Positions 1 through 64,000 of a DNA stretch of 64,000 nucleotides are shown one piece after another. Position 1 is the first letter of the stretch. The number at the start of each line of letters is the position of its first letter. The notes beneath the pieces are model-generated. The model had not been told where the DNA came from. It saw only the letters and a program-made list of their open reading frames with translations, and searched no databases. Source of the DNA: Micromonospora sp. NBC_01699 (lineage in GTDB: Bacteria; Actinomycetota; Actinomycetes; Mycobacteriales; Micromonosporaceae); NCBI RefSeq assembly GCF_036250065.1, contig NZ_CP109199.1, positions 1,178,001 through 1,242,000 of the forward strand. The letters are read 5' to 3'. A program made the position numbers and the translations under genes.

Positions 1-585
1 CGCCGTCGGGATGCCGTAACGGCGGCCGGCGGCCAGGTTGGAGGTGAAGCCGAAACCGGCCAGGTACGCCGACCGGGCGGCGGCGACCGCGGCCTCCTCG
101 TGCGCCCGCCGGGAACCCATCTCGATCACCGTACGGCCACGGGCGGCGGTCACCATCCGGGCCGCCGCGGCGGCGATCGCACAGTCGTGGTTGAGCACCG
201 ACAGGGCCAGCGTCTCCAGCACCACGCACTCGGCGAAGGTGCCCGAGACGGTCAGGATCGGCGAACCGGGAAAGAACAGCTCACCCTCGGCGTACCCCTC
301 GATGTCGCCGGTGAAGCGGAACCGGGACAGCCAGGCGGCGGTCTGCTCGTCCACCACCCCGGCCGTACGCAGCCAGTCCACCTCGGCGGCATCGAAGCGG
401 AACTCCCTGATCAGCTCCACCAGGCGGGCCGTGCCGGCGACCACGCCGTACCGACGGCCGGTGGGCAGCCGGCGGGTGAACACCTCGAAGACGCACTGGC
501 GGTCGGCGGTGCCGTCCTTGAGAGCGGCACTGACCATGGTCAGCTCGTAGTGGTCGGTCAGCAACGAGGAATGGGGATTGCTCAC
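1..585 (-). CDS. pncB: Nicotinate phosphoribosyltransferase, N-terminal part
   Basis: The gene runs off the left edge, so only the first 195 residues are visible. The enzyme joins nicotinate to PRPP to give nicotinate mononucleotide in NAD salvage, in the cytoplasm. The start is a GTG, followed by a typical family N-terminus (TDHYELTMVSAALKDG), then the phenylalanine-rich FRFTGDIEGYAEGELFFPGSP stretch and the E-MGSRRAHEEAAVAAAR segment of the PRPP-binding barrel. Its leftward orientation next to clpS and aosR matches pncB1 (Rv1330c) in M. tuberculosis, which supports the assignment. A large LuxR gene lies 53 bp upstream on the same strand, so co-transcription is possible. Confidence 0.93.
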   Translation of the reverse strand, partial: MSNPHSSLLTDHYELTMVSAALKDGTADRQCVFEVFTRRLPTGRRYGVVAGTARLVELIREFRFDAAEVDWLRTAGVVDEQTAAWLSRFRFTGDIEGYAEGELFFPGSPILTVSGTFAECVVLETLALSVLNHDCAIAAAAARMVTAARGRTVIEMGSRRAHEEAAVAAARSAYLAGFGFTSNLAAGRRYGIPTA

Positions 586-638
586 CGGTCCAGACTAAGG
601 GTGTGCCGTTTCGGGCGGGATGGCATGACCACAGGCGT

Positions 639-3332
639 TCATCCAGTGGTCTTGCCGTCGTGGTCCGGAAGGGCCCGCAACGCCGGCCACAGTTCCCCGC
701 GCCCGGTGACGCCGAGCTTGGTGTAGACCCGCTGAAGATGGTTCTCCACCGTGCGGGTGGAGATGTAGAGCTGCTCCGCGATGTTGCGGCTCGGTATGCC
801 ACCGGCGGCCAGCCGGGCGATCTGCCGCTCCCGATCGGTCAGCGCCGGCTGCTCGGCGGTCAGCGCCGGAGTGCGTACGTCCTCGCAGCGCTCCAGCAGC
901 GCGCTCAGCCGTACGGTGGCCTCGTGCGCGCGCGGCGACTTGGCCTCGCGGAGCCGGGCCACCGCCATCGCCGTCGCCTCGGCGGCGAACAGCGTCAGCT
1001 CCAGTTCCTCGAAGCTGGCCGCGACCGTGAGCAGGTCGTCGCCGGAGCGGGCCACCACCGCCCGGCCGTGCCGGGCCAGCAGCGGCGGCAGCGCGCCCTC
1101 GACAGTCTCGGTCAGCTCGGTGAGCCGGTTCGCCACGGTCTGCCGTCGACCCTCCCGGGTGGCCCGACCGATCTCCCGGTCGGCCCGGTCCAGCCGGACC
1201 AGGTCGTGCAGGGCCAGCACCTCGTGCCCGCCGAGCCGGTGCTCGCGCAGCTGCTCGACCAGCTTGCCGAGGTTGGCGGCGGCGCCGTCGAGGTCACCGG
1301 TCGCCGCCAGCACCGCGGCCCGCGCCTGCTCCCGCCACGGGTAGAGGATCGCCATACCGGGCGTGTGCGCCCGGTCGGACGCGCCCATCGCGTCGATGGC
1401 CGTGGCGGTGTCGCCGCACAGGGCCGCCGCGTGGGCCCGTTCGGCGTGCGCCAGACCGGCGAAGACCGGGCTGGTGGCGAGCACCGCGCAGGCGTCCGTG
1501 CTGCTCCGGAACGCCTCCGCGGTCCGGCCGCGCAGTCGGGCCGCCTGGGCGCGCAGGATGGACAGATAGCCGGAGCCGAGCCGGAAGTCCCCGGCCACCG
1601 CCAGGTCGGCGAACTCGGCGGCCACTATCGCGTCGATGCCGTGCAGGTCACCGGCGAGCGCGAGCCGGGTGCCCCGAGCCAGTTCCAGCGCGAGTTGCAG
1701 GTACGGCATGTCGTTACGCCACAGCGCGGCCTCCGCCTCCACCCCGGCGACCGCCCGACCGCTGTGCAGCAGTTCACCCCGGGCCGCCTGAAGGTGCGCG
1801 ATCGTGCACCGGGCCAGCCCACGGGCGGCCAGGGTGGCCGCCGGCCGGTCCAGCACGGCCCGGCTCAACCGCAGCGCCTCGGCGAAGTCGAGCTGGTGCA
1901 GGCGCATGATCGCCTCGAATGCGCGTACCCGGGCGCGGGCCGGCGGGTCGGTGAGCTGCTCGGCGGCGGCCGATATCTCCTTCACCGTCGACTGCTGGCT
2001 CAGCCCCCAGTAGGTCACCATCCCGCGTACGGTCAGCCACCGGCCGCGTCGTTGGTCGGAGTCGATCTCCTCGGCGGCGACGTCGAGGATCGAGATCGCC
2101 TTGTCCGGCTGGTCGTTGAACATCAGGATGGTGGCGAGCAGTTCGGCGGCATCGAACCCGCCGCCGTTGTCCAGCGCGGCCTGGGCCAGCCGGGAGGCGA
2201 GCGGTACGTCGAACCGGCCGAACGCCTGCCCGGCCGCGTGGATCAGCAGGACGGCGTCCTGCGGGGTGTCGGAGTCGAGCCGCCAGACGGTCAGCCGCAG
2301 CAGGTCGTCGCGGCGTTTCTTGCCGGCCTGTTCGAACAGGTCGGCGAGTTCTTCCTTGAGTCGCCGGGCTCGCGTCGCCGGGCACTTCTTACGGACCAGG
2401 TCGCCGTAGAGCGGGTGGGCCAGCCGTACGTCGGTGCGGCGGTCGTCGCGCCGTTCGCGGATCAGGCCCCGCTCCATGGCCGTGTCCACGTCGGCCTCGT
2501 CGGTGGCCTTCTGGAGCAGCTTCAGCCCGATCGGTTCGCCGAAGGCGACCAGTTCGAGGACCCGGCCCACGCCCGGACTGAGCGCGCCGATCCGGGTGTC
2601 GATCAGCTGCTCCAGGCTCGGGGCCATCGCCACCGGAGCGGTCCGGGTCCAGGTCCAGGTGCCGAACTCGCTCTCCACCAGCTCGTTGCCGGTCATCGCG
2701 GCGAGCACCAGTTCGCGCAGCATCAGCGCGTTGCCCTGGGCGTACCGGTAGAGCCGGTCGGCGGAGATGCGGTCGAGTTGGCCGCCGAGCATCTCGTTGA
2801 GCAGCCGGTGCGCCTCGGGCAGCCCCATCGGGGGCAGGTCGATGTGCTCGACCAGGTCGTCCCTCCACAGTGCCCGGATCGACGACGGGATCTCCTCGCC
2901 GCTGCGGACCGTGCAGAGCACCTTGGCGTTCTCCGCGTGCGCGATCAGGTAGACCAGCGCGGCCGAGGACTGGTCGAGCAGGTGGGCGTCGTCGATGGCG
3001 AGCACAATGGTCCGCCCGGCGGCCTGCTGGTGCAGCGCGTCGAGCGCCCAGCGCAGTACGCCCGCGCCGGTGAGTCCGGCCGGTTGGTCGGCGGGCAGCA
3101 CCTGGGCCAGCCCACCGAACGGCAGGCCGCTGGTGGCGATGTTGCCGGAGGTCCGCCAGACCGCGTACCGGTCCTGCGGCAGGAGTTTGACGGCCTCCCG
3201 GAGGAGTCTGCTCTTGCCGATCCCGGCGTCGCCCCTGAGAATGACCCCTCGACCGCGTGAATTGGTGGCGGCGGCGGTCAGGCGGTCGAGTTCAGCCGAG
3301 CGGCCGACGAAGTTCCACAGAGGCATCGCCAT
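639..3332 (-). CDS. LuxR-family transcriptional regulator, large ATP-binding (LAL/MalT-like)
   Basis: The protein has 897 residues and the layout of large ATP-binding LuxR regulators. An N-terminal AAA-type ATPase has a Walker A motif (GDAGIGKSRLL, about residues 26-36) and a Walker B-like ALAIDDAHLLD segment. A long helical repeat middle follows, then a C-terminal LuxR helix-turn-helix (LTDRERQIARLAAGG, then RTVENHLQRVYTKLG). Such proteins are ATP-dependent activators of catabolic or antibiotic genes; the inducer cannot be read from sequence. The ATG at 3332 is chosen because it directly precedes the ATPase domain. The frame stays open upstream to about 5513, but there it is antisense to the next gene. 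It diverges from the GTPase-like gene at 3537 and lies just upstream of pncB. Confidence 0.88.
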   Translation of the reverse strand: MAMPLWNFVGRSAELDRLTAAATNSRGRGVILRGDAGIGKSRLLREAVKLLPQDRYAVWRTSGNIATSGLPFGGLAQVLPADQPAGLTGAGVLRWALDALHQQAAGRTIVLAIDDAHLLDQSSAALVYLIAHAENAKVLCTVRSGEEIPSSIRALWRDDLVEHIDLPPMGLPEAHRLLNEMLGGQLDRISADRLYRYAQGNALMLRELVLAAMTGNELVESEFGTWTWTRTAPVAMAPSLEQLIDTRIGALSPGVGRVLELVAFGEPIGLKLLQKATDEADVDTAMERGLIRERRDDRRTDVRLAHPLYGDLVRKKCPATRARRLKEELADLFEQAGKKRRDDLLRLTVWRLDSDTPQDAVLLIHAAGQAFGRFDVPLASRLAQAALDNGGGFDAAELLATILMFNDQPDKAISILDVAAEEIDSDQRRGRWLTVRGMVTYWGLSQQSTVKEISAAAEQLTDPPARARVRAFEAIMRLHQLDFAEALRLSRAVLDRPAATLAARGLARCTIAHLQAARGELLHSGRAVAGVEAEAALWRNDMPYLQLALELARGTRLALAGDLHGIDAIVAAEFADLAVAGDFRLGSGYLSILRAQAARLRGRTAEAFRSSTDACAVLATSPVFAGLAHAERAHAAALCGDTATAIDAMGASDRAHTPGMAILYPWREQARAAVLAATGDLDGAAANLGKLVEQLREHRLGGHEVLALHDLVRLDRADREIGRATREGRRQTVANRLTELTETVEGALPPLLARHGRAVVARSGDDLLTVAASFEELELTLFAAEATAMAVARLREAKSPRAHEATVRLSALLERCEDVRTPALTAEQPALTDRERQIARLAAGGIPSRNIAEQLYISTRTVENHLQRVYTKLGVTGRGELWPALRALPDHDGKTTG

Positions 3333-3536
3333 CCACGCAGCATATCGATCTGACTCGTTCCAGGTGCGATCCGCGACGCGCCGGAGTTGAGTAGGGCCAC
3401 GCTGACCGATGAGTAACAAAGTTCCTCGCAGCGTGCGGGTATCGACACGTAGCGTTCTCTCCGCCGGTGTGAATGCCGGACTCGTACCTGTCCGACGTGA
3501 TCCGCCGGACCCGCCATTGGTCAGGGAGGCCGCCGC

Positions 3537-5174
3537 ATGGAGTCCGGCCCGCGGTACAGCAGCACCGGTTCCGGCCGCCCGGTCCGTACCTTCGACGGCT
3601 CCGCGACCGGCCCGGACCGGCCGCGGGACACGCCGGGCCCGGCAGCGGTACGCCCGGAGCCCGGCACCGCGCCGACCCGCCCCGGACGGCCACGGGTCGA
3701 CGAGGCGCTGGTCGACGCCGCACCCGACGAACCGCTGGCGGTGGTGGCCGTCGGTCCCGCCGGAGCCGGTCGCGCCGCCGTCATCGCCGCCCTGCTCGGC
3801 GCGGACGAGACCGACCTGCGCGTGCCGGAGGGCAGCTACCTGGTGGTCCGCCACGGCCGACGGGTCACCGGCGCGGCCTACGTCCCCGGCTACCGGGACC
3901 CGCACGGCTACGCCACCGACGGCGGTCCGGCCCTGGCTCGCCCGCCCCGCCGGGTGGAAATGACCCGTCCCGAACCACTGTTGCGCCGCTTCGACCTGGT
4001 CAACGTGCCGGACACCGGCGATCTCGGGCTGGCCGGCAACCGGGTCCTGCTCGACGTGGTCGAACGAGCCGGTGCGCTGCTCTTCGTGATCGCCGCCGAC
4101 CAGTGTCTGGGCGTCGCCGACCTGGACCTGCTCACCCAGGTAGCACAGGGCGAGGCGAGGGTCTTCTTCGCGGTGACGCCCGGCGCGGACGGCTGGCCGG
4201 AGGTCGGCGGCGGTGCCGGGTCGGGCCCGTCGCACCCGGACGACGACCTCGGGCCGGAGATCGGCTATCTGCTCGACCCGGCCGGTCCCAGCCCCACGAG
4301 CATCATCCTCGACGCCCACCGGGCGGCCCTGCTGGCCGCCGTGCCGGTGCTGGCCGACGCCGGCTGGTTCGCCCTGGACCCGCGGGGCGGGTACACCGGA
4401 CAGTTGCGTGACGCGCTGACCGTCTGGGCGGAGCGGGAGGCGATGCGACGGATCGCGGCGAATCCGCCGGTGCCCCCGAACGCGGGCCGTACGGTGCGGG
4501 TCGCGCCGACCGAGCCGGACTCGGACTGGGCCGACTGGCTCGACCGGGAGGTGCACACCCGCGCCCACCGGCTCCGCCAGCACCTCGCGCTCGAACTCGC
4601 CCACATCCACCTGCGGTGTGTGCAGGAACTCGTCTTCGGTGGCGGCTGCCGGGCCCTGCCGGCGGCGCTGGACCGGGAACTGCACGCGCTGTCGCTGCGC
4701 GCGGTCGCCGAGTCCGACCGGGGCGTGGAGCGGATCCTGACCGAGACCCTCACCCGCGTCTTCGGCGAGGAGCCGGACGAGGCCGTACGTCGGCGGGTCG
4801 CGGTCGCCGTACGGTGGGGTATCGCCGAGGAGCGCGGCGGGCGCGAACTGGCCCGGGTGTTGCTCGTCACGAGCACCGGCGGGGTCGCCGCGGTCACCGG
4901 CGCACAGGCGGTGTCGGCGCTGGCGGTGTACCCCGGTGAGCTCGGTGGGCTGGTCCTGCCGCCGATCGGCGCCGGCCTGTCCGGCGGCTGCTACCAGCAC
5001 TGGCGCGGCCCGGCGAACGCCGACACGCCCAAGGCCCGGTCCTGGCTCCAGCGGGCGCTGCGGGAGGTCGAGCTGGAGCTGGCCCGCGAGCTGACCCGGC
5101 GGTTCGAGGCGGTCCAGGTGTCCCTGGGTACGGTGCTGGGCGACGCCGTCGAACACGGCATCCTGCTCGCCTAG
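3537..5174 (+). CDS. Dynamin-like protein with degenerate GTPase motifs, hypothetical
   Basis: The product is 545 residues. After a Pro/Arg-rich N-terminus of about 60 residues comes a P-loop-like segment, GPAGAGRAA (residues 73-81), in which the Walker A Lys is Arg79 and the following Ser/Thr is Ala80. A G3-like VNVPDTGDLG follows, then a hydrophobic LLFVIAADQ strand, as in dynamin-family GTPases. No N/TKxD G4 motif is visible where one would be expected (FFAVTPGADG). The C-terminal half is helical, with a Gly/Ala-rich hydrophobic stretch near residues 450-480 that could touch membrane. The ATG follows a GGGAGG ribosome site. Known: dynamin-like proteins remodel membranes. Inferred: this one probably does not hydrolyse GTP normally. 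It sits between a divergent LuxR gene and clpS. Confidence 0.7.
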   Translation: MESGPRYSSTGSGRPVRTFDGSATGPDRPRDTPGPAAVRPEPGTAPTRPGRPRVDEALVDAAPDEPLAVVAVGPAGAGRAAVIAALLGADETDLRVPEGSYLVVRHGRRVTGAAYVPGYRDPHGYATDGGPALARPPRRVEMTRPEPLLRRFDLVNVPDTGDLGLAGNRVLLDVVERAGALLFVIAADQCLGVADLDLLTQVAQGEARVFFAVTPGADGWPEVGGGAGSGPSHPDDDLGPEIGYLLDPAGPSPTSIILDAHRAALLAAVPVLADAGWFALDPRGGYTGQLRDALTVWAEREAMRRIAANPPVPPNAGRTVRVAPTEPDSDWADWLDREVHTRAHRLRQHLALELAHIHLRCVQELVFGGGCRALPAALDRELHALSLRAVAESDRGVERILTETLTRVFGEEPDEAVRRRVAVAVRWGIAEERGGRELARVLLVTSTGGVAAVTGAQAVSALAVYPGELGGLVLPPIGAGLSGGCYQHWRGPANADTPKARSWLQRALREVELELARELTRRFEAVQVSLGTVLGDAVEHGILLA

Positions 5175-5267
5175 CGGCGTCCCGTCGTCGGCCCGTGACC
5201 GGCCGAGCGCCAACTTCCGGACACCGGCGGCGTTCCGGTTCAACAGTTCCCGTGGGGCAGTGGCACG

Positions 5268-5567
5268 ATGGAGGGCATGGCGGCTCCCCAGATCGCACCA
5301 GTCGAGACGCCGGCCACCGAGGAGGTGCCGGTTGCCGACCGGGCCTGGGTCACCATCGTCTGGGACGATCCGGTGAACCTGATGTCGTACGTCACCTGGG
5401 TGTTGCAGAAACTCTTCGGCTACAGCCACGAGAAGGCCGAGCAGCTCATGCTCGACGTACACCACAAGGGCCGGGCGGTGGTGTCCAGCGGCGCCCGTGA
5501 GCGGATGGAGCACGACGCGTCACAGTTGCACGCGTACGGACTGTGGGCGACGGTCGACCAATCGTGA
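5268..5567 (+). CDS. clpS: ATP-dependent Clp protease adaptor ClpS
   Basis: A protein of about 99 residues that fits the ClpS family: a short disordered N-terminus, then [20 protein letters not shown] (the N-degron pocket region), a [18 protein letters not shown] segment and a C-terminal strand. ClpS binds proteins bearing N-end-rule residues and hands them to ClpC/ClpA for degradation by ClpP in the cytoplasm. The start could be the ATG at 5268 or the one at 5277. A GGAGGG lies between them but is too close to the second ATG for ideal spacing. It is followed after 57 bp by the DUF2017 gene, the standard actinobacterial arrangement. Confidence 0.95.
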
Positions 5568-5624
5568 ATAGTGGGCACGAGCGGATCGGGTCGGCCGGGC
5601 GCACGAGGGCAGCGGGGAATCGGA

Positions 5625-6125
5625 GTGAGCATGTTCCGTCGGTACGGCGAACACTGCGTGGCCACGTTCGCCGCAGACGAGGTACGGGTGCTGCGCAAGG
5701 TCGCCGCCGAGGTGGTGGGCCTGCTCACCGACGGCTTCGACCATGACGACCCGGTGGTCGGCCGGCTTTTCCCGGACATCTACCCCGAGGATCCGACCAA
5801 CTCGGCCGAGTTCCGCCGCTACACCGAGGGCGACCTGAAGACCGGCAAGATCGACCAGGCCGGGGCAATCCTGGCCGGGCTGCCGCCGGAGTCCGGCGGT
5901 GAGGTACGTCTGGACGCCGAGGCGGCCGAGGCGTGGCTGCGCGCCCTCAACGACGCCCGGCTGGCGATGGGCGTACGGCTGGAGATCAAGGACGGCACCG
6001 ACCTGGGTGACGAACTCGACCAGGCCATCCTCCAGGACCCGACATCGAGCCGGGTGTTCCAGCTCTCCGTCTACGCCTACCTGGGCTACCTCCAGGAGTC
6101 CCTGCTCAACGCCCTGGTCGACTAG
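5625..6125 (+). CDS. aosR: DUF2017 family protein, AosR-like redox regulator
   Basis: A protein of about 166 residues matching the DUF2017 family, which follows clpS in most actinobacteria. Visible features are the start MFRRYGEHCVATF, a helical core (EVRVLRKVAAEVVGLL) and a C-terminal YLGYLQESLLNALV. The M. tuberculosis homologue (Rv1332, AosR) has been described as a redox-responsive regulator of the mec-cysO-cysM genes; that is family knowledge, not something visible here. Cys8 of the ATG-initiated form is the only cysteine. The start is either GTG at 5625 or ATG at 5631, both behind GGGGAATCGGA. The gene ends just before a strong hairpin shared with the converging aldo/keto reductase gene. 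Confidence 0.85.
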   Translation: MSMFRRYGEHCVATFAADEVRVLRKVAAEVVGLLTDGFDHDDPVVGRLFPDIYPEDPTNSAEFRRYTEGDLKTGKIDQAGAILAGLPPESGGEVRLDAEAAEAWLRALNDARLAMGVRLEIKDGTDLGDELDQAILQDPTSSRVFQLSVYAYLGYLQESLLNALVD

Positions 6126-6136
6126 GCGGGACACGT

Positions 6137-6174
6137 GCCGAAGGGCTCCGGGCGGGAACCCGGGGCCCTTCGGC
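6137..6174. terminator. Bidirectional hairpin terminator
   Basis: A 16-bp stem (6137-6152 pairing with 6159-6174, one G-U wobble) with a 6-nt loop sits exactly between the convergent ends of aosR (6125) and the aldo/keto reductase gene (6185). There is no long T run, as is common for high-GC actinobacterial terminators. Confidence 0.8.
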
Positions 6175-6184
6175 GTGACCGTGC

Positions 6185-7048
6185 TCAGCCGAAGGTGAGA
6201 GCGGCCAGCTCGTCGTCGTCCAGGGTCAGCGCCGAGGCGGCCACCGAGTCGAGGATCGACTCCGGCCGGCTCGCGCCGGGGATCGGGATGACCACCGGCG
6301 ACTGGGCCAGGTGCCAGGCCAGGCAGATCTGCTGCGGGCTGACGCCCCGCGAGGCGGCGACGTCGGCGAACGGCTGGAACCGGCTGCCCAGCTCGGCCGC
6401 CTGGGCGATTCCGCCCAGCGGCGACCAGGGCAGGAACGCGATGCCCAACTCGTCGCAGAGCAGCAGCTCCGGCTCGGAGCTGCGGAATGCGGGCGAGAAC
6501 TGGTTCTGCACCGAGACCAGCCGGCCGCCGAGGATCTCCTGCGCCTGCCGGATCTGGTCCGGGTTGGCGTTGGAGATGCCGGCCATCTGGATCTTGCCCT
6601 CGTCCAGCAGGTCGCGTACGGCACCGACCGAGTCGGCGTACGGGACCGAGGGGTCGGGGCGGTGGTGCTGGTAGAGGCCGATCGAGTCGACCCCGAGGCG
6701 CTTGAGCGACGCCTCGCAGGCCGCCCGGAGGTGCTCCGGTCGGCCGTTGGTCAGCCAGTTGCCGTCGCCCGGCCGGTACATCCCGCCCTTCGTGGCGACG
6801 AGGACGTCCGAGGTGTCGCCACCGTAGCTGCACAGCGCGCGGGCGATCAGCGACTCGTTGTGGCCGACCTCGTCGGCGTACTGGTGGTAGGCGTTCGCGG
6901 TGTCGATCAGGGTGACACCGGCGTCGAGCGCGGCGTGGATGGTCCGGATCGACCGGCTCTCGTCCTCCGGGCGGCCCTCGATCGACATCGGCATGGCACC
7001 GAGCCCGATCGCGCTCACCTCGACGGCACCGATACGGCGGTTCTTCAT
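6185..7048 (-). CDS. Aldo/keto reductase
   Basis: A 287-residue NADPH-dependent oxidoreductase of the aldo/keto reductase superfamily. The catalytic tetrad can be placed: Asp49 and Tyr54 (LIDTANAYH), Lys87 (ATKGGM) and His129 (YQHHRPDP). The C-terminal cofactor loop is IPIPGASRPESI. The ATG at 7048 has a GGAGGG ribosome site 8 nt upstream and is preferred over an in-frame start 48 nt further out. The substrate is not predictable. It is transcribed away from mec, sharing the 129-bp region between them, and converges on aosR. It is not part of the conserved clpS-cysM set in mycobacteria, so it is probably an insertion. Confidence 0.9.
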   Translation of the reverse strand: MKNRRIGAVEVSAIGLGAMPMSIEGRPEDESRSIRTIHAALDAGVTLIDTANAYHQYADEVGHNESLIARALCSYGGDTSDVLVATKGGMYRPGDGNWLTNGRPEHLRAACEASLKRLGVDSIGLYQHHRPDPSVPYADSVGAVRDLLDEGKIQMAGISNANPDQIRQAQEILGGRLVSVQNQFSPAFRSSEPELLLCDELGIAFLPWSPLGGIAQAAELGSRFQPFADVAASRGVSPQQICLAWHLAQSPVVIPIPGASRPESILDSVAASALTLDDDELAALTFG

Positions 7049-7177
7049 GTGCGGAGCCCTCCTTGGATCACATCTCGACCAACAGCTTCCCTCCAAGTGA
7101 CCGGGTTAACCCGGTTGGGGGGTCCACCGGGTGAGGTGGCCCCGCGAGGGCGCGGAAACAGGCGGTAGGCTGGTGCC

Positions 7178-7666
7178 GTGCTGAGCATCGACCGGGCGAT
7201 CCGCGACGCGATCGTCGCGCATGCTCGTCGGGACCATCCCGACGAGGCCTGCGGTGTGGTCGCCGGCCCGGCCGGCAGCGACCGGCCGACCCGACACATC
7301 CCGATGGACAACGCCGCCCGCTCGATGACCTTCTACGAGTTCGACTCGATGGAGCACCTGCGGGTGTGGCGGGAGATGGACGACCGGGACGAGGAGCCGG
7401 TGGTGATCTACCACTCGCACACCGCGACCGAGGCGTACCCGTCCCGGACCGACGTCTCCTTCGCCGGTGAGCCGGGTGCCCACTACCTGCTGGTCTCCAC
7501 CCGTGACCCGGACGCCGAGGAGATCCGTTCGTTCCGCATCGTGGACGGCGTGGTCACCGAGGAGCCGGTCCAGGTCGTCGAGGCCGGGGTGGACCCGCAC
7601 GCCGTGCAGTCCTACATGTTCGGGCAGAGCCCGACGACGGTCGACTACGAGTGTTCCGGCCGCTGA
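7178..7666 (+). CDS. mec: JAMM/MPN+ metalloprotease, CysO-cysteine peptidase
   Basis: A 162-residue zinc metallopeptidase with a complete JAMM signature: Glu23 (DEACG), His79 and His81 (YHSHT), then Pro88-Ser89 and Asp92. In M. tuberculosis, Mec (Rv1334) releases newly made cysteine from the C-terminus of the sulfur carrier CysO; related proteases trim tails from such carriers to expose Gly-Gly. It precedes cysO and cysM on the same strand, so the three form the CysO-dependent cysteine pathway. The GTG at 7178 is used. Because the next gene, cysO, has a long C-terminal tail, this enzyme may also have a maturation role here (inference). Confidence 0.93.
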   Translation: MLSIDRAIRDAIVAHARRDHPDEACGVVAGPAGSDRPTRHIPMDNAARSMTFYEFDSMEHLRVWREMDDRDEEPVVIYHSHTATEAYPSRTDVSFAGEPGAHYLLVSTRDPDAEEIRSFRIVDGVVTEEPVQVVEAGVDPHAVQSYMFGQSPTTVDYECSGR

Positions 7667-7738
7667 CCCGTTCGCGGGTGGCGCCCTGTCCGTAGTCCCT
7701 CCTTTCCCCGAAACCGTCGCATCTCTAGGAGTAACACC

Positions 7739-9099
<1,361 letters not shown>

Positions 9100-9112
9100 C
9101 GACCGGCGCCGC

Positions 9113-9676
9113 CTACAGCGCGGCGAGGGTCACCGCCAGGTTGACGGCGAGCGGTAGCGTGGCCAGGCTCAGCATGATCCAGGGCAGTCGAGGGTGCCGG
9201 ATGGAGAGGAACGCGACCATGGTCAGCGCGACGCCGCCCAGGCCGACGCCGGCGATCATCGGTTCGTACCAGTCCGGAGCGACCCCGGCGACGATCGCCA
9301 CCAGTCCCCGCAGCCCGGTAGCGAGCCCGATCAGGCCCAGCGCGGTCGCCCAGCCGCACACACCGAGGAACTGCCGGCTGGTGCCACGCGGACCCGCGCG
9401 CCGGGTGCAGATCGGGTGGTCCGCGGTGGGCGCCGCCCAGGGCACCGGCGGTGGTGACGGGGTGAAACCGTCGCCCGGCGTGACGTACGCGGGCCGCACC
9501 GTCGCGATCGCCGTGGCGTACGCGGTCCACGGCGGGCCGGCGGCCACCGGATGACCGGTGGGCGTCGCCGGCCGGATCGCGCCGGTCGTCACCAGCGGTA
9601 CGGTGCCGAGAACGACCGTCGGCGTGGCCGTGTCCCGCTGCGGGGCGCCGGTCGTCATATCAGCCTCGGTGGGCAC
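9113..9676 (-). CDS. Small membrane protein with Pro/Thr-rich N-terminus, unknown
   Basis: The product is 187 residues and no family is recognised. The first about 95 residues are Pro/Thr/Ala-rich and probably disordered. They end in a short DHPICTRRAGPRGTSRQ basic segment, followed by three predicted membrane helices (GVCGWATALGLIGLATGL; GLVAIVAGVAP to VALTMVAFLSI; LPWIMLSLATLPLAVNL). The layout resembles small actinobacterial envelope proteins with a proline-rich cytoplasmic tail. The GTG at 9676 is chosen, with an ATG at 9658 as alternative. It lies where M. tuberculosis has rhomboid and murI, on the opposite strand, so it is a lineage-specific occupant of this site. Confidence 0.65.
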   Translation of the reverse strand: MPTEADMTTGAPQRDTATPTVVLGTVPLVTTGAIRPATPTGHPVAAGPPWTAYATAIATVRPAYVTPGDGFTPSPPPVPWAAPTADHPICTRRAGPRGTSRQFLGVCGWATALGLIGLATGLRGLVAIVAGVAPDWYEPMIAGVGLGGVALTMVAFLSIRHPRLPWIMLSLATLPLAVNLAVTLAAL

Positions 9677-9727
9677 GGTGCACCGTCCTGGTCCGGATCA
9701 TCGCCCGCCGGCACCGGCGGGCCTTGT

Positions 9728-9749
9728 CACCTGATGCAACGCTCAGGTG
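9728..9749. promoter_or_regulatory. Inverted repeat, possible operator
   Basis: CACCTGA and TCAGGTG are separated by 8 nt in the 287-bp divergent region between the membrane-protein gene (start 9676) and the hydrolase gene (start 9964). It could be a regulator-binding site. No bound factor can be named. Confidence 0.3.
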
Positions 9750-9963
9750 TGACAGGGCGTAACGGCGGGGCCGGTGAAGTCGTTCGGCCCAAGTGGGAGG
9801 CGGTGGTTGGGCCGGTGTCACCTTGGCGACAACAAGCGGCAGTTTTTTCTTGCCCCCCGGTGTCGAAGCGTAGGCTGCGCACCGTGACAGAGGCGCCGGC
9901 AGAGATCGTCTATACATTGGTCGGCGGGCTGTCCGTGACCATCGGTAACTTCAGGACGACCGG

Positions 9964-10710
9964 ATGCGACTGACAGTTCTGGGCTGTGCCGGGAGCTTCC
10001 CCGGTCCCGAGGCGGCCTGTTCCGCCTACCTGGTCGAGGCTGACGGATTCCGGCTGCTGGTCGACTTCGGCTCCGGTTCACTCACCGCCCTGCAACGCTA
10101 CGCCGGGCTGCACGCGGTCGACGCGATTCTGCTCACCCACCTGCACTGTGACCATATCCTCGACGCCGTCACCTACGTCGTGGTGCGCCGGTACGCCCCC
10201 GACGGGCCATACCCGCCGTTGCCGGTGTACGCCCCGGCCGGCGCCCCGGACCGGCTCGCCGGTGCGTACAGCCAGGACGAGACGAGCGTCGACGATGTCT
10301 ACACCTTCTACGGCCTCCAACCGGGCAGCTTCCCGATCGGCCCGTTCACCGTCACCGTCGACCGGGTCAACCACCCCGTCGAAACCTACGGCGTACGGCT
10401 GGAGCACAACGGGCGGTCGCTCGCGTACTCCTCGGACACCGCACCCTGCGAGGCGCTGCTGCGACTCGCTCACGGTGCCGACGTCTTCCTCTGCGAGGCG
10501 AGCTACCTCGACGGCGTGGACAACCCCCCGGACCTGCACCTGACCGGCCGCGAGGCCGGGGAGATCGCCACCAAGTCGGAGGTCGGCCGGCTGGTGCTGA
10601 CCCACCTGGTCAGCGCCTGGGGCAGCGAGGCACTGACCTACGAGGCAGCCGCGTCGGCCTTCGCCGGCCCGGTGGAAATCGCCCGACCCGGCGCCCGGTA
10701 CGACATCTGA
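9964..10710 (+). CDS. Metallo-beta-lactamase-fold hydrolase, Rv1339-like
   Basis: A 248-residue MBL-fold metal-dependent hydrolase. The THLHCDH motif (residues 58-64) gives the dinuclear metal site, with further ligands in VNHPVETYG, AYSSDTAPC and the C-terminal LTHLVSAW. The start MRLTVLGCAGSFPGP is typical of this group. The syntenic M. tuberculosis protein Rv1339 has been reported as an atypical class II cyclic-nucleotide phosphodiesterase; RNase Z-like activity is the other common annotation for such folds. The position before rph supports orthology with Rv1339, although two glycosyltransferase genes intervene here. The ATG at 9964 opens the fold directly, so the start is secure. Confidence 0.87.
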   Translation: MRLTVLGCAGSFPGPEAACSAYLVEADGFRLLVDFGSGSLTALQRYAGLHAVDAILLTHLHCDHILDAVTYVVVRRYAPDGPYPPLPVYAPAGAPDRLAGAYSQDETSVDDVYTFYGLQPGSFPIGPFTVTVDRVNHPVETYGVRLEHNGRSLAYSSDTAPCEALLRLAHGADVFLCEASYLDGVDNPPDLHLTGREAGEIATKSEVGRLVLTHLVSAWGSEALTYEAAASAFAGPVEIARPGARYDI

Positions 10711-10810
10711 CGCGGTTCGGACATCGACGGCGACATCTTGTGCGGCACTGTTTGCCAACCGGTCAGCTAGCCGTCGCCCGCCGCACCAGCACGGGTTCCA
10801 CGGTGAGCGC

Positions 10811-11956
10811 ATGCGCATCGCGATCGTCACGGAGTCCTTCCCGCCGGATGTCAACGGTGTGGCGCACTCCGTCGTCCGCGTCGCCGAGCACCTGGTCCAC
10901 CGGGGGCACACCCCGATCGTGATCGCTCCGGCGCCGTCGTCAGCCACCCGTGGCTTCCCCGGTGACCACCCGTACCCGGTGATCCGGGTGCCGAGCGTGG
11001 CCGTGCCGCGCTACCGCAGCTTCCGGCTCGGGCTGCCGTCCGCCCGGCTCGCCGACGCACTGAACGAGCACGCCCCGGACGTGGTCCACCTGGCGAGCCC
11101 GTTCGTGCTCGGTGCCCGGGGCATGGCCGTCGCCGGCCAACTCGACCTGCCGACCCTGGCGGTCTACCAGACCGACCTGGCCGCGTACGCGCGCCACTAC
11201 CGGCTCGGCTGGGGCGAGGCCGCCGCCTGGCGCTGGCTGCGCAACATCCACAACGCCGCCGACCGTACCCTCGCGCCGTCCACCCGGTCCGCCGCCGACC
11301 TGGTCACCCACGGGGTGCAGCGGGTCTGGCTGTGGCGGCGGGGGGTCGACAGCGTTCGGTTCGACCCGGCGCTGCGTAGTGCCGAGACGCGGGCCACCCT
11401 CGCCCCGAGCGGGGAACTGCTGGTCGGCTACGTCGGTCGGCTGGCGGTGGAGAAGCGGGTCGAACTGCTGGCCGCCACCTCCCGGCTGCCCGGCGTACGG
11501 CTGGTGATCATCGGCGACGGGCCGGCCCGGCGAGACCTGGAACGAGCCCTGCCCGAGGCCACCTTCCTCGGCGCCCGGCAGGGCGACGAACTCGCCCGGC
11601 TCTACGCCAGCCTGGACATCTTCGTGCACAGCGGCCCGTACGAGACCTTCGGCCAGACCGTCCAGGAGGCGCTGGCCAGCGGCCTGCCCGTGGTGGCACC
11701 GGCCGCCGGTGGCCCGCTCGACCTGGTCGAGCCCGGAGTGACCGGAACCCTGGTGCCGCCCGAGGACGGTGCCGCACTCGCCGACGCCGTCGCCGAGCTG
11801 GCCGGTGACGCGCAGCGCCGCCGCGCATACGGCCTCGCGGCCCGGACCTGGGTGGCCAACCGTACCTGGGCGGCGGTCGGCGACGAGCTGATCGGGCACT
11901 ACCGTGCGGTGCTGGCCGGTGCCGGAGTCCCGGCCGGGCGGCGGATCGCGGCGTGA
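10811..11956 (+). CDS. GT4-family glycosyltransferase, MgtA/PimB-like mannosyltransferase
   Basis: A 381-residue GT-B fold glycosyltransferase. The N-terminus (RIAIVTESFPPDVNGVAHSV) matches the GDP-mannose-dependent alpha-mannosyltransferases that modify actinobacterial glycolipids (MgtA/PimB group). The nucleotide-sugar-binding C-terminal half carries VGYVGRLAVEKRVELL and the E-x7-E region SGPYETFGQTVQEALASGLP. It probably acts on the inner face of the membrane on a lipid acceptor, though no acceptor can be named. Its stop overlaps the GTG of a second glycosyltransferase by 4 bp, so the two are translationally coupled and probably serve the same glycan. Confidence 0.85.
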   Translation: MRIAIVTESFPPDVNGVAHSVVRVAEHLVHRGHTPIVIAPAPSSATRGFPGDHPYPVIRVPSVAVPRYRSFRLGLPSARLADALNEHAPDVVHLASPFVLGARGMAVAGQLDLPTLAVYQTDLAAYARHYRLGWGEAAAWRWLRNIHNAADRTLAPSTRSAADLVTHGVQRVWLWRRGVDSVRFDPALRSAETRATLAPSGELLVGYVGRLAVEKRVELLAATSRLPGVRLVIIGDGPARRDLERALPEATFLGARQGDELARLYASLDIFVHSGPYETFGQTVQEALASGLPVVAPAAGGPLDLVEPGVTGTLVPPEDGAALADAVAELAGDAQRRRAYGLAARTWVANRTWAAVGDELIGHYRAVLAGAGVPAGRRIAA

Positions 11957-13089
11957 CGGGGCTGCGCATCGTCCGGCTGGCGAACTTCGTCACCCCGCGC
12001 TCCGGTGGGCTGCGCACCGCGCTGCGCTGCCTCGGCGCCGGCTACCGGGCGGCCGGACACGAACCCGTACTGGTGATTCCCGGCGAGCGCGCCGGGGACG
12101 AACTGGTCGGCCCGGACCGGGTGATCACCCTGCCCGGACCGGCGCTGCCCGGCACCGGCGGCTACCGGGTGCTGACCGGCCGCCGACGGCTGCGCAAACT
12201 CCTGGAGGAACTGGAGCCGGACCGGCTGGAGGTGTCCGACCGGTCGACCCTGCGCTGGACCGGCGCCTGGGCGAAGGCACACGGGGTGCCGTCGCTGATG
12301 GTGTCGCACGAGAGCCTGACCGGGCTACTCGGCGTCTGGGGTGCGCCGGCGCGGGTCGGGCAACGGCTGGCCGACGTGGTCAACGGGCGGACGGTGGCGA
12401 CGTACGACCGGGTGGTCTGCACCACCGACTGGGCCGCGGCCGAGTTCCGCCGGATCGGCGCGCCGAACCTGACCCAGGTGCCGCTCGGCGTCGACCTGGA
12501 CTCGTTCCACCCCGACGCGCACAACCCGGCCGTACGCGCCGAGTACGCGGCCGCCGACGAGGTGCTGCTGGTGCATTGCAGCCGGCTGTCGCCGGAGAAG
12601 CGGCCCGACCTGGCGATCGACGCGTTGGTGGCGCTGCGGGCGGCGGGCGTGCCGGCGACGCTGGTGGTGGTCGGCGACGGACCCCGCCGGGCCGCGCTCG
12701 GCCAGCGGGCCGCCGGGCTGCCGGTGCACTTCCTCGGCTTCCTGCCCGACCGGGACCGGGTCGCGGCGCTGCTGGCCAGCGCCGACGTGGTGGTCGCGCC
12801 GGGGCCGGTGGAGACGTTCGGGCTCGCCGGGCTGGAGGCGCTCGCCTGCGGTACGCCGGTCGTCGTGAACGCCGCCAGCGCGTTGCCGGAGGTGGTCGGT
12901 TCGGCCGGTCTGGGCGCCGACGGCACCGGCGAGGGCTTCGCCGAGGCGATCGCCACCCTGCTGGCCAGGCCGGAGGCGGAACGCCGGGCGGCGGCCCGCG
13001 CCCGTGCGGAGCGGTTCGGCTGGGCCGCCTCGGTCGAGGGGTTCCTCCGCGCGCACGACGTCCCGGTGGGTGTTCCCGTCTCCGCCTGA
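11953..13089 (+). CDS. GT4-family glycosyltransferase
   Basis: A 378-residue GT-B glycosyltransferase, related to but distinct from its upstream partner. The N-terminal half (LRIVRLANFVTPRSGGLRTA) is followed by the donor-binding half with LLVHCSRLSPEKRPDLAIDA, VVVGDGPRR and the PGPVETFGLAGLEALACGTP motif holding the two conserved glutamates. It is likely a GDP- or UDP-sugar-dependent enzyme of envelope glycolipid synthesis. The GTG at 11953 overlaps the preceding stop as GTGA. After it comes a 138-bp gap before rph. Confidence 0.85.
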   Translation: MTGLRIVRLANFVTPRSGGLRTALRCLGAGYRAAGHEPVLVIPGERAGDELVGPDRVITLPGPALPGTGGYRVLTGRRRLRKLLEELEPDRLEVSDRSTLRWTGAWAKAHGVPSLMVSHESLTGLLGVWGAPARVGQRLADVVNGRTVATYDRVVCTTDWAAAEFRRIGAPNLTQVPLGVDLDSFHPDAHNPAVRAEYAAADEVLLVHCSRLSPEKRPDLAIDALVALRAAGVPATLVVVGDGPRRAALGQRAAGLPVHFLGFLPDRDRVAALLASADVVVAPGPVETFGLAGLEALACGTPVVVNAASALPEVVGSAGLGADGTGEGFAEAIATLLARPEAERRAAARARAERFGWAASVEGFLRAHDVPVGVPVSA

Positions 13090-13227
13090 ACGGCACCGCC
13101 GGCACCGCGTCAGCCCGCCGCTGCTCGGCTTCGGTGGCGCGGCCGCCGGTGCCCCTCGGGCCGGTGGCGCGGCGTACGGGGGTGCCCCTGGGGCGGCGGG
13201 CTGCGGTGTAACACATAGGCTGCCCCC

Positions 13228-13956
13228 ATGGCGCGACCTGACGGGCGGCAGCCCGATGAACTCCGGCCGGTGACACTGACCCGGCAGTGGAGCGTGCACC
13301 CGGAAGGGTCCGTGCTCGTCGAGTTCGGCCAGACCCGAGTGCTCTGCACGGCGAGCGTCACCGAGGGGGTGCCCCGCTGGCGCAAGGGCTCCGGGCTCGG
13401 CTGGGTCACCGCCGAATACTCGATGCTGCCGCGGGCGACCACCACCCGGTCGGACCGGGAGAGCGTCAAGGGCCGGGTCGGCGGCCGTACCCAGGAGATC
13501 TCCCGGCTGATCGGGCGCAGCCTGCGGGCCTGCATCGACCTGAAGGCGCTGGGCGAGAACTCGATCGTGCTCGACTGTGACGTGTTGCAGGCCGACGGTG
13601 GGACGCGTACGGCCTCGGTCACCGGCGCGTACGTGGCCCTGCACGACGCGGTCGGCTGGCTGGCCGCCCGCAAGGCGTTGGCCGGTAAGCCGGCCTCGGT
13701 GATGCACCGGTCGGTGGCGGCGGTCAGTGTCGGCATTGTCGACGGTGAGCCCCGGCTCGACCTGAACTACCTGGAGGACGTGGCCGCCGAGGTGGACATG
13801 AACATCGTCTGCACCGGCACGAGCGACTTTGTCGAGGTGCAGGGGACCGGTGAGGCGAACGTGTTCGGCCGGGACCAGCTCGACGCCCTGCTCGACCTCG
13901 GGGTGCTCGGCTGCGCGGAGCTGGCCGACGCCCAACGCAAGGCCCTGGCCGGCTGA
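13228..13956 (+). CDS. rph: Ribonuclease PH
   Basis: A 242-residue phosphate-dependent 3'-5' exoribonuclease that trims the 3' ends of tRNA precursors and forms a hexameric ring. The family start [17 protein letters not shown], the segments [14 protein letters not shown] and [20 protein letters not shown], and the [18 protein letters not shown]-terminus are all present, with the usual length. The ATG follows TAACACATAGGCT, which resembles an actinobacterial -10 region close to the start, so transcription may begin just upstream. It is 20 bp upstream of rdgB, the same pair order as Rv1340-Rv1341. Confidence 0.96.
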
Positions 13957-13976
13957 CAGTGGGACGAGGAGAGTCG

Positions 13977-14591
13977 ATGATCCGGGTGCTGCTGGCGACC
14001 CGCAACGCCAAGAAGCTGGTTGAGTTGCAGCGCATCCTGGACGGTGCGCTCGGTCCACAGCGGATCGAACTGGTCGGGCTGGCCGATCTGCCCGCGTACC
14101 AGGAGGTGCCGGAGACCGGGCTCACCTTCGGCGAGAACGCCCTGCTGAAGGCGCGCGAGGGTGTGAAGCACACCGGTCTGCCGACGGTGGCCGACGACTC
14201 CGGCCTGGCCGTGGACGCGCTGGGCGGCATGCCGGGGGTGTTCAGCGCCCGCTGGTCGGGCCGGCACGGCGACGACCGGGCCAACCTCGAACTGGTTCTG
14301 GGCCAGATCGGCGACGTACCGGACCAGCACCGGGGCGCGGCCTTCGTCTGCGCGGTGGCGCTGGTGCTGCCCGGCGGCAAGGAGCACCTGGTCGACGGCC
14401 GGCAGCCCGGTCGGCTGCTGCGCGCTCCGCGCGGCGAGGGCGGCTTCGGCTACGACCCGATCTTCCTCGGCGACGGCCAGGACCGCACCAACGCCGAACT
14501 CACCCCCACCGAAAAAGACGCAATAAGCCACCGAGGCAAAGCCCTCCGCGCCCTATCCAAAGTCATAGCCAAGTCCCTACTCCCAACCTGA
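13977..14591 (+). CDS. rdgB: dITP/XTP pyrophosphatase (non-canonical purine NTPase)
   Basis: A 204-residue HAM1/RdgB-family enzyme that hydrolyses dITP, ITP and XTP to monophosphates, keeping deaminated purines out of DNA and RNA. Motifs: LLATRNAKKLVELQ at the N-terminus, GLTFGENALLKAR, the catalytic ADDSGLAVDALGG and the C-terminal GYDPIF and SHRGKALRAL. The ATG at 13977 is preferred over an in-frame GTG at 13959 because AGGAG lies five bases before it. The last 20 codons show unusually relaxed third positions (for example CTA, ATA, CCA) compared with the rest of the gene. The gene runs into a C-rich intergenic region. Confidence 0.95.
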   Translation: MIRVLLATRNAKKLVELQRILDGALGPQRIELVGLADLPAYQEVPETGLTFGENALLKAREGVKHTGLPTVADDSGLAVDALGGMPGVFSARWSGRHGDDRANLELVLGQIGDVPDQHRGAAFVCAVALVLPGGKEHLVDGRQPGRLLRAPRGEGGFGYDPIFLGDGQDRTNAELTPTEKDAISHRGKALRALSKVIAKSLLPT

Positions 14592-14640
14592 CCCCCCACC
14601 CCCCACCCCCCCGCGTCCCCGTCCCCCCGCCTCTCCCGCC
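14592..14640. other. C-rich tract downstream of rdgB
   Basis: About 45 bp made mostly of C runs (C6-C7 blocks) follows the rdgB stop. It mirrors the G-rich tract on the other side of the palindrome at 14641-14709, so transcripts of either strand could fold extensively here. Confidence 0.7.
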
Positions 14641-14709
14641 GATCTTGCACTTGTGGTGCCAGGGATTGCCCGTTTCGCCTGGTATGTATACGGCCACAAC
14701 TGCAAGATC
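14641..14709. repeat. Dispersed palindromic repeat, copy 1
   Basis: The left arm GATCTTGCACTTGTGG (14641-14656) is mirrored by the right arm CCACAACTGCAAGATC (14694-14709), with one mismatch and a 37-bp centre. Virtually the same arms recur at 33713-33780 with a different centre, so this is a dispersed element and not only a local hairpin. It sits between the convergent rdgB and hutH genes, where it could also end transcription. Confidence 0.85.
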
Positions 14710-14772
14710 GCCGGAGGAAGCGGGGGCGGGGGAGGGGGGAGGGGAGGGCGGGGAGGGCGGGGTGGGGGCGGG
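14710..14772. other. G-rich tract, potential G-quadruplex, before hutH stop
   Basis: A run of many G3-G6 blocks separated by single A, C or T bases ends at the hutH stop codon. Several four-block combinations meet the usual G-quadruplex pattern on the + strand; on the hutH transcript the same bases are C-rich. Confidence 0.65.
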
Positions 14773-16311
14773 TTAGGTTAGGGGGCCGATGTGGGATTCG
14801 ATGGTGGTGCGTAGGGGGCGGGTGATGATGGTGGTGCGGGCGGACTCCAGGACGGGGGCCAGGAAGATGTCGGGGCCGGGTTCGCCGGCGAAGCGGGCCA
14901 CCGCGGTGACCGCCGCTCGGCCGGCGGGGGACGGGGCGAGGGGGGCGCGCAGTTGCAGGCCGCGTACGGCGGCCAGCAGTTCCACCGCGAGCAGGCTGGT
15001 CAGGTTGTCCAGCACCGTACGGAGTTTGCGGGTGGCGGCCCAGCCCATCGAGACATGGTCCTCCTGCATGCCGCTGGTGGGTAGCGAGTCGACCGACGCC
15101 GGTGCGGCCAGCCGGCGATTCTCCGCCACGATGCCGGCCGCCGTGTACTGAGCGATCATCAGCCCGGAGTTGACCCCGGCGTCCGGGGTGAGGAACGCCG
15201 GCAGGTCCCGGTTGCGGGTGACGTCGAGCAGCCGGTCCACCCGGCGCTCGGAGATCGCGCCGACCTCGGCGGCGGCGATGGCGAGGAAGTCGGCGGCGAA
15301 GCCGAGCGGGGCGCCGTGGAAGTTGCCGGTCGACTCGACCCGGCCGTCCGGCAGCACCACCGGGTTGTCGACCACCGAGACGAGTTCCCGGCCGGCGACC
15401 GAGCTGACAAAACCGAGGGTGTCCCGGGCGGCGCCGGCGACCTGCGGGGCGCAGCGCATCGAGTAGGCGTCCTGGACCGCGTGCACCAGGTCGTCGCGGT
15501 GCGAGTCCATGATGTCGGAGCCCTGGAGCAGCCGGTGGATGTTCGCCGCCGAGACCGCCTGCCCCGGATGCGGGCGGATGCTGTGCAACTCGGGCTGGAA
15601 CGGCCGGTCGGTGCCGAGCATCGCCTCGATCGCCAGGGCGGCGGTGACGTCCGCCATCGCGAACAGGTGTTCCGCGTCGTCGATCGCCAGCAGCAGCATG
15701 CCGAGCATGCCGTCGGTGCCGTTGATCAGGGCCAGGCCCTCCTTGGCGGCCAGCTCGATCGGGGTCAGCCCGGCCCGGTGCAGCGCCACCGAGGCGTCCT
15801 CGCGGGCACCGCCCTTGCCGAGGGTCCAGCCCTCGCCGAGCAGGGCCAGCGCGCAGTGCGCCAGCGGGGCCAGGTCACCGGAGGCGCCGAGCGACCCGTG
15901 CTCCGGCACCCACGGGGTGACGTCGTGGTTGAGCAGGTCGACCAGGGACTGCGCGACCAGCGGGCGGACCCCGGACCGGCCGAGGGCGAGCGAGCGTACG
16001 CGCAGCAGCATCATCGCCCGGACGACCTCGCGTGGCATCGGGGCGCCGATCCCGGCGGCGTGCGAGCGGATCAGGGCGTGTTGCAGTTCCGCCCGGCGTT
16101 CGGGTGCGATGAACGTGTTGGCGAGCGCGCCGAAGCCGGTCGAGACGCCGTATACCGGGCGGCCGTCCTGTTCGATCCGGTCCACGATCGCCCGGCTGGT
16201 CTTCATCGCCTCGATGGTGGCCGGGTCGAGCACGACCGTGGCCGAGCCGCGGGCGACGGCGAGCACGTCGGCGGGGGTGACGCCGGCGGGGGTGACGGTG
16301 ACTACTGACAT
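14773..16311 (-). CDS. hutH: Histidine ammonia-lyase
   Basis: A 512-residue enzyme that removes ammonia from L-histidine to give urocanate, the first step of histidine breakdown. The self-forming MIO cofactor triad Ala143-Ser144-Gly145 lies in [14 protein letters not shown], and the catalytic tyrosine is in [13 protein letters not shown] (Tyr54). The C-terminal [12 protein letters not shown] is also standard. It is the last gene of the operon, and its ATG at 16311 overlaps the end of hutI by 10 bp. Finding the first-step enzyme at the distal end is a matter of gene order only. All pathway genes are on one strand. Confidence 0.97.
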
Positions 16312-17525
16312 TGCGGTACTCCGTTGTGCAGGACCTGGCGGACCAGCGGTACCCCTGGCCGGTAGGCCAGGTGCAGATACGAGGGCGCGTCGAGGATGGT
16401 CAGGTCGGCCCGCGCGCCCCTGCGCAGCACGCCGACGTCGTCGCGGCGCAGCGCCCGCGCCCCACCGGCGGTCGCGGCCCAGACCGCCTCCGCCGGGGTC
16501 ATCCCCATTTCGCGTACGGCGAGCGCTATGCAGAACGGCATCGAGGAGGTGTACGACGAGCCGGGGTTGCAGTCGGTGGCGAGCGCGACCACGGCTCCGG
16601 CGTCGAGCAGCCGCCGGGCGTCCGGGTACGGCGACCGGGTGGAGAACTCGGCACCGGGCAGCAGGGTGGCGACGGTGTTCGGCACCGGCTCGGAGAGCCA
16701 CACGCCGCTGCTGGAGGCGAGCGCGTCGATGTCGGCGTCGGACAGGTGGGTGCAGTGGTCCGCGCTGGCGGCGCCGAGTTCCACCGCGAGTTGAACGCCG
16801 GGGCCGGGTCCGAGCTGGTTGGCGTGCAGCCGTACGCCCAGACCGGCGGCCTGACCGACGGTCAGGATCGCGCGTGCGTGGTCGGCGTCGAACGCGCCGC
16901 GCTCGCAGAAGACGTCGATCCAGCGGGCGTACGGCAGGGCGGCGCGCAGCATCGGCCCGCAGACCAGCCCGACGTAGTCGTCCGGGCGGTCGGCGTACTC
17001 GGGTGGGACGACGTGGGCGCCGAGGAAGGTGGTTTCGGTGGTGAACTCACCGGCGATCCGCAGCGCACGGGCCTCGTCGGCGACGCTGAGTCCGTACCCG
17101 CTCTTGATCTCGATAGTGGTGGTGCCCTGGCGCAGCGCCTCGATCCGCAGCCGGGACACGTTCGCGCGCAGCGTGTCGTCGCTCGCGGCGCGGGTGGCGC
17201 CGACCGTGGTCCGGATCCCGCCACCGGTGTACGGCTGCCCGGCCATCCGGGCGGCGAACTCGGTCGCCCGGTCACCGGCGAAGACCAGGTGGGAGTGGCT
17301 GTCCACGAAACCGGGCAGCACCGCCGCGCCGTCGGCGTCGATCCGCCCGTCGGCGGCCGGGGCGTACTTCGCCGGCCCGAGCCAGACGATCCGGCCGTTC
17401 TCGACCAGCAGCGCCGCCCGGCGCCGGATGCCGAGCGGGCCGCCGTCGCCGTAGGGCTCGTTGGTGACCAGCTCACCGATGTTGTCGACCAGCAGGCTCG
17501 GTCCGGAGTGGGCGTTCACCGCCAC
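16302..17525 (-). CDS. hutI: Imidazolonepropionase
   Basis: A 407-residue amidohydrolase-fold metalloenzyme that opens 4-imidazolone-5-propionate to N-formimino-L-glutamate, step three of the pathway. The metal ligands are in [16 protein letters not shown] (HxH), [18 protein letters not shown] and [14 protein letters not shown]. Length and motif order fit the family. The GTG at 17525 overlaps the hutF stop by 10 bp; a second GTG at 17519 is possible. Operon neighbours on both sides are hut genes, which settles substrate identity within a broad superfamily. Confidence 0.96.
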
Positions 17526-18838
17526 ACCTGCCCGATCGACCGGCCCAGCTCGGCCGCCACGTCGAGGCGGACGTGTCGGCCGTCCCGGACCACCACCCGC
17601 CCGTCGACCAGCACATCGGTGACGTCGGCGGCGGTGGCGGCGAAGAACACCCCGGCGGGCGGCACCGCCGCCGTCCGTACGCTGTCCAGCGCGACGGTGA
17701 CCAGGTCGGCGCGGAAGCCTGCGGCGATCGTGCCGGCGTCGGACCAGCCCAGCGCGGCGTGCCCGGCGGCGGTGGCGGCGTGGGTGAGTTCGGCCGGCGT
17801 GAAGTGCCCGCGCCGCTCGGTACGCAGCCGTTCGTCGAGTTCCACCGCGCGCGCCTCCTCGAACAGGTCGATCACGGCATGGCTGTCCGAGCCGAGGCTG
17901 AGCGGGCTACCGGCGTCGACCAGGGCACGGGCCGGTCCGATCCCGTCGGCGAGGTCCCGTTCGGTGGTCGGGCAGAGGCAGGCGCCGGTGCCGGCCTCGC
18001 CGAGCAGGGCCACGCCGTTCCCGGTCAGGTGGGTGGCGTGCACCGCGGTCGCGTTCGAGCCGAGTACGCCCATGTCGGCGAGGAGCTGGACCGGCGTGCA
18101 GCCGTGGGTGGCCAGGCAGGCGTCGTTCTCGGCCCGCTGCTCGGAGAGGTGGAAGTGCAGCGGGCCACCGCTGTTGCGGTAGGCGAAGGCGGACAGTGCG
18201 CCCGGCGGCACCGCCCGGACCGAGTGCAGGGCCGCCCCGATCCGCAGGTGCGGTGTGGTCGGCAGCCGGTCGTGCCGGTCCGACCAGGCGTCGAGGTCCC
18301 GGTCGCCGAACCGGCGCTGCACCCCCGCCAACGGCTGACCGTCCACGGTGGAGGTGAGGTAGAGCGTGTCCAGCAGGGTGAGCCGGATCCCGGCCTCGGC
18401 GGCGGCCTCAACCAGCGCCGTACCCATCGCGTTCGGGTCGGCGTACGGGCTGCCGTCGGCCTCGTGGTGCAGGTAGTGGAACTCGCCCACGCAGGTGATG
18501 CCGGACAGGGCCATCTCGGCGTACGTGGCGCGGGCCAGCGCGAGGTAGGTGTCCGGGTCGAGTCGGGCGGCGACCTCGTACATCCGGTCCCGCCAGGTCC
18601 AGAACGTGCCGCCGCCGGTGTGGGTGTGCCCGCGCAGCGCCCGGTGGAACGCGTGCGAGTGGGCGTTCGCCAGCCCCGGCAGGGTGACCCCCGGCAGTCG
18701 GGTCACGCCTGGCGGCGCCTCCACCCCGGCGGTGACCTCGCCGAACCGCCCGTCGACGACCTCGATCAGCACGTCCGGCAGCGGCTCCTCGTGGCCGGGC
18801 AGCCAGGCGTACTCGGCGTGGAACCGGTCGTTGCTCAT
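17516..18838 (-). CDS. hutF: Formimidoylglutamate deiminase
   Basis: A 440-residue amidohydrolase-superfamily enzyme that deiminates N-formimino-L-glutamate to N-formyl-L-glutamate and ammonia. Metal-binding motifs [13 protein letters not shown] (HxH), [25 protein letters not shown] and LGSDSHAV appear in family order. Its presence means this organism uses the two-step route through N-formylglutamate rather than the one-step HutG formiminoglutamase. That requires a deformylase, and the gene overlapping its start by 4 bp (an M20 amidohydrolase) is the obvious candidate. The start is ATG at 18838. Confidence 0.93.
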
Positions 18839-20100
18839 GCTTCCTCCGCCGGATCGCCGGTTGTCTCCGGAACCGGTCCGCAGGCCAGGGCGGTCAGTAC
18901 GTCGGCGAGCCGGCTCACCCCGGCGGCGCAGTCGTCGTCACCGGCGTACTCGGCCGGCGAGTGCGACACCCCGGTCGGGTTGCGGACGAACAGCATCGCG
19001 GTGGGCAGGTACGCGGCGAGCACCCCGGCGTCATGCCCGGCAGCCGTCGGCAGCACCGGTACGCCGTCGTCCAGCACCTTCCGGAACAGCTCGATCAGAC
19101 CGCCGTCGAACTCGACCAGCGGGGTCACCGACTCACGGGTCAGCCGTACGCCGGTCCCGTCCCGGACCGCCCGCTCGGCCGCCTTCTGCCCGACGGCCTC
19201 GACCAGCGAGTCCAGGGTGGCGACCTCGGCGGCGCGGGCGTCGAGCCAGCCTCGGACCCGCGACGGCACCGCGTTGGTAGCGTTCGGTTCCACCTCGACC
19301 CGGCCGACGGTGGCCTGCGCCCCGTACCGTCGGGCCTCCTTGTTCGCGGCGAGCACGGTGAAGGCGTACGTCAGCATCGGGTCGCGCCGGTCGCTCATCC
19401 TGGTGGTGCCGGCGTGGTTGGCCTCGCCGGTGAAGTCCATCCGCCAGCGCCCGTGCGGCCAGATGCCGCTGGCCACGCCGACGGGTGCGGCCAGGTCGAC
19501 CAGGGCCCGGCCCTGTTCGATGTGCAACTCGACGAAGGTGCCGATCCGACCGAGCAGGTCGGGGCGGGCACCGACCGGCCGGGCGCCGAGCGCCTCGACC
19601 AGGGTGGTGCCGTCGGAGTCGGTGAGCGCCGCCGCCCGCTCCACCGGCAGTTCGCCGGTGAGCAGCCGGGACCCCAGGCACGGTACGCCGAACCTGGCCC
19701 CCTCCTCCTCGGCGAACGCGACCACCCCGACCGGCCGGTACGGCACCCGCCCGCCCGCGCGCAGCCGGTCCACGGCCAGGAAGGCGCTGACGATGCCGAG
19801 CGGCCCGTCGTAGCCGCCGCCGTGCGGCACCGAGTCGAAGTGGCTGCCGACCAGGACCGCGTCACCCTGTGCCGGGTCGCCGCACCAGGCGAAGAGGTTG
19901 CCGTTGCCGTCCTGCTCGACCGGCATGTCCCGGTCGGCGGCCTGCCGCCGGAACCAGTCCCGCAGCCGCAGCTCCGGCTCACCGAAGGCGTACCGCAGGT
20001 AGCCGCCGCTGACCGGATCACGCCCGATCGGCGCGATCTCGTCCCACAACGCCCGGAACGCGGCCACCCCCGCGTCTGCCGACCGGCTGTTCCCTGTCAT
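18835..20100 (-). CDS. M20-family amidohydrolase (allantoate/carbamoylase-like), probable N-formylglutamate-processing enzyme
   Basis: A 421-residue zinc amidohydrolase of the M20 hydantoinase/carbamoylase group. Visible motifs: [15 protein letters not shown] (metal His and Asp), [10 protein letters not shown] (catalytic and metal glutamates), [24 protein letters not shown] and the C-terminal GVSHSPAEY. By sequence alone it would be called allantoate amidohydrolase or N-carbamoyl-amino-acid hydrolase. However, it is embedded in the hut operon, overlapping both hutU and hutF by 4 bp, and no classical HutG deformylase is present. A role in hydrolysing N-formylglutamate to glutamate and formate is inferred. 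Similar genes accompany hut genes in Streptomyces. Confidence 0.85.
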
Positions 20101-21746
20101 GCCCGGTCCATCGGGATCGGCAGGCCGGTGCGTCCGGCCACCTCGGCGGCGCTCGGGTAGCCGGCGTCGACGTGGCGGAGCACGCCCATCGCCGGGTCGT
20201 TGGTGAGCACCCGTTCGATCTTCTGGCCGGCGAGCGCCGTGCCGTCGGCGACGCAGACCTGCCCGGCGTGGATCGAGCGACCGATGCCCACCCCGCCGCC
20301 GTGGTGGATGGACACCCAGGACGCTCCGCTGGCCGTGTTGACCAGGGCGTTCAGTAGCGGCCAGTCGGCGATCGCGTCGGACCCGTCGGCCATCGCCTCG
20401 GTCTCCCGGTACGGCGAGGCGACCGACCCGGCGTCCAGGTGGTCGCGCCCGATCACCACCGGGGCGGACAGCTCGCCGGAGGCGACCATGTCGTTGAACC
20501 GGACCCCGGCCCGGTCCCGTTCGCCGTACCCGAGCCAGCAGATCCGGGCCGGCAGGCCCTGGAAGGCGACCCGCTCACCGGCCAGCCGGATCCACCGGGC
20601 CAGCGACTCGTTCTCCGGGAACAGTTCCAGTACGGCCCGGTCGGTGGCGGCGATGTCGGCCGGGTCGCCGGAGAGCGCCGCCCAGCGGAACGGTCCCCGG
20701 CCCTCGGTGAACAGCGGCCGGATGTACGCCGGCACGAAGCCGGGGAAGTCGAAGGCGCGCTCGTACCCGGCGAGTTGGGCCTCGCCCCGGATCGAGTTGC
20801 CGTAGTCGAAGACCTCGGCACCGGCGTCGAGGAAGCCGACCATCGCCGCCACGTGTCGGGCCATCGAGGCGCGGGCGCGGTCGGTGAACTCGGCCGGCTT
20901 GGCGGCGGCGTACTCGGCGGCGTCGGCGAGTTCGACCCCCACCGGCAGGTACGACAGTGGGTCGTGCGCGCTGGTCTGGTCGGTCACGATGTCGATCTCG
21001 ACGCCGCGTACCAGCAGCTCGGGGAAGACCACGGCCGCGTTGCCGACCACGCCGACCGACAGCGCCCGACGCTCCCGCTTCGCGGCCAGCACCGCCTCGA
21101 CCGCCTCGTCCAGGGTGTCCGCTACCCGGTCCAGGTAGCGGTCCCGCACCCGGCGGGCGAGCCGCTCCGGGTCGACGTCGACGATCAGGCAGGCGCCGCC
21201 GTTCATGGTCACCGCGAGCGGCTGGGCGCCACCCATGCCGCCGCAGCCGGCGGTGAGCGTGAGGGTGCCGGCGAGGGTGTCGCCGAACCGCTTCGCGGCG
21301 ACGGCGGCGAACGTCTCGTAGGTGCCCTGCAAAATACCTTGTGTACCGATATAGATCCACGAGCCAGCCGTCATCTGGCCATACATGGTCAGACCGAGCT
21401 GTTCCAGGCGGCGGAACTCGGGCCAGTTGGCCCAGTCGCCGACCAGGTTGGAGTTGGCCAGCAGCACCCTCGGCGCCCACTCGTGCGTACGCAGCACCCC
21501 GACCGGGCGGCCGGACTGCACCAGCATCGTCTCGTCGTCACGCAGTTCGGTCAGCGTCCGGATCAGCGCGTGGTACGACGGCCAGTCGCGGGCGGCCCGG
21601 CCGGTGCCGCCGTACACGACCAGGTCCTCGGGGCGCTCGGCCACCTCCGGGTCGAGGTTGTTCATCAGCATCCGCATGGCCGCCTCCTGGGCCCAACCGA
21701 CTGCGGTACGGGTGCTGCCGCGTGCGGCGCGAACGGGCTGGTACAT
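20097..21746 (-). CDS. hutU: Urocanate hydratase
   Basis: A 549-residue NAD-dependent hydratase that converts urocanate to imidazolone propionate. The NAD-binding region with [20 protein letters not shown] and the catalytic-site segment [20 protein letters not shown] are clear, as is [16 protein letters not shown] near the C-terminus. The ATG at 21746 is chosen because AGGAGA precedes it by 7 bases; an in-frame upstream start lacks such a site. It follows the rpiR-type regulator by 33 bp and overlaps the M20 gene by 4 bp. Confidence 0.97.
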
Positions 21747-21779
21747 CGGGGTCTCCTGGCGCAACGGTGGGTGACGGAT

Positions 21780-22664
21780 TCAGCTGAGGAACACCTGGCG
21801 GCGGGCGGCGGACTGTTCGAACTCCTCCAACCGGCGCTGGGTGTGGCTGGGTGCGGCGTCGCAGATCGCCTGGAGCAGCACCATGGCCAGGGTCATCGGG
21901 GCGGTGTGCAGGTCGAACACGAGCTGGGCGCCGACCGCGGCGGGCAGCACGATGTCGGCGTACTCGGCGGCCGGGCTGACCGCCGAGTCGGTGATCACGA
22001 CGATGGACAGTCCGGCGTGCCGCGCCTCGCGGAGCGCGTCGAGGGACTCGCGCGGGTAGCGCGGCAGCACGATGGCGAGCAGCGCGGTCGCGCCGGCCGT
22101 ACGGGACTGGTCGAGGCGGTCGGCGAGCAGGCTGCCACCGGTGTCGAGCACCCGTACGTCCGGGTGCACCTTGGCCGCGAAGTAGGCGAAGTACGAGGCC
22201 AGCGGGGCGGCGGCACGCAGCCCGAGCACCGGCAGCGGACGGCTGTTGGCGAGCAGCGCCCCGGCGGTGGTGACCCTGTCCGGGTCGCCGAGCTGTTCGG
22301 CGAGCCGGTGCAGGTTCTCCACCTCGGCGCTGACCGCCCGTTGCAGTTCGTTCCCGGCCGGTACGTCCGACGCCGGGCGGCCCCGTTCGCCGGCGGTGAT
22401 CTCGCGCAGCCGGCGGCGCAGCGCGGGGTAGCCGTCGTAGCCGAGCGCTATCGCGAACCGGGTCACCGAGGGCTGGCTGACCTGGGCGAGTTCGGCGATC
22501 TCGGCCGCCGACAGGTACGCCGCCGAGGCCGCGTGCTGGACCAGGCTGTGCGCGATCCGGCGTTGGGTCGGGGTCAGCCGGATGCCGTGGAACAGGTCGA
22601 GGACCTGGTCCGTCGGGGGCGTGGCGACCATTACCACATCTCGGACAAGTGAATCGTCATTCAC
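21780..22664 (-). CDS. MurR/RpiR-family transcriptional regulator of the hut operon
   Basis: A 294-residue regulator with an N-terminal RpiR helix-turn-helix (SAAEIAELAQVSQPSVTRFAIALGYDGYPALRRRLRE, about residues 52-88) and a C-terminal SIS domain (LPVLGLRAAAPLASYFAYFA to VVITDSAVSPAAEYADIVLP). SIS domains bind phosphosugars in most RpiR proteins. Here the position as the first gene of the hut operon points to control of histidine use, with the true ligand unknown. The GTG at 22664 lies inside an inverted repeat; ATG at 22631 is a possible later start. Known hut regulators are HutC (GntR family) or IclR-like, so this family is less usual. Confidence 0.85.
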   Translation of the reverse strand: MNDDSLVRDVVMVATPPTDQVLDLFHGIRLTPTQRRIAHSLVQHAASAAYLSAAEIAELAQVSQPSVTRFAIALGYDGYPALRRRLREITAGERGRPASDVPAGNELQRAVSAEVENLHRLAEQLGDPDRVTTAGALLANSRPLPVLGLRAAAPLASYFAYFAAKVHPDVRVLDTGGSLLADRLDQSRTAGATALLAIVLPRYPRESLDALREARHAGLSIVVITDSAVSPAAEYADIVLPAAVGAQLVFDLHTAPMTLAMVLLQAICDAAPSHTQRRLEEFEQSAARRQVFLS

Positions 22665-22684
22665 GGGAGCACTCTATGCATAGA
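22649..22684 (-). promoter_or_regulatory. Candidate operator pair for the hut operon
   Basis: Two palindromes lie at the operon 5' end: GTGAAT-cgtc-ATTCAC (22649-22664), which covers the regulator's start codon, and the perfect 12-mer TCTATGCATAGA (22673-22684). Further out, GAATCATTC (22683-22691) adds another short dyad. Autoregulation by the RpiR-type protein is the simplest reading. Confidence 0.5.
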
Positions 22685-22736
22685 ATCATTCAGGAAGCAA
22701 TGACGTACGCCGGACGCGCCGCCGGTCGGGTTCCCG

Positions 22737-23396
22737 GTGACCGATAGGTTTTCCGGTCATGACCGACCTCGACTCCTCGACTCGACCCGTTCCTCGTACG
22801 ACTCCGTGGCCGCCGGCTACTCCGACCTCTTCATCGACGAACTGCCCCGACAGCCGGTACTGCGGAGCATGCTGACGCTCTTCGCCGAGCTGGCAATCGG
22901 GCGGACCGCCGACGTGGGGTGCGGTCCGGGGCAGATAACGGCGTTCCTGCGCGCCCGGGGGGTCGACGTGTTCGGGATCGACCTGTCACCGGGGATGGTC
23001 GAACAGGCCCGAGCCAACTTTCCGGAGCTGGAGTTCGAGGTCGGCACGATGACCGGCCTCGACCATCCCGACGGGAGCCTGTCGGGCCTCAACGCCTGGT
23101 TCTCGACCATCCACATCCCCGATCGGGAGCTGCCGGGCGTGCTGGCCGAGTTCCACCGGGTGCTGACCCTGGGGGCCCCGCTGATGCTGGTCTTCCAGGT
23201 CGGCGAGGCCCCGAAGCACTTCGCCGAGGCGTGGGGCCACGAGGTCGACCTGGTCCTGTATTACCGCCGTCCGGAGGCGGTCGCGGCGATGCTGACCGAG
23301 GCCGGTTTCCACGTCCTGGTGACAACCGTGCACGAGCCGGTCCGTCAGGAGCCGAGGCGGCAGGCGGCATTTCTGATCGCCCGCCGACTCGACTGA
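22737..23396 (+). CDS. Class I SAM-dependent methyltransferase, 5' end altered by an 8-bp duplication
   Basis: The frame encodes 219 residues with methyltransferase motif I TADVGCGPGQITAFLRARG, motif II FGIDLSPGMVEQAR and a downstream FHRVLTLGAPLMLVFQVG strand; the substrate is unknown. The open frame can only start at GTG 22737. The natural-looking start, ATG at 22759 behind a GATAGG ribosome site, is out of frame because CCTCGACT is duplicated in tandem (22767-22782). Removing one copy would give MTDLDSTRSSYDSVAAGY, the usual N-terminus of this family. So the gene is either translated from the GTG with an altered first 15 residues or is frameshifted. Confidence 0.75.
   Translation: MTDRFSGHDRPRLLDSTRSSYDSVAAGYSDLFIDELPRQPVLRSMLTLFAELAIGRTADVGCGPGQITAFLRARGVDVFGIDLSPGMVEQARANFPELEFEVGTMTGLDHPDGSLSGLNAWFSTIHIPDRELPGVLAEFHRVLTLGAPLMLVFQVGEAPKHFAEAWGHEVDLVLYYRRPEAVAAMLTEAGFHVLVTTVHEPVRQEPRRQAAFLIARRLD
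22767..22782. repeat. 8-bp tandem duplication in methyltransferase 5' end
   Basis: CCTCGACT occurs twice without a spacer and shifts the reading frame between the ATG at 22759 and the methyltransferase body. Two copies of eight bases can revert by slippage. Confidence 0.9.
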
Positions 23397-23448
23397 ACCT
23401 TCCGCGGAGCGCCGGCATGGTCGCGGGAGACGTGATACAACCAACATC

Positions 23449-24282
23449 GTGGATGGAACCAGGTTCCGGCGCAGGATCGCCCGTACCCCGCTCGCACCCG
23501 TCGCGGCCTTTCCGAAACGGTTGCTCCAGGTGGCCCGGTACGACGCCCGTGTGGTCCGAGTCTCCGCCCGTTGGCTGTTCACCTCCCGCGAGCACCACAA
23601 CTACACGTACGACCTGACCCGGCTCAGCCGTGAACACCTCGCCTGGTTCGTCAGCGTCCTCTGCGACACCCCGGTCAAGCAGGTCCGGGACTACCTGGCG
23701 GAGATCGAGTCGGACCAGGACCTGCGCCGGCACATCGAGCGGACCACCGCCGCCTCCGCCCGCCGTGGACTGGCCGACCGGCACGTGCGCTACGCCCGCC
23801 GGATCGGCTGGTACGCGATCGTCCGCGCGACCCGACCGGCACACATCGTCGAGACCGGCGTTGACAAGGGGCTCGGCACCTGCGTACTCGCCTCGGCGCT
23901 GTTGCGTAACGCCGCCGAGGGACACCCCGGCCGGGTCACCTCCCTGGACATCAACCCCGAAGCCGGCTACCTGGCCCGAGCCGAGCCCTGGTCCGGGGTG
24001 GTCGACCTGGTGATCGGCGACTCGATCGCCTCGATCCGGGACCTCGATCGGCCGGTCGACCTGTTCCTGCACGACAGCGACCACAGCGCCGCCCACGAGC
24101 GCAACGAGTTCGAGGCGGTCGAGCCGAAGCTGGCGCCCGGCGCCCGCCTGCTCACCGACAACGCCACGGTGACCAACGTGCTCGCCGAGTACGCCGAACA
24201 CACCGGCCGCCGGTTCCTTGTCTACCGGGAGACCCCGGCCCGACACTGGTTCCCCGGCGACGGCATCGGAGTGGCCTGGTAG
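23449..24282 (+). CDS. Class I SAM-dependent methyltransferase family protein
   Basis: The product is 277 residues. The N-terminal 120 residues are basic and helical; then a SAM-fold begins with AHIVETGVDKGLGTCVLASALL (motif I region), VTSLDINPEAGYLARA, VDLVIGDSIASIRDLD and VDLFLHDSDHSAAHERNEFE, as in Methyltransf_24-type proteins. The HDSDHS segment resembles metal- or substrate-binding residues of that group. The target is unknown. The GTG at 23449 is the likely start. It is followed by two small GC hairpins. No operon partner is evident, since the gaps on both sides exceed 50 bp. Confidence 0.78.
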   Translation: MDGTRFRRRIARTPLAPVAAFPKRLLQVARYDARVVRVSARWLFTSREHHNYTYDLTRLSREHLAWFVSVLCDTPVKQVRDYLAEIESDQDLRRHIERTTAASARRGLADRHVRYARRIGWYAIVRATRPAHIVETGVDKGLGTCVLASALLRNAAEGHPGRVTSLDINPEAGYLARAEPWSGVVDLVIGDSIASIRDLDRPVDLFLHDSDHSAAHERNEFEAVEPKLAPGARLLTDNATVTNVLAEYAEHTGRRFLVYRETPARHWFPGDGIGVAW

Positions 24283-24283
24283 G

Positions 24284-24337
24284 CCCCGTCGTTCGGGATT
24301 TCGGGCACCGCGGGTCCCCGTCGTTCGGGGATTTCGG
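24284..24337. repeat. Two near-identical hairpin repeats downstream of methyltransferase gene
   Basis: CCCGTCGTTCGGG-ATTTCGG occurs twice (from 24284 and from 24316). Each copy folds into a 4-5 bp GC hairpin with a TCGTT loop. They lie between the methyltransferase stop and the MOSC gene and may act as a weak terminator. Confidence 0.6.
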
Positions 24338-24366
24338 CCCCGGTAGCCGCGTGCGATCCTGACGGA

Positions 24367-25224
24367 ATGCGACTGGCCGCCATCCACACGTACCCGATCA
24401 AGGGGTGTCGCCGGCTGGACCACGACGCGGCCCGGGTCGAACCGTGGGGCCTGGCCGGCGACCGGCGCTGGCTGATCGTGGACGACGGCGGGGTCGGTGT
24501 CACCCAGCGCCAACATCCGGAACTGGTCACCCTGCGGGCGGTGCCCCGGCCCGGTGGGCTGGAACTGGCCGCGCCCGGCCGGCCCGCGCTCGACCTGGCC
24601 GAACCGCACGGCGGCGAGCCGATCGAGGTACGGGTGTTCGAGAGTCGGCCGACCACCCCGGCGTTGGCCGCCGGGCCGACCGCCGACGACTGGCTCAGCC
24701 GACTGCTCGGGCAGCCGGTCCGGCTGGCCTGGCTCGGTGACCCGGCCGCCAATCCGGTCATGCAGCCGGTCCCCGACGGTGCCGGCACCTCGGTGAACTT
24801 CGCCGACGGTACGCCGCTGCTGCTGACCAGCACCGCCTCGCTGGACGAGTTCAACGCCTGGCTGCTGGAGTCGGGCAGCCCGGAGGGGCCGCTGCCGATG
24901 AGTCGCTTCCGCGCCAACCTGGTGATCGCCGGCGGGTCGCCGTGGGCCGAGGGGGAGTGGGTCGACCGACGGGTCCGGATCGGCGCGACGGTGTTTCGTG
25001 GCCTGACCCAGTGTGGCCGGTGCGTGGTCTCCGCGACCGACCAGGACACCGGCGTACGCGGACAGGAACCACTGCGTACGCTCGCCGTCCGGCGCAACAT
25101 CGGCCGCCGCCTGCTTTTCGGCCTGCAACTCGCCGTCGAACTGCCCCCGGACGCCGACCCCGTCGGCCGGGCGGTCGACTGCGGCACGCTCACCATCGGT
25201 GACGAGGTGGAGTTGCTCGGTTGA
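24367..25224 (+). CDS. MOSC domain protein (YcbX/mARC-like)
   Basis: A 285-residue protein with an N-terminal MOSC_N beta-barrel (LAAIHTYPIKGCRRLDHD; GLAGDRRWLIVDDGG) and a C-terminal MOSC domain ending in the conserved cysteine segment LTQCGRCVVSATDQDTG. Family members bind molybdenum cofactor and reduce N-hydroxylated compounds (YcbX, mARC), normally with a redox partner. No ferredoxin domain is fused here, so an external partner would be needed. The ATG is at 24367. Its stop touches the frame of the next gene, an expansin-like protein. Confidence 0.87.
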   Translation: MRLAAIHTYPIKGCRRLDHDAARVEPWGLAGDRRWLIVDDGGVGVTQRQHPELVTLRAVPRPGGLELAAPGRPALDLAEPHGGEPIEVRVFESRPTTPALAAGPTADDWLSRLLGQPVRLAWLGDPAANPVMQPVPDGAGTSVNFADGTPLLLTSTASLDEFNAWLLESGSPEGPLPMSRFRANLVIAGGSPWAEGEWVDRRVRIGATVFRGLTQCGRCVVSATDQDTGVRGQEPLRTLAVRRNIGRRLLFGLQLAVELPPDADPVGRAVDCGTLTIGDEVELLG

Positions 25225-25274
25225 ATTCGGCCGGCTGTTGCGTGTTGGCCGGCGCTGCGGCAGCATCGGTCGGC

Positions 25275-26252
25275 GTGACTGACCCGGATGCGGCTCCCGA
25301 CCACGGCAACCCGCTCGGCGACGACGGCACCGGACGTCGGGGTGGTCATCGGCGGGCCACCCGTGCGCCGATCCGCTGGCTGACGGCGGCCGGGATCACC
25401 GGCGTGGCCGCCGTACTCGGCATCGTGCTGGCCGTACGTTCCGGAGCCGAACCGGCCTGTGCCGCCGCGCTTGCCGCGCCGCCGACCGGCAACACGGTCC
25501 ACAGTGGAAAAGCCACCTTCTACGACTCGGCCGGAGCCGGCGGCAACTGCTCGTTTCCGAGCGCCCCGGCCGACCGGCTCTACGTCGCGCTCGGCCCGTC
25601 CGAATACGCGTCGGCAGCCGCCTGCGGCGGATATCTCGACGTCACCGGGCCGAAGGGCAGGGTACGGGTGGTGATCATGGACCAGTGCCCCGAATGCGCG
25701 CCCGGCCACATCGACCTGTCCAGGGAGGCGTTCGCGAGGATCGCCGACCCGGTTCAGGGCGTGGTGCCGGTGAGCTACCGGGCGGTGGTCAACCCGCCGT
25801 CATCCGGCCCGCTCACCTTCCGGATGAAGGACGGCACCTCGCAGTGGTGGTTCGCCGTACAGGTGGGCAACCACGGCAACCCGTTGCGCTCGGTCGAGGC
25901 GAAGGGGACCGGCGGTGGCTTCCGGACCGCCGGCCGGCAGAACTACAACTACTGGATCGTCGACGGGGGACTCGGCGCCGGGCCGTACAGCATCAGGGTG
26001 ACCGACGTGTACGGGCGCCAGGCGACCGCCACCAACATCCGGCTGGCCCCCGAACAGGTCCAGCGCAGCACGGTGACGATGTCCGGGGCGGCTGCCCCGG
26101 CCGCCGGTGCCCGTACGCCGACTCCCGCCCGCTCACCGTCGACCCGCCCCACCCCGAGCGCGGCCCCGACCGCTGCGGTCAGCGAGCCGAACGAGCCGGC
26201 GAGCACGGTCGAAGCACTGGTTGAGCCGCCCGGCGCCGCGCCCGGCTGTTGA
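25275..26252 (+). CDS. Expansin-like secreted or membrane-anchored protein (RlpA-like fold plus CBM63)
   Basis: About 325 residues from GTG 25275; an in-frame TTG at 25221 overlapping the MOSC stop would add 18. An N-terminal basic segment and one membrane helix (LTAAGITGVAAVLGIVLAV) precede a double-psi beta-barrel: GKATFYDSAGAGGNCSF, AACGGYLDVTGPKGRVRVVI, MDQCPECAPGHIDLS. The second domain, QWWFAVQVGNHGNPLRSVE to YSIRVTDVYGRQATA, fits the expansin cellulose-binding module CBM63. The tail is Pro/Thr/Ala-rich. Bacterial expansins loosen plant or bacterial wall polymers without hydrolysis; a plant- or soil-associated lifestyle is suggested. Confidence 0.83.
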   Translation: MTDPDAAPDHGNPLGDDGTGRRGGHRRATRAPIRWLTAAGITGVAAVLGIVLAVRSGAEPACAAALAAPPTGNTVHSGKATFYDSAGAGGNCSFPSAPADRLYVALGPSEYASAAACGGYLDVTGPKGRVRVVIMDQCPECAPGHIDLSREAFARIADPVQGVVPVSYRAVVNPPSSGPLTFRMKDGTSQWWFAVQVGNHGNPLRSVEAKGTGGGFRTAGRQNYNYWIVDGGLGAGPYSIRVTDVYGRQATATNIRLAPEQVQRSTVTMSGAAAPAAGARTPTPARSPSTRPTPSAAPTAAVSEPNEPASTVEALVEPPGAAPGC

Positions 26253-26295
26253 ACCTTTCCGGACGCGGCGCGGTGCGGACGTACCCGGCCAGTGG

Positions 26296-27564
26296 TTACC
26301 CCAGCCCGCCCGGCGCGTACGCGGCCAGCCCCGGCGCCGGGGTGAGCCGCAGTTCACGATCCACCGAGGTACGCGCCGTGGCCGAATCGGCGCTCTCCGG
26401 CCCGCAGAGCGCGGTGCTGATGAACTGAGCCGTCGCCGCACCGATCGGGTCCGGTGCGCCGGGCGTCTGGTAGTGGGAGGCGTTCAGCGCGACGGTCACC
26501 TGCCGGCGGCCGTCCGGCGAGTGCAGCGAGATCGTGCTGTACCCGAACACCACCCCGTCGTGCCCCCACGCCTGCCCGCAGGACAGCGGCAGGGCCAGCA
26601 CACCCAACCCGTACCGCACCCCGTCCGGGTCGGTCGGGTCGGTCGGCAGGAACCCGAGCAGTTGCGCCTGCTCGGCCGGGCGCAGCAGCCGCCCGCTGAA
26701 CAGTGCCCGGAAGAACCGGTCCAGGTCCGTGGTGGTGGAGACCAGCTCGCCCGCCGTCCAACCCCAGGACATGTTGTAGACGCTGAAGTCCCGCAGTTCG
26801 CCCGCGTACCAGGGGACGTAGCCCAGGCTGTGCGGCCCGGTGATCCGGGGCGCGGTGCCGGGGAGGTAGGTGTTGTCCAGGTCGAGCGGGCGCAGGATCC
26901 GGCGCCGGATCTCCTCGGCGGCGGGGCGTCCGGTGACCCGTTCCACGATCATCCCGGCCAGGATGTAATTGGTGTTGGAGTACGCGAACGCGGCGCCGGG
27001 CGGGTTCGTCGCCGGCATGTCCAGCCCGATCCGGGCCAGTTCGCGCGGGGTGAACGTGGTGGTGCGGTGCTGTTCGACAAGTTCGGGCGTGGCGAAGATG
27101 ACCCGGTCGTAGCTGCCGATGCCGCTGCGGTGGTTGAGCAGCATCCGTACCGTCACCCCGTCGGGGGCGAGGCCGGGCAGGTAGCGCCGGACCGGTGCGT
27201 CGAGCGAGATCCGGCCCTCACCGACCAGCTGGAGCACGGTGGTCGCGGTGAAACTCTTGCTGATGCTGCCGACCCGGTGCTGGTAGCCCGGCCGTACCTC
27301 CCGGCCGGTGGTGATGTCGGCCAGGCCGGTGGCGCCGCGCCAGGTGGCCCGGCCGTCGCGTACCTCGGCGAAGGCGCCGATCATGCCGGCCGTGGTGATC
27401 CCGCTCAGCGCCGCGTCGAGTGCCTCGGTCGGCAGGCCGCCGGACCCGCCCCGACCGTCGGCCGCCGGCCGGGCCGTCGCCGGCCCGGCGCCACCCGCGA
27501 CCAGTACGGCCACCGCCAGCACTCCGGCCGAGATCATGGACAGTTTCGGTGGTGCTTTCCGCAT
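26296..27564 (-). CDS. Secreted serine hydrolase, class C beta-lactamase / D-Ala-D-Ala carboxypeptidase type
   Basis: The product is 422 residues. The N-terminus is a signal peptide (KLSMISAGVLAVAVLVAGG with an ATA-R cleavage region). The penicillin-binding fold shows the SxxK motif at Ser100-Ile-Ser-Lys103 (GSISKSFTATTVLQL), the YSN motif (AFAYSNTNYILAG) and an HDG in place of KTG (GQAWGHDGVVFGYST). These are the standard motifs of DD-peptidase/esterase relatives such as the R61 enzyme. It is probably exported and acts on peptidoglycan peptides or esters. The ATG at 27564 has GGGGAGG just upstream. It converges on the expansin gene 43 bp away. Confidence 0.9.
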   Translation of the reverse strand: MRKAPPKLSMISAGVLAVAVLVAGGAGPATARPAADGRGGSGGLPTEALDAALSGITTAGMIGAFAEVRDGRATWRGATGLADITTGREVRPGYQHRVGSISKSFTATTVLQLVGEGRISLDAPVRRYLPGLAPDGVTVRMLLNHRSGIGSYDRVIFATPELVEQHRTTTFTPRELARIGLDMPATNPPGAAFAYSNTNYILAGMIVERVTGRPAAEEIRRRILRPLDLDNTYLPGTAPRITGPHSLGYVPWYAGELRDFSVYNMSWGWTAGELVSTTTDLDRFFRALFSGRLLRPAEQAQLLGFLPTDPTDPDGVRYGLGVLALPLSCGQAWGHDGVVFGYSTISLHSPDGRRQVTVALNASHYQTPGAPDPIGAATAQFISTALCGPESADSATARTSVDRELRLTPAPGLAAYAPGGLG

Positions 27565-27704
27565 GTTTCCTCCCCGGATTGACGATCGGGGACGACGGTA
27601 GTACCACTTTGCAACTCTTTGCCGCGACTAGCATCGACTGTCCCGTTCGGCGGCCCGTTCGGTGGTCCTCTTCGACGGTCCTCTTCTGCGGTCCCCTTCG
27701 TGGG

Positions 27705-28343
27705 TCAGCCGCCGGTGGGGGCGAGCCGGTGCGGCATGTTCCAGCCGTCGGCGAGCCGGGACGGGTGCACGTTCTCCCCACCGCCGAAGAACTCGCAGAA
27801 CTTCATGACCAGCGGATCCCAGCCGATCGGGTCCACGTACGGCGTACCGGGGATGAGCAGGCTTTCCTCCACGTGGGTGCGCAGCACCTCGACCTCGAAC
27901 GCGGTGCAGTCACCATCGGGACCGCCGAACGGGTGGGCCGCGACGACCCGGCATTCGAGCTGGATCGGGCACTGCGCGACCCGGGGCGCCCGGACCAGGT
28001 CGGCCGCTTGTTCGGTCAGTCCGCCGAGGGCGAACTTGTCCGGCTCGTACCGGTAGCCCTTTGTGATCTTGTGCTCCGGCACGTCCGGCCGACCGGTGGT
28101 GAGCGCTATCCGGTCAACCGCGTCCACCATCGACGCCGACGGCAGGTTGAGCACGCACTCCCGTTCGCGGAGCAGGTTGGCCGTGGTCTGGCCACTGTTG
28201 CCGAGCCCGAGCAGGCACGACTGGTTCAGCCACCAGGCCGACGACATCGGTGCGAGGTTGGCGGTGCCGTCGGGGTTGCGGGAACTGATCAGCACCACCG
28301 GAGTGCCGAAATACAACACCTTGAGCCCGGGTACGACGTGCAT
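27705..28343 (-). CDS. Flavin reductase family protein (FMN-binding)
   Basis: A 212-residue split-barrel flavoprotein of the flavin reductase/DIM6 group: VVLISSRNPDGTANLAPMSSAWWL, SGQTTANLLRERECVLNLPSA and CPIQLECRVVAAHPFGG are typical. Such proteins bind FMN and either supply reduced flavin to monooxygenases or act on their own. No monooxygenase is adjacent. The ATG at 28343 follows AAAGGCAGAGG. The upstream frame that stays open on this strand shows no domain, so it is not included. Confidence 0.85.
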   Translation of the reverse strand: MHVVPGLKVLYFGTPVVLISSRNPDGTANLAPMSSAWWLNQSCLLGLGNSGQTTANLLRERECVLNLPSASMVDAVDRIALTTGRPDVPEHKITKGYRYEPDKFALGGLTEQAADLVRAPRVAQCPIQLECRVVAAHPFGGPDGDCTAFEVEVLRTHVEESLLIPGTPYVDPIGWDPLVMKFCEFFGGGENVHPSRLADGWNMPHRLAPTGG

Positions 28344-28519
28344 CCTCTGCCTTTCGCGGGAGCGGAACGAGCCGACCCGCGATTGCCGTACGCGGACCGG
28401 GTTCCACTCTGCGACGCGGCGCCGGTCGGCGCTGGCGGTGATCGGACGTCGCGTTCCACCGGGTCGCGGCGGTGCTCCGAGCGGGTGCCGTACGCACTGA
28501 ACCGGCCCGCCAACCCCGG

Positions 28520-29050
28520 TCAGAGCAGCGGTAGCCACATCAGGATCTCGTCCCGGTCGTCGCCGGGGGCGAGGCGCAGCGCGCCGGGCAGCCGGCCGAC
28601 CTCGCGGTAGCCGCAGCGCTGGTAGAACCGTTCCAGGTGCAGTCCACCCCGGACGGTCACCTGGAGTGCCTCCAGGCCCAGCTTGCGACCGATCCGCTCG
28701 GCCTCGGCCAGCAGTGCCGCGCCGTGCCCGCCGCCCTGCCGGTCGGGGTGCACCATCACCCGCTTGAGTACGCACCAGTGGTCCTTGAGCGCGAACCGGT
28801 TGTCCGCGAAGATCAGGAAGGCCGCCGGTGCACCGTCCTCGGCGTAGCCGACCAGCAGCCGGTCCGGACCGTGCTCGATGCCGGCGAAGGCGGCGTCGGC
28901 CACCGGCCGGACCTGATCCTCGCTGACCGGGGCGACAAAACCGACCGCGCCTCCGGCGTTCGTCACCTCCGTCCAGAGCGTGACGAGCTGTTGCCGGAGC
29001 GCTGCGGTCAGCTCGGGATCGAGCACGAAGCGGTGGGTCACGCCGGCCAT
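28520..29050 (-). CDS. GNAT-family N-acetyltransferase
   Basis: The product is 176 residues. The acetyl-CoA-binding signature is VLKRVMVHPDRQGGGHGAALLAEAERIGRKLG (R/Q-x-x-G-x-G/A motif), followed by LEALQVTVRGGLHLERFYQRCGYREVGRLPG, the usual GNAT C-terminus. The acceptor is not predictable. The ATG is at 29050. The 152-bp region to the divergent aldo/keto reductase gene holds a palindromic operator candidate that could affect both genes. Confidence 0.88.
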   Translation of the reverse strand: MAGVTHRFVLDPELTAALRQQLVTLWTEVTNAGGAVGFVAPVSEDQVRPVADAAFAGIEHGPDRLLVGYAEDGAPAAFLIFADNRFALKDHWCVLKRVMVHPDRQGGGHGAALLAEAERIGRKLGLEALQVTVRGGLHLERFYQRCGYREVGRLPGALRLAPGDDRDEILMWLPLL

Positions 29051-29120
29051 CTTCGCCGGTTCGGTGCCGGGTCACCGGCCGGCGTTCGACCATGGTGACG
29101 ACGGTAACAGTCGCGGTGGG

Positions 29121-29144
29121 CTGACAGAATTTGAAATCTGTCAG
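29121..29144. promoter_or_regulatory. Palindromic operator candidate, TetR-type
   Basis: CTGACAGA and TCTGTCAG are perfect inverted arms around an 8-bp AT-rich centre. It lies 59 bp upstream of the aldo/keto reductase start, whose operon ends in a TetR gene, and 71 bp upstream of the divergent GNAT gene. The size and symmetry suit a TetR dimer. Confidence 0.55.
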
Positions 29145-29202
29145 TTGTCGTCCCATACTTGAGTTCGAACCGAGCCGATCCCTCCGGAGGAGAAAACCGA
29201 TC

Positions 29203-30198
29203 ATGGAAATCCGCACCCTCGGCAAGAACGGCCCGCAGGTCTCCGCACTCGGCCTCGGCACCATGGGCATGTCCGACCTCTACGGCCCGGCCGACGAGAC
29301 CGAGGGCATCGCCACCATCCACGCCGCCCTCGACGCCGGCATCTCGCTGCTCGACACCGGCGACTTCTACGGCATGGGCCACAACGAGATGCTGATCGGC
29401 CGGGCACTGCGCGACCGGAACCGCGACGAGGTCAACATCAGCGTCAAGTTCGGCGGGCTGCGCGACCCCGACCTCGGCTGGCGCGGCATCGACGGGCGCC
29501 CCGAGGCGGTGCGCAACTTCCTCGCGTACTCGCTGCGGCGGCTGGGCACCGACCACATCGACACCTACCGGCTGGCCCGGGTCGACCCGAACGTGCCGAT
29601 CGAGGAGACCATCGGCGAGATCGCCGAGCAGGTGAAGAAGGGCCACGTACGCCACATCGGCCTCTCCGAGGCCGGCGCCGACACCATCCGCCGGGCCCAC
29701 GCGGTGCACCCGATCAGCGACCTCCAGATCGAATACTCGCTGATCTCACGGGGCATCGAGGCGCAGATCCTGCCGACCGTACGCGAACTCGGCATCGGCA
29801 TCACCGCGTACGGTGTGCTCTCCCGTGGCCTGCTCAGCGGGCGCTGGACCGCCGACCGGCAACTCGCGCCCGACGACTTCCGCAGCTACGTACCCCGATT
29901 CACCGGCGACAACCTGGCCGCCAACCTGCGCCTGGTCGAGTCGCTGCGGGAGATCGCCGACGCCCGTGGCGCGACCGTCGCCCAGGTCGCCATCGCCTGG
30001 GTGCTCGCCCAGGGGCAGGACATCGTGCCGCTGGTCGGCGCCCGCCAGCGGGACCGGCTGACCGAGTCGCTCGGCGCGCTGGAACTGGAGCTGACCCCGG
30101 ACGACCTGGCCGCCATCGAGCGGGCGGTGCCGGCCGACTCGGCGGCCGGAACCCGCTATGCCGCCCCCGACATGGTGCACCTCGACAGCGAACGGTGA
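29203..30198 (+). CDS. Aldo/keto reductase lacking the tetrad histidine
   Basis: A 331-residue aldo/keto reductase with Asp51 and Tyr56 (LLDTGDFYG) and Lys82 (SVKFGG) in place. The fourth tetrad position, usually His in Y-x-H-R-x-D-P, is Ala125 (YRLARVDPNVP). Cofactor-binding segments GLSEAGADTIRRAH and VPLVGARQRDRLTESLGAL are normal. A subset of this family is known with a PARxDP-type motif, so the enzyme may still be active with altered kinetics. The ATG sits behind a strong GGAGGAGAAAACC site. The TetR gene follows at once, and probably regulates this one through the palindrome at 29121. Confidence 0.9.
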   Translation: MEIRTLGKNGPQVSALGLGTMGMSDLYGPADETEGIATIHAALDAGISLLDTGDFYGMGHNEMLIGRALRDRNRDEVNISVKFGGLRDPDLGWRGIDGRPEAVRNFLAYSLRRLGTDHIDTYRLARVDPNVPIEETIGEIAEQVKKGHVRHIGLSEAGADTIRRAHAVHPISDLQIEYSLISRGIEAQILPTVRELGIGITAYGVLSRGLLSGRWTADRQLAPDDFRSYVPRFTGDNLAANLRLVESLREIADARGATVAQVAIAWVLAQGQDIVPLVGARQRDRLTESLGALELELTPDDLAAIERAVPADSAAGTRYAAPDMVHLDSER

Positions 30199-30208
30199 GA
30201 TGGTGCCC

Positions 30209-30796
30209 ATGGCCGACACCTCTCTGACCTCCGGGCAGATCCTCGAAGCGGCGGAGGACGTCCTCCGCCGCTTCGGCCCCGCCAAGACGACAGTGGTCGA
30301 CGTCGCTCGCGTCCTCGGCGTCAGTCACGGCAGCGTCTACCGGCATTTCGCCAGCAAGGCGGCGCTGCGCGAGGCGGTCGCCGAACGGTGGCTGGACCGG
30401 GCACACGCGCCGCTGCCGGCGCTGACCACCGCCGACCTGCCCGCCCCGCAACGGCTGCGCGCCTGGCTCACCACCCTCGCCGCCGAGAAGCGGGGCAAGG
30501 CGCTGGACGATCCGGAGCTGTTCGCCACCTACATGGTGCTGGTCGGCGAGGCTTCGACGGTGGTGGCCGCGCACGTGGAGGACCTGGTCCGGCAACTCGC
30601 CGTGATCATCGGTGACGGGGTGGCCGACGGCGACTTCACCGTCGCCGACGTGGACCGTACGGCGCGGGCGGTGCTTGCGGCGACCGCCCGCTGGCACCAT
30701 CCCGCGCACGCGGCCGAGTGGGGCGAGCCGGGGATCGCCGAGGCGCTGGAAGCCGTCTGCGACCTGCTTCTCGACGGGCTGCGTACGCGGGCCTGA
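30209..30796 (+). CDS. TetR-family transcriptional regulator
   Basis: A 195-residue TetR-type repressor. The N-terminal helix-turn-helix runs through TSGQILEAAEDVLRRFG, TTVVDVARVLGVSHGSVYRHFASKAALREAV. The C-terminal ligand domain (LDDPELFATYMVLVGEAS, then ATARWHHPAHAAEWGEPG) matches the TetR_C_17-like group. It begins 10 bp after the aldo/keto reductase; ATG at 30200 is an alternative start. Co-transcription plus the palindrome at 29121 indicates autorepression of the pair. The inducer is probably a substrate of the reductase (inference). Confidence 0.9.
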   Translation: MADTSLTSGQILEAAEDVLRRFGPAKTTVVDVARVLGVSHGSVYRHFASKAALREAVAERWLDRAHAPLPALTTADLPAPQRLRAWLTTLAAEKRGKALDDPELFATYMVLVGEASTVVAAHVEDLVRQLAVIIGDGVADGDFTVADVDRTARAVLAATARWHHPAHAAEWGEPGIAEALEAVCDLLLDGLRTRA

Positions 30797-30821
30797 GAGA
30801 GCCGATGCCGCTCCCGGCGGG

Positions 30822-31370
30822 TCAGGTGGCCTGTAGTGAGGCGCGTACATGCCGTCGCGCGTCGTGGATGCGCGACTTCAGGGTGCCGACCGGAACGGCG
30901 AGGTGTACGGCGATCTCGTCGTAGGTCAACTGGCACAGGTCACGCAGTACCAACGGGGCGACCAGCTCGGGCCGGTGGGCCTCCAGCTGCTCCAGCGCAT
31001 CCAGCAGGTCGAGCCGGGAACCCGCGATCACGCTCGTGGTGCGCGGGTCGGCGGCATCGATCGGGAGCAGCGGTACGGGCTGCTCGTCGGCCCGGCGCTT
31101 GAGGCTCCGGTACGTCTGCCGGGCGCAGTTGGCCGTGACGACGTACAACCAGGTGGAGAACCGCGACCGTCCACCGAAGCCGCCGATGTTGCGTGCGACC
31201 TGTAGGAGGGCATCCTGGCACGCCTCTTCGGCATCCTGCCGGCACGGGAGGAAGCGCAGGCACTGCCGCAGAACCTGGGGGCCGATCCGGACGAGCAACG
31301 CGTCGAGGGCAGCGGCGTCGCCCGTTGCGGCGCGACCGGCAAGTTCCTCGACGTCAAGATCGACCGGCAT
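30822..31370 (-). CDS. ECF-type RNA polymerase sigma factor, kinase-linked
   Basis: A 182-residue extracytoplasmic-function sigma factor. Region 2 is in CRQDAEEACQDALLQVARN to RSRFSTWLYVVTANCARQTYRSLKRR; region 4 is in LVLRDLCQLTYDEIAVHLAV and VPVGTLKSRIHDARRHVR. No anti-sigma gene is next to it. Instead it is divergently paired, with starts 44 bp apart, with a membrane Ser/Thr kinase. In other bacteria, kinase-linked ECF factors are activated by phosphorylation of region 2; this is an analogy, not visible here. The ATG at 31370 is the only reasonable start. Confidence 0.88.
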   Translation of the reverse strand: MPVDLDVEELAGRAATGDAAALDALLVRIGPQVLRQCLRFLPCRQDAEEACQDALLQVARNIGGFGGRSRFSTWLYVVTANCARQTYRSLKRRADEQPVPLLPIDAADPRTTSVIAGSRLDLLDALEQLEAHRPELVAPLVLRDLCQLTYDEIAVHLAVPVGTLKSRIHDARRHVRASLQAT

Positions 31371-31414
31371 GCTCGCGCCCCGTTCCCCCGTATTTTGTAC
31401 GCCATACTACGGGC

Positions 31415-32860
31415 GTGTCAGTACCGGACAAGATCGGCCGATACCGCGTCATGGAGCGGATCGGTTCCGGAGCTTTCGCGACGGTGTGGCTCGGCGCCGA
31501 CGATGCTCTGGACGCGTCCGTGGCGATCAAGGTGCTGGCGGACAACTGGTCGTACCACTCCGATCTGCGGGAGCGGTTCGAGCAGGAAGCGCGGATCATG
31601 CGGCGGACCGATTCCAGCCTGCTCGTACGGGTGCTCGACGTCGGTGAGCTGCCCGACGGGCGGCCGTACCTGGTGATGCCGTACGCGGCCGGTGGCACCC
31701 TCGCGGATCGGCTCGTCGCGGGGCCGATGCCGGTGCGTGAGGCCCTGCTCGTCGCGGCCGACATCGCCGGCGCCGTCGCGGTGCTGCACGAGGCCGGCGT
31801 GCTGCACCGTGACCTCAAACCGTCCAATGTGCTGTTCCAACCGGCCACGGGCCGGGATCGGGTACTCGTCGCCGACCTCGGCCTAGCCAAGGCTCTCGCG
31901 AACGCGTCCGGCTTCACGATCGCCGCCGGCACACCCGGCTACATGCCGCCCGAGCAGGCCACCCCCGGTGGCGGACTGGACATCCGCGCTGACGTGTACG
32001 CGATCGGCGCGACCCTCTACCACATGCTGACCGGCAACCCGCCCGAGCGGGCCTGGTCGGGATCCGGCCGCGCGGACCGAACCGGGCGGTCGTTGCCCCG
32101 GCCGTCCCAGGTGCGGCCCGACGTACCGTCCATGGTGGACGATTTGGTGCGACGTGCGCTGCACCCCGACCCACGGCAACGCTGGGCGTCCGCCACGGCC
32201 ATGATCGAGGCGCTGAACCAGGTCATCGTGTCGATGGAACGGACCACGAACCACGGCCGGGTCCTGCGGCGGCTGGGGCGGCTCGTCGGCGCCCTGGTCG
32301 CACTCGCCGCGGTACTCGCGACGACGGGTTCCGGCTCCACGCTGCCGCCCCGATCCGGCTGGGTACGCGTACACGACGCCTCCGGCGCCCTGTCGGTCGC
32401 GGTGCCGCCGGAGTGGGCCGGTCAGCTGAGGAACGCCGCCTGGAACCCTTCGGTGCTGCGACTTCCCGCCGGCCCCGCACCCGGTCTCGTGGTCGCCCCG
32501 AACCTGACGCTGTGGCCGGATCCGGCGAGCGGGACACCCGGCGTGTTCGTCGGTGCGAGCAGGGCCCTGCTCGCCGGCGGCCCGGCGCCCGCGTTGCCCA
32601 GCCACAACTCGTGCGTCCAACAACCCGACCGGACCGTGACCGTGGGCGGCAACCCCGCACTGGTACGGCGGTGGACGTCGTGCGGTGCCTCGGTCTCGTT
32701 CAGCGAGGTGGTGCTCGACCTGCCGCAGCGCGGCTTCGGTGTCTACGTGCAGATCAAACAGGTCGGCGACGTCGACCTGACCGACGAGATCCTGACCGGC
32801 CTGCGGTTGTCCAGCTCGCTGGCACCGCAGGCCGGTCGTCTCGGGCGGGCTTACTCGTAG
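31415..32860 (+). CDS. Membrane Ser/Thr protein kinase (PknB-type) with extracytoplasmic domain
   Basis: The product is 481 residues. The kinase domain spans about residues 8-270: glycine loop IGSGAFATVWLG, ATP Lys39 (VAIKVL), catalytic HRDLKPSNVLF (Asp133, Lys135, Asn138), DLG in place of DFG (Asp154), and GTPGYMPPEQA. All catalytic residues are present, so it should be active. A short juxtamembrane piece leads to one membrane helix (LVGALVALAAVLATTG, near residue 290) and an outer domain of about 180 residues, beginning GWVRVHDASGALSVAVPPEW, with two cysteines. The outer domain resembles no PASTA or other domain that I recognise. GTG at 31415 is the start; it is divergent from the ECF sigma gene. 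Confidence 0.9.
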   Translation: MSVPDKIGRYRVMERIGSGAFATVWLGADDALDASVAIKVLADNWSYHSDLRERFEQEARIMRRTDSSLLVRVLDVGELPDGRPYLVMPYAAGGTLADRLVAGPMPVREALLVAADIAGAVAVLHEAGVLHRDLKPSNVLFQPATGRDRVLVADLGLAKALANASGFTIAAGTPGYMPPEQATPGGGLDIRADVYAIGATLYHMLTGNPPERAWSGSGRADRTGRSLPRPSQVRPDVPSMVDDLVRRALHPDPRQRWASATAMIEALNQVIVSMERTTNHGRVLRRLGRLVGALVALAAVLATTGSGSTLPPRSGWVRVHDASGALSVAVPPEWAGQLRNAAWNPSVLRLPAGPAPGLVVAPNLTLWPDPASGTPGVFVGASRALLAGGPAPALPSHNSCVQQPDRTVTVGGNPALVRRWTSCGASVSFSEVVLDLPQRGFGVYVQIKQVGDVDLTDEILTGLRLSSSLAPQAGRLGRAYS

Positions 32861-33486
32861 CAGTCCTGCTTCGCGTACTGAAGGGTCAGCTCGATGACGG
32901 TGCCGTTCTGCGTCGCGATGCGGTAGACGGCACTGTCGTTGCCGGGCGCCTTCGCGTGGCCGCGACCGTTGGTGGCGTCCCCGTCGGCAGCCGTCCAACC
33001 CGGGTAGATCCGGAGCATGTCCGCGCTCGACATGCCAATGCGCACTCCCTCGGGCGTCTTGATGCTGCCGTACGCGTCGATGGCGGCGATTCCCAGATTC
33101 CGCGAGAGGCTGACGACACCGTTGCCGGTCGAGTTGGCGCGCAGGTGATAGGGCACGCAACCCTCGCCGTTCGAGTTGTCTTCGTCCGCGATCAGCAGCC
33201 CCGTCGCGGTGGCCTGCTGACGGGTCATGCCGAGCTTCAGCGAGCCGATCCCATTCGGCCCGAGGACGAGCGGTGCGGTGGTGTCGCCGCTGGACGCCGG
33301 TGCGGACGGTGCGGACGGCACGGACGGTGCGGGCGACGCGGGCGTCGTTGCGGTGGGCGCGCCGGTCGTGGGCGCCGGCGATCCGGCCGGTGCCGCGTCG
33401 CCGGCCTGGTGCTCGACGGGTGACGAGCACGCCGCGACGAGCAGCAGGCAGGTGAGGGTTCCGACCAAGGGCATAGCGCGCATCAT
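32851..33486 (-). CDS. Secreted lipoprotein, unknown
   Basis: The product is 211 residues. The signal peptide ends in a lipobox (LLLVAAC), so the protein is lipid-anchored outside the membrane after cleavage at Cys20. A Pro/Ala/Ser/Thr linker to about residue 70 is followed by a folded domain: GPNGIGSLKLGMTRQQATATG, VRIGMSSADMLRIYPGW and a C-terminal LQYAKQDCYE. The repeated LKLGMT / VRIGMS pattern resembles small two-repeat secreted domains with conserved Gly-Met. The 3' end overlaps the kinase gene by 10 bp tail to tail. Its closeness to the kinase's extracytoplasmic domain suggests, but does not show, a functional link. Confidence 0.75.
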   Translation of the reverse strand: MMRAMPLVGTLTCLLLVAACSSPVEHQAGDAAPAGSPAPTTGAPTATTPASPAPSVPSAPSAPASSGDTTAPLVLGPNGIGSLKLGMTRQQATATGLLIADEDNSNGEGCVPYHLRANSTGNGVVSLSRNLGIAAIDAYGSIKTPEGVRIGMSSADMLRIYPGWTAADGDATNGRGHAKAPGNDSAVYRIATQNGTVIELTLQYAKQDCYE

Positions 33487-33712
33487 TAACTCCTGGGTGG
33501 TTCAACTGGGTTGTTGTCGTACAGTTCGATGCACCCACACGGGAGTTCGTTCGCGCTACGGAGTCGTGAATCCGTCACCTCGGCAACATTGTGGCCACCA
33601 CCGAAGACAACATCGCCCGGCGACCCGGGAGGTGCCGAGCGGACAGCTCCCCGCCGCCACGGCTGGGAAGCTCGTAACCTCCGCCGATGCCTCCACCACC
33701 GATCTCGTCGAC
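33487..33712. other. Upstream region of lipoprotein gene, no gene seen
   Basis: Together with the repeat and terminator that follow it, this is a stretch of more than 300 bp without a protein gene. I see no coding signal in it on either strand; it should contain the lipoprotein promoter. Confidence 0.6.
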
Positions 33713-33780
33713 GATCTTGCACTTGTGGCGCCCGGATTGGAGCCCTCATCCGGATTGTTCGCCACCACAAGTGCAAGATC
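33713..33780. repeat. Dispersed palindromic repeat, copy 2
   Basis: GATCTTGCACTTGTGG (33713-33728) and its perfect complement CCACAAGTGCAAGATC (33765-33780) flank a 36-bp centre, which itself contains CCGGATTG twice. The arms match copy 1 at 14641-14709 in sequence and spacing while the centres differ, the pattern expected of a mobile or maintained palindromic element. Confidence 0.88.
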
Positions 33781-33800
33781 GGCGCCGTCTGGGGGGGAAT

Positions 33801-33841
33801 ACAAAACGTCCCGACTCGGGGATCCCGAGCGCCGGGACGTT
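33801..33841 (-). terminator. Terminator of tRNA-Leu
   Basis: A nested hairpin, outer AACGTCCCG/CGGGACGTT (33805-33813 with 33833-33841) and inner CTCGGG/CCCGAG, lies directly downstream of the leftward tRNA-Leu gene and is followed on that strand by TTTTGTATT. Confidence 0.85.
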
Positions 33842-33842
33842 C

Positions 33843-33926
33843 TGGTGCGGGAGGGGGGACTCGAACCCCCACGCCCGAAGGCACAGGAACCTAAATCCTG
33901 CGTGGCTGCCATTACACCACTCCCGC
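33843..33926 (-). tRNA. tRNA-Leu (anticodon UAG)
   Basis: A complete 84-nt cloverleaf read on the minus strand. The acceptor stem GCGGGAG pairs with CTCCCGC, the anticodon loop TTTAGGT gives UAG for CUA codons, a class II variable arm GCCTTCGGGC is present, and the T arm is GGGGG-TTCGAGT-CCCCC. The CCA end is encoded (33843-33845). Confidence 0.96.
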
Positions 33927-34040
33927 TGGCGGGTACGAGTCTAGAGCCTCGACGGCAGCCGCGCGCACGTACGTCCGGCGGTCGGGATCGGCCGCTCGGA
34001 CCGTCGCGTGAAGGTGGCGACGGTCCGGGTGGCGGTTGCC

Positions 34041-34514
34041 TCAGTCCAGGCCCAGGTCGCGGCGGAGCTTGGCGACGTGACCGGTTGCCTTCACGTTGTA
34101 GAGGGCCCGCTCGATCCGCCCGTCGGCGTCGATGATGAAGGTGGAGCGGATCACGCCGGTGACCGTCTTGCCGTAGAGCTGCTTCTCGCCGTAGGCGCCG
34201 TACGCGATCAGCACCTCCTTGTCGGCGTCGGAAACCAGCGGGAAGGTGATCGCGTCGCGTTCGCGGAACTTGGCCAGCTTGGCCGGCTGGTCGGGGGAGA
34301 TGCCGATCACCTCGTAGCCGGCGGCCTGGAGCGAGGCGAGCGAGTCACGGAAGTCGCACGCCTGCTTGGTGCAGCCCGGCGTCATCGCGGCCGGGTACGC
34401 GTAGAGCACGACCTTCCGGCCGCGTAGCTCCTTGAGGGCGAGCGTCTTGCCGTCGTCGGTCGGCAGCGTGAATTCTGGCGCCAAATCGCCCGGCGCGAGG
34501 CGAGAACCCGTCAT
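34041..34514 (-). CDS. bcp: Thioredoxin-dependent peroxiredoxin (Bcp/PrxQ)
   Basis: A 157-residue peroxidase that reduces hydrogen peroxide and organic hydroperoxides using thioredoxin, in the cytoplasm. The peroxidatic cysteine is in MTPGCTKQACDFRD, with the resolving cysteine five residues later, the PrxQ arrangement. The N-terminus GDLAPEFTLPTDDGK and the C-terminus GVIRSTFIIDADGRI are typical. The ATG at 34514 fits the family start; an in-frame ATG at 34526 would add four residues. It is divergent from the metal transporter operon, so the two share a 142-bp promoter region. Confidence 0.95.
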   Translation of the reverse strand: MTGSRLAPGDLAPEFTLPTDDGKTLALKELRGRKVVLYAYPAAMTPGCTKQACDFRDSLASLQAAGYEVIGISPDQPAKLAKFRERDAITFPLVSDADKEVLIAYGAYGEKQLYGKTVTGVIRSTFIIDADGRIERALYNVKATGHVAKLRRDLGLD

Positions 34515-34569
34515 GGGGCGTGACATTACCCCGCTCAGCAGGCACGATCTTGATCGGTCTCCCTGGTTG

Positions 34570-34586
34570 TTGCAAGATGATGGCAA
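34570..34586. promoter_or_regulatory. Candidate Nur box (nickel-responsive Fur-family operator)
   Basis: TTGCAA-GATGA-TGGCAA matches the Streptomyces Nur consensus tTGCaa-N5-ttGCAA with one mismatch. It lies 71 bp upstream of the GTG that opens a cbiMNQO/nikMNQO-type transporter. The left part also resembles one arm of the dispersed GATCTTGCA palindrome, so chance overlap is possible. Confidence 0.5.
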
Positions 34587-34656
34587 TAAGGGTGCCTGGG
34601 CAAGTACGCCGAGTTCTCGCTGACGCGGAACGCCGCATCGCAGATGGGGAGGATTA

Positions 34657-35373
34657 GTGCAGTCAGTTGCCATGCACATCGCGAACGGGATCGTCGACGG
34701 TCCCGTGGCCGCGATCTTCGCGGCGTTCGCGCTGGTCGTGCTCGCGTTCTGCGTGATCCGCGGCCGGCGCGACCTGGACGACCGGCTGGCGCCGATGGCC
34801 GGCCTGGTGGCCGCGTTCATCTTCGCCGTACAGATGATCAACTTTCCGATCTTCACCGGTGCGGTGAGCGGACACCTGCTCGGCGGCGCGCTCGCCGCGA
34901 TCCTGGTCGGCCCGTGGGTCGGCGCGCTCTGCGTGGCGGTGGTGCTCGTGGTCCAGGCGCTGGTCTTCGGCGACGGCGGGGTGGCCATGCTCGGGCTGAA
35001 CATCACCAACATGGCGATCCTCGGCACCGCCGCCGGCTACCTGCTGATCGCGCTCCTGCTCCGGGTCCTGCCGCGTACGCCGGCCGGGCTGGCGGTGACC
35101 GGATTCGTCTCCGCCATGATCAGCGTCGTCGTCGCCTCGCAGGGCTTCATCCTCCAGTACTGGCTCGGCGGCACCACCGACCTCGGCGGCTCGCTCGGTG
35201 GGCTCTCCGCCACGATGGCCGGCGCCCACCTGCTGATCGGCATCGGCGAAGGGTTGATCACCGCCACCACCGTGGTCACCGTCGCCAAGGTACGACCCGA
35301 CCTCGTCTACGCCCTGCGCGGCCTGCGGCCCGTACCGGCGCTGGGCAACCCGATCGCCGGAGGTGCGCGATGA
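34657..35373 (+). CDS. Ni/Co ECF transporter substrate-binding subunit (CbiM/NikM)
   Basis: About 238 residues with six or seven membrane helices. It is the metal-specific S-component of an energy-coupling-factor importer. Metal binding in this family uses the free N-terminal Met-His pair; here MHIANGIV begins at residue 6 if the GTG at 34657 is used. The GTG has a strong GGGGAGG ribosome site, whereas the ATG at 34672 would give the functional N-terminus directly but has no good site. The later motifs HLLGGALAAILVGPW and FGDGGVAMLGLNITNMA (His and Asn regions near the metal site) are conserved. The next gene overlaps by 4 bp. Confidence 0.9.
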   Translation: MQSVAMHIANGIVDGPVAAIFAAFALVVLAFCVIRGRRDLDDRLAPMAGLVAAFIFAVQMINFPIFTGAVSGHLLGGALAAILVGPWVGALCVAVVLVVQALVFGDGGVAMLGLNITNMAILGTAAGYLLIALLLRVLPRTPAGLAVTGFVSAMISVVVASQGFILQYWLGGTTDLGGSLGGLSATMAGAHLLIGIGEGLITATTVVTVAKVRPDLVYALRGLRPVPALGNPIAGGAR

Positions 35374-35783
35374 AGCAGCGGAAATGGGCCTTCCTCGTCG
35401 GCGGCCTGCTGGTCGCCCTGCTGCTCGCCGGGGTGGTGAGCAACTTCGCCTCGTCCCACCCGGACGGGCTGGACTCCTCGCTGCGCAAGGGCTGCACCTT
35501 CGACGCCGAGGACAACATCACCGGCGGGAGCTGCCCGGCGCAGGAGACCAGGGACCACGAGCTGGCCGACAGCCCGCTGGCCGACTACGGCGTGAAGGGC
35601 GTGGAGAACGCGTACCTGTCGACCGGGTTGTCCGGGGTGGCCGGGGTGCTGATCACGTTCGCGCTCGGCGGTGGCCTGTTCTGGCTGGCCCGCCGCCGGG
35701 GCACCGGCGCGGGCGGATCCGCCCCGGCCGGGCGGGACGAGCCGGTGACCGCCGCCCCGGCCGGCGCGGAAACGGTGAAGTAG
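35370..35783 (+). CDS. PDGLE-domain subunit of Ni/Co ECF transporter (CbiN/NikN-like)
   Basis: The product is 137 residues. It has an N-terminal membrane helix (WAFLVGGLLVALLLAGVVSNFASS), the PDGLE-type motif HPDGLDSSLRKG, an outer loop with two cysteines, and a second membrane helix (GVAGVLITFALGGGLFWLARR). Such proteins assist CbiM/NikM in loading nickel or cobalt. The ATG overlaps the preceding stop as ATGA, and the T-component gene begins directly after its stop. A Pro/Ala-rich C-terminal tail faces the cytoplasm. Confidence 0.86.
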   Translation: MKQRKWAFLVGGLLVALLLAGVVSNFASSHPDGLDSSLRKGCTFDAEDNITGGSCPAQETRDHELADSPLADYGVKGVENAYLSTGLSGVAGVLITFALGGGLFWLARRRGTGAGGSAPAGRDEPVTAAPAGAETVK

Positions 35784-36554
35784 ATGGGCGCCGGGCACGC
35801 GCACGTGCTCTACCGGGCCGGCACCTCGCCCGTGCACCGGCTGCCCCCCGAGGTGAAGATCACGGCGATGGTGGCCTTCAGCATCGCCGTGGTCGCCACC
35901 CCGAGGGAGACGTTCTGGGCGTACGGCGGGTATGCCCTGCTCGTGGTCGTGGTGGCGGCGCTGGCCCGGATCGGCCCCGGCTGGCTGCTCAGGCGTTCGC
36001 TGATCGAGCTGCCGTTCGTCCTGTTCGCCTTCGTGCTGCCGTTCCTCGGCGCCGGTGAACGGGTCGACTGGCTCGGCCTGAGCCTCTCCGTCGACGGGCT
36101 GTACGGCGGCTGGAACATCCTCGCCAAGGGCACCCTCGGCGTACTCGCCTCGCTGCTGCTGGCCGGGACCACCACCATGCGGGACCTGATCCTCGGCCTG
36201 GACCGGCTGCGCTGCCCACAGATCCTCACCCAGATCGCCACCTTCATGCTGCGCTACCTCGACGTGCTGGCCGGTGAGGCCCGACGGATGCGGGTCGCCC
36301 GACTCTCCCGGGGCGACGACCCGCGCTTCCTCTGGCAACTGCGCGGCTTCGCCGCCGGTATCGGCGCGCTGTTCCTGCGCGCGTTCGAGCGCGGCGAGCG
36401 GGTCTACCTGGCGATGCTCTCCCGTGGCTACGAGGGCAGGATGCCGGCGGTGTGGCAGTCCGCCGGAGCCGCCACCGCCGGTCACTGGGTCGCCGGCGCG
36501 ACCGTACCGCTGACCGCCGCCGGCATCGCCGTCACGGCGCTGGTGCTCGGATGA
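35784..36554 (+). CDS. cbiQ: ECF transporter T-component (CbiQ)
   Basis: A 256-residue integral membrane protein that couples ATP hydrolysis to the metal-binding subunit. After the amphipathic start (HRLPPEVKITAMVAFSIAVV) come about five helices. The two cytoplasmic coupling segments with Ala-Arg-Gly-type signatures are MRVARLSRGDD and LAMLSRGYEGRMP. The ATG directly follows the upstream TAG, and the ATPase gene overlaps its stop as ATGA, giving a tight four-gene operon. Confidence 0.92.
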   Translation: MGAGHAHVLYRAGTSPVHRLPPEVKITAMVAFSIAVVATPRETFWAYGGYALLVVVVAALARIGPGWLLRRSLIELPFVLFAFVLPFLGAGERVDWLGLSLSVDGLYGGWNILAKGTLGVLASLLLAGTTTMRDLILGLDRLRCPQILTQIATFMLRYLDVLAGEARRMRVARLSRGDDPRFLWQLRGFAAGIGALFLRAFERGERVYLAMLSRGYEGRMPAVWQSAGAATAGHWVAGATVPLTAAGIAVTALVLG

Positions 36555-37351
36555 GCAGCGACCGCCCCGGTGCTGTCATGATCGATGCTGTGGAAACCGC
36601 CCCCTCGCTGGACGTACGCGGCGTCAGCTACGCCTACCCGGACGGTCACGTCGCCCTGCACGGGGTCGACCTGACCGTGCCGAAGGGGAACAGGGTGGCG
36701 CTGCTCGGGCCGAACGGCGCCGGCAAGACCACCCTGGTGCTGCACCTGAACGGGATCCTCGCCGCGGCGGCGGGCACGGTCACCGTGGGCGGGCTCGCCG
36801 TGAACCGGGACCGGGCCACCCTGGCCGAGATCCGCCGCCGGGTCGGCATCGTCTTCCAGGACCCCGACGACCAGCTCTTCCTGCCCACCGTCGCCGAGGA
36901 CGTGGCGTTCGGCCCGGCCAACCTCGGGCTGCGCGGCGCCGAACTCGCCAACCGGGTGGACGAGGCGCTGGCCTCGGTCGGGATGAGCGAGCACCGGGAC
37001 CGGGCGCCGCACCACCTGTCGTTCGGCCAGCGCCGCCGGGTAGCGGTCGCCACCGTGCTCGCCATGCATCCGGAGATCCTGGTGCTGGACGAGCCGTCGT
37101 CGAACCTCGACCCGGCCGCCCGGCGGGAACTCGCCGAGATCCTGCGCGGGCTGCCGGTGACCCTGCTGATGGTCACCCACGACCTGCCGTACGCGTTGGA
37201 GCTCTGCGACCGGGCGGTGATCCTCGACGGTGGCCGGATCGTCGCCGACGGCGGCACGGCCGAGCTGCTCGCCGACGCCGACCTGCTGGCCCGGCACCGG
37301 CTGGAGCTGCCCTACGGGTTCGACCCGGTGGCGGCCGCCGCCCGACGCTGA
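36551..37351 (+). CDS. cbiO: ECF transporter ATP-binding subunit (CbiO)
   Basis: A 266-residue ABC ATPase that powers the Ni/Co importer. Walker A is LLGPNGAGKTTLVLHLNG, the Q-loop VFQDPDDQLFLPTVAEDVAFG is typical of ECF ATPases, the signature is LSFGQRRRVAVATVLAM, Walker B ILVLDEPSSNLDP and the switch histidine is in MVTHDLPYAL. The ATG at 36551 overlaps cbiQ; an internal ATG ten codons on would begin nearer the domain. The last 40 bp overlap the end of a convergent membrane-protein gene. Confidence 0.95.
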   Translation: MSSDRPGAVMIDAVETAPSLDVRGVSYAYPDGHVALHGVDLTVPKGNRVALLGPNGAGKTTLVLHLNGILAAAAGTVTVGGLAVNRDRATLAEIRRRVGIVFQDPDDQLFLPTVAEDVAFGPANLGLRGAELANRVDEALASVGMSEHRDRAPHHLSFGQRRRVAVATVLAMHPEILVLDEPSSNLDPAARRELAEILRGLPVTLLMVTHDLPYALELCDRAVILDGGRIVADGGTAELLADADLLARHRLELPYGFDPVAAAARR

Positions 37352-38448
37352 CCCCTCGGCCGGTCATCGGGCAGGTCCGCCGAGCCGCCGGCAGCGGGAA
37401 GAGGATCGGGCGTCACCGCGCGCAGCCGCAGCACACCGGCCAGCGTCCCGCCGACACCGATCACGATCATGGCCGCGACCAGCAGCCGCGCCGACGTCGC
37501 CGGCCACGGCACCGGGGCCACCGACCGGCCGAAGACGGCCGCGTTCGCCACCCCGGCGAACAGCGCCAGGCAGGCCCCGGACAGGGCCAGGGCGAAGTCG
37601 GCCGCCGGCCGTCGGGCCAACGCGTACGCCCCGGCGGCCAGCGCGCCCAGCCCGGTGAGCAGCGGCCAGATCTGCCCGGCGAGCAGGCCCTGCACCACCC
37701 CGCCGAAGCCGTCCGCCCCGGCGTCCAGTTCACGGGCCACCGCGAAGGCGACCGCACCCGCCCCGGCCAGGGCGAAGCCCCCGGCCAGCGCCACCGTCAC
37801 CGCCCGCCCGGCACGCCTACCGGCGGGCAGCAGGCCGAGCGCGCCGAGGACGAGCGCGCCGACCAGGCTGGCCAGCCACCACGGGCCGGGGCTCGGCGGC
37901 GGCAACCAGTCCAGGGTGCCGCGCAGGTCGATCGGGGTGACACCGTCGCGCAGCGGCACCGTCCAGTCCCGGATCCGGTGCGCCCGGTCCGGGTCGGCCC
38001 GCACCTGCTCCGGTGGGGTTTCGTCGGTCCAGTGGGTACGCCGGTCGTGCCAGCGGGCCACCGGTTCGGCGCCGATCCGCTGCCAGGACGGCGCCAGGGT
38101 CGGGTCGGTGCCGGCCGGCGGCTCGGTGTCGCCGTCCAGTGTCTCGTTCAGGTACGTCGCCGGGGAGTTCCGGTTCTCGTACACCCCGTCGGGGCGTACC
38201 TCCAGGTAGGGCTCACCGGCGTAGCCGAGCACCTCGATCGTCCGGCCGGTCCGGTTGGTCAGCTCCAGCCGGGCGCCCGCCTCGACCGCCCGTACGGTGA
38301 GGCCGGGCAGGGCCGGGGTGAGCACGGTGACCTCGGTCCGGTAGTCGGTGCCGTCGGGCGCGTCGGCACCGTGGGCGAGCGCCGGGGCGCCCACCGCGAG
38401 CGCGCCGAGCAGGCCGGCGGCGCACGCGGTGAGCAGTCGACGGATCAC
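37312..38448 (-). CDS. Membrane protein with extracytoplasmic domain, unknown
   Basis: About 378 residues from the GTG at 38448, which overlaps the DsbA stop as GTGA. A signal peptide (LTACAAGLLGALAVGAPALAH) leads to an outer beta-rich domain of about 170 residues with VRAVEAGARLELTNRTGRTI and a WHDRRTHWTDETPP motif. Five or six membrane helices follow, from WWLASLVGALVLGALGLLPAG on. The TNRT...VLGY and WHD/THW features recur in actinobacterial genes near copper and thiol-redox loci, but I cannot name a function. Its operon partners are a DsbA-like protein and a MauE/DoxX protein. The open frame upstream of 38448 is antisense noise. Confidence 0.75.
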   Translation of the reverse strand: MIRRLLTACAAGLLGALAVGAPALAHGADAPDGTDYRTEVTVLTPALPGLTVRAVEAGARLELTNRTGRTIEVLGYAGEPYLEVRPDGVYENRNSPATYLNETLDGDTEPPAGTDPTLAPSWQRIGAEPVARWHDRRTHWTDETPPEQVRADPDRAHRIRDWTVPLRDGVTPIDLRGTLDWLPPPSPGPWWLASLVGALVLGALGLLPAGRRAGRAVTVALAGGFALAGAGAVAFAVARELDAGADGFGGVVQGLLAGQIWPLLTGLGALAAGAYALARRPAADFALALSGACLALFAGVANAAVFGRSVAPVPWPATSARLLVAAMIVIGVGGTLAGVLRLRAVTPDPLPAAGGSADLPDDRPRGQRRAAAATGSNP

Positions 38449-39278
38449 TTGGTGGCCGCCGCCACGGCCGCGTTGAGGGCGTCCGTGTTCGGGTTCACGC
38501 CCTTGCCGTTGACCAGTACGGTCGGCGTGCTGTTGATGTTCGCCCGACTCGCCGCCTCGGTCACATGCGCGGTCCACGGCTTGAACGTACCGTCGCGTAC
38601 GCAGGAGCCGAACCTGGCCCCGTCCAGCCCGACGCCGGTGCCGATACTGATCAGCTCGTCGTCGCTGAGCCCGGCGCTGCCCTCGGCCGGCTGCCGGTTG
38701 AACAGCGCCTCGGCGTACTCCCGGTATTTGCCCTCGTCGGCCGCGCAGCCGGAGGCGGCGGACGACCGGGTCGAGTAGTTGGTCGAGGAGGCCCGGTCGA
38801 GGTACGCGACCGGGTGGAACCGCACCGTCACCTTGTTCTCGCTGACCAACTGGTCCAGGGTGGCGCCGGTGGACTTCTCGAACTGGCCGCAGAACGGGCA
38901 GATGAAATCCTCGTAGATGTCGACGGTGACCGGGCCGGTGCCGATCGCTATCGCGTTGCCGTCGGCGGTCGCCCCGGCCGGCGCGGTGAAGTCGCTGGTC
39001 GAGCGCTGGCTGGCGGTGACGCTCCAGCCGATCAGGCCGGCGATCACCAGCACCGCGACCGCGATCAGCGAGGTCCACAGGGTGCGTCGGCGGCGGCGCT
39101 CGCGGGCCAGTTGCTCCCGGACAACCCGGGCCGAACTCTTCTTCTGCGCCGCGTTCTGCCCCTTCTGCGCCTTCTGTGGTCCCTGCTGAGGCTGTGCCTT
39201 CTGCGGTCCCTGTTGAGGCTTGTCCGGCCTCCGTCCCGGACCGCCACGTGCGCGACCCGGCCCCCGTGGACTACCCAT
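38445..39278 (-). CDS. Membrane-anchored DsbA-family thiol oxidoreductase
   Basis: The product is 277 residues. A basic, Gln/Lys-rich cytoplasmic tail holds short repeats (QQGPQKAQ twice), then one membrane helix (LWTSLIAVAVLVIAGLIGWSV, about residues 67-87), then an extracytoplasmic thioredoxin fold. The active site is FICPFCGQFEK (Cys-Pro-Phe-Cys) and the cis-proline loop is STPTVLVNG. Further cysteines lie in SGCAADEGK and FGSCVRDG. It forms or repairs disulfides in secreted proteins. Its start overlaps the MauE/DoxX gene by 8 bp, suggesting that protein handles its electrons. ATG at 39278 with a GGAGGACGAGA site. Confidence 0.92.
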   Translation of the reverse strand: MGSPRGPGRARGGPGRRPDKPQQGPQKAQPQQGPQKAQKGQNAAQKKSSARVVREQLARERRRRRTLWTSLIAVAVLVIAGLIGWSVTASQRSTSDFTAPAGATADGNAIAIGTGPVTVDIYEDFICPFCGQFEKSTGATLDQLVSENKVTVRFHPVAYLDRASSTNYSTRSSAASGCAADEGKYREYAEALFNRQPAEGSAGLSDDELISIGTGVGLDGARFGSCVRDGTFKPWTAHVTEAASRANINSTPTVLVNGKGVNPNTDALNAAVAAATK

Positions 39279-39789
39279 TCTCGTCCTCCAGACGCTGCCC
39301 GCCGGCCATCCACCGGTCGATCGACAATGGGCTGCGCGGCCAGCGCAGCAGGAACGCCGCCATGATCAGGAACCCGATGTCCCGGAGGATCTCGGGCAGG
39401 TAACTCGGGGTCTGGCCGACGGCCAGCGGCCCGCCCTCGCTGAAGCAGCCGCAGTCGATCGCCAGGCCACGGGCCCAGGCCGAGGCGATCCCGGCGATGA
39501 ACAGCACCAGCAGCAGCGCGGAGACGCCGGCGGCCAGTCGGGTGGCCAGCCCGAGGAGCAGGAGTACGCCGAGGGCGATCTCGACGAACGGCTGCGCCGC
39601 CCCGATCACCCTGGCCACGTCGAAGGGAAAAATCTGGTACGCGTTGACGGCCCGGCCGGCGGCGGCCAGGTCACCGACTTTCGTGCTGCCGGCCCAGAAC
39701 CACACCGCGGCCAGCCCGAGTCGTACGGCCAGCCCGAGCCACGGTTGTACCGGGTCCCACCGTGGGCGTGCCGATGTCACCAAGGTCAT
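39271..39789 (-). CDS. DoxX/MauE-family membrane protein
   Basis: The product is 172 residues with four membrane helices. The first has the family motif GLAAVWFWAGSTKVGDLAAA, the second VEIALGVLLLLGLATRL. A short loop carries the cysteine pair DCGCFSEGG, typical of MauE-like proteins linked to disulfide exchange. It is first in an operon with the DsbA-like protein, so the two probably form a membrane thiol relay, comparable to DsbB or VKOR with DsbA. The ATG is at 39789. An ECF sigma gene lies 100 bp upstream on the same strand. Confidence 0.88.
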   Translation of the reverse strand: MTLVTSARPRWDPVQPWLGLAVRLGLAAVWFWAGSTKVGDLAAAGRAVNAYQIFPFDVARVIGAAQPFVEIALGVLLLLGLATRLAAGVSALLLVLFIAGIASAWARGLAIDCGCFSEGGPLAVGQTPSYLPEILRDIGFLIMAAFLLRWPRSPLSIDRWMAGGQRLEDENG

Positions 39790-39889
39790 GGCTCCTTAGT
39801 CGCGGGCCCGCGTCGGCGGGTTCCGCTTCCCAGGCAAGTCCCAGCGGACCCCGGGAACCTCCCAGCCGCCGTGCCTCCCGTCGGCCGCC

Positions 39890-40675
39890 TCAGCTCGCCA
39901 GCGCATCGCCGACCGCCTCGACCAGTTCCGTACGCGCCCGCGCCACCCGGGACCGGATGGTGCCGACCGGCACCCCCTCCACCGCCGCCGCCTCGGCGTA
40001 CGACAGCCCGAGCAGCTGGGTGAGGACGAACGCCCCACGCCGCTCGGCGGGCAGCCGCCGGAGCAGGTCGTTCGCGCCGAACTGCCCGGCCGGATCCGGG
40101 TACGGGTGGTCGGTGTACGCCTGACCGGTCAACCGCTCGTCCAGCCGGCGCCGCCGAACCACCGTACGGAGATGGTCGGCACAGGCCCGCCGGGCGATGC
40201 CCAGCAACCACGTACGCGCACTCGACCGCCCCTCGAACGCCGGCAGCGCCCGGAACGCGCGCAGGTACGTGTCCTGGAGCAGGTCGTCCGCGCTGTCCCG
40301 GTCGACCAGGGCCGCGGTGAACCGCCACACCTCGGTCTGGGTGGCCCGGACGAACGCCGCCTGCGCCGCCGGGTCCCCGTCGCGGGCGCGCAGCGCCCAG
40401 TGGGTCGCGTCGTCCAGCGCCTGCGTCCGCTCCACCGCTTCCGGTCCCGGTCCCGCTTCCGGTGCCGCTGCCGCTTCCGGTGCCAACGCCCGCGCCGTCG
40501 CCGATGCCGGCGCCTCCGTCCGGGCCGGTGGCTCGACGGTGGCGCTGACCTGGGCGGACTCGCGCGGGACGGGGATCACGACATCCGAGGTTACGCGCGC
40601 CGTCGGAGTACGGGGGTGGCCTTGGCCCGCTTGGGTGTGCTTGCGCACGGCCGGGAACTTTTCCGTGCCGGACAT
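39890..40675 (-). CDS. ECF-type RNA polymerase sigma factor
   Basis: From ATG 40675 the product is 261 residues, with a Pro/Ala/Glu-rich, apparently disordered N-terminus of about 85. The conserved part starts at DDATHWALRARDGDPAAQ; a GTG at 40435 would give a 181-residue protein of normal ECF length. Region 2 is VDRDSADDLLQDTYLRAFRALPAFEGRSSARTWLLGIARR; region 4 is LTQLLGLSYAEAAAVEGVPVGTIRSRVARAR. A zinc-finger membrane anti-sigma gene is divergent. With the longer start only 13 bp separate the two, leaving little room for promoters, which favours the shorter start. Confidence 0.87.
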   Translation of the reverse strand: MSGTEKFPAVRKHTQAGQGHPRTPTARVTSDVVIPVPRESAQVSATVEPPARTEAPASATARALAPEAAAAPEAGPGPEAVERTQALDDATHWALRARDGDPAAQAAFVRATQTEVWRFTAALVDRDSADDLLQDTYLRAFRALPAFEGRSSARTWLLGIARRACADHLRTVVRRRRLDERLTGQAYTDHPYPDPAGQFGANDLLRRLPAERRGAFVLTQLLGLSYAEAAAVEGVPVGTIRSRVARARTELVEAVGDALAS

Positions 40676-40688
40676 CGACTACCTCCCC

Positions 40689-41342
40689 ATGACCTGCGAC
40701 GAGGTACGGGTCGCGCTGTCCGCGCGGCTGGACGGGGAAGACCCGCGGGCGCCGATGGAGGCGCTCGACGCGCACACCGTGACCTGCCCCGGCTGCCAGC
40801 TCTGGCTGGTCCGGGCGGAGGAACTCGGCCGGGTCATGCAACGTGCGCAGGCGGTCGAGGTGCCCGACCTGACCGCCACCGTACTCGCGGCGGTGGCCGC
40901 CGACCCGGTCATCGCGGCAGCCGCCCGCCGCCGCACCTCGGCCGCGTACGGTCGGCGCCAGATCCTGCGGGTAGCGGTCGCGGTGGCCGCCGTCGCCCAG
41001 CTCGCCATCGCGCTGCCCATCCTGCTCGCCGGCTTCGGCGTCGAGGTCGACCTGCACACCACCCGGGAGATGGCCTCGTTCGACGTGGCCCTCGCGGTCG
41101 GGTTCGCGCTCGCCGCGTACCGGCCGGAACGGGCGCAGGCGTTCGTGCCGGTCGCCTTCGTCCTCGCGGTCTGCCTCGCCGGCACCAGCGCGGTCGACAT
41201 AGTGAACTCGACCACGGCCGTGGTGCACGAGATCGGCCACCTCGCCACGGTGGTGCAGGCCGGACTGCTCTGGGCGCTCGGGCGGGTCAGCCGGCGTACC
41301 GATCCGCCGCTGCGCGCGCCGGCGGTGGCGGGACGCGGGTGA
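40689..41342 (+). CDS. Membrane anti-sigma factor with zinc finger
   Basis: The product is 217 residues. The cytoplasmic N-terminus carries a zinc-binding anti-sigma motif (HTVTCPGCQLW: His-x3-Cys-x2-Cys). A helical linker leads to four membrane helices (ILRVAVAVAAVAQLAIALP; FDVALAVGFALAAY; VPVAFVLAVCLAGTSAVDIV; LATVVQAGLLWALG). HEIGH precedes the last helix, the shape of a metallopeptidase motif, but nothing else supports a protease. It should hold the divergent ECF factor inactive at the membrane until an envelope signal arrives. ATG at 40689; GTG at 40668 would overlap the sigma gene. The copper gene copCD follows 35 bp downstream. Confidence 0.85.
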   Translation: MTCDEVRVALSARLDGEDPRAPMEALDAHTVTCPGCQLWLVRAEELGRVMQRAQAVEVPDLTATVLAAVAADPVIAAAARRRTSAAYGRRQILRVAVAVAAVAQLAIALPILLAGFGVEVDLHTTREMASFDVALAVGFALAAYRPERAQAFVPVAFVLAVCLAGTSAVDIVNSTTAVVHEIGHLATVVQAGLLWALGRVSRRTDPPLRAPAVAGRG

Positions 41343-41377
41343 TCCGAGGTCGCGCCGTGGTGGGTTTCTGGGCGAGC

Positions 41378-43039
41378 ATGTCTCGCATGACTGCCGCACA
41401 AAGATCATGGGTGTCGCGGGCCGGCGCGATGCTCGGCCTCCTGCTGGCGACATTCGCCCTGCTGCTCGGGCCGGCCAGCCCGGCCAGCGCCCACGCGGTG
41501 CTGGTCAGCAGCAGCCCGGCCACGGACGCGGTGCTGCCCAGCGCGCCCGCCGAGGTGGTGCTCACGTTCAGCGAGGGCGTCCGGAACGTACCGGACAAAA
41601 TCCGGATTCTCGGCCCGGACGGCGCGCGGGTGGACCGGGGCGACCCGGTCTTCGACGGCGCCGTGGTCACCATCCCGGTCGACCCGGGTGGACCGCAGGG
41701 CACCTACCTGGTCAGCTACCGGGTGATCTCGGCCGACAGCCACCCGGTGGCGGGCGCCTACACGTACTCGGTCGGGGCGCCGTCCACCCCGCCGACCGAC
41801 ACCGAGAACGACAGCGTCGACCCGGCCATCACCGCCGCCGTGGCGGTGGGCAAGTACCTCGGCTACGCCGGGCTGGTCCTGCTGGTCGGCCCGGTGCTGG
41901 TGCTCAGCCTGCTCTGGCCGCAGCGGCTCGACCGGCGCGGTCCGGCCCGACTGGTCTGGACCGGGTTCGGCCTGGTCACCGCCGCGACCCTGATCGGCAT
42001 CTGGCTCCAGGTCCCCTACACCACCGGCGGGGCCCTGTTCTCGATCAGCGGCAGCGCCCTGAGCGACGTGCTCGCCAGTACGTTCGGCGCGGTGCTGCTG
42101 GTCCGGCTCGGCATCCTGGTGGCCGCCGCGATCCTGCTCCGGCCGCTGCTGCGGGGCAGTGCCGGCCGGGCCGACCACCTGCTGCTGGGCGTACTCGGGG
42201 TGGCGGGGTTGTTCACCTGGCCGCTGGCCGGGCACGGGGCGGCGTCACCCGTACCGGCGGTGTCGGTGCTGGTCGACGCGGTGCACGTGGGCAGCATGGC
42301 GGTCTGGCTCGGTGGCCTGCTGATGCTGGTCGTGTTCCTGCTGCGCCGGGCCGACGAGCGGGAACTCGGGGCGATCCTGCCGATCTGGTCCCGCTGGGCG
42401 GCGGTGGCCGTCTCCGCGCTGCTGCTCGCCGGCATCGTGCAGGCACTGATCGAGGTCGCCACCCCGAGCGCCCTGATCGACACCACCTACGGCCGCCTGA
42501 TCATCGCGAAGGTGGTCCTGTTCGGGCTGGTGATCGGCGTCGCGGCGTACTCGCGGCGGCTGGTCCAGCGCCGGATCGCCACCGAGCGGCCGGGGCGGAT
42601 GCGGCGGGCGGTCTGGACCGAGCTGGGCGTCACCGCGCTGATCCTGGCCATCTCCGCCGTACTCGTGCAGACCCCGCCGGGGCGGACCGCCGAGGCGAAC
42701 GACGGCGCCGCCGGAGCGGGCTTCTTCTCCACCAGGCTCACCAGTGACCTGCTCTCGGTGGAGGTGGAGGTGGACCCGGCCGGCACCGGCAGCAACACCA
42801 TCCACCTGTACGCGTACACCCCGGACAACAAGCCGCAGCCGGTGGTCGAATGGACCGGGACCGCCGCGTTGCCGGCCAAGGGGGTCGAGGCGATCGAGAT
42901 CCCGTTGCTGCCGCTGACCGACAACCACGCCACCGGCGAGATCAGCCTGCCCACACCGGGCGACTGGCAACTGCGCTTCACCGTCCGAATATCCGACATC
43001 GACCAGGCCACGGTGACCGCCACCGTGCCGATCAACTAG
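41378..43039 (+). CDS. Copper resistance protein, CopC-CopD fusion
   Basis: The product is 553 residues. After a signal peptide (LLLATFALLLGPASPASA) the mature protein starts AHAVLVSSSPATDAVLP, where the N-terminal His is the Cu(II) ligand of CopC. VISADSHPVAGAYTYSV holds the second histidine region. The CopD part has about eight membrane helices, including LAGHGAASPVPAVSVLVDAVH with conserved histidines. A C-terminal outer domain of about 120 residues follows. The family imports or handles periplasmic copper. The start could be ATG 41378 or 41387. YcnI follows by 12 bp, so the pair forms a copper operon, probably with the anti-sigma gene. Confidence 0.93.
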   Translation: MSRMTAAQRSWVSRAGAMLGLLLATFALLLGPASPASAHAVLVSSSPATDAVLPSAPAEVVLTFSEGVRNVPDKIRILGPDGARVDRGDPVFDGAVVTIPVDPGGPQGTYLVSYRVISADSHPVAGAYTYSVGAPSTPPTDTENDSVDPAITAAVAVGKYLGYAGLVLLVGPVLVLSLLWPQRLDRRGPARLVWTGFGLVTAATLIGIWLQVPYTTGGALFSISGSALSDVLASTFGAVLLVRLGILVAAAILLRPLLRGSAGRADHLLLGVLGVAGLFTWPLAGHGAASPVPAVSVLVDAVHVGSMAVWLGGLLMLVVFLLRRADERELGAILPIWSRWAAVAVSALLLAGIVQALIEVATPSALIDTTYGRLIIAKVVLFGLVIGVAAYSRRLVQRRIATERPGRMRRAVWTELGVTALILAISAVLVQTPPGRTAEANDGAAGAGFFSTRLTSDLLSVEVEVDPAGTGSNTIHLYAYTPDNKPQPVVEWTGTAALPAKGVEAIEIPLLPLTDNHATGEISLPTPGDWQLRFTVRISDIDQATVTATVPIN

Positions 43040-43051
43040 GAAGGCACTTCC

Positions 43052-43795
43052 ATGATCCGTCCCCGGCGTACCGCGTCCGCGGCCGCTTTCGTGCTCGGCG
43101 CCGCGCTCGTCGGCGTGTTCGGCCTCGCCCTGCCGGCGTCCGCGCACGTCACGGTGAACCCGAAGGAGGCGACCCAGGGCGGCTACGGCCGGGTGGCCTT
43201 CCGGGTGCCGAACGAGAGCGACACCGCGTCGACCACGAAGATCGAGGTCAACCTGCCGGAGAACGCGCCGGTCGCGTCGGTCTCGACCATCCCGCTGCCG
43301 GGCTGGACGGTGGTGCTGGAGAAGCGCAAGGTGGACCCGCCGCTGGAGGTGCACGGCAGCCAGATCACCGAGGCGGTGTCGAAGATCACCTGGACTGCGG
43401 GCGCGGGCGCGGAGGTCAAGCCGGAGCAGTTCCAGGAGTTCGGGGTCTCGCTGGGCCCGCTGCCCCAGGTCGACCAGTTGGTCTTCAAGGTGCTCCAGAC
43501 CTACTCGGACGGCAACATCTCGCGCTGGATCGACGAGCCGGCGGCGGCCGGTGCCGAGGAGCCGGAGCACCCGGCGCCGGTGTTGAAGCTGGCCAAGGCG
43601 GCCGATCCGGCGTCCGGCGGGGCTACGCCGTCGGTGGCCGCGGTCGCGCAGGCCGACGACGACGAGGACGACGAGGACGGCTCGGCCGGGGTGGGGCTGG
43701 GCATCGCCGGTCTGGTGGCCGGTCTGGCCGGCCTGGTGCTGGGCGGGCTGGCGTTCGCCCGTACCCGCCGTCCGTCGACCCCGTCGGGCGCCTGA
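43052..43795 (+). CDS. ycnI: YcnI-family copper-binding membrane protein (DUF1775)
   Basis: A 247-residue protein with a signal peptide that ends at ASAHV, exposing a histidine as residue 1, the YcnI copper ligand together with the conserved Trp in PLPGWTVVLEK. The DUF1775 domain spans about residues 32-165. An acidic DDDEDDEDGS linker follows, then a C-terminal membrane helix (GVGLGIAGLVAGLAGLVLGGLAF). It probably acts as a copper chaperone outside the membrane next to CopCD. The ATG is behind AGGAAGGCACTTCC. A strong terminator follows. Confidence 0.93.
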   Translation: MIRPRRTASAAAFVLGAALVGVFGLALPASAHVTVNPKEATQGGYGRVAFRVPNESDTASTTKIEVNLPENAPVASVSTIPLPGWTVVLEKRKVDPPLEVHGSQITEAVSKITWTAGAGAEVKPEQFQEFGVSLGPLPQVDQLVFKVLQTYSDGNISRWIDEPAAAGAEEPEHPAPVLKLAKAADPASGGATPSVAAVAQADDDEDDEDGSAGVGLGIAGLVAGLAGLVLGGLAFARTRRPSTPSGA

Positions 43796-43804
43796 GACAT
43801 TGAT

Positions 43805-43844
43805 CCGCTGGCCCGCCGCTGATCCGGCGGGCCAGCGGCGTTTT
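43805..43844 (+). terminator. Intrinsic terminator of the copper operon
   Basis: A perfect 14-bp stem (43805-43818 with 43825-43838), a 6-nt loop, then CGTTTT. It lies 10 bp after the ycnI stop. Confidence 0.93.
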
Positions 43845-43915
43845 GCGCAATAAGGAGCATTAACACCCTTTCGGTCGGTATCGTCTTGAAGATACTTCGA
43901 TCAGGGGGAAAGACC

Positions 43916-46171
43916 ATGCGCGTCGTACGCACCATCGCCGGGGTGCTGCTGCTCACGGTCGGGCTGACGGTGCTGCTCGTCGGCAGTGCATTGTGGACTG
44001 TGGCGGACCGGCGGGACGGCGGTGACGCGTTCACCGCCTCACTGCAACGGATCTCCACGCCCGGTCGCGCCGTTGTCGTACCCGACCTGGACGCGCTGCT
44101 GCGCCGGGACGCCCCGTTCACCCGTACCGCCCAGACCCGGCTGCGGATCACCGCCGGAAGCGAGGCCCGACCCGCGTTCCTCGGGCTCGCCCCGACCGCC
44201 GAGGTCGGCCGCTACCTGGCCGCGATGCCGTACACCCTGGTCGACCGGGTCGCGATCACCCGAGGTCCGCTGCCGGTCGCGCTCACCCCGGTCTCGCGGG
44301 TCGCGACGCCGACCGACGCCGCCGCGCCGACCCCGGGCGAACAGGCATTCTGGGTACGTCAGTCAGCCCGCACCCTCGACCTCGCCCCGGACGACCTACG
44401 CGGGCAGCGGCTCAGCCTCGTGGTCATGTACCCCGACGCCGGGCCCGGTGTGGCCGTCGACCTCCGCGCCGAACTGCGGGTGGGTTGGCTCGAACCGACA
44501 ACCTGGGGACTGCTCGCCGGCGGCACCCTGTTCGCGCTGCTCGGAGTCGCCATCCTGGTCTGGCCGACCCGACCCCGTGAGGTGGTCTTCGTGGTCGAAC
44601 CCGGTCAACTGCCGGTGCTCACCGCCCGGCTCGGCGTACGGGCCCTCGACGACCTGGGCCGACCGACCGTCGGGAAGGCCCGCTCGCGGCGTCCGGCCCG
44701 CTCGCCGGCCCCCGCCCCTCCGGCCCAGCCCGCTCCGGCCACCGCCGCTCCGGCCCAGCCCACTCCCGTCCAGCCCACTCCCGTCCAGCCCACTCCGGCC
44801 ACCGCCGCTCCGGCCCAGCCCACTCCCGTCCAGCCCACTCCGGCCACCGCCGCTCCGGCCCAGCCCACTCCCGTCCAGCCCACTCCGGCCACCGCCGCTC
44901 CGGCGGCCTGGCCGGTCCACTCCCACCTGCCGGCCCCGTCTCGCCCGGTCGACACCACCGGCCCCCGGTCGGAGAACGGGCTCCCGCCCCGCCGGTCCGG
45001 TTCGGCGCCGTCCCGCCCGGAGACGCTGGCGGACGTCCTCACCGAGCAGGATCCCGACCCCGCCGGCCGCTCCACCCGCACCGGCACCGCGACGTCACCG
45101 GGAACCGATGCTGCGGGAAACGGCCCGGTCGACCCGCCCGGTCCGGCCGCGAACCAGCCGGCCGCCGAGCAGTCGGCTGCGGACCAGCCGGTCGTGGCCA
45201 CGCACGGGGTCACCGCGGACGGGGTGAGCGCGAACGGTGGGTCGGCGAGTGGGCGGAGCCTCGATCACGTCTGGCCGGCGAGCAACCCGCCGCCCGCCAA
45301 ACTGGTGCTGAACTGGCCGCCGCGCGCCGCCGGTACGACCGCACCGCTGTCGAAGCAGCCCGCGAACCCGGCCCCGGCCTACCCGGCCAGAACCGCACCG
45401 CTACGTACCGCCCAGTTCCGACCGGCCCGGCCCGAGCCCGTCCAGCCCGAGGCACCCGAGCCCGTTCACACCGAACCGCACCAGCTCGAAGCCGTCCAGC
45501 CTCCGGCGGCCGAGCCCGAGCCGATTCCGTCGAGCCGGACCATTCCGGGCGACGCCGAGTCCGTTCCGTCAAGCCATGCCGCGCCGGTCGACCCCGAGGT
45601 CGTACGCGCCGAGTCAACACACACCCAGCCCGAGTCGGCTCCGGCGTACGCCCAGCGGCCCGAGCAGGGCCTGGATCCGGTGCACGCGGGGGCGGGACAG
45701 GGGATCAACCAGGTGCCGGCGTACCCGGGGAAGGGCCTGCGGGGGCAGCAGAGCCGACCCGAGCCGACGCTGGTCCCGCCGGCCGGGGAGGACCCGCCCG
45801 CCGAGGCTGCGGCTGGGCAGAGCATTTCGGCTGGGCAGAGCATTTCGGCTGGGCAGAGGACTTCGGCTGGGCAGAGCGCTTCGGCCGCCGCCACGTCGTC
45901 GGCGGCGACCCCGGTACCGGTTCCGCAGGCGTCCGGCGTACCCGTGGTCGGGGCTGGGCCGGCGGCCAAGCCGGCGGCGGCCCCGACCAGCTCGACCCGC
46001 CGGAGCAGGGCGGCCGTTCCGGCGGACAAGGCCGCGACGGCCAGGTCCCGCAAGTGCAAGCCGGAGCCGGACGCCGACGCCCAGCCGCCGACGGCGAACA
46101 GCACGTCGGCGGGGCCGGTGGCCGGCGCCGACGGAACGGCGGACGCCGCCGAGGCCGCCCCGGCAAGGTGA
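43916..46171 (+). CDS. Membrane protein with long repeat-rich Pro/Ala cytoplasmic tail, unknown
   Basis: The product is 751 residues. The first about 230 look folded: membrane helix 1 (VRTIAGVLLLTVGLTVLLVGSAL), an outer domain of about 150 residues (VVVPDLDALLRR, RLRITAGSEARP) and helix 2 (TWGLLAGGTLFALLGVAILVW). The remaining about 500 residues are Pro/Ala/Ser/Glu-rich with two tandem repeat blocks (45-nt and 18-nt units) and look disordered. Third-position GC falls in the tail's repeats. I recognise no family. The ATG has AGGGGGAAAGACC upstream. Because the upstream terminator is strong, it is a separate transcription unit. Confidence 0.8.
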   Translation: MRVVRTIAGVLLLTVGLTVLLVGSALWTVADRRDGGDAFTASLQRISTPGRAVVVPDLDALLRRDAPFTRTAQTRLRITAGSEARPAFLGLAPTAEVGRYLAAMPYTLVDRVAITRGPLPVALTPVSRVATPTDAAAPTPGEQAFWVRQSARTLDLAPDDLRGQRLSLVVMYPDAGPGVAVDLRAELRVGWLEPTTWGLLAGGTLFALLGVAILVWPTRPREVVFVVEPGQLPVLTARLGVRALDDLGRPTVGKARSRRPARSPAPAPPAQPAPATAAPAQPTPVQPTPVQPTPATAAPAQPTPVQPTPATAAPAQPTPVQPTPATAAPAAWPVHSHLPAPSRPVDTTGPRSENGLPPRRSGSAPSRPETLADVLTEQDPDPAGRSTRTGTATSPGTDAAGNGPVDPPGPAANQPAAEQSAADQPVVATHGVTADGVSANGGSASGRSLDHVWPASNPPPAKLVLNWPPRAAGTTAPLSKQPANPAPAYPARTAPLRTAQFRPARPEPVQPEAPEPVHTEPHQLEAVQPPAAEPEPIPSSRTIPGDAESVPSSHAAPVDPEVVRAESTHTQPESAPAYAQRPEQGLDPVHAGAGQGINQVPAYPGKGLRGQQSRPEPTLVPPAGEDPPAEAAAGQSISAGQSISAGQRTSAGQSASAAATSSAATPVPVPQASGVPVVGAGPAAKPAAAPTSSTRRSRAAVPADKAATARSRKCKPEPDADAQPPTANSTSAGPVAGADGTADAAEAAPAR
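44731..44904 (+). repeat. 45-bp in-frame tandem repeat (PATAAPAQPTPVQPT type)
   Basis: About three full 15-codon units, plus a 15-bp partial unit, repeat almost without change inside the membrane-protein gene. The near-identity at DNA level shows recent expansion, so copy number probably differs between strains. Confidence 0.92.
45811..45882 (+). repeat. 18-bp in-frame tandem repeat (AGQSIS type)
   Basis: Four copies of an 18-bp unit starting GGCTGGGCAGAG lie at 45811, 45829, 45847 and 45865. The first two are identical, the last two carry a few changes. They encode six-residue Gly-Gln-Ser repeats. Confidence 0.92.
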
Positions 46172-46180
46172 ACACAGCGA

Positions 46181-46213
46181 GTGGCCCTCCGTGCTGCCGA
46201 CACGAAGGGCCAC
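46181..46213. terminator. Hairpin downstream of repeat-rich membrane gene
   Basis: GTGGCCCT-C-CGTG and CACG-A-AGGGCCAC form a 12-bp stem with one internal mismatch and a 7-nt loop, 10 bp after the stop. No T run follows. It may serve both converging genes. Confidence 0.6.
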
Positions 46214-46332
46214 CCTCACCGGGGGAACGGTGTACTGAAGAAACGTTTTAGGTGGTGGTAGTAGATTAACCCCAACAGGCATGACTAGGGGAGATCTGTC
46301 CAATTGGCGCAACTTTTGCCGTTACCGGACAG

Positions 46333-47628
46333 TCAGTGCGTGACCGGGACACCGCTGCGGGGAACGCTGTTGGTGGGCGCCTCCCGGATCAGGTGCCGGG
46401 TCGGCAGCACGACGATCAGCAGGACGGCAAGCAGCACGTACATGTTGCGCAGCACGAACTCGACCGGCGAGTCGGTCGGTACGGGCTTGACCCCCCAGTC
46501 GTGGAACGAGACCACGCCGTAGACCACGCTGGCGTAGATCACGACGGCCAGCACCAGCAGGGTCCGCCGCCTACGTCGACCGACCCCGCTCGGCTCCCAG
46601 CCGGGCGGCTGCGCCAGGCCCGCGTCGGCCAGCACCAGCACCGCCGGGATGAACCAGTACACGTGGTGGGTCCAGCTGATCGGGCTGACCAGCGCACCGA
46701 CCAGGCCGGTCAGGGCGAGCCCGGTCAGCTCGTCGCCGCCCCGGGCGGCCCGGCTGGCCCGCCAGAGGCCGTAGCCGGCCACCACGGCGACCAGGGCCAG
46801 CCAGAGCAACTGGTCGGGCTTGTCCGGCACGGTGAACCGGCTCAGCAGGCCGAACAGGGACTGGTTGCCGGTGTAGTCGGTGCGGCCCACCCGGTCGGTC
46901 GCCCACAGCTCGTGGGTCCAGAACCGCCACGAGTCGCCGGGCGCGATCGCCGCCGCGAGCAGCGTCGCCACCGCGGCACTCGCGCTCGCCACGGCCGCCT
47001 CGCGCCAGCGCCGGGTGGTCAGAAAATAGACGATGAAAATGCCCGGATACAGCTTGAGCGCCGTCGCCAGCCCGACGCCGACGCCGGCCCAGCGCGAGTT
47101 CCGGGGTACGGCGAACAGCAGGTCACCCAGGATCAGCAGCACCAGCAGCATGTTGATCTGACCGAAGGTGATCGTCTCCCGGGTGCTCTCCGCCGCGAAC
47201 ACGAGCGGGATGGCCAGCGCGGCGGCAAGCCAGCGCGGGACTCCGCGCCGGTCGGCGATCGGCGCGACCAGCCACCAGGTGGTCACGATGACCGCGAGCA
47301 CGGTGAAGATCGTGAAGATGGTGACCGTGGCGCCCAGCGTGAGGCCGGCGAACGGCCGCATCAGCAGGGCGGTGAACGGCGGGTACGTGAAGTACAGCTC
47401 GCCCTGGACCCGGTCCGCCTGGGCGTAGTCGTAGAGCGGGTTGCCCTCCGCCCACCAGCGCATCGCGCTCATGTAGATCTTGAGGTCGAAGAAGTTGTGC
47501 GGCGTGCCGAGCAGGTAGATGACCGGGACCACGGCAGCGAGCGCCACGGCCGCGACGAGCCACCGCGCAGTACGGCCACCCGGGTCGTCTGCGGCGGTGG
47601 AGGATGAGGCGGCGGGATCGGCTGGCAC
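46333..47628 (-). CDS. GT87-family polyprenol-phosphate-mannose mannosyltransferase
   Basis: A 431-residue integral membrane glycosyltransferase with about 10-12 helices (DUF2029/GT87). The catalytic acidic residue is in NFFDLKIYMSAMRWWAEG; LYFTYPPFTALLMRPFA and FGQINMLLVLLILGDLL are diagnostic. GT87 enzymes add alpha-1,2-mannose from polyprenyl-phosphate mannose to PIM, lipomannan or related glycolipids on the outer face. The protein begins with a GTG at 47628 and converges with the repeat-rich membrane gene. It is divergent from orn, with 73 bp between starts. The two GT4 enzymes at 10.8-13.1 kb could act on the same glycolipids. Confidence 0.88.
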   Translation of the reverse strand: MPADPAASSSTAADDPGGRTARWLVAAVALAAVVPVIYLLGTPHNFFDLKIYMSAMRWWAEGNPLYDYAQADRVQGELYFTYPPFTALLMRPFAGLTLGATVTIFTIFTVLAVIVTTWWLVAPIADRRGVPRWLAAALAIPLVFAAESTRETITFGQINMLLVLLILGDLLFAVPRNSRWAGVGVGLATALKLYPGIFIVYFLTTRRWREAAVASASAAVATLLAAAIAPGDSWRFWTHELWATDRVGRTDYTGNQSLFGLLSRFTVPDKPDQLLWLALVAVVAGYGLWRASRAARGGDELTGLALTGLVGALVSPISWTHHVYWFIPAVLVLADAGLAQPPGWEPSGVGRRRRRTLLVLAVVIYASVVYGVVSFHDWGVKPVPTDSPVEFVLRNMYVLLAVLLIVVLPTRHLIREAPTNSVPRSGVPVTH

Positions 47629-47701
47629 GGGAAAACCCTAGCGGTCGGTTGTGGCTGCCGCGTTGAGGCGCGGGCTGCTGGGCTGCGCGTAGTCTGTGTC
47701 G

Positions 47702-48292
47702 GTGGCTGATCTTCTTGTCTGGATCGACTGTGAGATGACCGGCCTCGATCTGGGCAAGGATGCGCTGATCGAGGTCGCTGCTCTCGTTACCGATCCGGAC
47801 CTCAACGTTCTGGGTGAAGGTGTCGACGTGGTGATCCACGCCGACGAACAGGCGCTGGCGGGGATGCCGGAGATAGTACGGGCAATGCATGAACGCTCCG
47901 GCCTGACCGAGGAGGTACGCCGCTCCGCGGTCAGTCTCGCCGAGGCCGAGGACCTGGTCATGGAGTACGTGACCAGCCTGGTCAAGGACCCGCGCAGCGC
48001 CCCGCTGTGCGGCAACTCGATCGCGACCGACCGGGGTTTCCTGGCCCGTGACATGCCCCGGCTCGATGCCCACCTGCACTACCGCATGATCGACGTGTCG
48101 TCGATCAAGGAGCTGTGCCGGCGCTGGTACCCACGGGTCTACTTCGGTCAACCGGCGAAGGGGCTGGCCCACCGGGCGCTGGCCGACGTCCGGGAGAGCA
48201 TCCGCGAGCTGGAGTACTACCGGCGGACCGTCTTCGTACCGCTGCCCGGCCCGGACATCGAAACCGCGAAGTCGATCGCCGCCCAGCTCTGA
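47702..48292 (+). CDS. orn: Oligoribonuclease
   Basis: A 196-residue DEDDh 3'-5' exoribonuclease that degrades di- and very short oligoribonucleotides, including pGpG from cyclic-di-GMP turnover. Exo I is [15 protein letters not shown], Exo II is [15 protein letters not shown], and Exo III with the histidine is [15 protein letters not shown]. Length and motif order are standard. GTG at 47702 gives the usual N-terminus; GTG at 47696 would add two residues. Confidence 0.97.
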
Positions 48293-48422
48293 CGGACATC
48301 CGCCCGCCCCGGCCGGCTTCGTCCCGGCCGGGTGCCAACCCGCTCGACGCGGGGTGGGTGGGTGTGGCTATTATTGGTCGGCGCCCCGCCCGGAGGTTGA
48401 AGATCCGGGGGTGGTGGACGTG

Positions 48423-48498
48423 GTGGCTGTAGCTCAGTTGGCAGAGCACCGGGTTGTGGTCCCGGGGGTCGCGGGTTCAATTCCCGTCAGTCACCCCA
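48423..48498 (+). tRNA. tRNA-His (anticodon GUG)
   Basis: A complete 76-nt cloverleaf: acceptor GTGGCTG with CAGTCAC, D arm GCTCAGTTGGCAGAGC, anticodon stem-loop CCGGG-TTGTGGT-CCCGG giving GUG, T arm GCGGG-TTCAATT-CCCGT, and an encoded CCA. Confidence 0.97.
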
Positions 48499-48502
48499 CG
48501 TC

Positions 48503-48526
48503 AAGCCCCCTCTTCGGAGGGGGCTT
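48503..48526 (+). terminator. Terminator of tRNA-His
   Basis: A perfect 10-bp stem AAGCCCCCTC / GAGGGGGCTT with a TTCG tetraloop, starting 4 bp after the tRNA and followed by GCTTCGTTT. Confidence 0.93.
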
Positions 48527-48582
48527 GCTTCGTTTCCGGGCTGGTTGCACCTGTCGTGCGGGCTGGCGCGGTAACGCGGAAC

Positions 48583-48621
48583 GCGGGCCGGACCGGGGAG
48601 ACTTCCCGTGGTCCGACCCGC
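48583..48621 (-). terminator. Terminator of L,D-transpeptidase gene
   Basis: GCGGGCCGGACC (48583-48594) pairs with GGTCCGACCCGC (48610-48621), one mismatch, downstream of the leftward transpeptidase gene. There is no clear T run. Confidence 0.6.
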
Positions 48622-48639
48622 GTCGCGTCGCGGAGTCGA

Positions 48640-49941
48640 TCAGGTGGTCGGGGTGACGCTCGGGTCGGCGGCGGGCCCGTCGCTGGGAGCGGGCGCGGCC
48701 GGTGCCTCGTACGGGATCGCGCTGCCCTTGATGAACTCGTCCCAGCTCATGTTCCAGTCGGTCCAGCCGTTGCCGTTCTCCAGCTTGCGCTCGGTGCCCT
48801 TGACCGTGATCGGGTCACCGATCTTCGTCTGGTCGAAGAGCCACTGGGCGTTGGCCGTGGACATGTTCACGCAGCCGTGCGAGACGTTCGTCCGCCCCTG
48901 CTGGGCAACCGACCACGGTGCGGCGTGGATGAACTCGCCACCCCAGGTCAGGCGCTGGGCGAACTCGATGTCGGTACGGTAGCGGTTGGTCGGAACCGGG
49001 TCGTCCATCGTGTCGAAGACCGTCTTCTTCAGCTTCTCGATCACGATCATCGTGCCGCTGGAGGAGGGGGTGACCGGGGCCCCGAGGCTGATCGGGATGG
49101 TCCGGATCGCCGTGCCGTCCTTGGTGACGGTCATCTTCTTGGTCTTGTTGTCGACCGTCATCACCACCGCCGAACCGACCTTGGCGTCGATGGTCAGGTC
49201 GGCCCGGCCGTACCAGCCCTCGCCCATCGGCAGCCCGCCCGCCTGGATCTTGTAGTCCAGCTCGGTGTTGGCCTGCCAGTACGTCTTCGGCCGGTAGTGC
49301 ACCTCGGTCGGGCTGATCCAGCGCCAGGCGCCTTCCTGGGTCGGGGTGGCCGTCACGGTCATCCGCCGCTGGACGTCGTCCCGGAAGTCCTCCGGGATCG
49401 CGCGGGAGAACTTGACGATCACGGGCATACCCACGCCGACCACGGAACCGTCGCCGAGGAAGCTGGTCACCCGGACCTGGTTCGCCGGCTTCGCCATCGT
49501 GGTGAACGTGCTGTTCGAGGTCGCCGGCTTGCCGTCGTCGCCGGTCGCCGTCACGGTCGCGGTGTACGTCGTACCGTATTCGAGCGCGCCGTTGGGCAGG
49601 AAGGTCGTACCGTCGGCACTCACCTTGCCCTCGACGGCCTTGCCGGTGCCGTCCTTCAGGTCGACCGTCGTCGTGGTCGCGTCCTTGCTGGTGAAGGCGA
49701 CCTCGGTCGACGCGGGCACGTCCTTCGCGTCGGCCGCCGGGCTGGTGATCGTCGCACTGGCCTTCGGGCCATCGGAGCCCTGGCCGCCGTTACCGCCCTG
49801 CCAGGAGGGCGAGTCGCCGCCACTGCTACAGCCGGCGGTGAGCGCGAGCGCCCCGGTGAGCACGACCGTCACGAGCGTGCGCACGGTTGCCCGGCGCCGC
49901 CTCGCGGTCTGCCCCATCAACTGGTCTCGACTCGCGCGCAT
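48640..49941 (-). CDS. L,D-transpeptidase lipoprotein (LdtMt2-like), copy 1
   Basis: The product is 433 residues. The signal peptide ends in lipobox LTAGC, then a Gly/Ser-rich linker, two Ig-like domains (ITSPAADAKDVPASTEVAF; VVGVGMPVIVKFSRAIP) and a C-terminal YkuD catalytic domain with GGEFIHAAPWSVAQQGR and SHGCVNMSTANA, where the Cys is the nucleophile. It makes 3-3 cross-links between meso-diaminopimelate residues in peptidoglycan and is the target of carbapenems. The ATG at 49941 has GAGGGAACA upstream. A paralogue lies upstream on the same strand. The C-terminal extension ENGNGWTDWNMSWDEFIKG is shared by both. Confidence 0.94.
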   Translation of the reverse strand: MRASRDQLMGQTARRRRATVRTLVTVVLTGALALTAGCSSGGDSPSWQGGNGGQGSDGPKASATITSPAADAKDVPASTEVAFTSKDATTTTVDLKDGTGKAVEGKVSADGTTFLPNGALEYGTTYTATVTATGDDGKPATSNSTFTTMAKPANQVRVTSFLGDGSVVGVGMPVIVKFSRAIPEDFRDDVQRRMTVTATPTQEGAWRWISPTEVHYRPKTYWQANTELDYKIQAGGLPMGEGWYGRADLTIDAKVGSAVVMTVDNKTKKMTVTKDGTAIRTIPISLGAPVTPSSSGTMIVIEKLKKTVFDTMDDPVPTNRYRTDIEFAQRLTWGGEFIHAAPWSVAQQGRTNVSHGCVNMSTANAQWLFDQTKIGDPITVKGTERKLENGNGWTDWNMSWDEFIKGSAIPYEAPAAPAPSDGPAADPSVTPTT

Positions 49942-50112
49942 TGTTCCCTCACAGTCCTGGTCCCCGCGACCATCCTCTCCCAAAGACGCTCACCGGCAAA
50001 TTTTGGTTTCACCAGGTGGCGAGAAACGCAGGCGAGCGGGGCGAGTTGTCGGTATATTGCCCGGTTCGTCCTGGGTGGGCCGCCGATGGGCGCGGACCCT
50101 AACGGGAGCCGG

Positions 50113-51390
50113 TCACGGACCGGGCGTGGCGCCGGGGGTGGCCTCGGCCGTCGGCCCGGCCGACGTGCCCCCGGCGGCAGGCAGATCCGGTACGGGCAGC
50201 GCGCTGCCCTTGACGAACTCGGCCCAGCTCATGTTCCACGCGGTCCAGCCGTTGCCGTCGGCGAGCTTGCGCTCGGTGCCCTGCACCGTCACCGGGTCGC
50301 CGGTCTTCGTCTTCTCGAACAGCCACCGCGCGTTCGGGGTGGAAAGATTCACACAGCCGTGCGACACGTTCGTACGCCCCTGCTGGGCCACCGACCAGGG
50401 CGCGGCGTGGATGTACTCGCCACCCCAGGTGAGACGCTGGGCGAAGTCGATGTCGGTCACGTAGCGGTTCGCCGGGTTCGGGTCGTCACTGGTGTCGAAG
50501 ACGGTGGTTTCCTTCTTCTCCATCACCACCATCGTCCCGCTGGACGACGGGGTGCTCTTCTTCCCCAGGCTGACCGGCATCGTCCGGACCAGGTTGCCGT
50601 TCTCGAAGACCGTCATCTGCTTGGTCGCGTTGTCGACCTTCATCTCGAACCGATTGCCGATCTTGACGCTGGCCTTCCGGTCGACGTTGCCGTACCGGCC
50701 GTTGCTCAGCGGGATTCCCTCCAGCGCGATCCGTACGGTCAGCTTCGTCTCCGGCTGCCAATACTCGGGCGCCCGGTAGTACGCCTGGGTGCCGTTGTCC
50801 ACCCAGTGCCAGGCACCCGGCTGCGCCGGCGCGGTGTCGACGAACATCCGCCGCTGCACCGCCGCCCGGTCCTTCTTCGGAATGCCGGGAGAGAACTCCA
50901 CCACCACCGGCATCGCCACGCCGTAGATCATGTCGTCGAACAGGTACAGCCCGGAACCGATCTGCGAACCCGGCTTGGCCATCGTGGTGAAGGAGGTGGT
51001 CTTCGTCTGCACCTCGCCCGACGTGCCGGTGGCGGTCACCGTGGCGTCGTACTTCTTGCTGTACTTCAGCGGGCTGGCCGGCACCCAGGAGGAGCCATCC
51101 TCACGCAGGCTGCCGGCAACCTTCGCCCCGTCGGTGGTCAGCGTCACGTCGGTGACCTTCCCGCCGGTGACCGTGGTGCCGATCTCGGTGCTCACCGGCT
51201 GCTTGGCCGCCCCGGCCGCCGGGGTGATCGCGAGCGCAACCGGTTCGGCCGGTGCCGCAGCGCTGGTGGGGGGCTGCCCGGTGGAGCCCACGAACTGCGG
51301 TTTCCCGCCGTCGCCGCACCCCGTCAAGGCCAATGGCATGACCATGACCAGGGCCGCGATCGTCGCCCAGCCCCGCGTGACGTTGCCCAT
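50113..51390 (-). CDS. L,D-transpeptidase lipoprotein (LdtMt2-like), copy 2
   Basis: The product is 425 residues with the same architecture as copy 1: lipobox LALTGC, two Ig-like domains and a YkuD domain with GGEYIHAAPWSVAQQGR and SHGCVNLSTPNA. The ATG at 51390 gives a compact lipoprotein signal (MGNVTRGWATIAAL); ATGs at 51411 and 51423 are in frame but would lengthen the n-region. Tandem position and similarity point to a local duplication. Divergence is highest in the N-terminal Ig domain, so the two may differ in partner or timing rather than chemistry. The gap to copy 1 is 171 bp, so each may have its own promoter. Confidence 0.93.
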   Translation of the reverse strand: MGNVTRGWATIAALVMVMPLALTGCGDGGKPQFVGSTGQPPTSAAAPAEPVALAITPAAGAAKQPVSTEIGTTVTGGKVTDVTLTTDGAKVAGSLREDGSSWVPASPLKYSKKYDATVTATGTSGEVQTKTTSFTTMAKPGSQIGSGLYLFDDMIYGVAMPVVVEFSPGIPKKDRAAVQRRMFVDTAPAQPGAWHWVDNGTQAYYRAPEYWQPETKLTVRIALEGIPLSNGRYGNVDRKASVKIGNRFEMKVDNATKQMTVFENGNLVRTMPVSLGKKSTPSSSGTMVVMEKKETTVFDTSDDPNPANRYVTDIDFAQRLTWGGEYIHAAPWSVAQQGRTNVSHGCVNLSTPNARWLFEKTKTGDPVTVQGTERKLADGNGWTAWNMSWAEFVKGSALPVPDLPAAGGTSAGPTAEATPGATPGP

Positions 51391-51577
51391 CCCCACCCCG
51401 TTCGGTCGCATCCTGCGGCACATCGTGCACCATCCGCACCAAGGTTCGGTGCCCCGGCGGTGAAGGGCGCGGGAGTTTGAGCCGCTTTGCCGCCTCCGCC
51501 GCCCGTACGGGTGGCGCCGGCCATCTGATTGGAGTCCGCTCGCGGGTGCGTGCTAGGGTTTCCCCCGTTGTCAGAGA

Positions 51578-51653
51578 GCGCCGCTAGCTCAACTGGCAGA
51601 GCAGCGGACTCTTAATCCGCGGGTTCGGGGTTCGAGTCCCTGGCGGCGCACCA
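51578..51653 (+). tRNA. tRNA-Lys (anticodon CUU)
   Basis: A complete 76-nt cloverleaf: acceptor GCGCCGC with GCGGCGC, D arm GCTCAACTGGCAGAGC, anticodon stem-loop GCGGA-CTCTTAA-TCCGC giving CUU, T arm GGGGTTCGAGTCCC region, and an encoded CCA. Confidence 0.97.
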
Positions 51654-51664
51654 CGATTGACTTG

Positions 51665-51696
51665 CGCGTTCCCTCGCCTCAGAGGGGACGCGTTTC
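51665..51696 (+). terminator. Terminator of tRNA-Lys
   Basis: An 11-bp stem (51665-51675 with 51682-51692, one G-U pair) and a GCCTCA loop followed by TTTCGT, starting 12 bp after the tRNA. Confidence 0.85.
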
Positions 51697-51774
51697 GTCA
51701 TTCGGGGTCAGGGGATACCGAAGGACGATCATTCGTCCCCATAGCCGCCTCAACACACCTGAAGAACCTTGGAC

Positions 51775-51927
51775 GTGACTCCGTCGAGTCTCGCCTCGCG
51801 TCCGCCGGCTTGGCTCTTCGGCCTATTCGACCTTCCAGTCGAGCAGGCCGAGCCGCACGATGATCCTGAGCGTGCGCCGTCGGTCACTTTCATGACCGAT
51901 GAGGCTGGCGAACAATACGTATTCTGA
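51775..51927 (+). CDS. Small ORF (50 aa) upstream of M48 gene set, hypothetical
   Basis: A GTG at 51775 opens a 50-codon frame with a hydrophobic start (PAWLFGLFDLPVEQAEP) and an acidic end (SVTFMTDEAGEQYVF). A TGA stop 15 bp upstream limits it to this region. It sounds protein-like and ends 23 bp before the ribosome-site-backed start of the next gene, so it may be the first member of the M48 set. Third-position GC is only moderate, so a chance frame cannot be excluded. No family is recognised. Confidence 0.4.
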   Translation: MTPSSLASRPPAWLFGLFDLPVEQAEPHDDPERAPSVTFMTDEAGEQYVF

Positions 51928-51950
51928 TGCCTACTCAGTGGAGGGTGGGC

Positions 51951-52484
51951 ATGGCCGACACGTACACACAGTTGCCGGGCCTCATCGAGGCCGCCGCCCG
52001 TGCCGGGGTGGCCCGGCTCGCCCCCGAGGAACTGGCGGTCTTCGCCCCGGTCGCCGAGGCGTGGCGGCGGGACGGGTCGTCGCTGCGGGGCCGACCGGCA
52101 CCCGGCGGGTCGATCGGGTTCGGCATCGACGCGGTCCTGGTCAGCGAGATCGCCCTGCAAGCCGTCACGTCGGGTCTGGGCGAGATTCTCGCGGCCGGCG
52201 CGACCGCGGCCGGTGCCGGTTGGTGGCGCAGCAGGCGCCGGCCACGTCGGTCGACGGCACCGGCAGAGGTCGAGTCGGGCGGCGATACGCTCCAACCGGG
52301 CGGCGATGCGCCCCAGCCGGTCATCGACGGGGACCGCCTGGCTCTGACCGATGCGCAGGCACAGGCTCTGCGCGAGGCGTGCCGGCGCCACGGGGTCACC
52401 CTCGGGCTCACCGAGGAACAGGCGGCCGTGCTGGCCGACGCGGCGGTGGGCGCCCTGCACGTCCGCTCGTCCGCACCGGAGTGA
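51951..52484 (+). CDS. Hypothetical protein preceding M48 peptidase
   Basis: The product is 177 residues. The helical N-terminus (LPGLIEAAARAGVARLAPEELAVFAPVAEAW) is followed by a weakly hydrophobic Gly/Ala stretch (LQAVTSGLGEILAAGATAAGAGWW) that could be a membrane segment, an Arg-rich piece, and a C-terminal helical domain (ALTDAQAQALREACRRHGVTLGLTEEQAAVLADA). The ATG at 51951 is chosen because GGAGGGTGGGC precedes it; ATG 51927 is also in frame. The stop overlaps the GTG of the M48 gene as GTGA, so the two are probably made together. I recognise no family. Confidence 0.72.
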   Translation: MADTYTQLPGLIEAAARAGVARLAPEELAVFAPVAEAWRRDGSSLRGRPAPGGSIGFGIDAVLVSEIALQAVTSGLGEILAAGATAAGAGWWRSRRRPRRSTAPAEVESGGDTLQPGGDAPQPVIDGDRLALTDAQAQALREACRRHGVTLGLTEEQAAVLADAAVGALHVRSSAPE

Positions 52485-55345
52485 CCCGCACCGACGGGCC
52501 GCCGCCGGCTGTTCCGGCGACCCGAAGACCGGACGGACCGCCCTCCCCACTGCTCTGGCTCTACCTCCAGGTCGTCGGGGTGGTGGGTGGCGTCGGCGTC
52601 GCGCTGGGCACCATGTTCTTCCATAGTCACGGTCCACTGGTGCAGCCCCACGCGCAGGCGATGGTCCGGTGTTCCCGTATGTATGACGTCGACCCGACCA
52701 TTCCCGCCGAGTTCGATGCCACCCGGACCATGCAGTTCCTGACCTGCATGTCCGACCCGGCTCGGGTGCGCGGGTTGGTGATGCTCACCGGCGGCGTCCT
52801 GCTGATGGTCGGGCTCGTCCTGATCGTCGCGCTGACCCCGGCGGTCGATCACTGGCGGCTGAGTCGCCACCGACTTCCGGGCACCATCGCCGGTGCCGAG
52901 CAGCGGTTTGCCGAGCTCTGCGACCGGCAGGGGCTGCACGGTCGGCACCGGCCCAGGCTGTTCGTGGCGGGACCGTCGGTGCGGCAGGCGTTCACCACCG
53001 TCCGGCCCGGCGGCCGGCCACTCGTGGTGCTGCCCGCCGCGGTGGCGGTGGGTCACCGGGATCCGGCGCGGTTCGACCCGGTCGTCCAGCACGAGCTGGC
53101 GCACGTGCAGGGCCGGGATGTCCGATGGGTCTCCGCCGTGCGTGGTCTGCTGTGGCTGGTCGTACCGGCGGTGGTGGTGGTCAGTGCTTCCTGGATCCAT
53201 AGGGAGGGGCTCACCGAGATTCCGGTCGTCACGGTCGGTCGGGCGCTGGTGCTGGTGTTGCTGAGCGCCCTGCTGCGGGCGCTGGTGCTGCGACTGCGCG
53301 AACACGAGGCGGATCAGCAGGTCAACCGGACCGGTGACCCGACCGCGCTGGTCCGGCTGCTGGACGCCGCCGCGACCCGACCGCACCGCTCCGGGCGACT
53401 GCGCCGGCTGTTCGCCCAGCACCCGACGCCGCAGCGGCGGGCCGCCGCGCTCCGTAGCGGGCAGCCGGTGTCGACTGGTGGCCCGATGCAGGCCGCGGTG
53501 ACCGGGGCGGTGACGGCGATCGTCGTGGGGGCGGCGGCCCAGGCGGTGGGCCCGTTGGCGTTTGACCGGGATCTCTCCGCGCTGCCGGCCGCTCTGGTCG
53601 GTGTGCTGCTCGGGTTCGGGCTGACCCCCGCGCTGTATCGCAGGGCGCTCACCGGGGTGCCGTCCCGGCGTTGGCTCCCGGTGGTCGCGGCGGCTGCCGG
53701 TCTTGGCGTGGGCGGCTTCCTCTTTCCCACCGGGACGACCGGTGGCGGTGCGTCGTTCCCGGCCGGCACGTCCAGTCTGAGTGTCAGCCTGCGGTCCGCG
53801 ATCGTGGTCGCACTGGCCGGCGTGGTCGCCGTCAGCGCCTGCACCATGCTGGCCGGGTTGGCGGCCCGCCGGGGCTCGGACCGGTTCACCCGACTCCGGC
53901 GAGGGCTCACCTATCTGGCGGCCTCCGCGACCGTCACGGCGATCTTCTGGCCGTTGCTGACCCTGGTCCGCGTCTTGGAATGGCCGGTGCCGGTACGTGC
54001 CTGGCTGGTCTACGCGCTGCCCGACGCGCCGTGGCCGTGGCTGGGCCTGGCCCTGCCGGCGGCGGTCGTGGCCCTGGTCGGTTGGCGTCGGGTCGCCACC
54101 GGCGCCGTCCTGGTCGTCGTGGCGGTGACCGTGCTGATCGGTGGGAGCCTCGCATCGGCACAGGCGCTACGGCACCCACCGGCCACGCTGGACGCCGCCC
54201 TTTCCCTTGCCCAGCAGCGATGGTGGATCTGTGCCCTGGCCGGGTGGGCGGCGTTCGTCGTGCTCGCCATCGGGCGCGGTGACCACGGCATGGGAAGGGC
54301 CCTCGTGGCCGGGACGGGTGTCGCGGCGCTGACCGGCATCGCGCAGCTCGTGCACCAGCTGCTCTCCGGTGATATCTGGGATGCGACCCTGTTCCGGCTC
54401 TATGTCGGTGTGCCGGTGATCTGGTGGCTCTACCTCGCGGTGCTCACGATGCCCGTCCTGGTCGGGCTCTCCGCTCTTGCCGGACGGCTCGGACAACGTG
54501 CCGGCCCGACCGAGCGGCCACCCCGTCGGGCCGGCACGCGACCACAGGTGTGGCCGGTGGTGGCTCCGGTGACGGCGGTGCTCCTGGTCGGGGCGGCGGC
54601 GGTCATCGGCCTGCCCGGTGGGCCGGTGCTGCTGCCGACATTGGCACCGGCGACCACCGGACCGGCGGTCGTGGCGGTGCCGTCACCGACCACCGTCGAG
54701 CCGAGCGCCAGCGCCTCGCCGGGTGCGCGGACCGGCTCGGATCCCGGCCGGTTGCTCACCGGCGTGGAAGCCGGAGCCGCCGCCAGCGCCGTCGGTGCGG
54801 CACTGCCGGCGTTCTGGAAGCCGGAGCCGCAGGAGCGGGAAACCGAGGACCCCGATACCGTCGTAGCGCCGGCGGTCTGTCGGGAGTTGGCCCGGGACGA
54901 CTATCTGCGCCGGATCGAGTCCGACGAACGCGTTGACGAGATTCGCGGCTTTGCCACCGGGAAGTCGCCGGGCAGCATCAGGCAATCGACCGTCATCGTG
55001 ATTGTCACCTCGTACGCCCAACCCGTGCCCGACATCCTTCTCGACGAGGCCGAGACAGCCCGCGCCGCGTGCCCCCAATTCACCGCCACCGTCCCCGGCG
55101 GCTCACCGGTGCGGTTCACCGTGAGCGCCCACCCGGCTCCTCGGGTGGGCGAGGAGTCCTGGCGGGTACGGTACGACCTCTCGCTCGGCAGTGATTCGAG
55201 CAAAATCACCGGTACGACTCTGTTCGGCCTGGTCCGGGTCGGTCACAACCTGGTGGTGGTGCAGTTGACCGCCATCGCGGAGCCGCTGGACGAGGCGGTG
55301 TTCGACGCGGCGGTTTCCGCGACGGTGGCCGCGCTCAGTCGCTAG
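52481..55345 (+). CDS. Large M48-family membrane metallopeptidase
   Basis: The product is 954 residues. Two N-terminal membrane helices flank an outer loop with conserved-looking cysteines; then comes a cytoplasmic zinc-peptidase domain with VVQHELAHVQGRDV (His204, Glu205, His208) and the downstream glutamate in RLREHEADQQVNR. This is the HtpX/Ste24 family pattern, including the C-terminal QHPTPQRRAAAL. At least ten more hydrophobic helices follow (residues about 340-760), then a soluble outer domain of about 190 residues rich in Pro/Ser at its start. The family length is usually about 300, so the C-terminal two-thirds are additional. Substrates are unknown. Confidence 0.82.
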   Translation: MTRTDGPPPAVPATRRPDGPPSPLLWLYLQVVGVVGGVGVALGTMFFHSHGPLVQPHAQAMVRCSRMYDVDPTIPAEFDATRTMQFLTCMSDPARVRGLVMLTGGVLLMVGLVLIVALTPAVDHWRLSRHRLPGTIAGAEQRFAELCDRQGLHGRHRPRLFVAGPSVRQAFTTVRPGGRPLVVLPAAVAVGHRDPARFDPVVQHELAHVQGRDVRWVSAVRGLLWLVVPAVVVVSASWIHREGLTEIPVVTVGRALVLVLLSALLRALVLRLREHEADQQVNRTGDPTALVRLLDAAATRPHRSGRLRRLFAQHPTPQRRAAALRSGQPVSTGGPMQAAVTGAVTAIVVGAAAQAVGPLAFDRDLSALPAALVGVLLGFGLTPALYRRALTGVPSRRWLPVVAAAAGLGVGGFLFPTGTTGGGASFPAGTSSLSVSLRSAIVVALAGVVAVSACTMLAGLAARRGSDRFTRLRRGLTYLAASATVTAIFWPLLTLVRVLEWPVPVRAWLVYALPDAPWPWLGLALPAAVVALVGWRRVATGAVLVVVAVTVLIGGSLASAQALRHPPATLDAALSLAQQRWWICALAGWAAFVVLAIGRGDHGMGRALVAGTGVAALTGIAQLVHQLLSGDIWDATLFRLYVGVPVIWWLYLAVLTMPVLVGLSALAGRLGQRAGPTERPPRRAGTRPQVWPVVAPVTAVLLVGAAAVIGLPGGPVLLPTLAPATTGPAVVAVPSPTTVEPSASASPGARTGSDPGRLLTGVEAGAAASAVGAALPAFWKPEPQERETEDPDTVVAPAVCRELARDDYLRRIESDERVDEIRGFATGKSPGSIRQSTVIVIVTSYAQPVPDILLDEAETARAACPQFTATVPGGSPVRFTVSAHPAPRVGEESWRVRYDLSLGSDSSKITGTTLFGLVRVGHNLVVVQLTAIAEPLDEAVFDAAVSATVAALSR

Positions 55346-55518
55346 GGTCGTCGTACCCGCCAGAACAACGGCGAGACCGTCCCGAGCCGCGCCGACCAGG
55401 GCGTCACCGCCAACTCGGGGAGGTGGTGGAGTACCAAGGCATCCCCGTTGACGAGCTGACCGTCGCCTGCGCCCTGATCGGCGCGCTGAAGCAGGTTCCA
55501 AAGGGCACATCAAGGTTT

Positions 55519-56631
55519 CTAACGGTTCTTGTGGCCCTCGCCCATGAAAGCCTTCACCGCAGACCGGATTGCGTCAGCGTGAAGATAAATATCGTCAATA
55601 GAGTCGATCAGATGGCGAGTCTCCGTCTTGTCGGCGTCGAACGTGCCAACGTACTTGCGGGCCTTTCCGTTGAAATGTAGCCGCGCGATGGGCTTACGGT
55701 TGTTGTCGTCGAGTATGACTGCGAAGTATGACTTTGCGTCACGACCCACAATACGTTGGGGCTTGACCTCGCTACATGCGATCGCCTTGATGATCTGGTA
55801 GCCGGTCAGTTCTTCAAGCGTGGTTTCCACCTCTGTGTCACGGGCGACATCGTTCAGTGCGACCTCTTCGCTCTCGAACACTTCGGCGGACGTCTCGGCG
55901 ACCTGCTTGGGAAGGCTTGTGTAAAGTGCGCCCTTCAGGCGTTCGTTCACTTGATCTCTGACGAACTGCGAGGCAGCCTTGGCAACGAGTGACCTGAACT
56001 GTTCACGCCTCTTCTGAGTGAACGAACCCTCGTACACTCTTGTCGCGAAGAACCTGACCCACTCATCCTCGGGCTCCTTGAACTGCGCCGCCATCAAACG
56101 CTTGATCTGACCGAGATACTTCAACTCTTCGGCCGCGTTGATGATGGAGTCGAGATCGAATACTTCCTTTGTGAGCTTACGTAGTTCCGGCAGCAGGGTG
56201 TCGTCGATGTCTTCCAAGTCCAGCACGAGGAACGGCTTGGCATCCATCTTGTTGGGGGCGTCGAGATCGGTGTAGAAATGGTAGACCTGTCCGTTGGTGA
56301 GGACAGCGATCCGTGCATTCGTAACCGAGAAGTATCGATAAAGCTGAGTCGCGTGTTCAATTTTCAGGGAGTCGCGCGGCTGCTTGCATTCGATGAGGAT
56401 CTGCACCTCGCCGGCATGCATGATCGCGTAGTCGACCTTCTCGCCCTTTTTGGTCCCGACGTCGGCGGTGAACTCCGGGATGACCTCCAGGGGATCGAAG
56501 ACGTCGTAGCCGAGGATCATCGAGATGAACGGCATGACGAAAGCATTCTTGGCAGCTTCTTCCGTCTGAATCGCGTCCCGCTGATTCCGGACCTTCGTGG
56601 CGAGCGCGGCGACCCGTTCATCGAACTCCAT
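55519..56631 (-). CDS. Orphan restriction-type nuclease domain protein (HsdR N-terminal-like)
   Basis: A 370-residue protein beginning with the N-terminal nuclease domain found in type I restriction HsdR subunits. PD-(D/E)xK residues are Asp67 (KVDYAI) and Glu81-Cys-Lys83 (ILIECKQPRDSLKIEHATQL), followed by a conserved YFSVTNARIAVLTNG strand. The helicase motor of HsdR is absent, and no hsdM or hsdS gene is nearby. A C-terminal domain (LTGYQIIKAIACSEV to IARLHFNGKARKYVGTFD) resembles nucleic-acid or degradation-sensor modules often attached to such standalone nucleases. Base composition is clearly lower in GC than both neighbours, which indicates recent transfer. The ATG is at 56631. Confidence 0.82.
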   Translation of the reverse strand: MEFDERVAALATKVRNQRDAIQTEEAAKNAFVMPFISMILGYDVFDPLEVIPEFTADVGTKKGEKVDYAIMHAGEVQILIECKQPRDSLKIEHATQLYRYFSVTNARIAVLTNGQVYHFYTDLDAPNKMDAKPFLVLDLEDIDDTLLPELRKLTKEVFDLDSIINAAEELKYLGQIKRLMAAQFKEPEDEWVRFFATRVYEGSFTQKRREQFRSLVAKAASQFVRDQVNERLKGALYTSLPKQVAETSAEVFESEEVALNDVARDTEVETTLEELTGYQIIKAIACSEVKPQRIVGRDAKSYFAVILDDNNRKPIARLHFNGKARKYVGTFDADKTETRHLIDSIDDIYLHADAIRSAVKAFMGEGHKNR

Positions 56632-57036
56632 CAGGCGAACTCCTCCTTGTAAATGGGGTAAAAGGCGCCATGTGCTGCCTGCAATGCCTTGTTGATGAGT
56701 CGGAGATGCAGGGCAATGACCGGATGCTACCGATCGATCGTGTAGCGCGAAGCCCCGAAAGAAGACCGATCAATCCCTCCTTCGGGCGGTCCGATGCGCC
56801 GAAAAGGGCAGCTTTGCAGTGTCTCGGGCGTGAGTAAGATGCGCTGCCGACTGGAGGCGCGCGAAGCTATACCGATTGCCGGGCAACCGACGCATAGCGC
56901 GCCGCCGAGCTGGGTGACGACGGCGCCAACGACCAGCCCGCCGTCGAGGTCATCAGGTCCGGCGAGATGCGGGGGTGGTTCGTCGCCGGACCCGAGCCGT
57001 CCTTGATCGATTGTCCATGGTGACGGCGCCCGGGGG
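56632..57036. other. Intergenic region with no supported gene
   Basis: About 400 bp between the nuclease gene start and the broken gene at 57037. The part near the nuclease is AT-rich like that gene and should hold its promoter. The rest returns to high GC with open frames on both strands, none of which shows a recognisable domain. It may be debris from an insertion event. Confidence 0.6.
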
Positions 57037-57201
57037 TCAGTTGAGCCGAATGACGGTGAGGACGCCGGCGTGGTCGGAGGTCCAGGCGTTGGTGTACGGG
57101 TTGGACTTGGAGGGGGTGCCTTCCCGGTTGGCGTCGGAGGACAGGACGGTGAGGGGTACCGGTAGTTGCTGGACGATTCGTACCGCGTCGAAGGAGCGTT
57201 C
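57037..57201 (-). pseudogene. 3' remnant of an endonuclease/exonuclease/phosphatase-family gene
   Basis: Directly after the regulator's stop, a frame of about 55 codons on the same strand reads RSFDAVRIVQQLPVPLTVLS, then SDANREGTPSKSNPYTNAWT and SDHAGVLTVIRLN before a TGA. The SDHAGVLT ending is the catalytic Ser/Asp-His motif at the C-terminus of EEP-fold nucleases or phosphatases. The rest of the gene is missing: further upstream this frame lies inside the regulator. It is therefore a truncated gene end left at a rearrangement boundary. Confidence 0.6.
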
Positions 57202-58243
57202 AGCGCATCCGTGCCGGCTCTCCGATCGGACGTTCCTCGTCCAGGCTGGCGTTGGCGAGGAGGTAGCCGAGTTGTAGGCGATTCTGTGCGCCCAGGCTGC
57301 CCATGATGTCGGCGATGTGCCGCTGGCAGGTACGCAGCGACAACCCCACCCGCTGGGCGATCTTGTGGTCGGTCTGGCCGCTGATCAGTAGTGCGGCGAT
57401 GGCCTTGCGGACACCGGTCACGGCGGCCAGCGTGTCCCGCCGGTGGTTCCGGGTCGGCAGCGGTGTGGCCCCGTTCCAACAGCGCTGGAAGCTGTCGACC
57501 ATGAAGGTGAGGAAGCTGGGATCGCGTACGACGCTGGCGCCGTCCAGCGATCCCGGCAGGCCGATCACGGCTACCCGGCGGTCGAAGAGCAGGCAGCGGG
57601 CGAAGCCGTCGGCGGTGGTCCGTACCTCGCCGCCGAGCGCCGTCACGTGTTCGACGTAGGCGACCGTCGGCGGGCTGAACCTGGCCGTGTGCTGGTACAG
57701 CGTGTGCATCCGTACGCCGCGTCGGAGCAGGTTGTCGGTTCGGCTGAGGCTCTCGGCGAGCACCTCCTCGGGGCGGGCGCCACCGGGTTGCGAGGTGAGG
57801 ACCTCCTCCTCCGCCTCGGCGGCGAAGCCGCTTATCAGCTCGCGTACCTGGGTGAGGTCGGGCACCGTCTGGGTCTGGTACCGACTGCGGCGCTGGTGGA
57901 GGCTGTGCTCGTACGCCTCGGTCAGGGCGTCCAGTTCGCCGCGCAACTGGCTGACCGAATCCTGAACGGTGTTGATCTGGCGTTGCAGGGGGCTCAGGAC
58001 GCGTGCTCGGGCTATATCGGGTGAGATGGGGCTGAAGTGGGTGGGGTCCGTTTCGTGCGGTTGGAGGAGACCAATTCTTACCAGCCGGTTAATGGCGGCA
58101 ACCATTTTTTCCGGCGCCATCGACAGACTTGTCGATGCTGTCATTTGGTCGGTTTGGTGCCGAGTCAGGGCATCTATGTAGACAAGACGGGCATCTTTAT
58201 CAAGTTGCGGTACGGCAGGTAGAGATTCAGTCTGGTTTGTCAT
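57200..58243 (-). CDS. TrmB/LuxR-type transcriptional regulator
   Basis: The product is 347 residues. It has an N-terminal winged-helix-like segment (LVYIDALTRHQTDQMTASTSL to AAINRLVRIGLLQPHETDPT), a helical, coiled-coil-prone middle (ARARVLSPLQRQINTVQDSVSQLRGELDALTEAYEH), a sensor region (RRGVRMHTLYQHTARFSPP; CLLFDRRVAVIGLPGS) and a C-terminal LuxR-type helix-turn-helix (IAALLISGQTDHKIAQRVGLSLRTCQRHIADIMG). Proteins of this build often sit beside actinobacterial natural-product or peptide clusters. It diverges from the GNAT-hypE-hypF operon and is its likely regulator. The ATG has GGGGGAGCGACC upstream. Confidence 0.82.
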   Translation of the reverse strand: MTNQTESLPAVPQLDKDARLVYIDALTRHQTDQMTASTSLSMAPEKMVAAINRLVRIGLLQPHETDPTHFSPISPDIARARVLSPLQRQINTVQDSVSQLRGELDALTEAYEHSLHQRRSRYQTQTVPDLTQVRELISGFAAEAEEEVLTSQPGGARPEEVLAESLSRTDNLLRRGVRMHTLYQHTARFSPPTVAYVEHVTALGGEVRTTADGFARCLLFDRRVAVIGLPGSLDGASVVRDPSFLTFMVDSFQRCWNGATPLPTRNHRRDTLAAVTGVRKAIAALLISGQTDHKIAQRVGLSLRTCQRHIADIMGSLGAQNRLQLGYLLANASLDEERPIGEPARMR

Positions 58244-58835
58244 GGTCGCTCCCCCTCATGTTTCCGCCAGCAAAAACATGCGCCCTCTGTTTGCCTAGCC
58301 TGTCTCGCTGCCGCCGGGCGATCATATTCTCGCCTTAGCGATCCGCTAGCGTCTATGACTGGGGTAAGTTGATCATGCATCACGTGGCGTGTTCTTCGGC
58401 GATGGTCAACCTCGGTGCGACGGGCGTTCGTCGCCTCGCCGACCTTGGCTGGGGGAGAAATGCCTCGTAGTTGGTCTTATGGCACTTATGCCCCTCCGAT
58501 GACCAAAGTTCCGCAAGCGCGTCGATGATTTGCTGCTCAAATTCGAAACGGGGTTTCCGCGACCGGGACAAGGGTGCCGAAGGAATGCAGCAAGAGCACC
58601 GGTTCGATCGCGAACTGCACGAGCGACACATCGCGAACTGCACGAGCGACACATCGTGTCGGCATGACCGACCAGGAGATCGACGCGATCCGTTCCCCCT
58701 GCGGCGCTCGGCACCAACCTGGTCACCCGACCCTCGCCGATCTGACCGACCCCGAAGCGGCTCCGCCCGCTGCGGGGCCGCCTGCCCGCGTGCCCCGCAG
58801 TGCAACTGCCGTACGCGTTTTTTCGGAGGTTGTCT
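58244..58835. other. Long divergent intergenic region upstream of the hypE-hypF operon
   Basis: 592 bp with lower GC than the flanks, presumably holding both divergent promoters. It contains a 23-bp tandem duplication (58608-58655) and an 84-codon frame (58585-58839) with seven cysteines whose TGA overlaps the GNAT ATG as ATGA. That frame has only moderate third-position GC, so it is not called a gene. A second frame from ATG 58664 starts with good codon use (MTDQEIDAIRS) but then decays. Confidence 0.55.
58608..58655. repeat. 23-bp tandem duplication
   Basis: GCGAACTGCACGAGCGACAC-ATC occurs twice in direct succession (58610-58632 and 58633-58655), with matching flanking bases on the left. 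It lies in the promoter/leader region of the GNAT-hypE-hypF operon. Confidence 0.92.
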
Positions 58836-59405
58836 ATGAAGTACGACTGGCCAACCGAGCTGTCGCTAAAGGACATGCGCGAGATGATCGGCCTGATGAA
58901 CGAGGTGGCGCTCAAGGAGATGACGCTGGGCTTCACCGAGCCGCTGAACGACGAGGACGGGCTCGCGCTCATGCGCGCCTTCGACGCCGACCTGCGCCGG
59001 GGCGCCCTCGAACTGCTCGCCGTACGGACCGACGACGGTGAGATCGTCGGCATGCTCACCCTCGCCCGTGCTCCGCTGCCCGCTCGGCGGCACGTGGTGG
59101 ACCTGCGTCGATGCGTGATCAAACCGTCCCACCGGGGGCAGTTGCTGCTGGAGGGGTTCGGGCAGGCCGTTCGCCGGATGGCCGAGATGGGCTGCGACGT
59201 CATCACACTCGAAGTCCGCGACGACGGCCCGAAGCAGCTCTGGCACCGCCTGGGCTTCCAGGAGTACGGCCGGCTCCCCGACTACGCCCGCAAGAACGGC
59301 GAACCCGTGACCGGGCACTTCATGTACGCCAGCCGGGTCGAGCTCGAAGAGCACTTCCGCCTGACCGGTAGCTGGCTGCACACGCCCGAGTCCGTGCCCG
59401 CCTGA
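58836..59405 (+). CDS. GNAT-family acetyltransferase of the hypE-hypF operon
   Basis: The product is 189 residues. A GNAT fold is shown by ELLAVRTDDGEIVGMLTLARAP (beta4), VVDLRRCVIKPSHRGQLLLEGFGQAVRRMAE (acetyl-CoA loop, with H-R-G-Q-L in place of the usual Q/R-x-x-G-x-G/A) and VITLEVRDDGPKQLWHRLGFQEYGRLPDY. The altered pyrophosphate loop suggests weakened or different acyl-CoA binding. The ATG follows CGGAGGTTGTCT. It is the first well-supported gene of a rightward operon, with 48 bp to the isochorismatase-like gene. The substrate is unknown; in this setting a biosynthetic intermediate is as likely as a self-protection target. Confidence 0.87.
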   Translation: MKYDWPTELSLKDMREMIGLMNEVALKEMTLGFTEPLNDEDGLALMRAFDADLRRGALELLAVRTDDGEIVGMLTLARAPLPARRHVVDLRRCVIKPSHRGQLLLEGFGQAVRRMAEMGCDVITLEVRDDGPKQLWHRLGFQEYGRLPDYARKNGEPVTGHFMYASRVELEEHFRLTGSWLHTPESVPA

Positions 59406-59453
59406 CGCGCGTCCCTCGCCCCGTCCACTCCCACCTCCCGTTAGGGCCCCGCC

Positions 59454-60038
59454 ATGTCGAAGATCGCCGTGCTCACCAACGACCTCCAGTACGAACTCGT
59501 GGAGAAGAACCCCGAGCGGGTCGCCGCGGTCGCCGCCGCGACCTCGCACTTCGCCGCCTTCCTCGACGGCATCCGGCGCCGTGGGCACCACGTCTTCCAC
59601 CTTCAGCTGATCAACGACCCGGACGACCCGAACGCCGAGCGCTACGACGGGTACCTACCGGTGCAGCGGGGCACCCGGGGTGCCCAGGTCATCGAGGAGT
59701 TCCTCGCCCCGGAGGACGCCGTGGTGGAGAAGAACAAGGACAGCGGGTTCTACGAGACCGACCTGCACGACCGGTTGCAGGCCCTCGGCGTGGACACCGT
59801 ACTGGTCACCGGCATGCAGACCCAGATCTGCGTGCAGACGACCGCCGCCGACGCCTTCTTCCGCGGATACAACGTGTGGGTCCCGTCCGACTGCGTGGTC
59901 TCCGCCCGGCCCGAGGATCGCGACCGCGCACTGGAGTGGCTGGCCGGCTACTGCGCCACCGTCGTCCCCTCCGACGAGGTGCTGCGGGTGCTGGACAGCG
60001 AGGGAGAGCTTCCCCGCAAGGCGATCAAGACCCCCTGA
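59454..60038 (+). CDS. Isochorismatase-like cysteine hydrolase
   Basis: A 194-residue hydrolase of the isochorismatase/nicotinamidase fold. The catalytic triad is visible: Asp (VLTNDLQYELV), Lys (VVEKNKDSGFYETDL) and Cys (VTGMQTQICVQTTAADAFF), the last after the conserved cis-peptide region. Members hydrolyse amides (nicotinamide, ureido acids, biuret) or vinyl ethers. With HypE and HypF downstream, a substrate containing a carbamoyl, amide or nitrile-derived group would fit, but this is inference. ATG at 59454; the gap to hypE is 33 bp. Confidence 0.88.
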   Translation: MSKIAVLTNDLQYELVEKNPERVAAVAAATSHFAAFLDGIRRRGHHVFHLQLINDPDDPNAERYDGYLPVQRGTRGAQVIEEFLAPEDAVVEKNKDSGFYETDLHDRLQALGVDTVLVTGMQTQICVQTTAADAFFRGYNVWVPSDCVVSARPEDRDRALEWLAGYCATVVPSDEVLRVLDSEGELPRKAIKTP

Positions 60039-60071
60039 CCCAGTCGACCGCCCGGCGAAAGGAACCTCCCC

Positions 60072-61097
60072 GTGACCGCGAGCACCGACCCAGGTGACCG
60101 GATCGTCCTGGACCACGGCACTGGCGCGCAACTGAGCCACGAGCTGCTGGATCTCATCACCGAGACGCTGGGTGACGTCTACGTCGGGGTCATGGAGGAC
60201 AGTGCCGTCCTCACGGTCGAGAGCACCCGGCTCGCGATGACCACCGACTCGTTCGTCGTCGACCCGCCCTTCTTCGGCAACGGCGACATCGGCAAGATCG
60301 CCGTCTGCGGTACGGTCAACGACCTCGCCGTCTCCGGCGCGACCCCGCGTTACCTGACCCTGGGGATGATCCTGGAGACCGGGCTGCCGATCGCCCGGCT
60401 GGTCCAGGTTCTCACCTCGATCCGGGAGACCGCCCGCGAGGCCGGTGTGCAGATCGTCGGCGGCGACACCAAGGTGGTCCGGGCCGGCGAGGCCGACCAG
60501 ATCTACCTGAACACCGCGGGTGTCGGCGTCTTCTCCCGCGAACCCCTGCGGATGTCCGACGTACGCCCCGGCGACCTGGTCATCCTCAGCGGGCAGCTCG
60601 GCAACCACACCATCCACCTGCTCTCCATCCGCGAGGGGCTGGGCTTCGAGGCCCGGGTGAGCAGCGACTGCGCGCCGCTCAACAACATGCTCGACGGGGT
60701 CTTCGCCAAGACCGCACCGGGCGTCGTCCGCTCCATCCGCGACGTCACCCGGGGCGGCCTCTCGGCCGTACTGCACGAGTACGCCGAGCGCGTCGGCCGG
60801 GTCATCGCCTTCGACGCACCGGCACTGCCGATCCAACCCGAGACCGCGATGGCCGCCGACATGCTCGGCATCAACCCGATCCACTGCGCCAACGAGGGCT
60901 GCGTCGCCCTGATCGTCGACCCGGCCGCCGAGCAGGACGTGCTGGCCGCCCTGACCGCTCATCCGTACGGGACGCACGCGGTCACCGTGGGCGTGGTCAC
61001 CGACCGGGTCGGCACCGAGGTGGTGATGCGGGACGCGGACGGCCGCGAGTCCGTGGTCGAGGAGCTGCGGGGCGCCGAACTCCCGCGACTGTGCTGA
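60072..61097 (+). CDS. hypE: HypE, carbamoyl dehydratase (protein-thiocyanate forming)
   Basis: A 341-residue ATP-dependent dehydratase of the PurM/AIRS fold. It receives a carbamoyl group on its C-terminal cysteine from HypF and dehydrates it to a protein thiocyanate, the CN donor for the NiFe-hydrogenase iron. Evidence: ALTVESTRLAMTTDSFVVDPPFFGNGDIG, VCGTVNDLAVSGATPRYLTLG, IVGGDTKVV and RDVTRGGLSAVLHEYAE. The C-terminus is ELPRLC, matching the essential PR-x-C end with the acceptor Cys as the last residue. It should therefore be active. The GTG at 60072 follows GAAAGGAACC. hypF starts 7 bp after its stop. Confidence 0.95.
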   Translation: MTASTDPGDRIVLDHGTGAQLSHELLDLITETLGDVYVGVMEDSAVLTVESTRLAMTTDSFVVDPPFFGNGDIGKIAVCGTVNDLAVSGATPRYLTLGMILETGLPIARLVQVLTSIRETAREAGVQIVGGDTKVVRAGEADQIYLNTAGVGVFSREPLRMSDVRPGDLVILSGQLGNHTIHLLSIREGLGFEARVSSDCAPLNNMLDGVFAKTAPGVVRSIRDVTRGGLSAVLHEYAERVGRVIAFDAPALPIQPETAMAADMLGINPIHCANEGCVALIVDPAAEQDVLAALTAHPYGTHAVTVGVVTDRVGTEVVMRDADGRESVVEELRGAELPRLC

Positions 61098-61104
61098 GGG
61101 CGAA

Positions 61105-63537
61105 ATGAGCGTCGAGATCGAGGGCGGTGGGACCGGGGGCGGTGCGATCGAGGGCGGCGGGACCGGGGGCGGTGCGATCGAGGGCGGCGGGAGCGTCGGA
61201 CCGGGCACCGGGGAGGTGTGGCGGGTCCGGGTCACCGGTGTCGTGCAGGGCGTCGGCTACCGCCCGTTCGTCTACCGGCTGGCCCACCGGTACGCACTCT
61301 CCGGCTGGGTCTACAACGATCCGGAGGGGGTGCTGGTCGAGGCGGCCGGCCCGGTCGACCTGCTGACCCGGTTCGCGGCCGAGCTGAGCAGCGGGGCGCC
61401 CGAACTGGCAAGGGTCGACGACGTACGGGTGACCCGGGGCCTGCCGCCCGACCCCGACGCGGACGGCCGGTTCGTCATCGTCACCAGCCGCCAGGCGGGC
61501 AGCCGTACGGCACTGGTGCCGGCCGACACCCACGTCTGCGTCGACTGCCTCGCCGAGCTGCGCGATCCCGCCGACCACCGGTACCGCTACCCGTTCATCA
61601 ACTGCACGAACTGCGGCCCGCGCTACTCGATCGTGCGGGACCTGCCGTACGACCGGACGCAGACCACGATGGCGACCTTCCGGATGTGCGTACGCTGCGA
61701 GACCGAGTATCGCGACCCGCTCGACCGGCGCTACCACGCCCAGCCGAACGCCTGCCCGGCCTGCGGGCCGAGGCTGCTCTACGCGACCGGGCCGGACTCG
61801 CCCGAGGTCGCGGTCGGCGATGACGCGCTGCGGCGCTGCGCCGAGGCGCTGGCCCAGGGGCGGATCGCGGCGATCAAGAGCGTCGGCGGGTTCCACCTGG
61901 CCGTCGACGCCAGCAACGCCGAGGCCGTGGCCCGGCTGCGGCGGCGCAAGCGTCGGGACTCGAAACCGTTCGCGGTGATGGCGCGGGACCTCGCGACCGC
62001 CCACCGGCTGGTCCACCTCGAACCGGCCGAGGTGGACCTGATCTGCTCGCCGGCCCGCCCGATCCTGCTCGCCCGCAAGCGGGCCGGTTCCCTGCCGGAG
62101 AGTGTCGCGCCCCGCAACCCCAACCTCGGCGTGATGCTGCCCTCGGCGCCGCACCACCACCTGCTGCTCGACGAGCCGGGACTCGGCACCCTCGTAATGA
62201 CCAGCGGCAACATCTCCGGTTATCCGATCGCGTACCGGAACGAGGAGGCGCTGGAGCAGCTCTTCGAGATCGCCGACGTGATGCTCTACCACGACCGGGA
62301 CATCGAGATCCGGGTGGACGACTCGGTGGTCCGGCTCTCCACCCACCCCGAACTGGAGCGGTCGCTGCTCACCTTCCTGCGCCGGGCCCGGGGCTACGCG
62401 CCGTACCCGGTCGACGTCGGGCGGCCGTTGGCCACGGTGGTGGCCTACGGCGCGGAGTTGAAGACGACAGTGGCGCTGAGCAGCGGTAACCGGGTCTATC
62501 TGAGCCAGCATATCGGCGACCTGAAGAACGACGAGACCTACGCGTCGCACCGCCGGGCCGCCGAACACCTGGCCGGTCTCTACGAGATCCGGCCACAACT
62601 GCGGGCGTACGACCTGCACCCGCAGTTCCGTTCCACCAGGTCGGCGTCGGCCGGTGACGCCGAGGAACCGGCGACCGAGTTCGTGCAGCACCACCACGCG
62701 CACATGGCGTCGTGCATGGCCGAGCACCGGCTCACCGGCCCGACGCTCGGTGTTGTCTTCGACGGGGCCGGCTACGGCGAGGACGGGACGATCTGGGGCG
62801 GGGAGTTCCTGCTCGGCGACTACGCGTCCGTACGGCGGGTGGCGCATTTGCGACCACTCGCGCTGGTCGGCGGCGACCAGGCGGTGCGCGAGCCCATCCG
62901 GACCGGGCTCGCCCTCGCCCTCGACGCCCTCGACGACCCCGACCTGGTCACGGCGGCGTTCCCGGTGCTCGCCACCCTCTCCGAGCAGCACCGGCACGTC
63001 TACGGCCGGATGGCGGCCCGTGGCATCAACTCGCCGATGACGTCGAGCATGGGTCGCCTCTTCGACGGCATCGCCGCGCTGCTCGACGTCTGCGTCCGGG
63101 CCGAGTACGAGGCACAGGGGCCGATCGAGCTCGAAGGGCTGCTGGAGCGCGACCTGAAACCGGACCGGGCCTACCACTTCGACGCCGAGGTCACCGGCGG
63201 GGTCACCCAGCTCGACCCCCGGCCGGTGGTCCGCGCGGTCGCCGCCGACCTGGCCGCCGGGATCGACCTGCCCCGGATCAGCCGCCGGTTCCACACGGCC
63301 GTGGTCGATGCCGTGACCAGGCAGTGCCTGGCGGTACGCGACACCACCGGGGTCGACCGGATAGTCCTCTCCGGTGGTGTCTACCTGAACGAGTTCCTGC
63401 TGGTCAATTGTATGATCGACCTCGCCCGGCAGGGTCTGACCGTGCACTGCCACCGGCAGGTGCCGACCAACGACGGAGGGATCGCCCTCGGCCAGGTGCT
63501 GGTCGCGGACGCCCGTACCCAGACAGGAAACCGGTAG
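61105..63537 (+). CDS. hypF: HypF, carbamoyltransferase
   Basis: An 810-residue enzyme that converts carbamoyl phosphate and ATP to carbamoyl adenylate and transfers the carbamoyl to HypE. Domains in order: acylphosphatase (VQGVGYRPFVYRLA, residues 47-60, Arg53), two zinc-finger units (HVCVDCL and CTNC; CVRC and CPAC), a YrdC-like domain (RIAAIKSVGGFHLAVDA; LVMTSGNISGYPIA) and a Kae1-like domain (VQHHHAHMASCMAEH; VFDGAGYGEDG; LSGGVYLNEFLLVNC). All are complete. An extra Gly-rich repeat leader of about 30 residues precedes the first domain; GTG at 61216 would omit it. The next gene begins 3 bp past its stop. Confidence 0.95.
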   Translation: MSVEIEGGGTGGGAIEGGGTGGGAIEGGGSVGPGTGEVWRVRVTGVVQGVGYRPFVYRLAHRYALSGWVYNDPEGVLVEAAGPVDLLTRFAAELSSGAPELARVDDVRVTRGLPPDPDADGRFVIVTSRQAGSRTALVPADTHVCVDCLAELRDPADHRYRYPFINCTNCGPRYSIVRDLPYDRTQTTMATFRMCVRCETEYRDPLDRRYHAQPNACPACGPRLLYATGPDSPEVAVGDDALRRCAEALAQGRIAAIKSVGGFHLAVDASNAEAVARLRRRKRRDSKPFAVMARDLATAHRLVHLEPAEVDLICSPARPILLARKRAGSLPESVAPRNPNLGVMLPSAPHHHLLLDEPGLGTLVMTSGNISGYPIAYRNEEALEQLFEIADVMLYHDRDIEIRVDDSVVRLSTHPELERSLLTFLRRARGYAPYPVDVGRPLATVVAYGAELKTTVALSSGNRVYLSQHIGDLKNDETYASHRRAAEHLAGLYEIRPQLRAYDLHPQFRSTRSASAGDAEEPATEFVQHHHAHMASCMAEHRLTGPTLGVVFDGAGYGEDGTIWGGEFLLGDYASVRRVAHLRPLALVGGDQAVREPIRTGLALALDALDDPDLVTAAFPVLATLSEQHRHVYGRMAARGINSPMTSSMGRLFDGIAALLDVCVRAEYEAQGPIELEGLLERDLKPDRAYHFDAEVTGGVTQLDPRPVVRAVAADLAAGIDLPRISRRFHTAVVDAVTRQCLAVRDTTGVDRIVLSGGVYLNEFLLVNCMIDLARQGLTVHCHRQVPTNDGGIALGQVLVADARTQTGNR
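61116..61193 (+). repeat. 30-bp tandem repeat encoding a Gly-rich leader of HypF
   Basis: The unit GATCGAGGGCGGYGGGACCG-GGGGCGGTGC occurs 2.6 times at the start of hypF and encodes IEGGGTGGGA repeats. The near-identity indicates recent expansion. Confidence 0.9.
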
Positions 63538-63539
63538 CC

Positions 63540-64000
63540 GTGAGCGCAGAGGTGGCAGTTCACAGCGATGAGGCGGCGGCTCGCGGCGGTGCCGTGGCGA
63601 GCACCCATGACGTGCCGATGGACAGTCCGATCCGGACCGACGGCTTGGTGATCGGCGACGATGCGTACGCCTTCGTCCGGGCTCGTGAGTCCAGCGCCCG
63701 GACGTACGCCAACGACGTCGACCGGGTGCTCGGCTACGGCCGGCTGGCCCGGGTGCAGGACACCGACGGTCGGGTCTACCTGGACTGCCTCTCGGCGGCC
63801 GGCACCCTCGCCCTCGGGCACAACCATCCGGCGGTCGACACCGCCGTGCGCGAGTATCTCGACTCGGGCGGGTTGCAGCAGGCACTGGACCTGACCACAC
63901 CGGCCAAGTACCGCTTCCTGCGTACGCTCTACCGGCTGCTGCCGGCGGGTTTCGCCGCCACCGCGAAGGTGCAGTTCTGCGGTCCCAGCGGCGCGGACGC
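63540..64000 (+). CDS. Class III PLP aminotransferase, diaminobutyrate--2-oxoglutarate type, N-terminal part
   Basis: The gene continues past the right edge; 153 residues are visible. After about 45 residues of leader come RARESSARTYANDVDRVLG, DTDGRVYLDCLSAAGTLALG, HNHPAVDTAVREYLDSGGLQ, LDLTTPAKYRF and VQFCGPSGADA, which closely follow the N-terminal part of 2,4-diaminobutyrate aminotransferases. The PLP lysine lies outside the window. Such enzymes make diaminobutyrate or related diamines for siderophores and other specialised products. GTG at 63540 begins 3 bp after hypF, so translation is coupled to the HypE/HypF genes. Confidence 0.88.
   Translation, partial: MSAEVAVHSDEAAARGGAVASTHDVPMDSPIRTDGLVIGDDAYAFVRARESSARTYANDVDRVLGYGRLARVQDTDGRVYLDCLSAAGTLALGHNHPAVDTAVREYLDSGGLQQALDLTTPAKYRFLRTLYRLLPAGFAATAKVQFCGPSGAD

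Follow-up and report, generated by a model that had tools for sequence, protein, structure and literature searches.

HypE-HypF beside an isochorismatase-like hydrolase: a candidate CN-supply module for specialised metabolism in Micromonospora sp. NBC_01699

A stand-alone supply of CN for specialised metabolism is probably what is encoded by an operon of Micromonospora sp. NBC_01699, with the isochorismatase-like hydrolase of that operon (ICH) steering CN to a small molecule. Dehydration to a protein thiocyanate is the known chemistry of the HypE and HypF families. In those portions of the open-access literature that were surveyed, HypE-HypF is described in no role but that of furnishing NiFe-hydrogenases with their cyanide ligands. 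Similarly, among the matches listed for open-licence PubMed Central, a scope that does not take in preprints or subscription papers, none connects HypE/HypF with a small-molecule pathway so far as the excerpts go. By way of HypE-HypF, bacteria may be introducing cyanide into natural products. That a CN or carbamoyl unit would be diverted into a small molecule, as an earlier note on this DNA hypothesised, is well supported by gene context, while the chemistry itself we infer.

The term window is used here for the whole 64,000-nucleotide stretch of DNA that was analysed, features of which are collected in Table 1. Toward its right edge, genes for a GNAT acetyltransferase, ICH, HypE, HypF, and a diaminobutyrate-type aminotransferase (DAT) form an operon-like run. 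The open reading frames lie where the earlier note placed them, and its gaps of 33 (ICH-HypE), 7 (HypE-HypF), and 2 bp (HypF-DAT) are correct; that between GNAT and ICH is 48 bp. The GNAT start is the ATG behind a GGAGG, with a longer, GTG-initiated frame running from 58800. What had been described as a TrmB/LuxR regulator (REG) holds up as to its C-terminal LuxR-type helix-turn-helix (HTH), if marginally (cut-off 23.5 bits), but not as to TrmB, for which a domain scan of REG gave no match. A REG homologue that is 62% identical occupies the same place in a relative, genome G092, and others, 41-51% identical, are found in 8 of the 9 loci of cluster type A (not seen in L038).

Table 1. Features of the operon and its surroundings, in window coordinates
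Feature	Position	Strand	Basis or remark
Regulator REG, C-terminal LuxR-type HTH	57200..58243	-	Divergent; GerE 23.6 bits, marginal
HDO (haem-oxygenase-like diiron oxidase) gene remnant, in pieces	58440..58690	+	DNA match to G092 HDO gene
GNAT acetyltransferase	58836..59405	+	Pfam Acetyltransf_1, 26.4 bits vs cut-off 20.7
ICH, isochorismatase-like cysteine hydrolase	59454..60038	+	Pfam, 123.8 bits; D10/K93/C126
HypE, PRLC subfamily (carbamoyl dehydratase / CN carrier), C-terminal Cys341	60072..61097	+	Profile, tree, residues
HypF carbamoyltransferase (acylphosphatase, Zn fingers, YrdC, Kae1-like)	61105..63537	+	Profile, domains
DAT, class III aminotransferase	63540..64000 in window, ends 64964	+	TIGR00709; start approximate, crosses window edge

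In its proteins this operon resembles the HypE-HypF step of [NiFe]-hydrogenase maturation. Both families are recognised above their cut-offs (HypE with 404.8 bits on TIGR02124, cut-off 251.6; HypF with 723.6 bits on TIGR00143, cut-off 466.1), and the C-terminal cysteine and the dehydration residues of HypE are present. All domains of HypF are found, bearing out the earlier description of them as intact, as are all five motifs sought, each of which occurs in 35 to 49 of 49 relatives. The resemblance ends with the genome, which is a single contig of 8.28 Mb. Genome-wide searches detected in it no HypD (PF01924), no NiFe-hydrogenase large subunit (PF00374), and no HycI-type maturation protease (PF01750), i.e., none of these three components of [NiFe]-hydrogenase maturation, with the same searches positive in 4, 5, and 3 of 14 control genomes, respectively. 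The suggestion that a hydrogenase locus lies just beyond the right edge is therefore rejected. Inspection of the called genes over about 15 kb to the right of 64000, three of which besides DAT were also domain-scanned, likewise recognised no hyp or hydrogenase gene, and no HypC, HypA, or HypB was recognised among the neighbouring genes inspected at this locus.

The HypE itself also differs from those of hydrogenase systems. Its C-terminus is PRLC, as the earlier note had seen, a reading that can now be refined: PRLC ends 51 of 51 HypEs of the subfamily versus PRIC in 33 of 33 hydrogenase-type HypEs. Judged by these sequences, PRLC is a subfamily mark, unlike the PRIC of the hydrogenase-type HypEs compared. 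In a tree, a branch of length 0.79 with support of 100/100 separates the 33 hydrogenase-type HypEs from the others, and the window HypE is, on this placement, a member of a distinct subfamily. (L071, L078, and L082, as a near copy or with broken frames, are outside both tree and residue counts.) The window protein has K134 and the glutamate of an ANEG motif, which at least 50 of the 51 subfamily HypEs also possess, and these align with K134 and E272 of TkHypE, which we take to be dehydration residues; the two are reportedly the subject of a 2013 study by Tominaga. An ordinary second hyp operon is rejected by this tree along with gene linkage.

That linkage is seen across genomes. HypF follows HypE in all 54 subfamily loci, and ICH is beside HypE in 52 of them, just upstream in 49 and divergent in 3, with no ICH nearby in the other two (L070 and L083). 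The conserved unit is ICH-HypE-HypF. Protein distances among the three correlate (r 0.84-0.96), of which shared descent is part of the cause. As a control, HypD lies within 263 bp of the hydrogenase-type HypE in 59 of 59 loci of the same family (in one, G141, the HypD gene is broken across two contigs, with a 204-base piece adjoining HypE). HypD was searched for in 50 further genomes with a subfamily HypE, out of 53 (G092 plus 49 locus genomes, with L071, L082, and L052 outside), and 30 are without it, L070 and L083 included. In the other 20, a separate HypE lies within 223 bp of each of the 21 HypD copies counted, the subfamily HypE being elsewhere; this count includes one partial HypD (G246) and excludes a weak partial match (G207:C11; 30.8 bits, positions 77-174), which is not on the triad's contig. 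Neither of the two grounds that the earlier note set down for abandoning the idea, a complete hyp/NiFe-hydrogenase cluster immediately downstream or relatives of the operon always accompanying hydrogenase genes, was thus borne out.

The company kept by this unit is instead metabolite-like. The 54 loci fall into about ten kinds of cluster, and Pfam scans of one or two representatives per kind found flanking NRPS, ATP-grasp ligase, aminotransferase, MFS, carbamoyl-phosphate synthase large chain, and aspartate-kinase-like genes. The module is spread over Actinomycetota and Pseudomonadota and, without ICH, occurs in one Bacillota MAG. The order ICH-HypE-HypF-DAT recurs in Actinosynnema, Photobacterium, and two Solirubrobacterales MAGs, while NRPS, sugar, Nocardia, and Citrobacter cluster types are without DAT. 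A constant core with variable flanks is also what would be expected were one diffusible product made, namely a poison or signal in the form of free cyanide or thiocyanate, with ICH serving in release or detoxification. The flanking ligases, NRPS, and aminotransferases nevertheless suggest built-in use, as the release of free cyanide would need no dedicated ligases, and we view such a product as highly unlikely.

A central question is what ICH does. The window protein has an Asp-Lys-Cys triad (D10, K93, C126), of which Cys126 is invariant in 53 of 53 sequences, G092 being entered twice among these (L004 and L101). The ICH predicted structure (pLDDT 92.5) has as nearest folds isochorismatase-like hydrolases including N-carbamoylsarcosine amidase and triuret and biuret hydrolases, and, where function is known, the enzymes of the nearest structures hydrolyse amides or N-carbamoyl compounds rather than acting as transferases. 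Fold and triad are thereby shared. ICH, however, is only about 20-31% identical to these enzymes, stands beside HypE-HypF, and in seven type D Nocardia loci retains just the Cys of its triad, the other two catalytic residues having been lost (G10, R93). Nor does it belong to the curated equivalogs compared (biuret, RutB, nicotinamidase), with BiuH best at 53.4 bits versus a cut-off of 370. Given the reduced triad in those Nocardia and the missing ICH at L070 and L083, a catalytic role for ICH is therefore not universal.

These folds lend something to a different reading, which is that HypE is a carbamoyl carrier only, with carbamoyl rather than CN being moved, a ureido or carbamate product resulting, and ICH editing or recycling as an N-carbamoyl hydrolase. 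Carbamoylation of diaminobutyrate is known, as described in a source seen in excerpt, for padanamide (PMC6022934). According to the same excerpt, though, one OTCase-like enzyme without HypE suffices for N-carbamoylation (PMC6022934), and a dedicated, ATP-using HypE would therefore be pointless. Nor would carbamoyl carriage account for the retention of K134 and the ANEG glutamate, presumably serving dehydration, across the subfamily, and this reading we consider unlikely. GdmN/TobZ-type O-carbamoyltransferases combine Kae1-like and YrdC-like domains as HypF does. They too use carbamoyl phosphate but, as portrayed in the excerpted account, carbamoylate the product directly, with domain order reversed and without HypE (PMC6022934).

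With CN supply as the preferred reading, HypF and HypE would build a protein-bound thiocyanate from carbamoyl phosphate, with HypE driving the dehydration with ATP. Lacking a HypD scaffold, the CN would not be placed on iron, and ICH, a cysteine enzyme nearly always co-encoded, would accept it or steer it to a small nucleophile. More tentatively, the acceptor in this cluster type is probably 2,4-diaminobutyrate, which DAT would form from aspartate semialdehyde; GNAT would protect this by N-acetylation, and the product would be an amino acid bearing an N-cyano, guanidino-like, or nitrile group. As some cluster types are without DAT, diaminobutyrate is therefore not the acceptor everywhere. DAT is above threshold on TIGR00709 (504.9 bits, cut-off 401.6) and under narrower cut-offs (EctB, 363.3 vs 552.2; PRK06938, 620.9 vs 671). 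An EctABC-like ectoine route is rejected, DAT being below the EctB cut-off and GNAT without EctA match (E <= 0.001).

More broadly, and as a proposal to which we give somewhat less than even credence, ICH-HypE-HypF could be a mobile cassette for cyanation generally, with ICH as a cyanotransferase passing CN from carbamoyl phosphate to natural-product amines or carbons, yielding nitriles, cyanamides, and guanidines independently of oximes or amino acid oxidation. A nitrile-type outcome would be in common with the AetD nitrile synthase and aldoxime routes. AetD, so far as the source's excerpt describes it, converts the amino acid itself to the nitrile (PMC11611611), whereas here CN would derive from carbamoyl phosphate. 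If true, enzymatic cyanation from carbamoyl phosphate would be a general building tool, the PRLC ending plus adjacent ICH would be a genome-mining handle, nitrile, cyanamide, or guanidine groups would be predicted of the compounds, and the identity of the protein that can stand in for HypC-HypD as recipient of the CN on HypE becomes testable.

The finishing and export of a short peptide would, in complete clusters, of which Streptomyces locus L036 is a type A example, be the work of a diiron oxidase, an M20 deacylase, a pair of ATP-grasp ligases, and an MFS pump, with the window genome retaining the core five genes. Such relatives resemble the HDO and ATP-grasp clusters of mangotoxin (mboABCDEF) in combining ATP-grasp ligases and an exporter with an HDO-like gene, for which MboA is the best solved relative (E 4e-19); in the portion available of the mangotoxin paper, neither a hydrogenase nor a carbamoyl protein is named (PMC13185094). 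The window differs in that its HDO is a remnant, with a stop codon and three different frames. That remnant matches the HDO gene of G092 (L101:7491-8291) at 71.6% of DNA over 197 alignment columns (58440-58633) and, in a second piece, at 87.9% over 33 columns (58658-58690). No further HDO was matched elsewhere in the window genome, in a search without positive control. Of the five genes that G092 carries behind DAT, none was found near the window DAT, nor was any ATP-grasp ligase, the G092 cluster having both HDO and ATP-grasp ligases. M20 homologues elsewhere in the window genome are merely 36-46% identical. The window copy is, from these comparisons, eroded, having lost an HDO gene and downstream tailoring genes that G092 keeps, and it may be inactive.

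These losses are what would be seen if the operon were the decaying relic of a once-complete cluster, now without product, which is compatible with the CN-module reading. The five core genes are nonetheless all open, with low dN/dS versus G092 of 0.12-0.26 (GNAT 0.18, DAT 0.22), values which average over both lineages and which recent decay could escape. Four-gene ICH-HypE-HypF-DAT runs without HDO, moreover, exist in Actinosynnema and Solirubrobacterales. On balance we find a productless relic doubtful, if a serious candidate.

The triad has HDO-like genes at its flanks in type A (9 loci plus G092) and in L079-L081, and HypE-HypF might accordingly be imagined to furnish the metal of some enzyme other than a hydrogenase, e.g., the neighbouring diiron oxidase, with a CN ligand. 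We hold this to be extremely improbable: no metalloenzyme is common to the other cluster types scanned, there is no HypD scaffold, and a review of HDOs, in the parts consulted, shows no CN ligand (PMC13108848). The protein encoded behind HypF in L079-L081 (c67) gave a poor structure model, with a pLDDT of 43.4.

The earlier note placed an operon-like run at the right end of the window, encoding a GNAT acetyltransferase, an isochorismatase-like cysteine hydrolase (ICH), HypE, HypF and a diaminobutyrate-type aminotransferase (DAT). Reading of open reading frames confirms those gene places, the stated intergenic distances (33, 7 and 2 bp) hold, and the HypE, HypF and DAT identities each stand above a curated profile cut-off. 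As the genome is a single contig (8,280,328 bases; completeness 100, contamination 0.51), absence of genes from it can be tested. It holds one HypE copy, and across it HypD, the NiFe large subunit and HycI gave no matches in searches that were positive in controls, E. coli among them. Among 200 sampled genomes of the family, this one included, 60 carry HypE (E 1e-30 or better). The window's type is seen in two of these, i.e., this genome and a relative, G092, with 80% identity between them; the remaining 58 contribute 59 HypE loci with identities of 40-46%. HypD is present in 58 of these 58 genomes and lies at most 263 bp from HypE at 59 of 59 loci (median 95), though at one, in G141, HypD was counted from a piece at a contig end. 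With HypD thus adjoining HypE at every control locus, the window's setting is unlike that of hydrogenase HypE in its own family.

Scanning with the window's HypE yielded 68 loci (L033-L100), and HypE of this subfamily occurs at 54 loci, that is, the window (L001), its G092 counterpart (L101), L033-L083 and L085 (best segment 56-82% identity). An unrooted tree of 95 sequences (51 subfamily, 33 hydrogenase-type, 11 cysteine-less) groups the hydrogenase-type proteins as one side of a branch 0.79 long, with support of 100/100. The subfamily is not an exclusive group, the 11 cysteine-less proteins nesting inside it on a long branch. Its members end in PRLC (51/51) versus the PRIC of hydrogenase-type proteins (33/33), and at positions 69-70 have mostly GN versus PG. 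Retained in at least 50 of the 51, and in 33 of 33 hydrogenase-type HypEs, are K134 and the ANEG glutamate, which align with TkHypE K134 and E272, residues to which Tominaga in 2013 reportedly attributed roles in dehydration. The subfamily is rare and patchy in distribution: beyond this genome it was found once among 199 genomes of the family and once among 395 drawn from the phylum (E 1e-90), and in neither of the two same-genus genomes of the family sample. The cysteine-less, HypE-like proteins are from Streptomyces (L090-L100) and have lost the C-terminal cysteine, with ends such as PERLL; the gene lies at about 7.1 or 10 kb of every locus. No HypF match was seen in the locus stretch examined, and in L092 the gene stands beside AfsA-, SARP- and AMP-ligase-type genes.

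HypD was surveyed in 50 further genomes with subfamily HypE, i.e., G092 and those of 49 loci; two of the 50 have no nearby ICH. Thirty gave no HypD match. Many of the genomes are drafts, so individual absences are weak, but the window's genome and G092 are each one contig. In the other 20 genomes, each of the 21 HypD copies counted has a HypE of its own no more than 223 bp away (a weak, partial match in G207 is excluded from that count), and 20 of the 41 HypE copies lie over 10 kb away from HypD or on a different contig. Two HypD-free genomes hold a second HypE above the curated cut-off (G210:C48:534278-535276 and G218:C212:79198-80202).

HypF follows HypE at every one of the 54 loci (frames are broken in L078 and L082). 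ICH is immediately upstream on the same strand at 49, divergent and about 1 kb from HypE at three (L079-L081), and not in the locus stretch examined at two (L070, L083). Over 49 loci, protein distances correlate (ICH-HypE r 0.84, HypE-HypF 0.96, ICH-HypF 0.86; 0 of 999 permutations as high), as expected if the three proteins of this triad move together, with shared descent contributing as well. The ICH structure model is good (pLDDT 92.5), its top fold matches being an uncharacterised isochorismatase-like hydrolase and N-carbamoylsarcosine amidase, then maleamate amidase and triuret and biuret hydrolases, with identities of roughly 20-31%. Cys126 is found in 53 of 53 sequences, and D10 and K93 each in 46. 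The remaining seven are the type D Nocardia loci, which have G10 and R93, replacements that, with the cysteine kept, suggest a function other than hydrolysis; an eighth Nocardia-labelled locus, L038 (type A), has all three residues.

Cluster contents around the triad (Table) are based upon families read in representatives and similar-gene clusters elsewhere, such as c17 and c67, with several '-like' names sitting below NCBIfam cut-offs. HDO here is a haem-oxygenase-like diiron oxidase. Type A varies slightly, L038, for example, being without MFS. The type F HDO-like protein is a DUF3865 match under the Pfam cut-off, and carbamoyl-phosphate synthase large chain is seen in type E loci L055 and L058. 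The DAT of L085 is 38% identical and 4 kb upstream. In L074, B12-binding and MutE-like genes of glutamate-mutase type (18545-20348) form one run with triad, DAT and aspartate-kinase-like gene, as if methyl-aspartate were a precursor. In L079 an agmatinase/arginase-like gene (7336-8352, minus strand) adjoins the ICH of an HDO-HypE-HypF cluster, a hint of guanidine chemistry.

Table. Cluster types, variant ICH proteins and genes flanking the window operon
Feature	Contents	Loci or position	Strand
Type A	HDO-like, GNAT, ICH, HypE, HypF, DAT, c17, MFS, M20, two ATP-grasp genes	10 loci including G092, plus window copy (judged eroded)	
Type B	Triad, two ATP-grasp genes, MFS, diaminobutyrate-decarboxylase-like protein (9 of the loci)	10 loci	
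Type C	NRPS genes, triad, SHMT/fluorothreonine-transaldolase-like PLP protein, glutamine-amidotransferase-like hydrolase (in 7)	8 loci; L083 without ICH	
Type D	Triad; SBF transporter in 5/7	7 loci, Nocardia	
Type E	Epimerase, DegT aminotransferase, NUDIX, inositol-phosphatase-like, MFS	4 loci	
Type F	HDO-like, HypE-HypF, c67, divergent ICH, agmatinase-like protein, MFS	3 loci	
Type G	Triad, HAD phosphatase, MFS	2 loci	
Other	ICH-HypE-HypF-DAT	Actinosynnema, two Solirubrobacterales MAGs, Photobacterium	
Other	GNAT-triad; DAT apparently broken (L069, L071) or non-adjacent (L085)	Paraburkholderia	
Other	Triad, aspartate-kinase-like gene, DAT, two ATP-grasp genes, luciferase-like oxidase, glutamate-mutase-like pair	L074	
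Other	HypE-HypF at end of contig	L070	
Type D Nocardia ICH	Gly for catalytic Asp10, Arg for Lys93, Cys126 kept	L037, L042, L044, L050, L053, L054, L060	
HSDR_N restriction-like gene	Flanks operon	window 55519-56631	-
Mrr-like nuclease gene	Flanks operon	L001:8040-9179	+

In these families HypF carbamoylates the HypE cysteine via carbamoyl-adenylate, and HypE then dehydrates it using ATP, according to PMC12134894; an isothiocyanate form is proposed in PMC4506123. Gene identity, subfamily, linkage, residues and the failure to find HypD or hydrogenase are what this analysis demonstrates. Mechanistically, without HypD the CN group would pass to a small molecule, with ICH the putative partner accepting or steering it. 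In cluster types with DAT the acceptor may be diaminobutyrate, as suggested by DAT family membership, the L074 aspartate-kinase-like gene (185.5 bits on TIGR00657, cut-off 208.7), the type B decarboxylase-like gene and an M20 protein that scores 228 bits (cut-off 550) as a relative of N-acetyl-diaminobutyrate deacetylase; in types without DAT it cannot be. The nearest solved relative of the HDO-like protein is MboA, which, per PMC13185094, forms an alkyne in the peptide mangotoxin, and by this analogy complete type A clusters probably yield a short modified peptide. Among the open-access literature matches listed, none links HypE/HypF to a small-molecule pathway in its title or abstract start. 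Were CN shown to pass to a metabolite, the reaction route would be of a new kind.

G092 retains the full type A cluster; the window copy is eroded. Against the G092 HDO gene, window 58440-58690 aligns in two pieces (71.6% over 197 columns and 87.9% over 33), and this window stretch carries a stop and frame changes; no further HDO match was seen elsewhere in the genome, in a search run without positive control. Neither the window nor the examined sequence beyond its edge gave a convincing match to the c17, MFS, M20 and ATP-grasp genes, and M20 homologues elsewhere in the genome are just 36-46% identical. The five operon genes have no stops, and their dN/dS versus G092 is 0.18 (GNAT), 0.12 (ICH), 0.26 (HypE), 0.25 (HypF) and 0.22 (DAT), values averaging both lineages, such that they could miss recent decay. 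The operon lies where GC is lower, 0.642 at 56-60 kb versus 0.68-0.74 in the other 4-kb blocks, and, with its flanking nuclease-type genes, it may be an island. Ahead of the acylphosphatase domain, the HypF N-terminus has a glycine-rich repeat (EGGGTGGGAI twice; window 61120-61190). Elsewhere, genes for a JAB-type protease and a PALP (cysteine-synthase-type) protein stand either side of a small gene at window 7178-9099, a row presumably resembling the CysO-CysM-Mec cysteine route.
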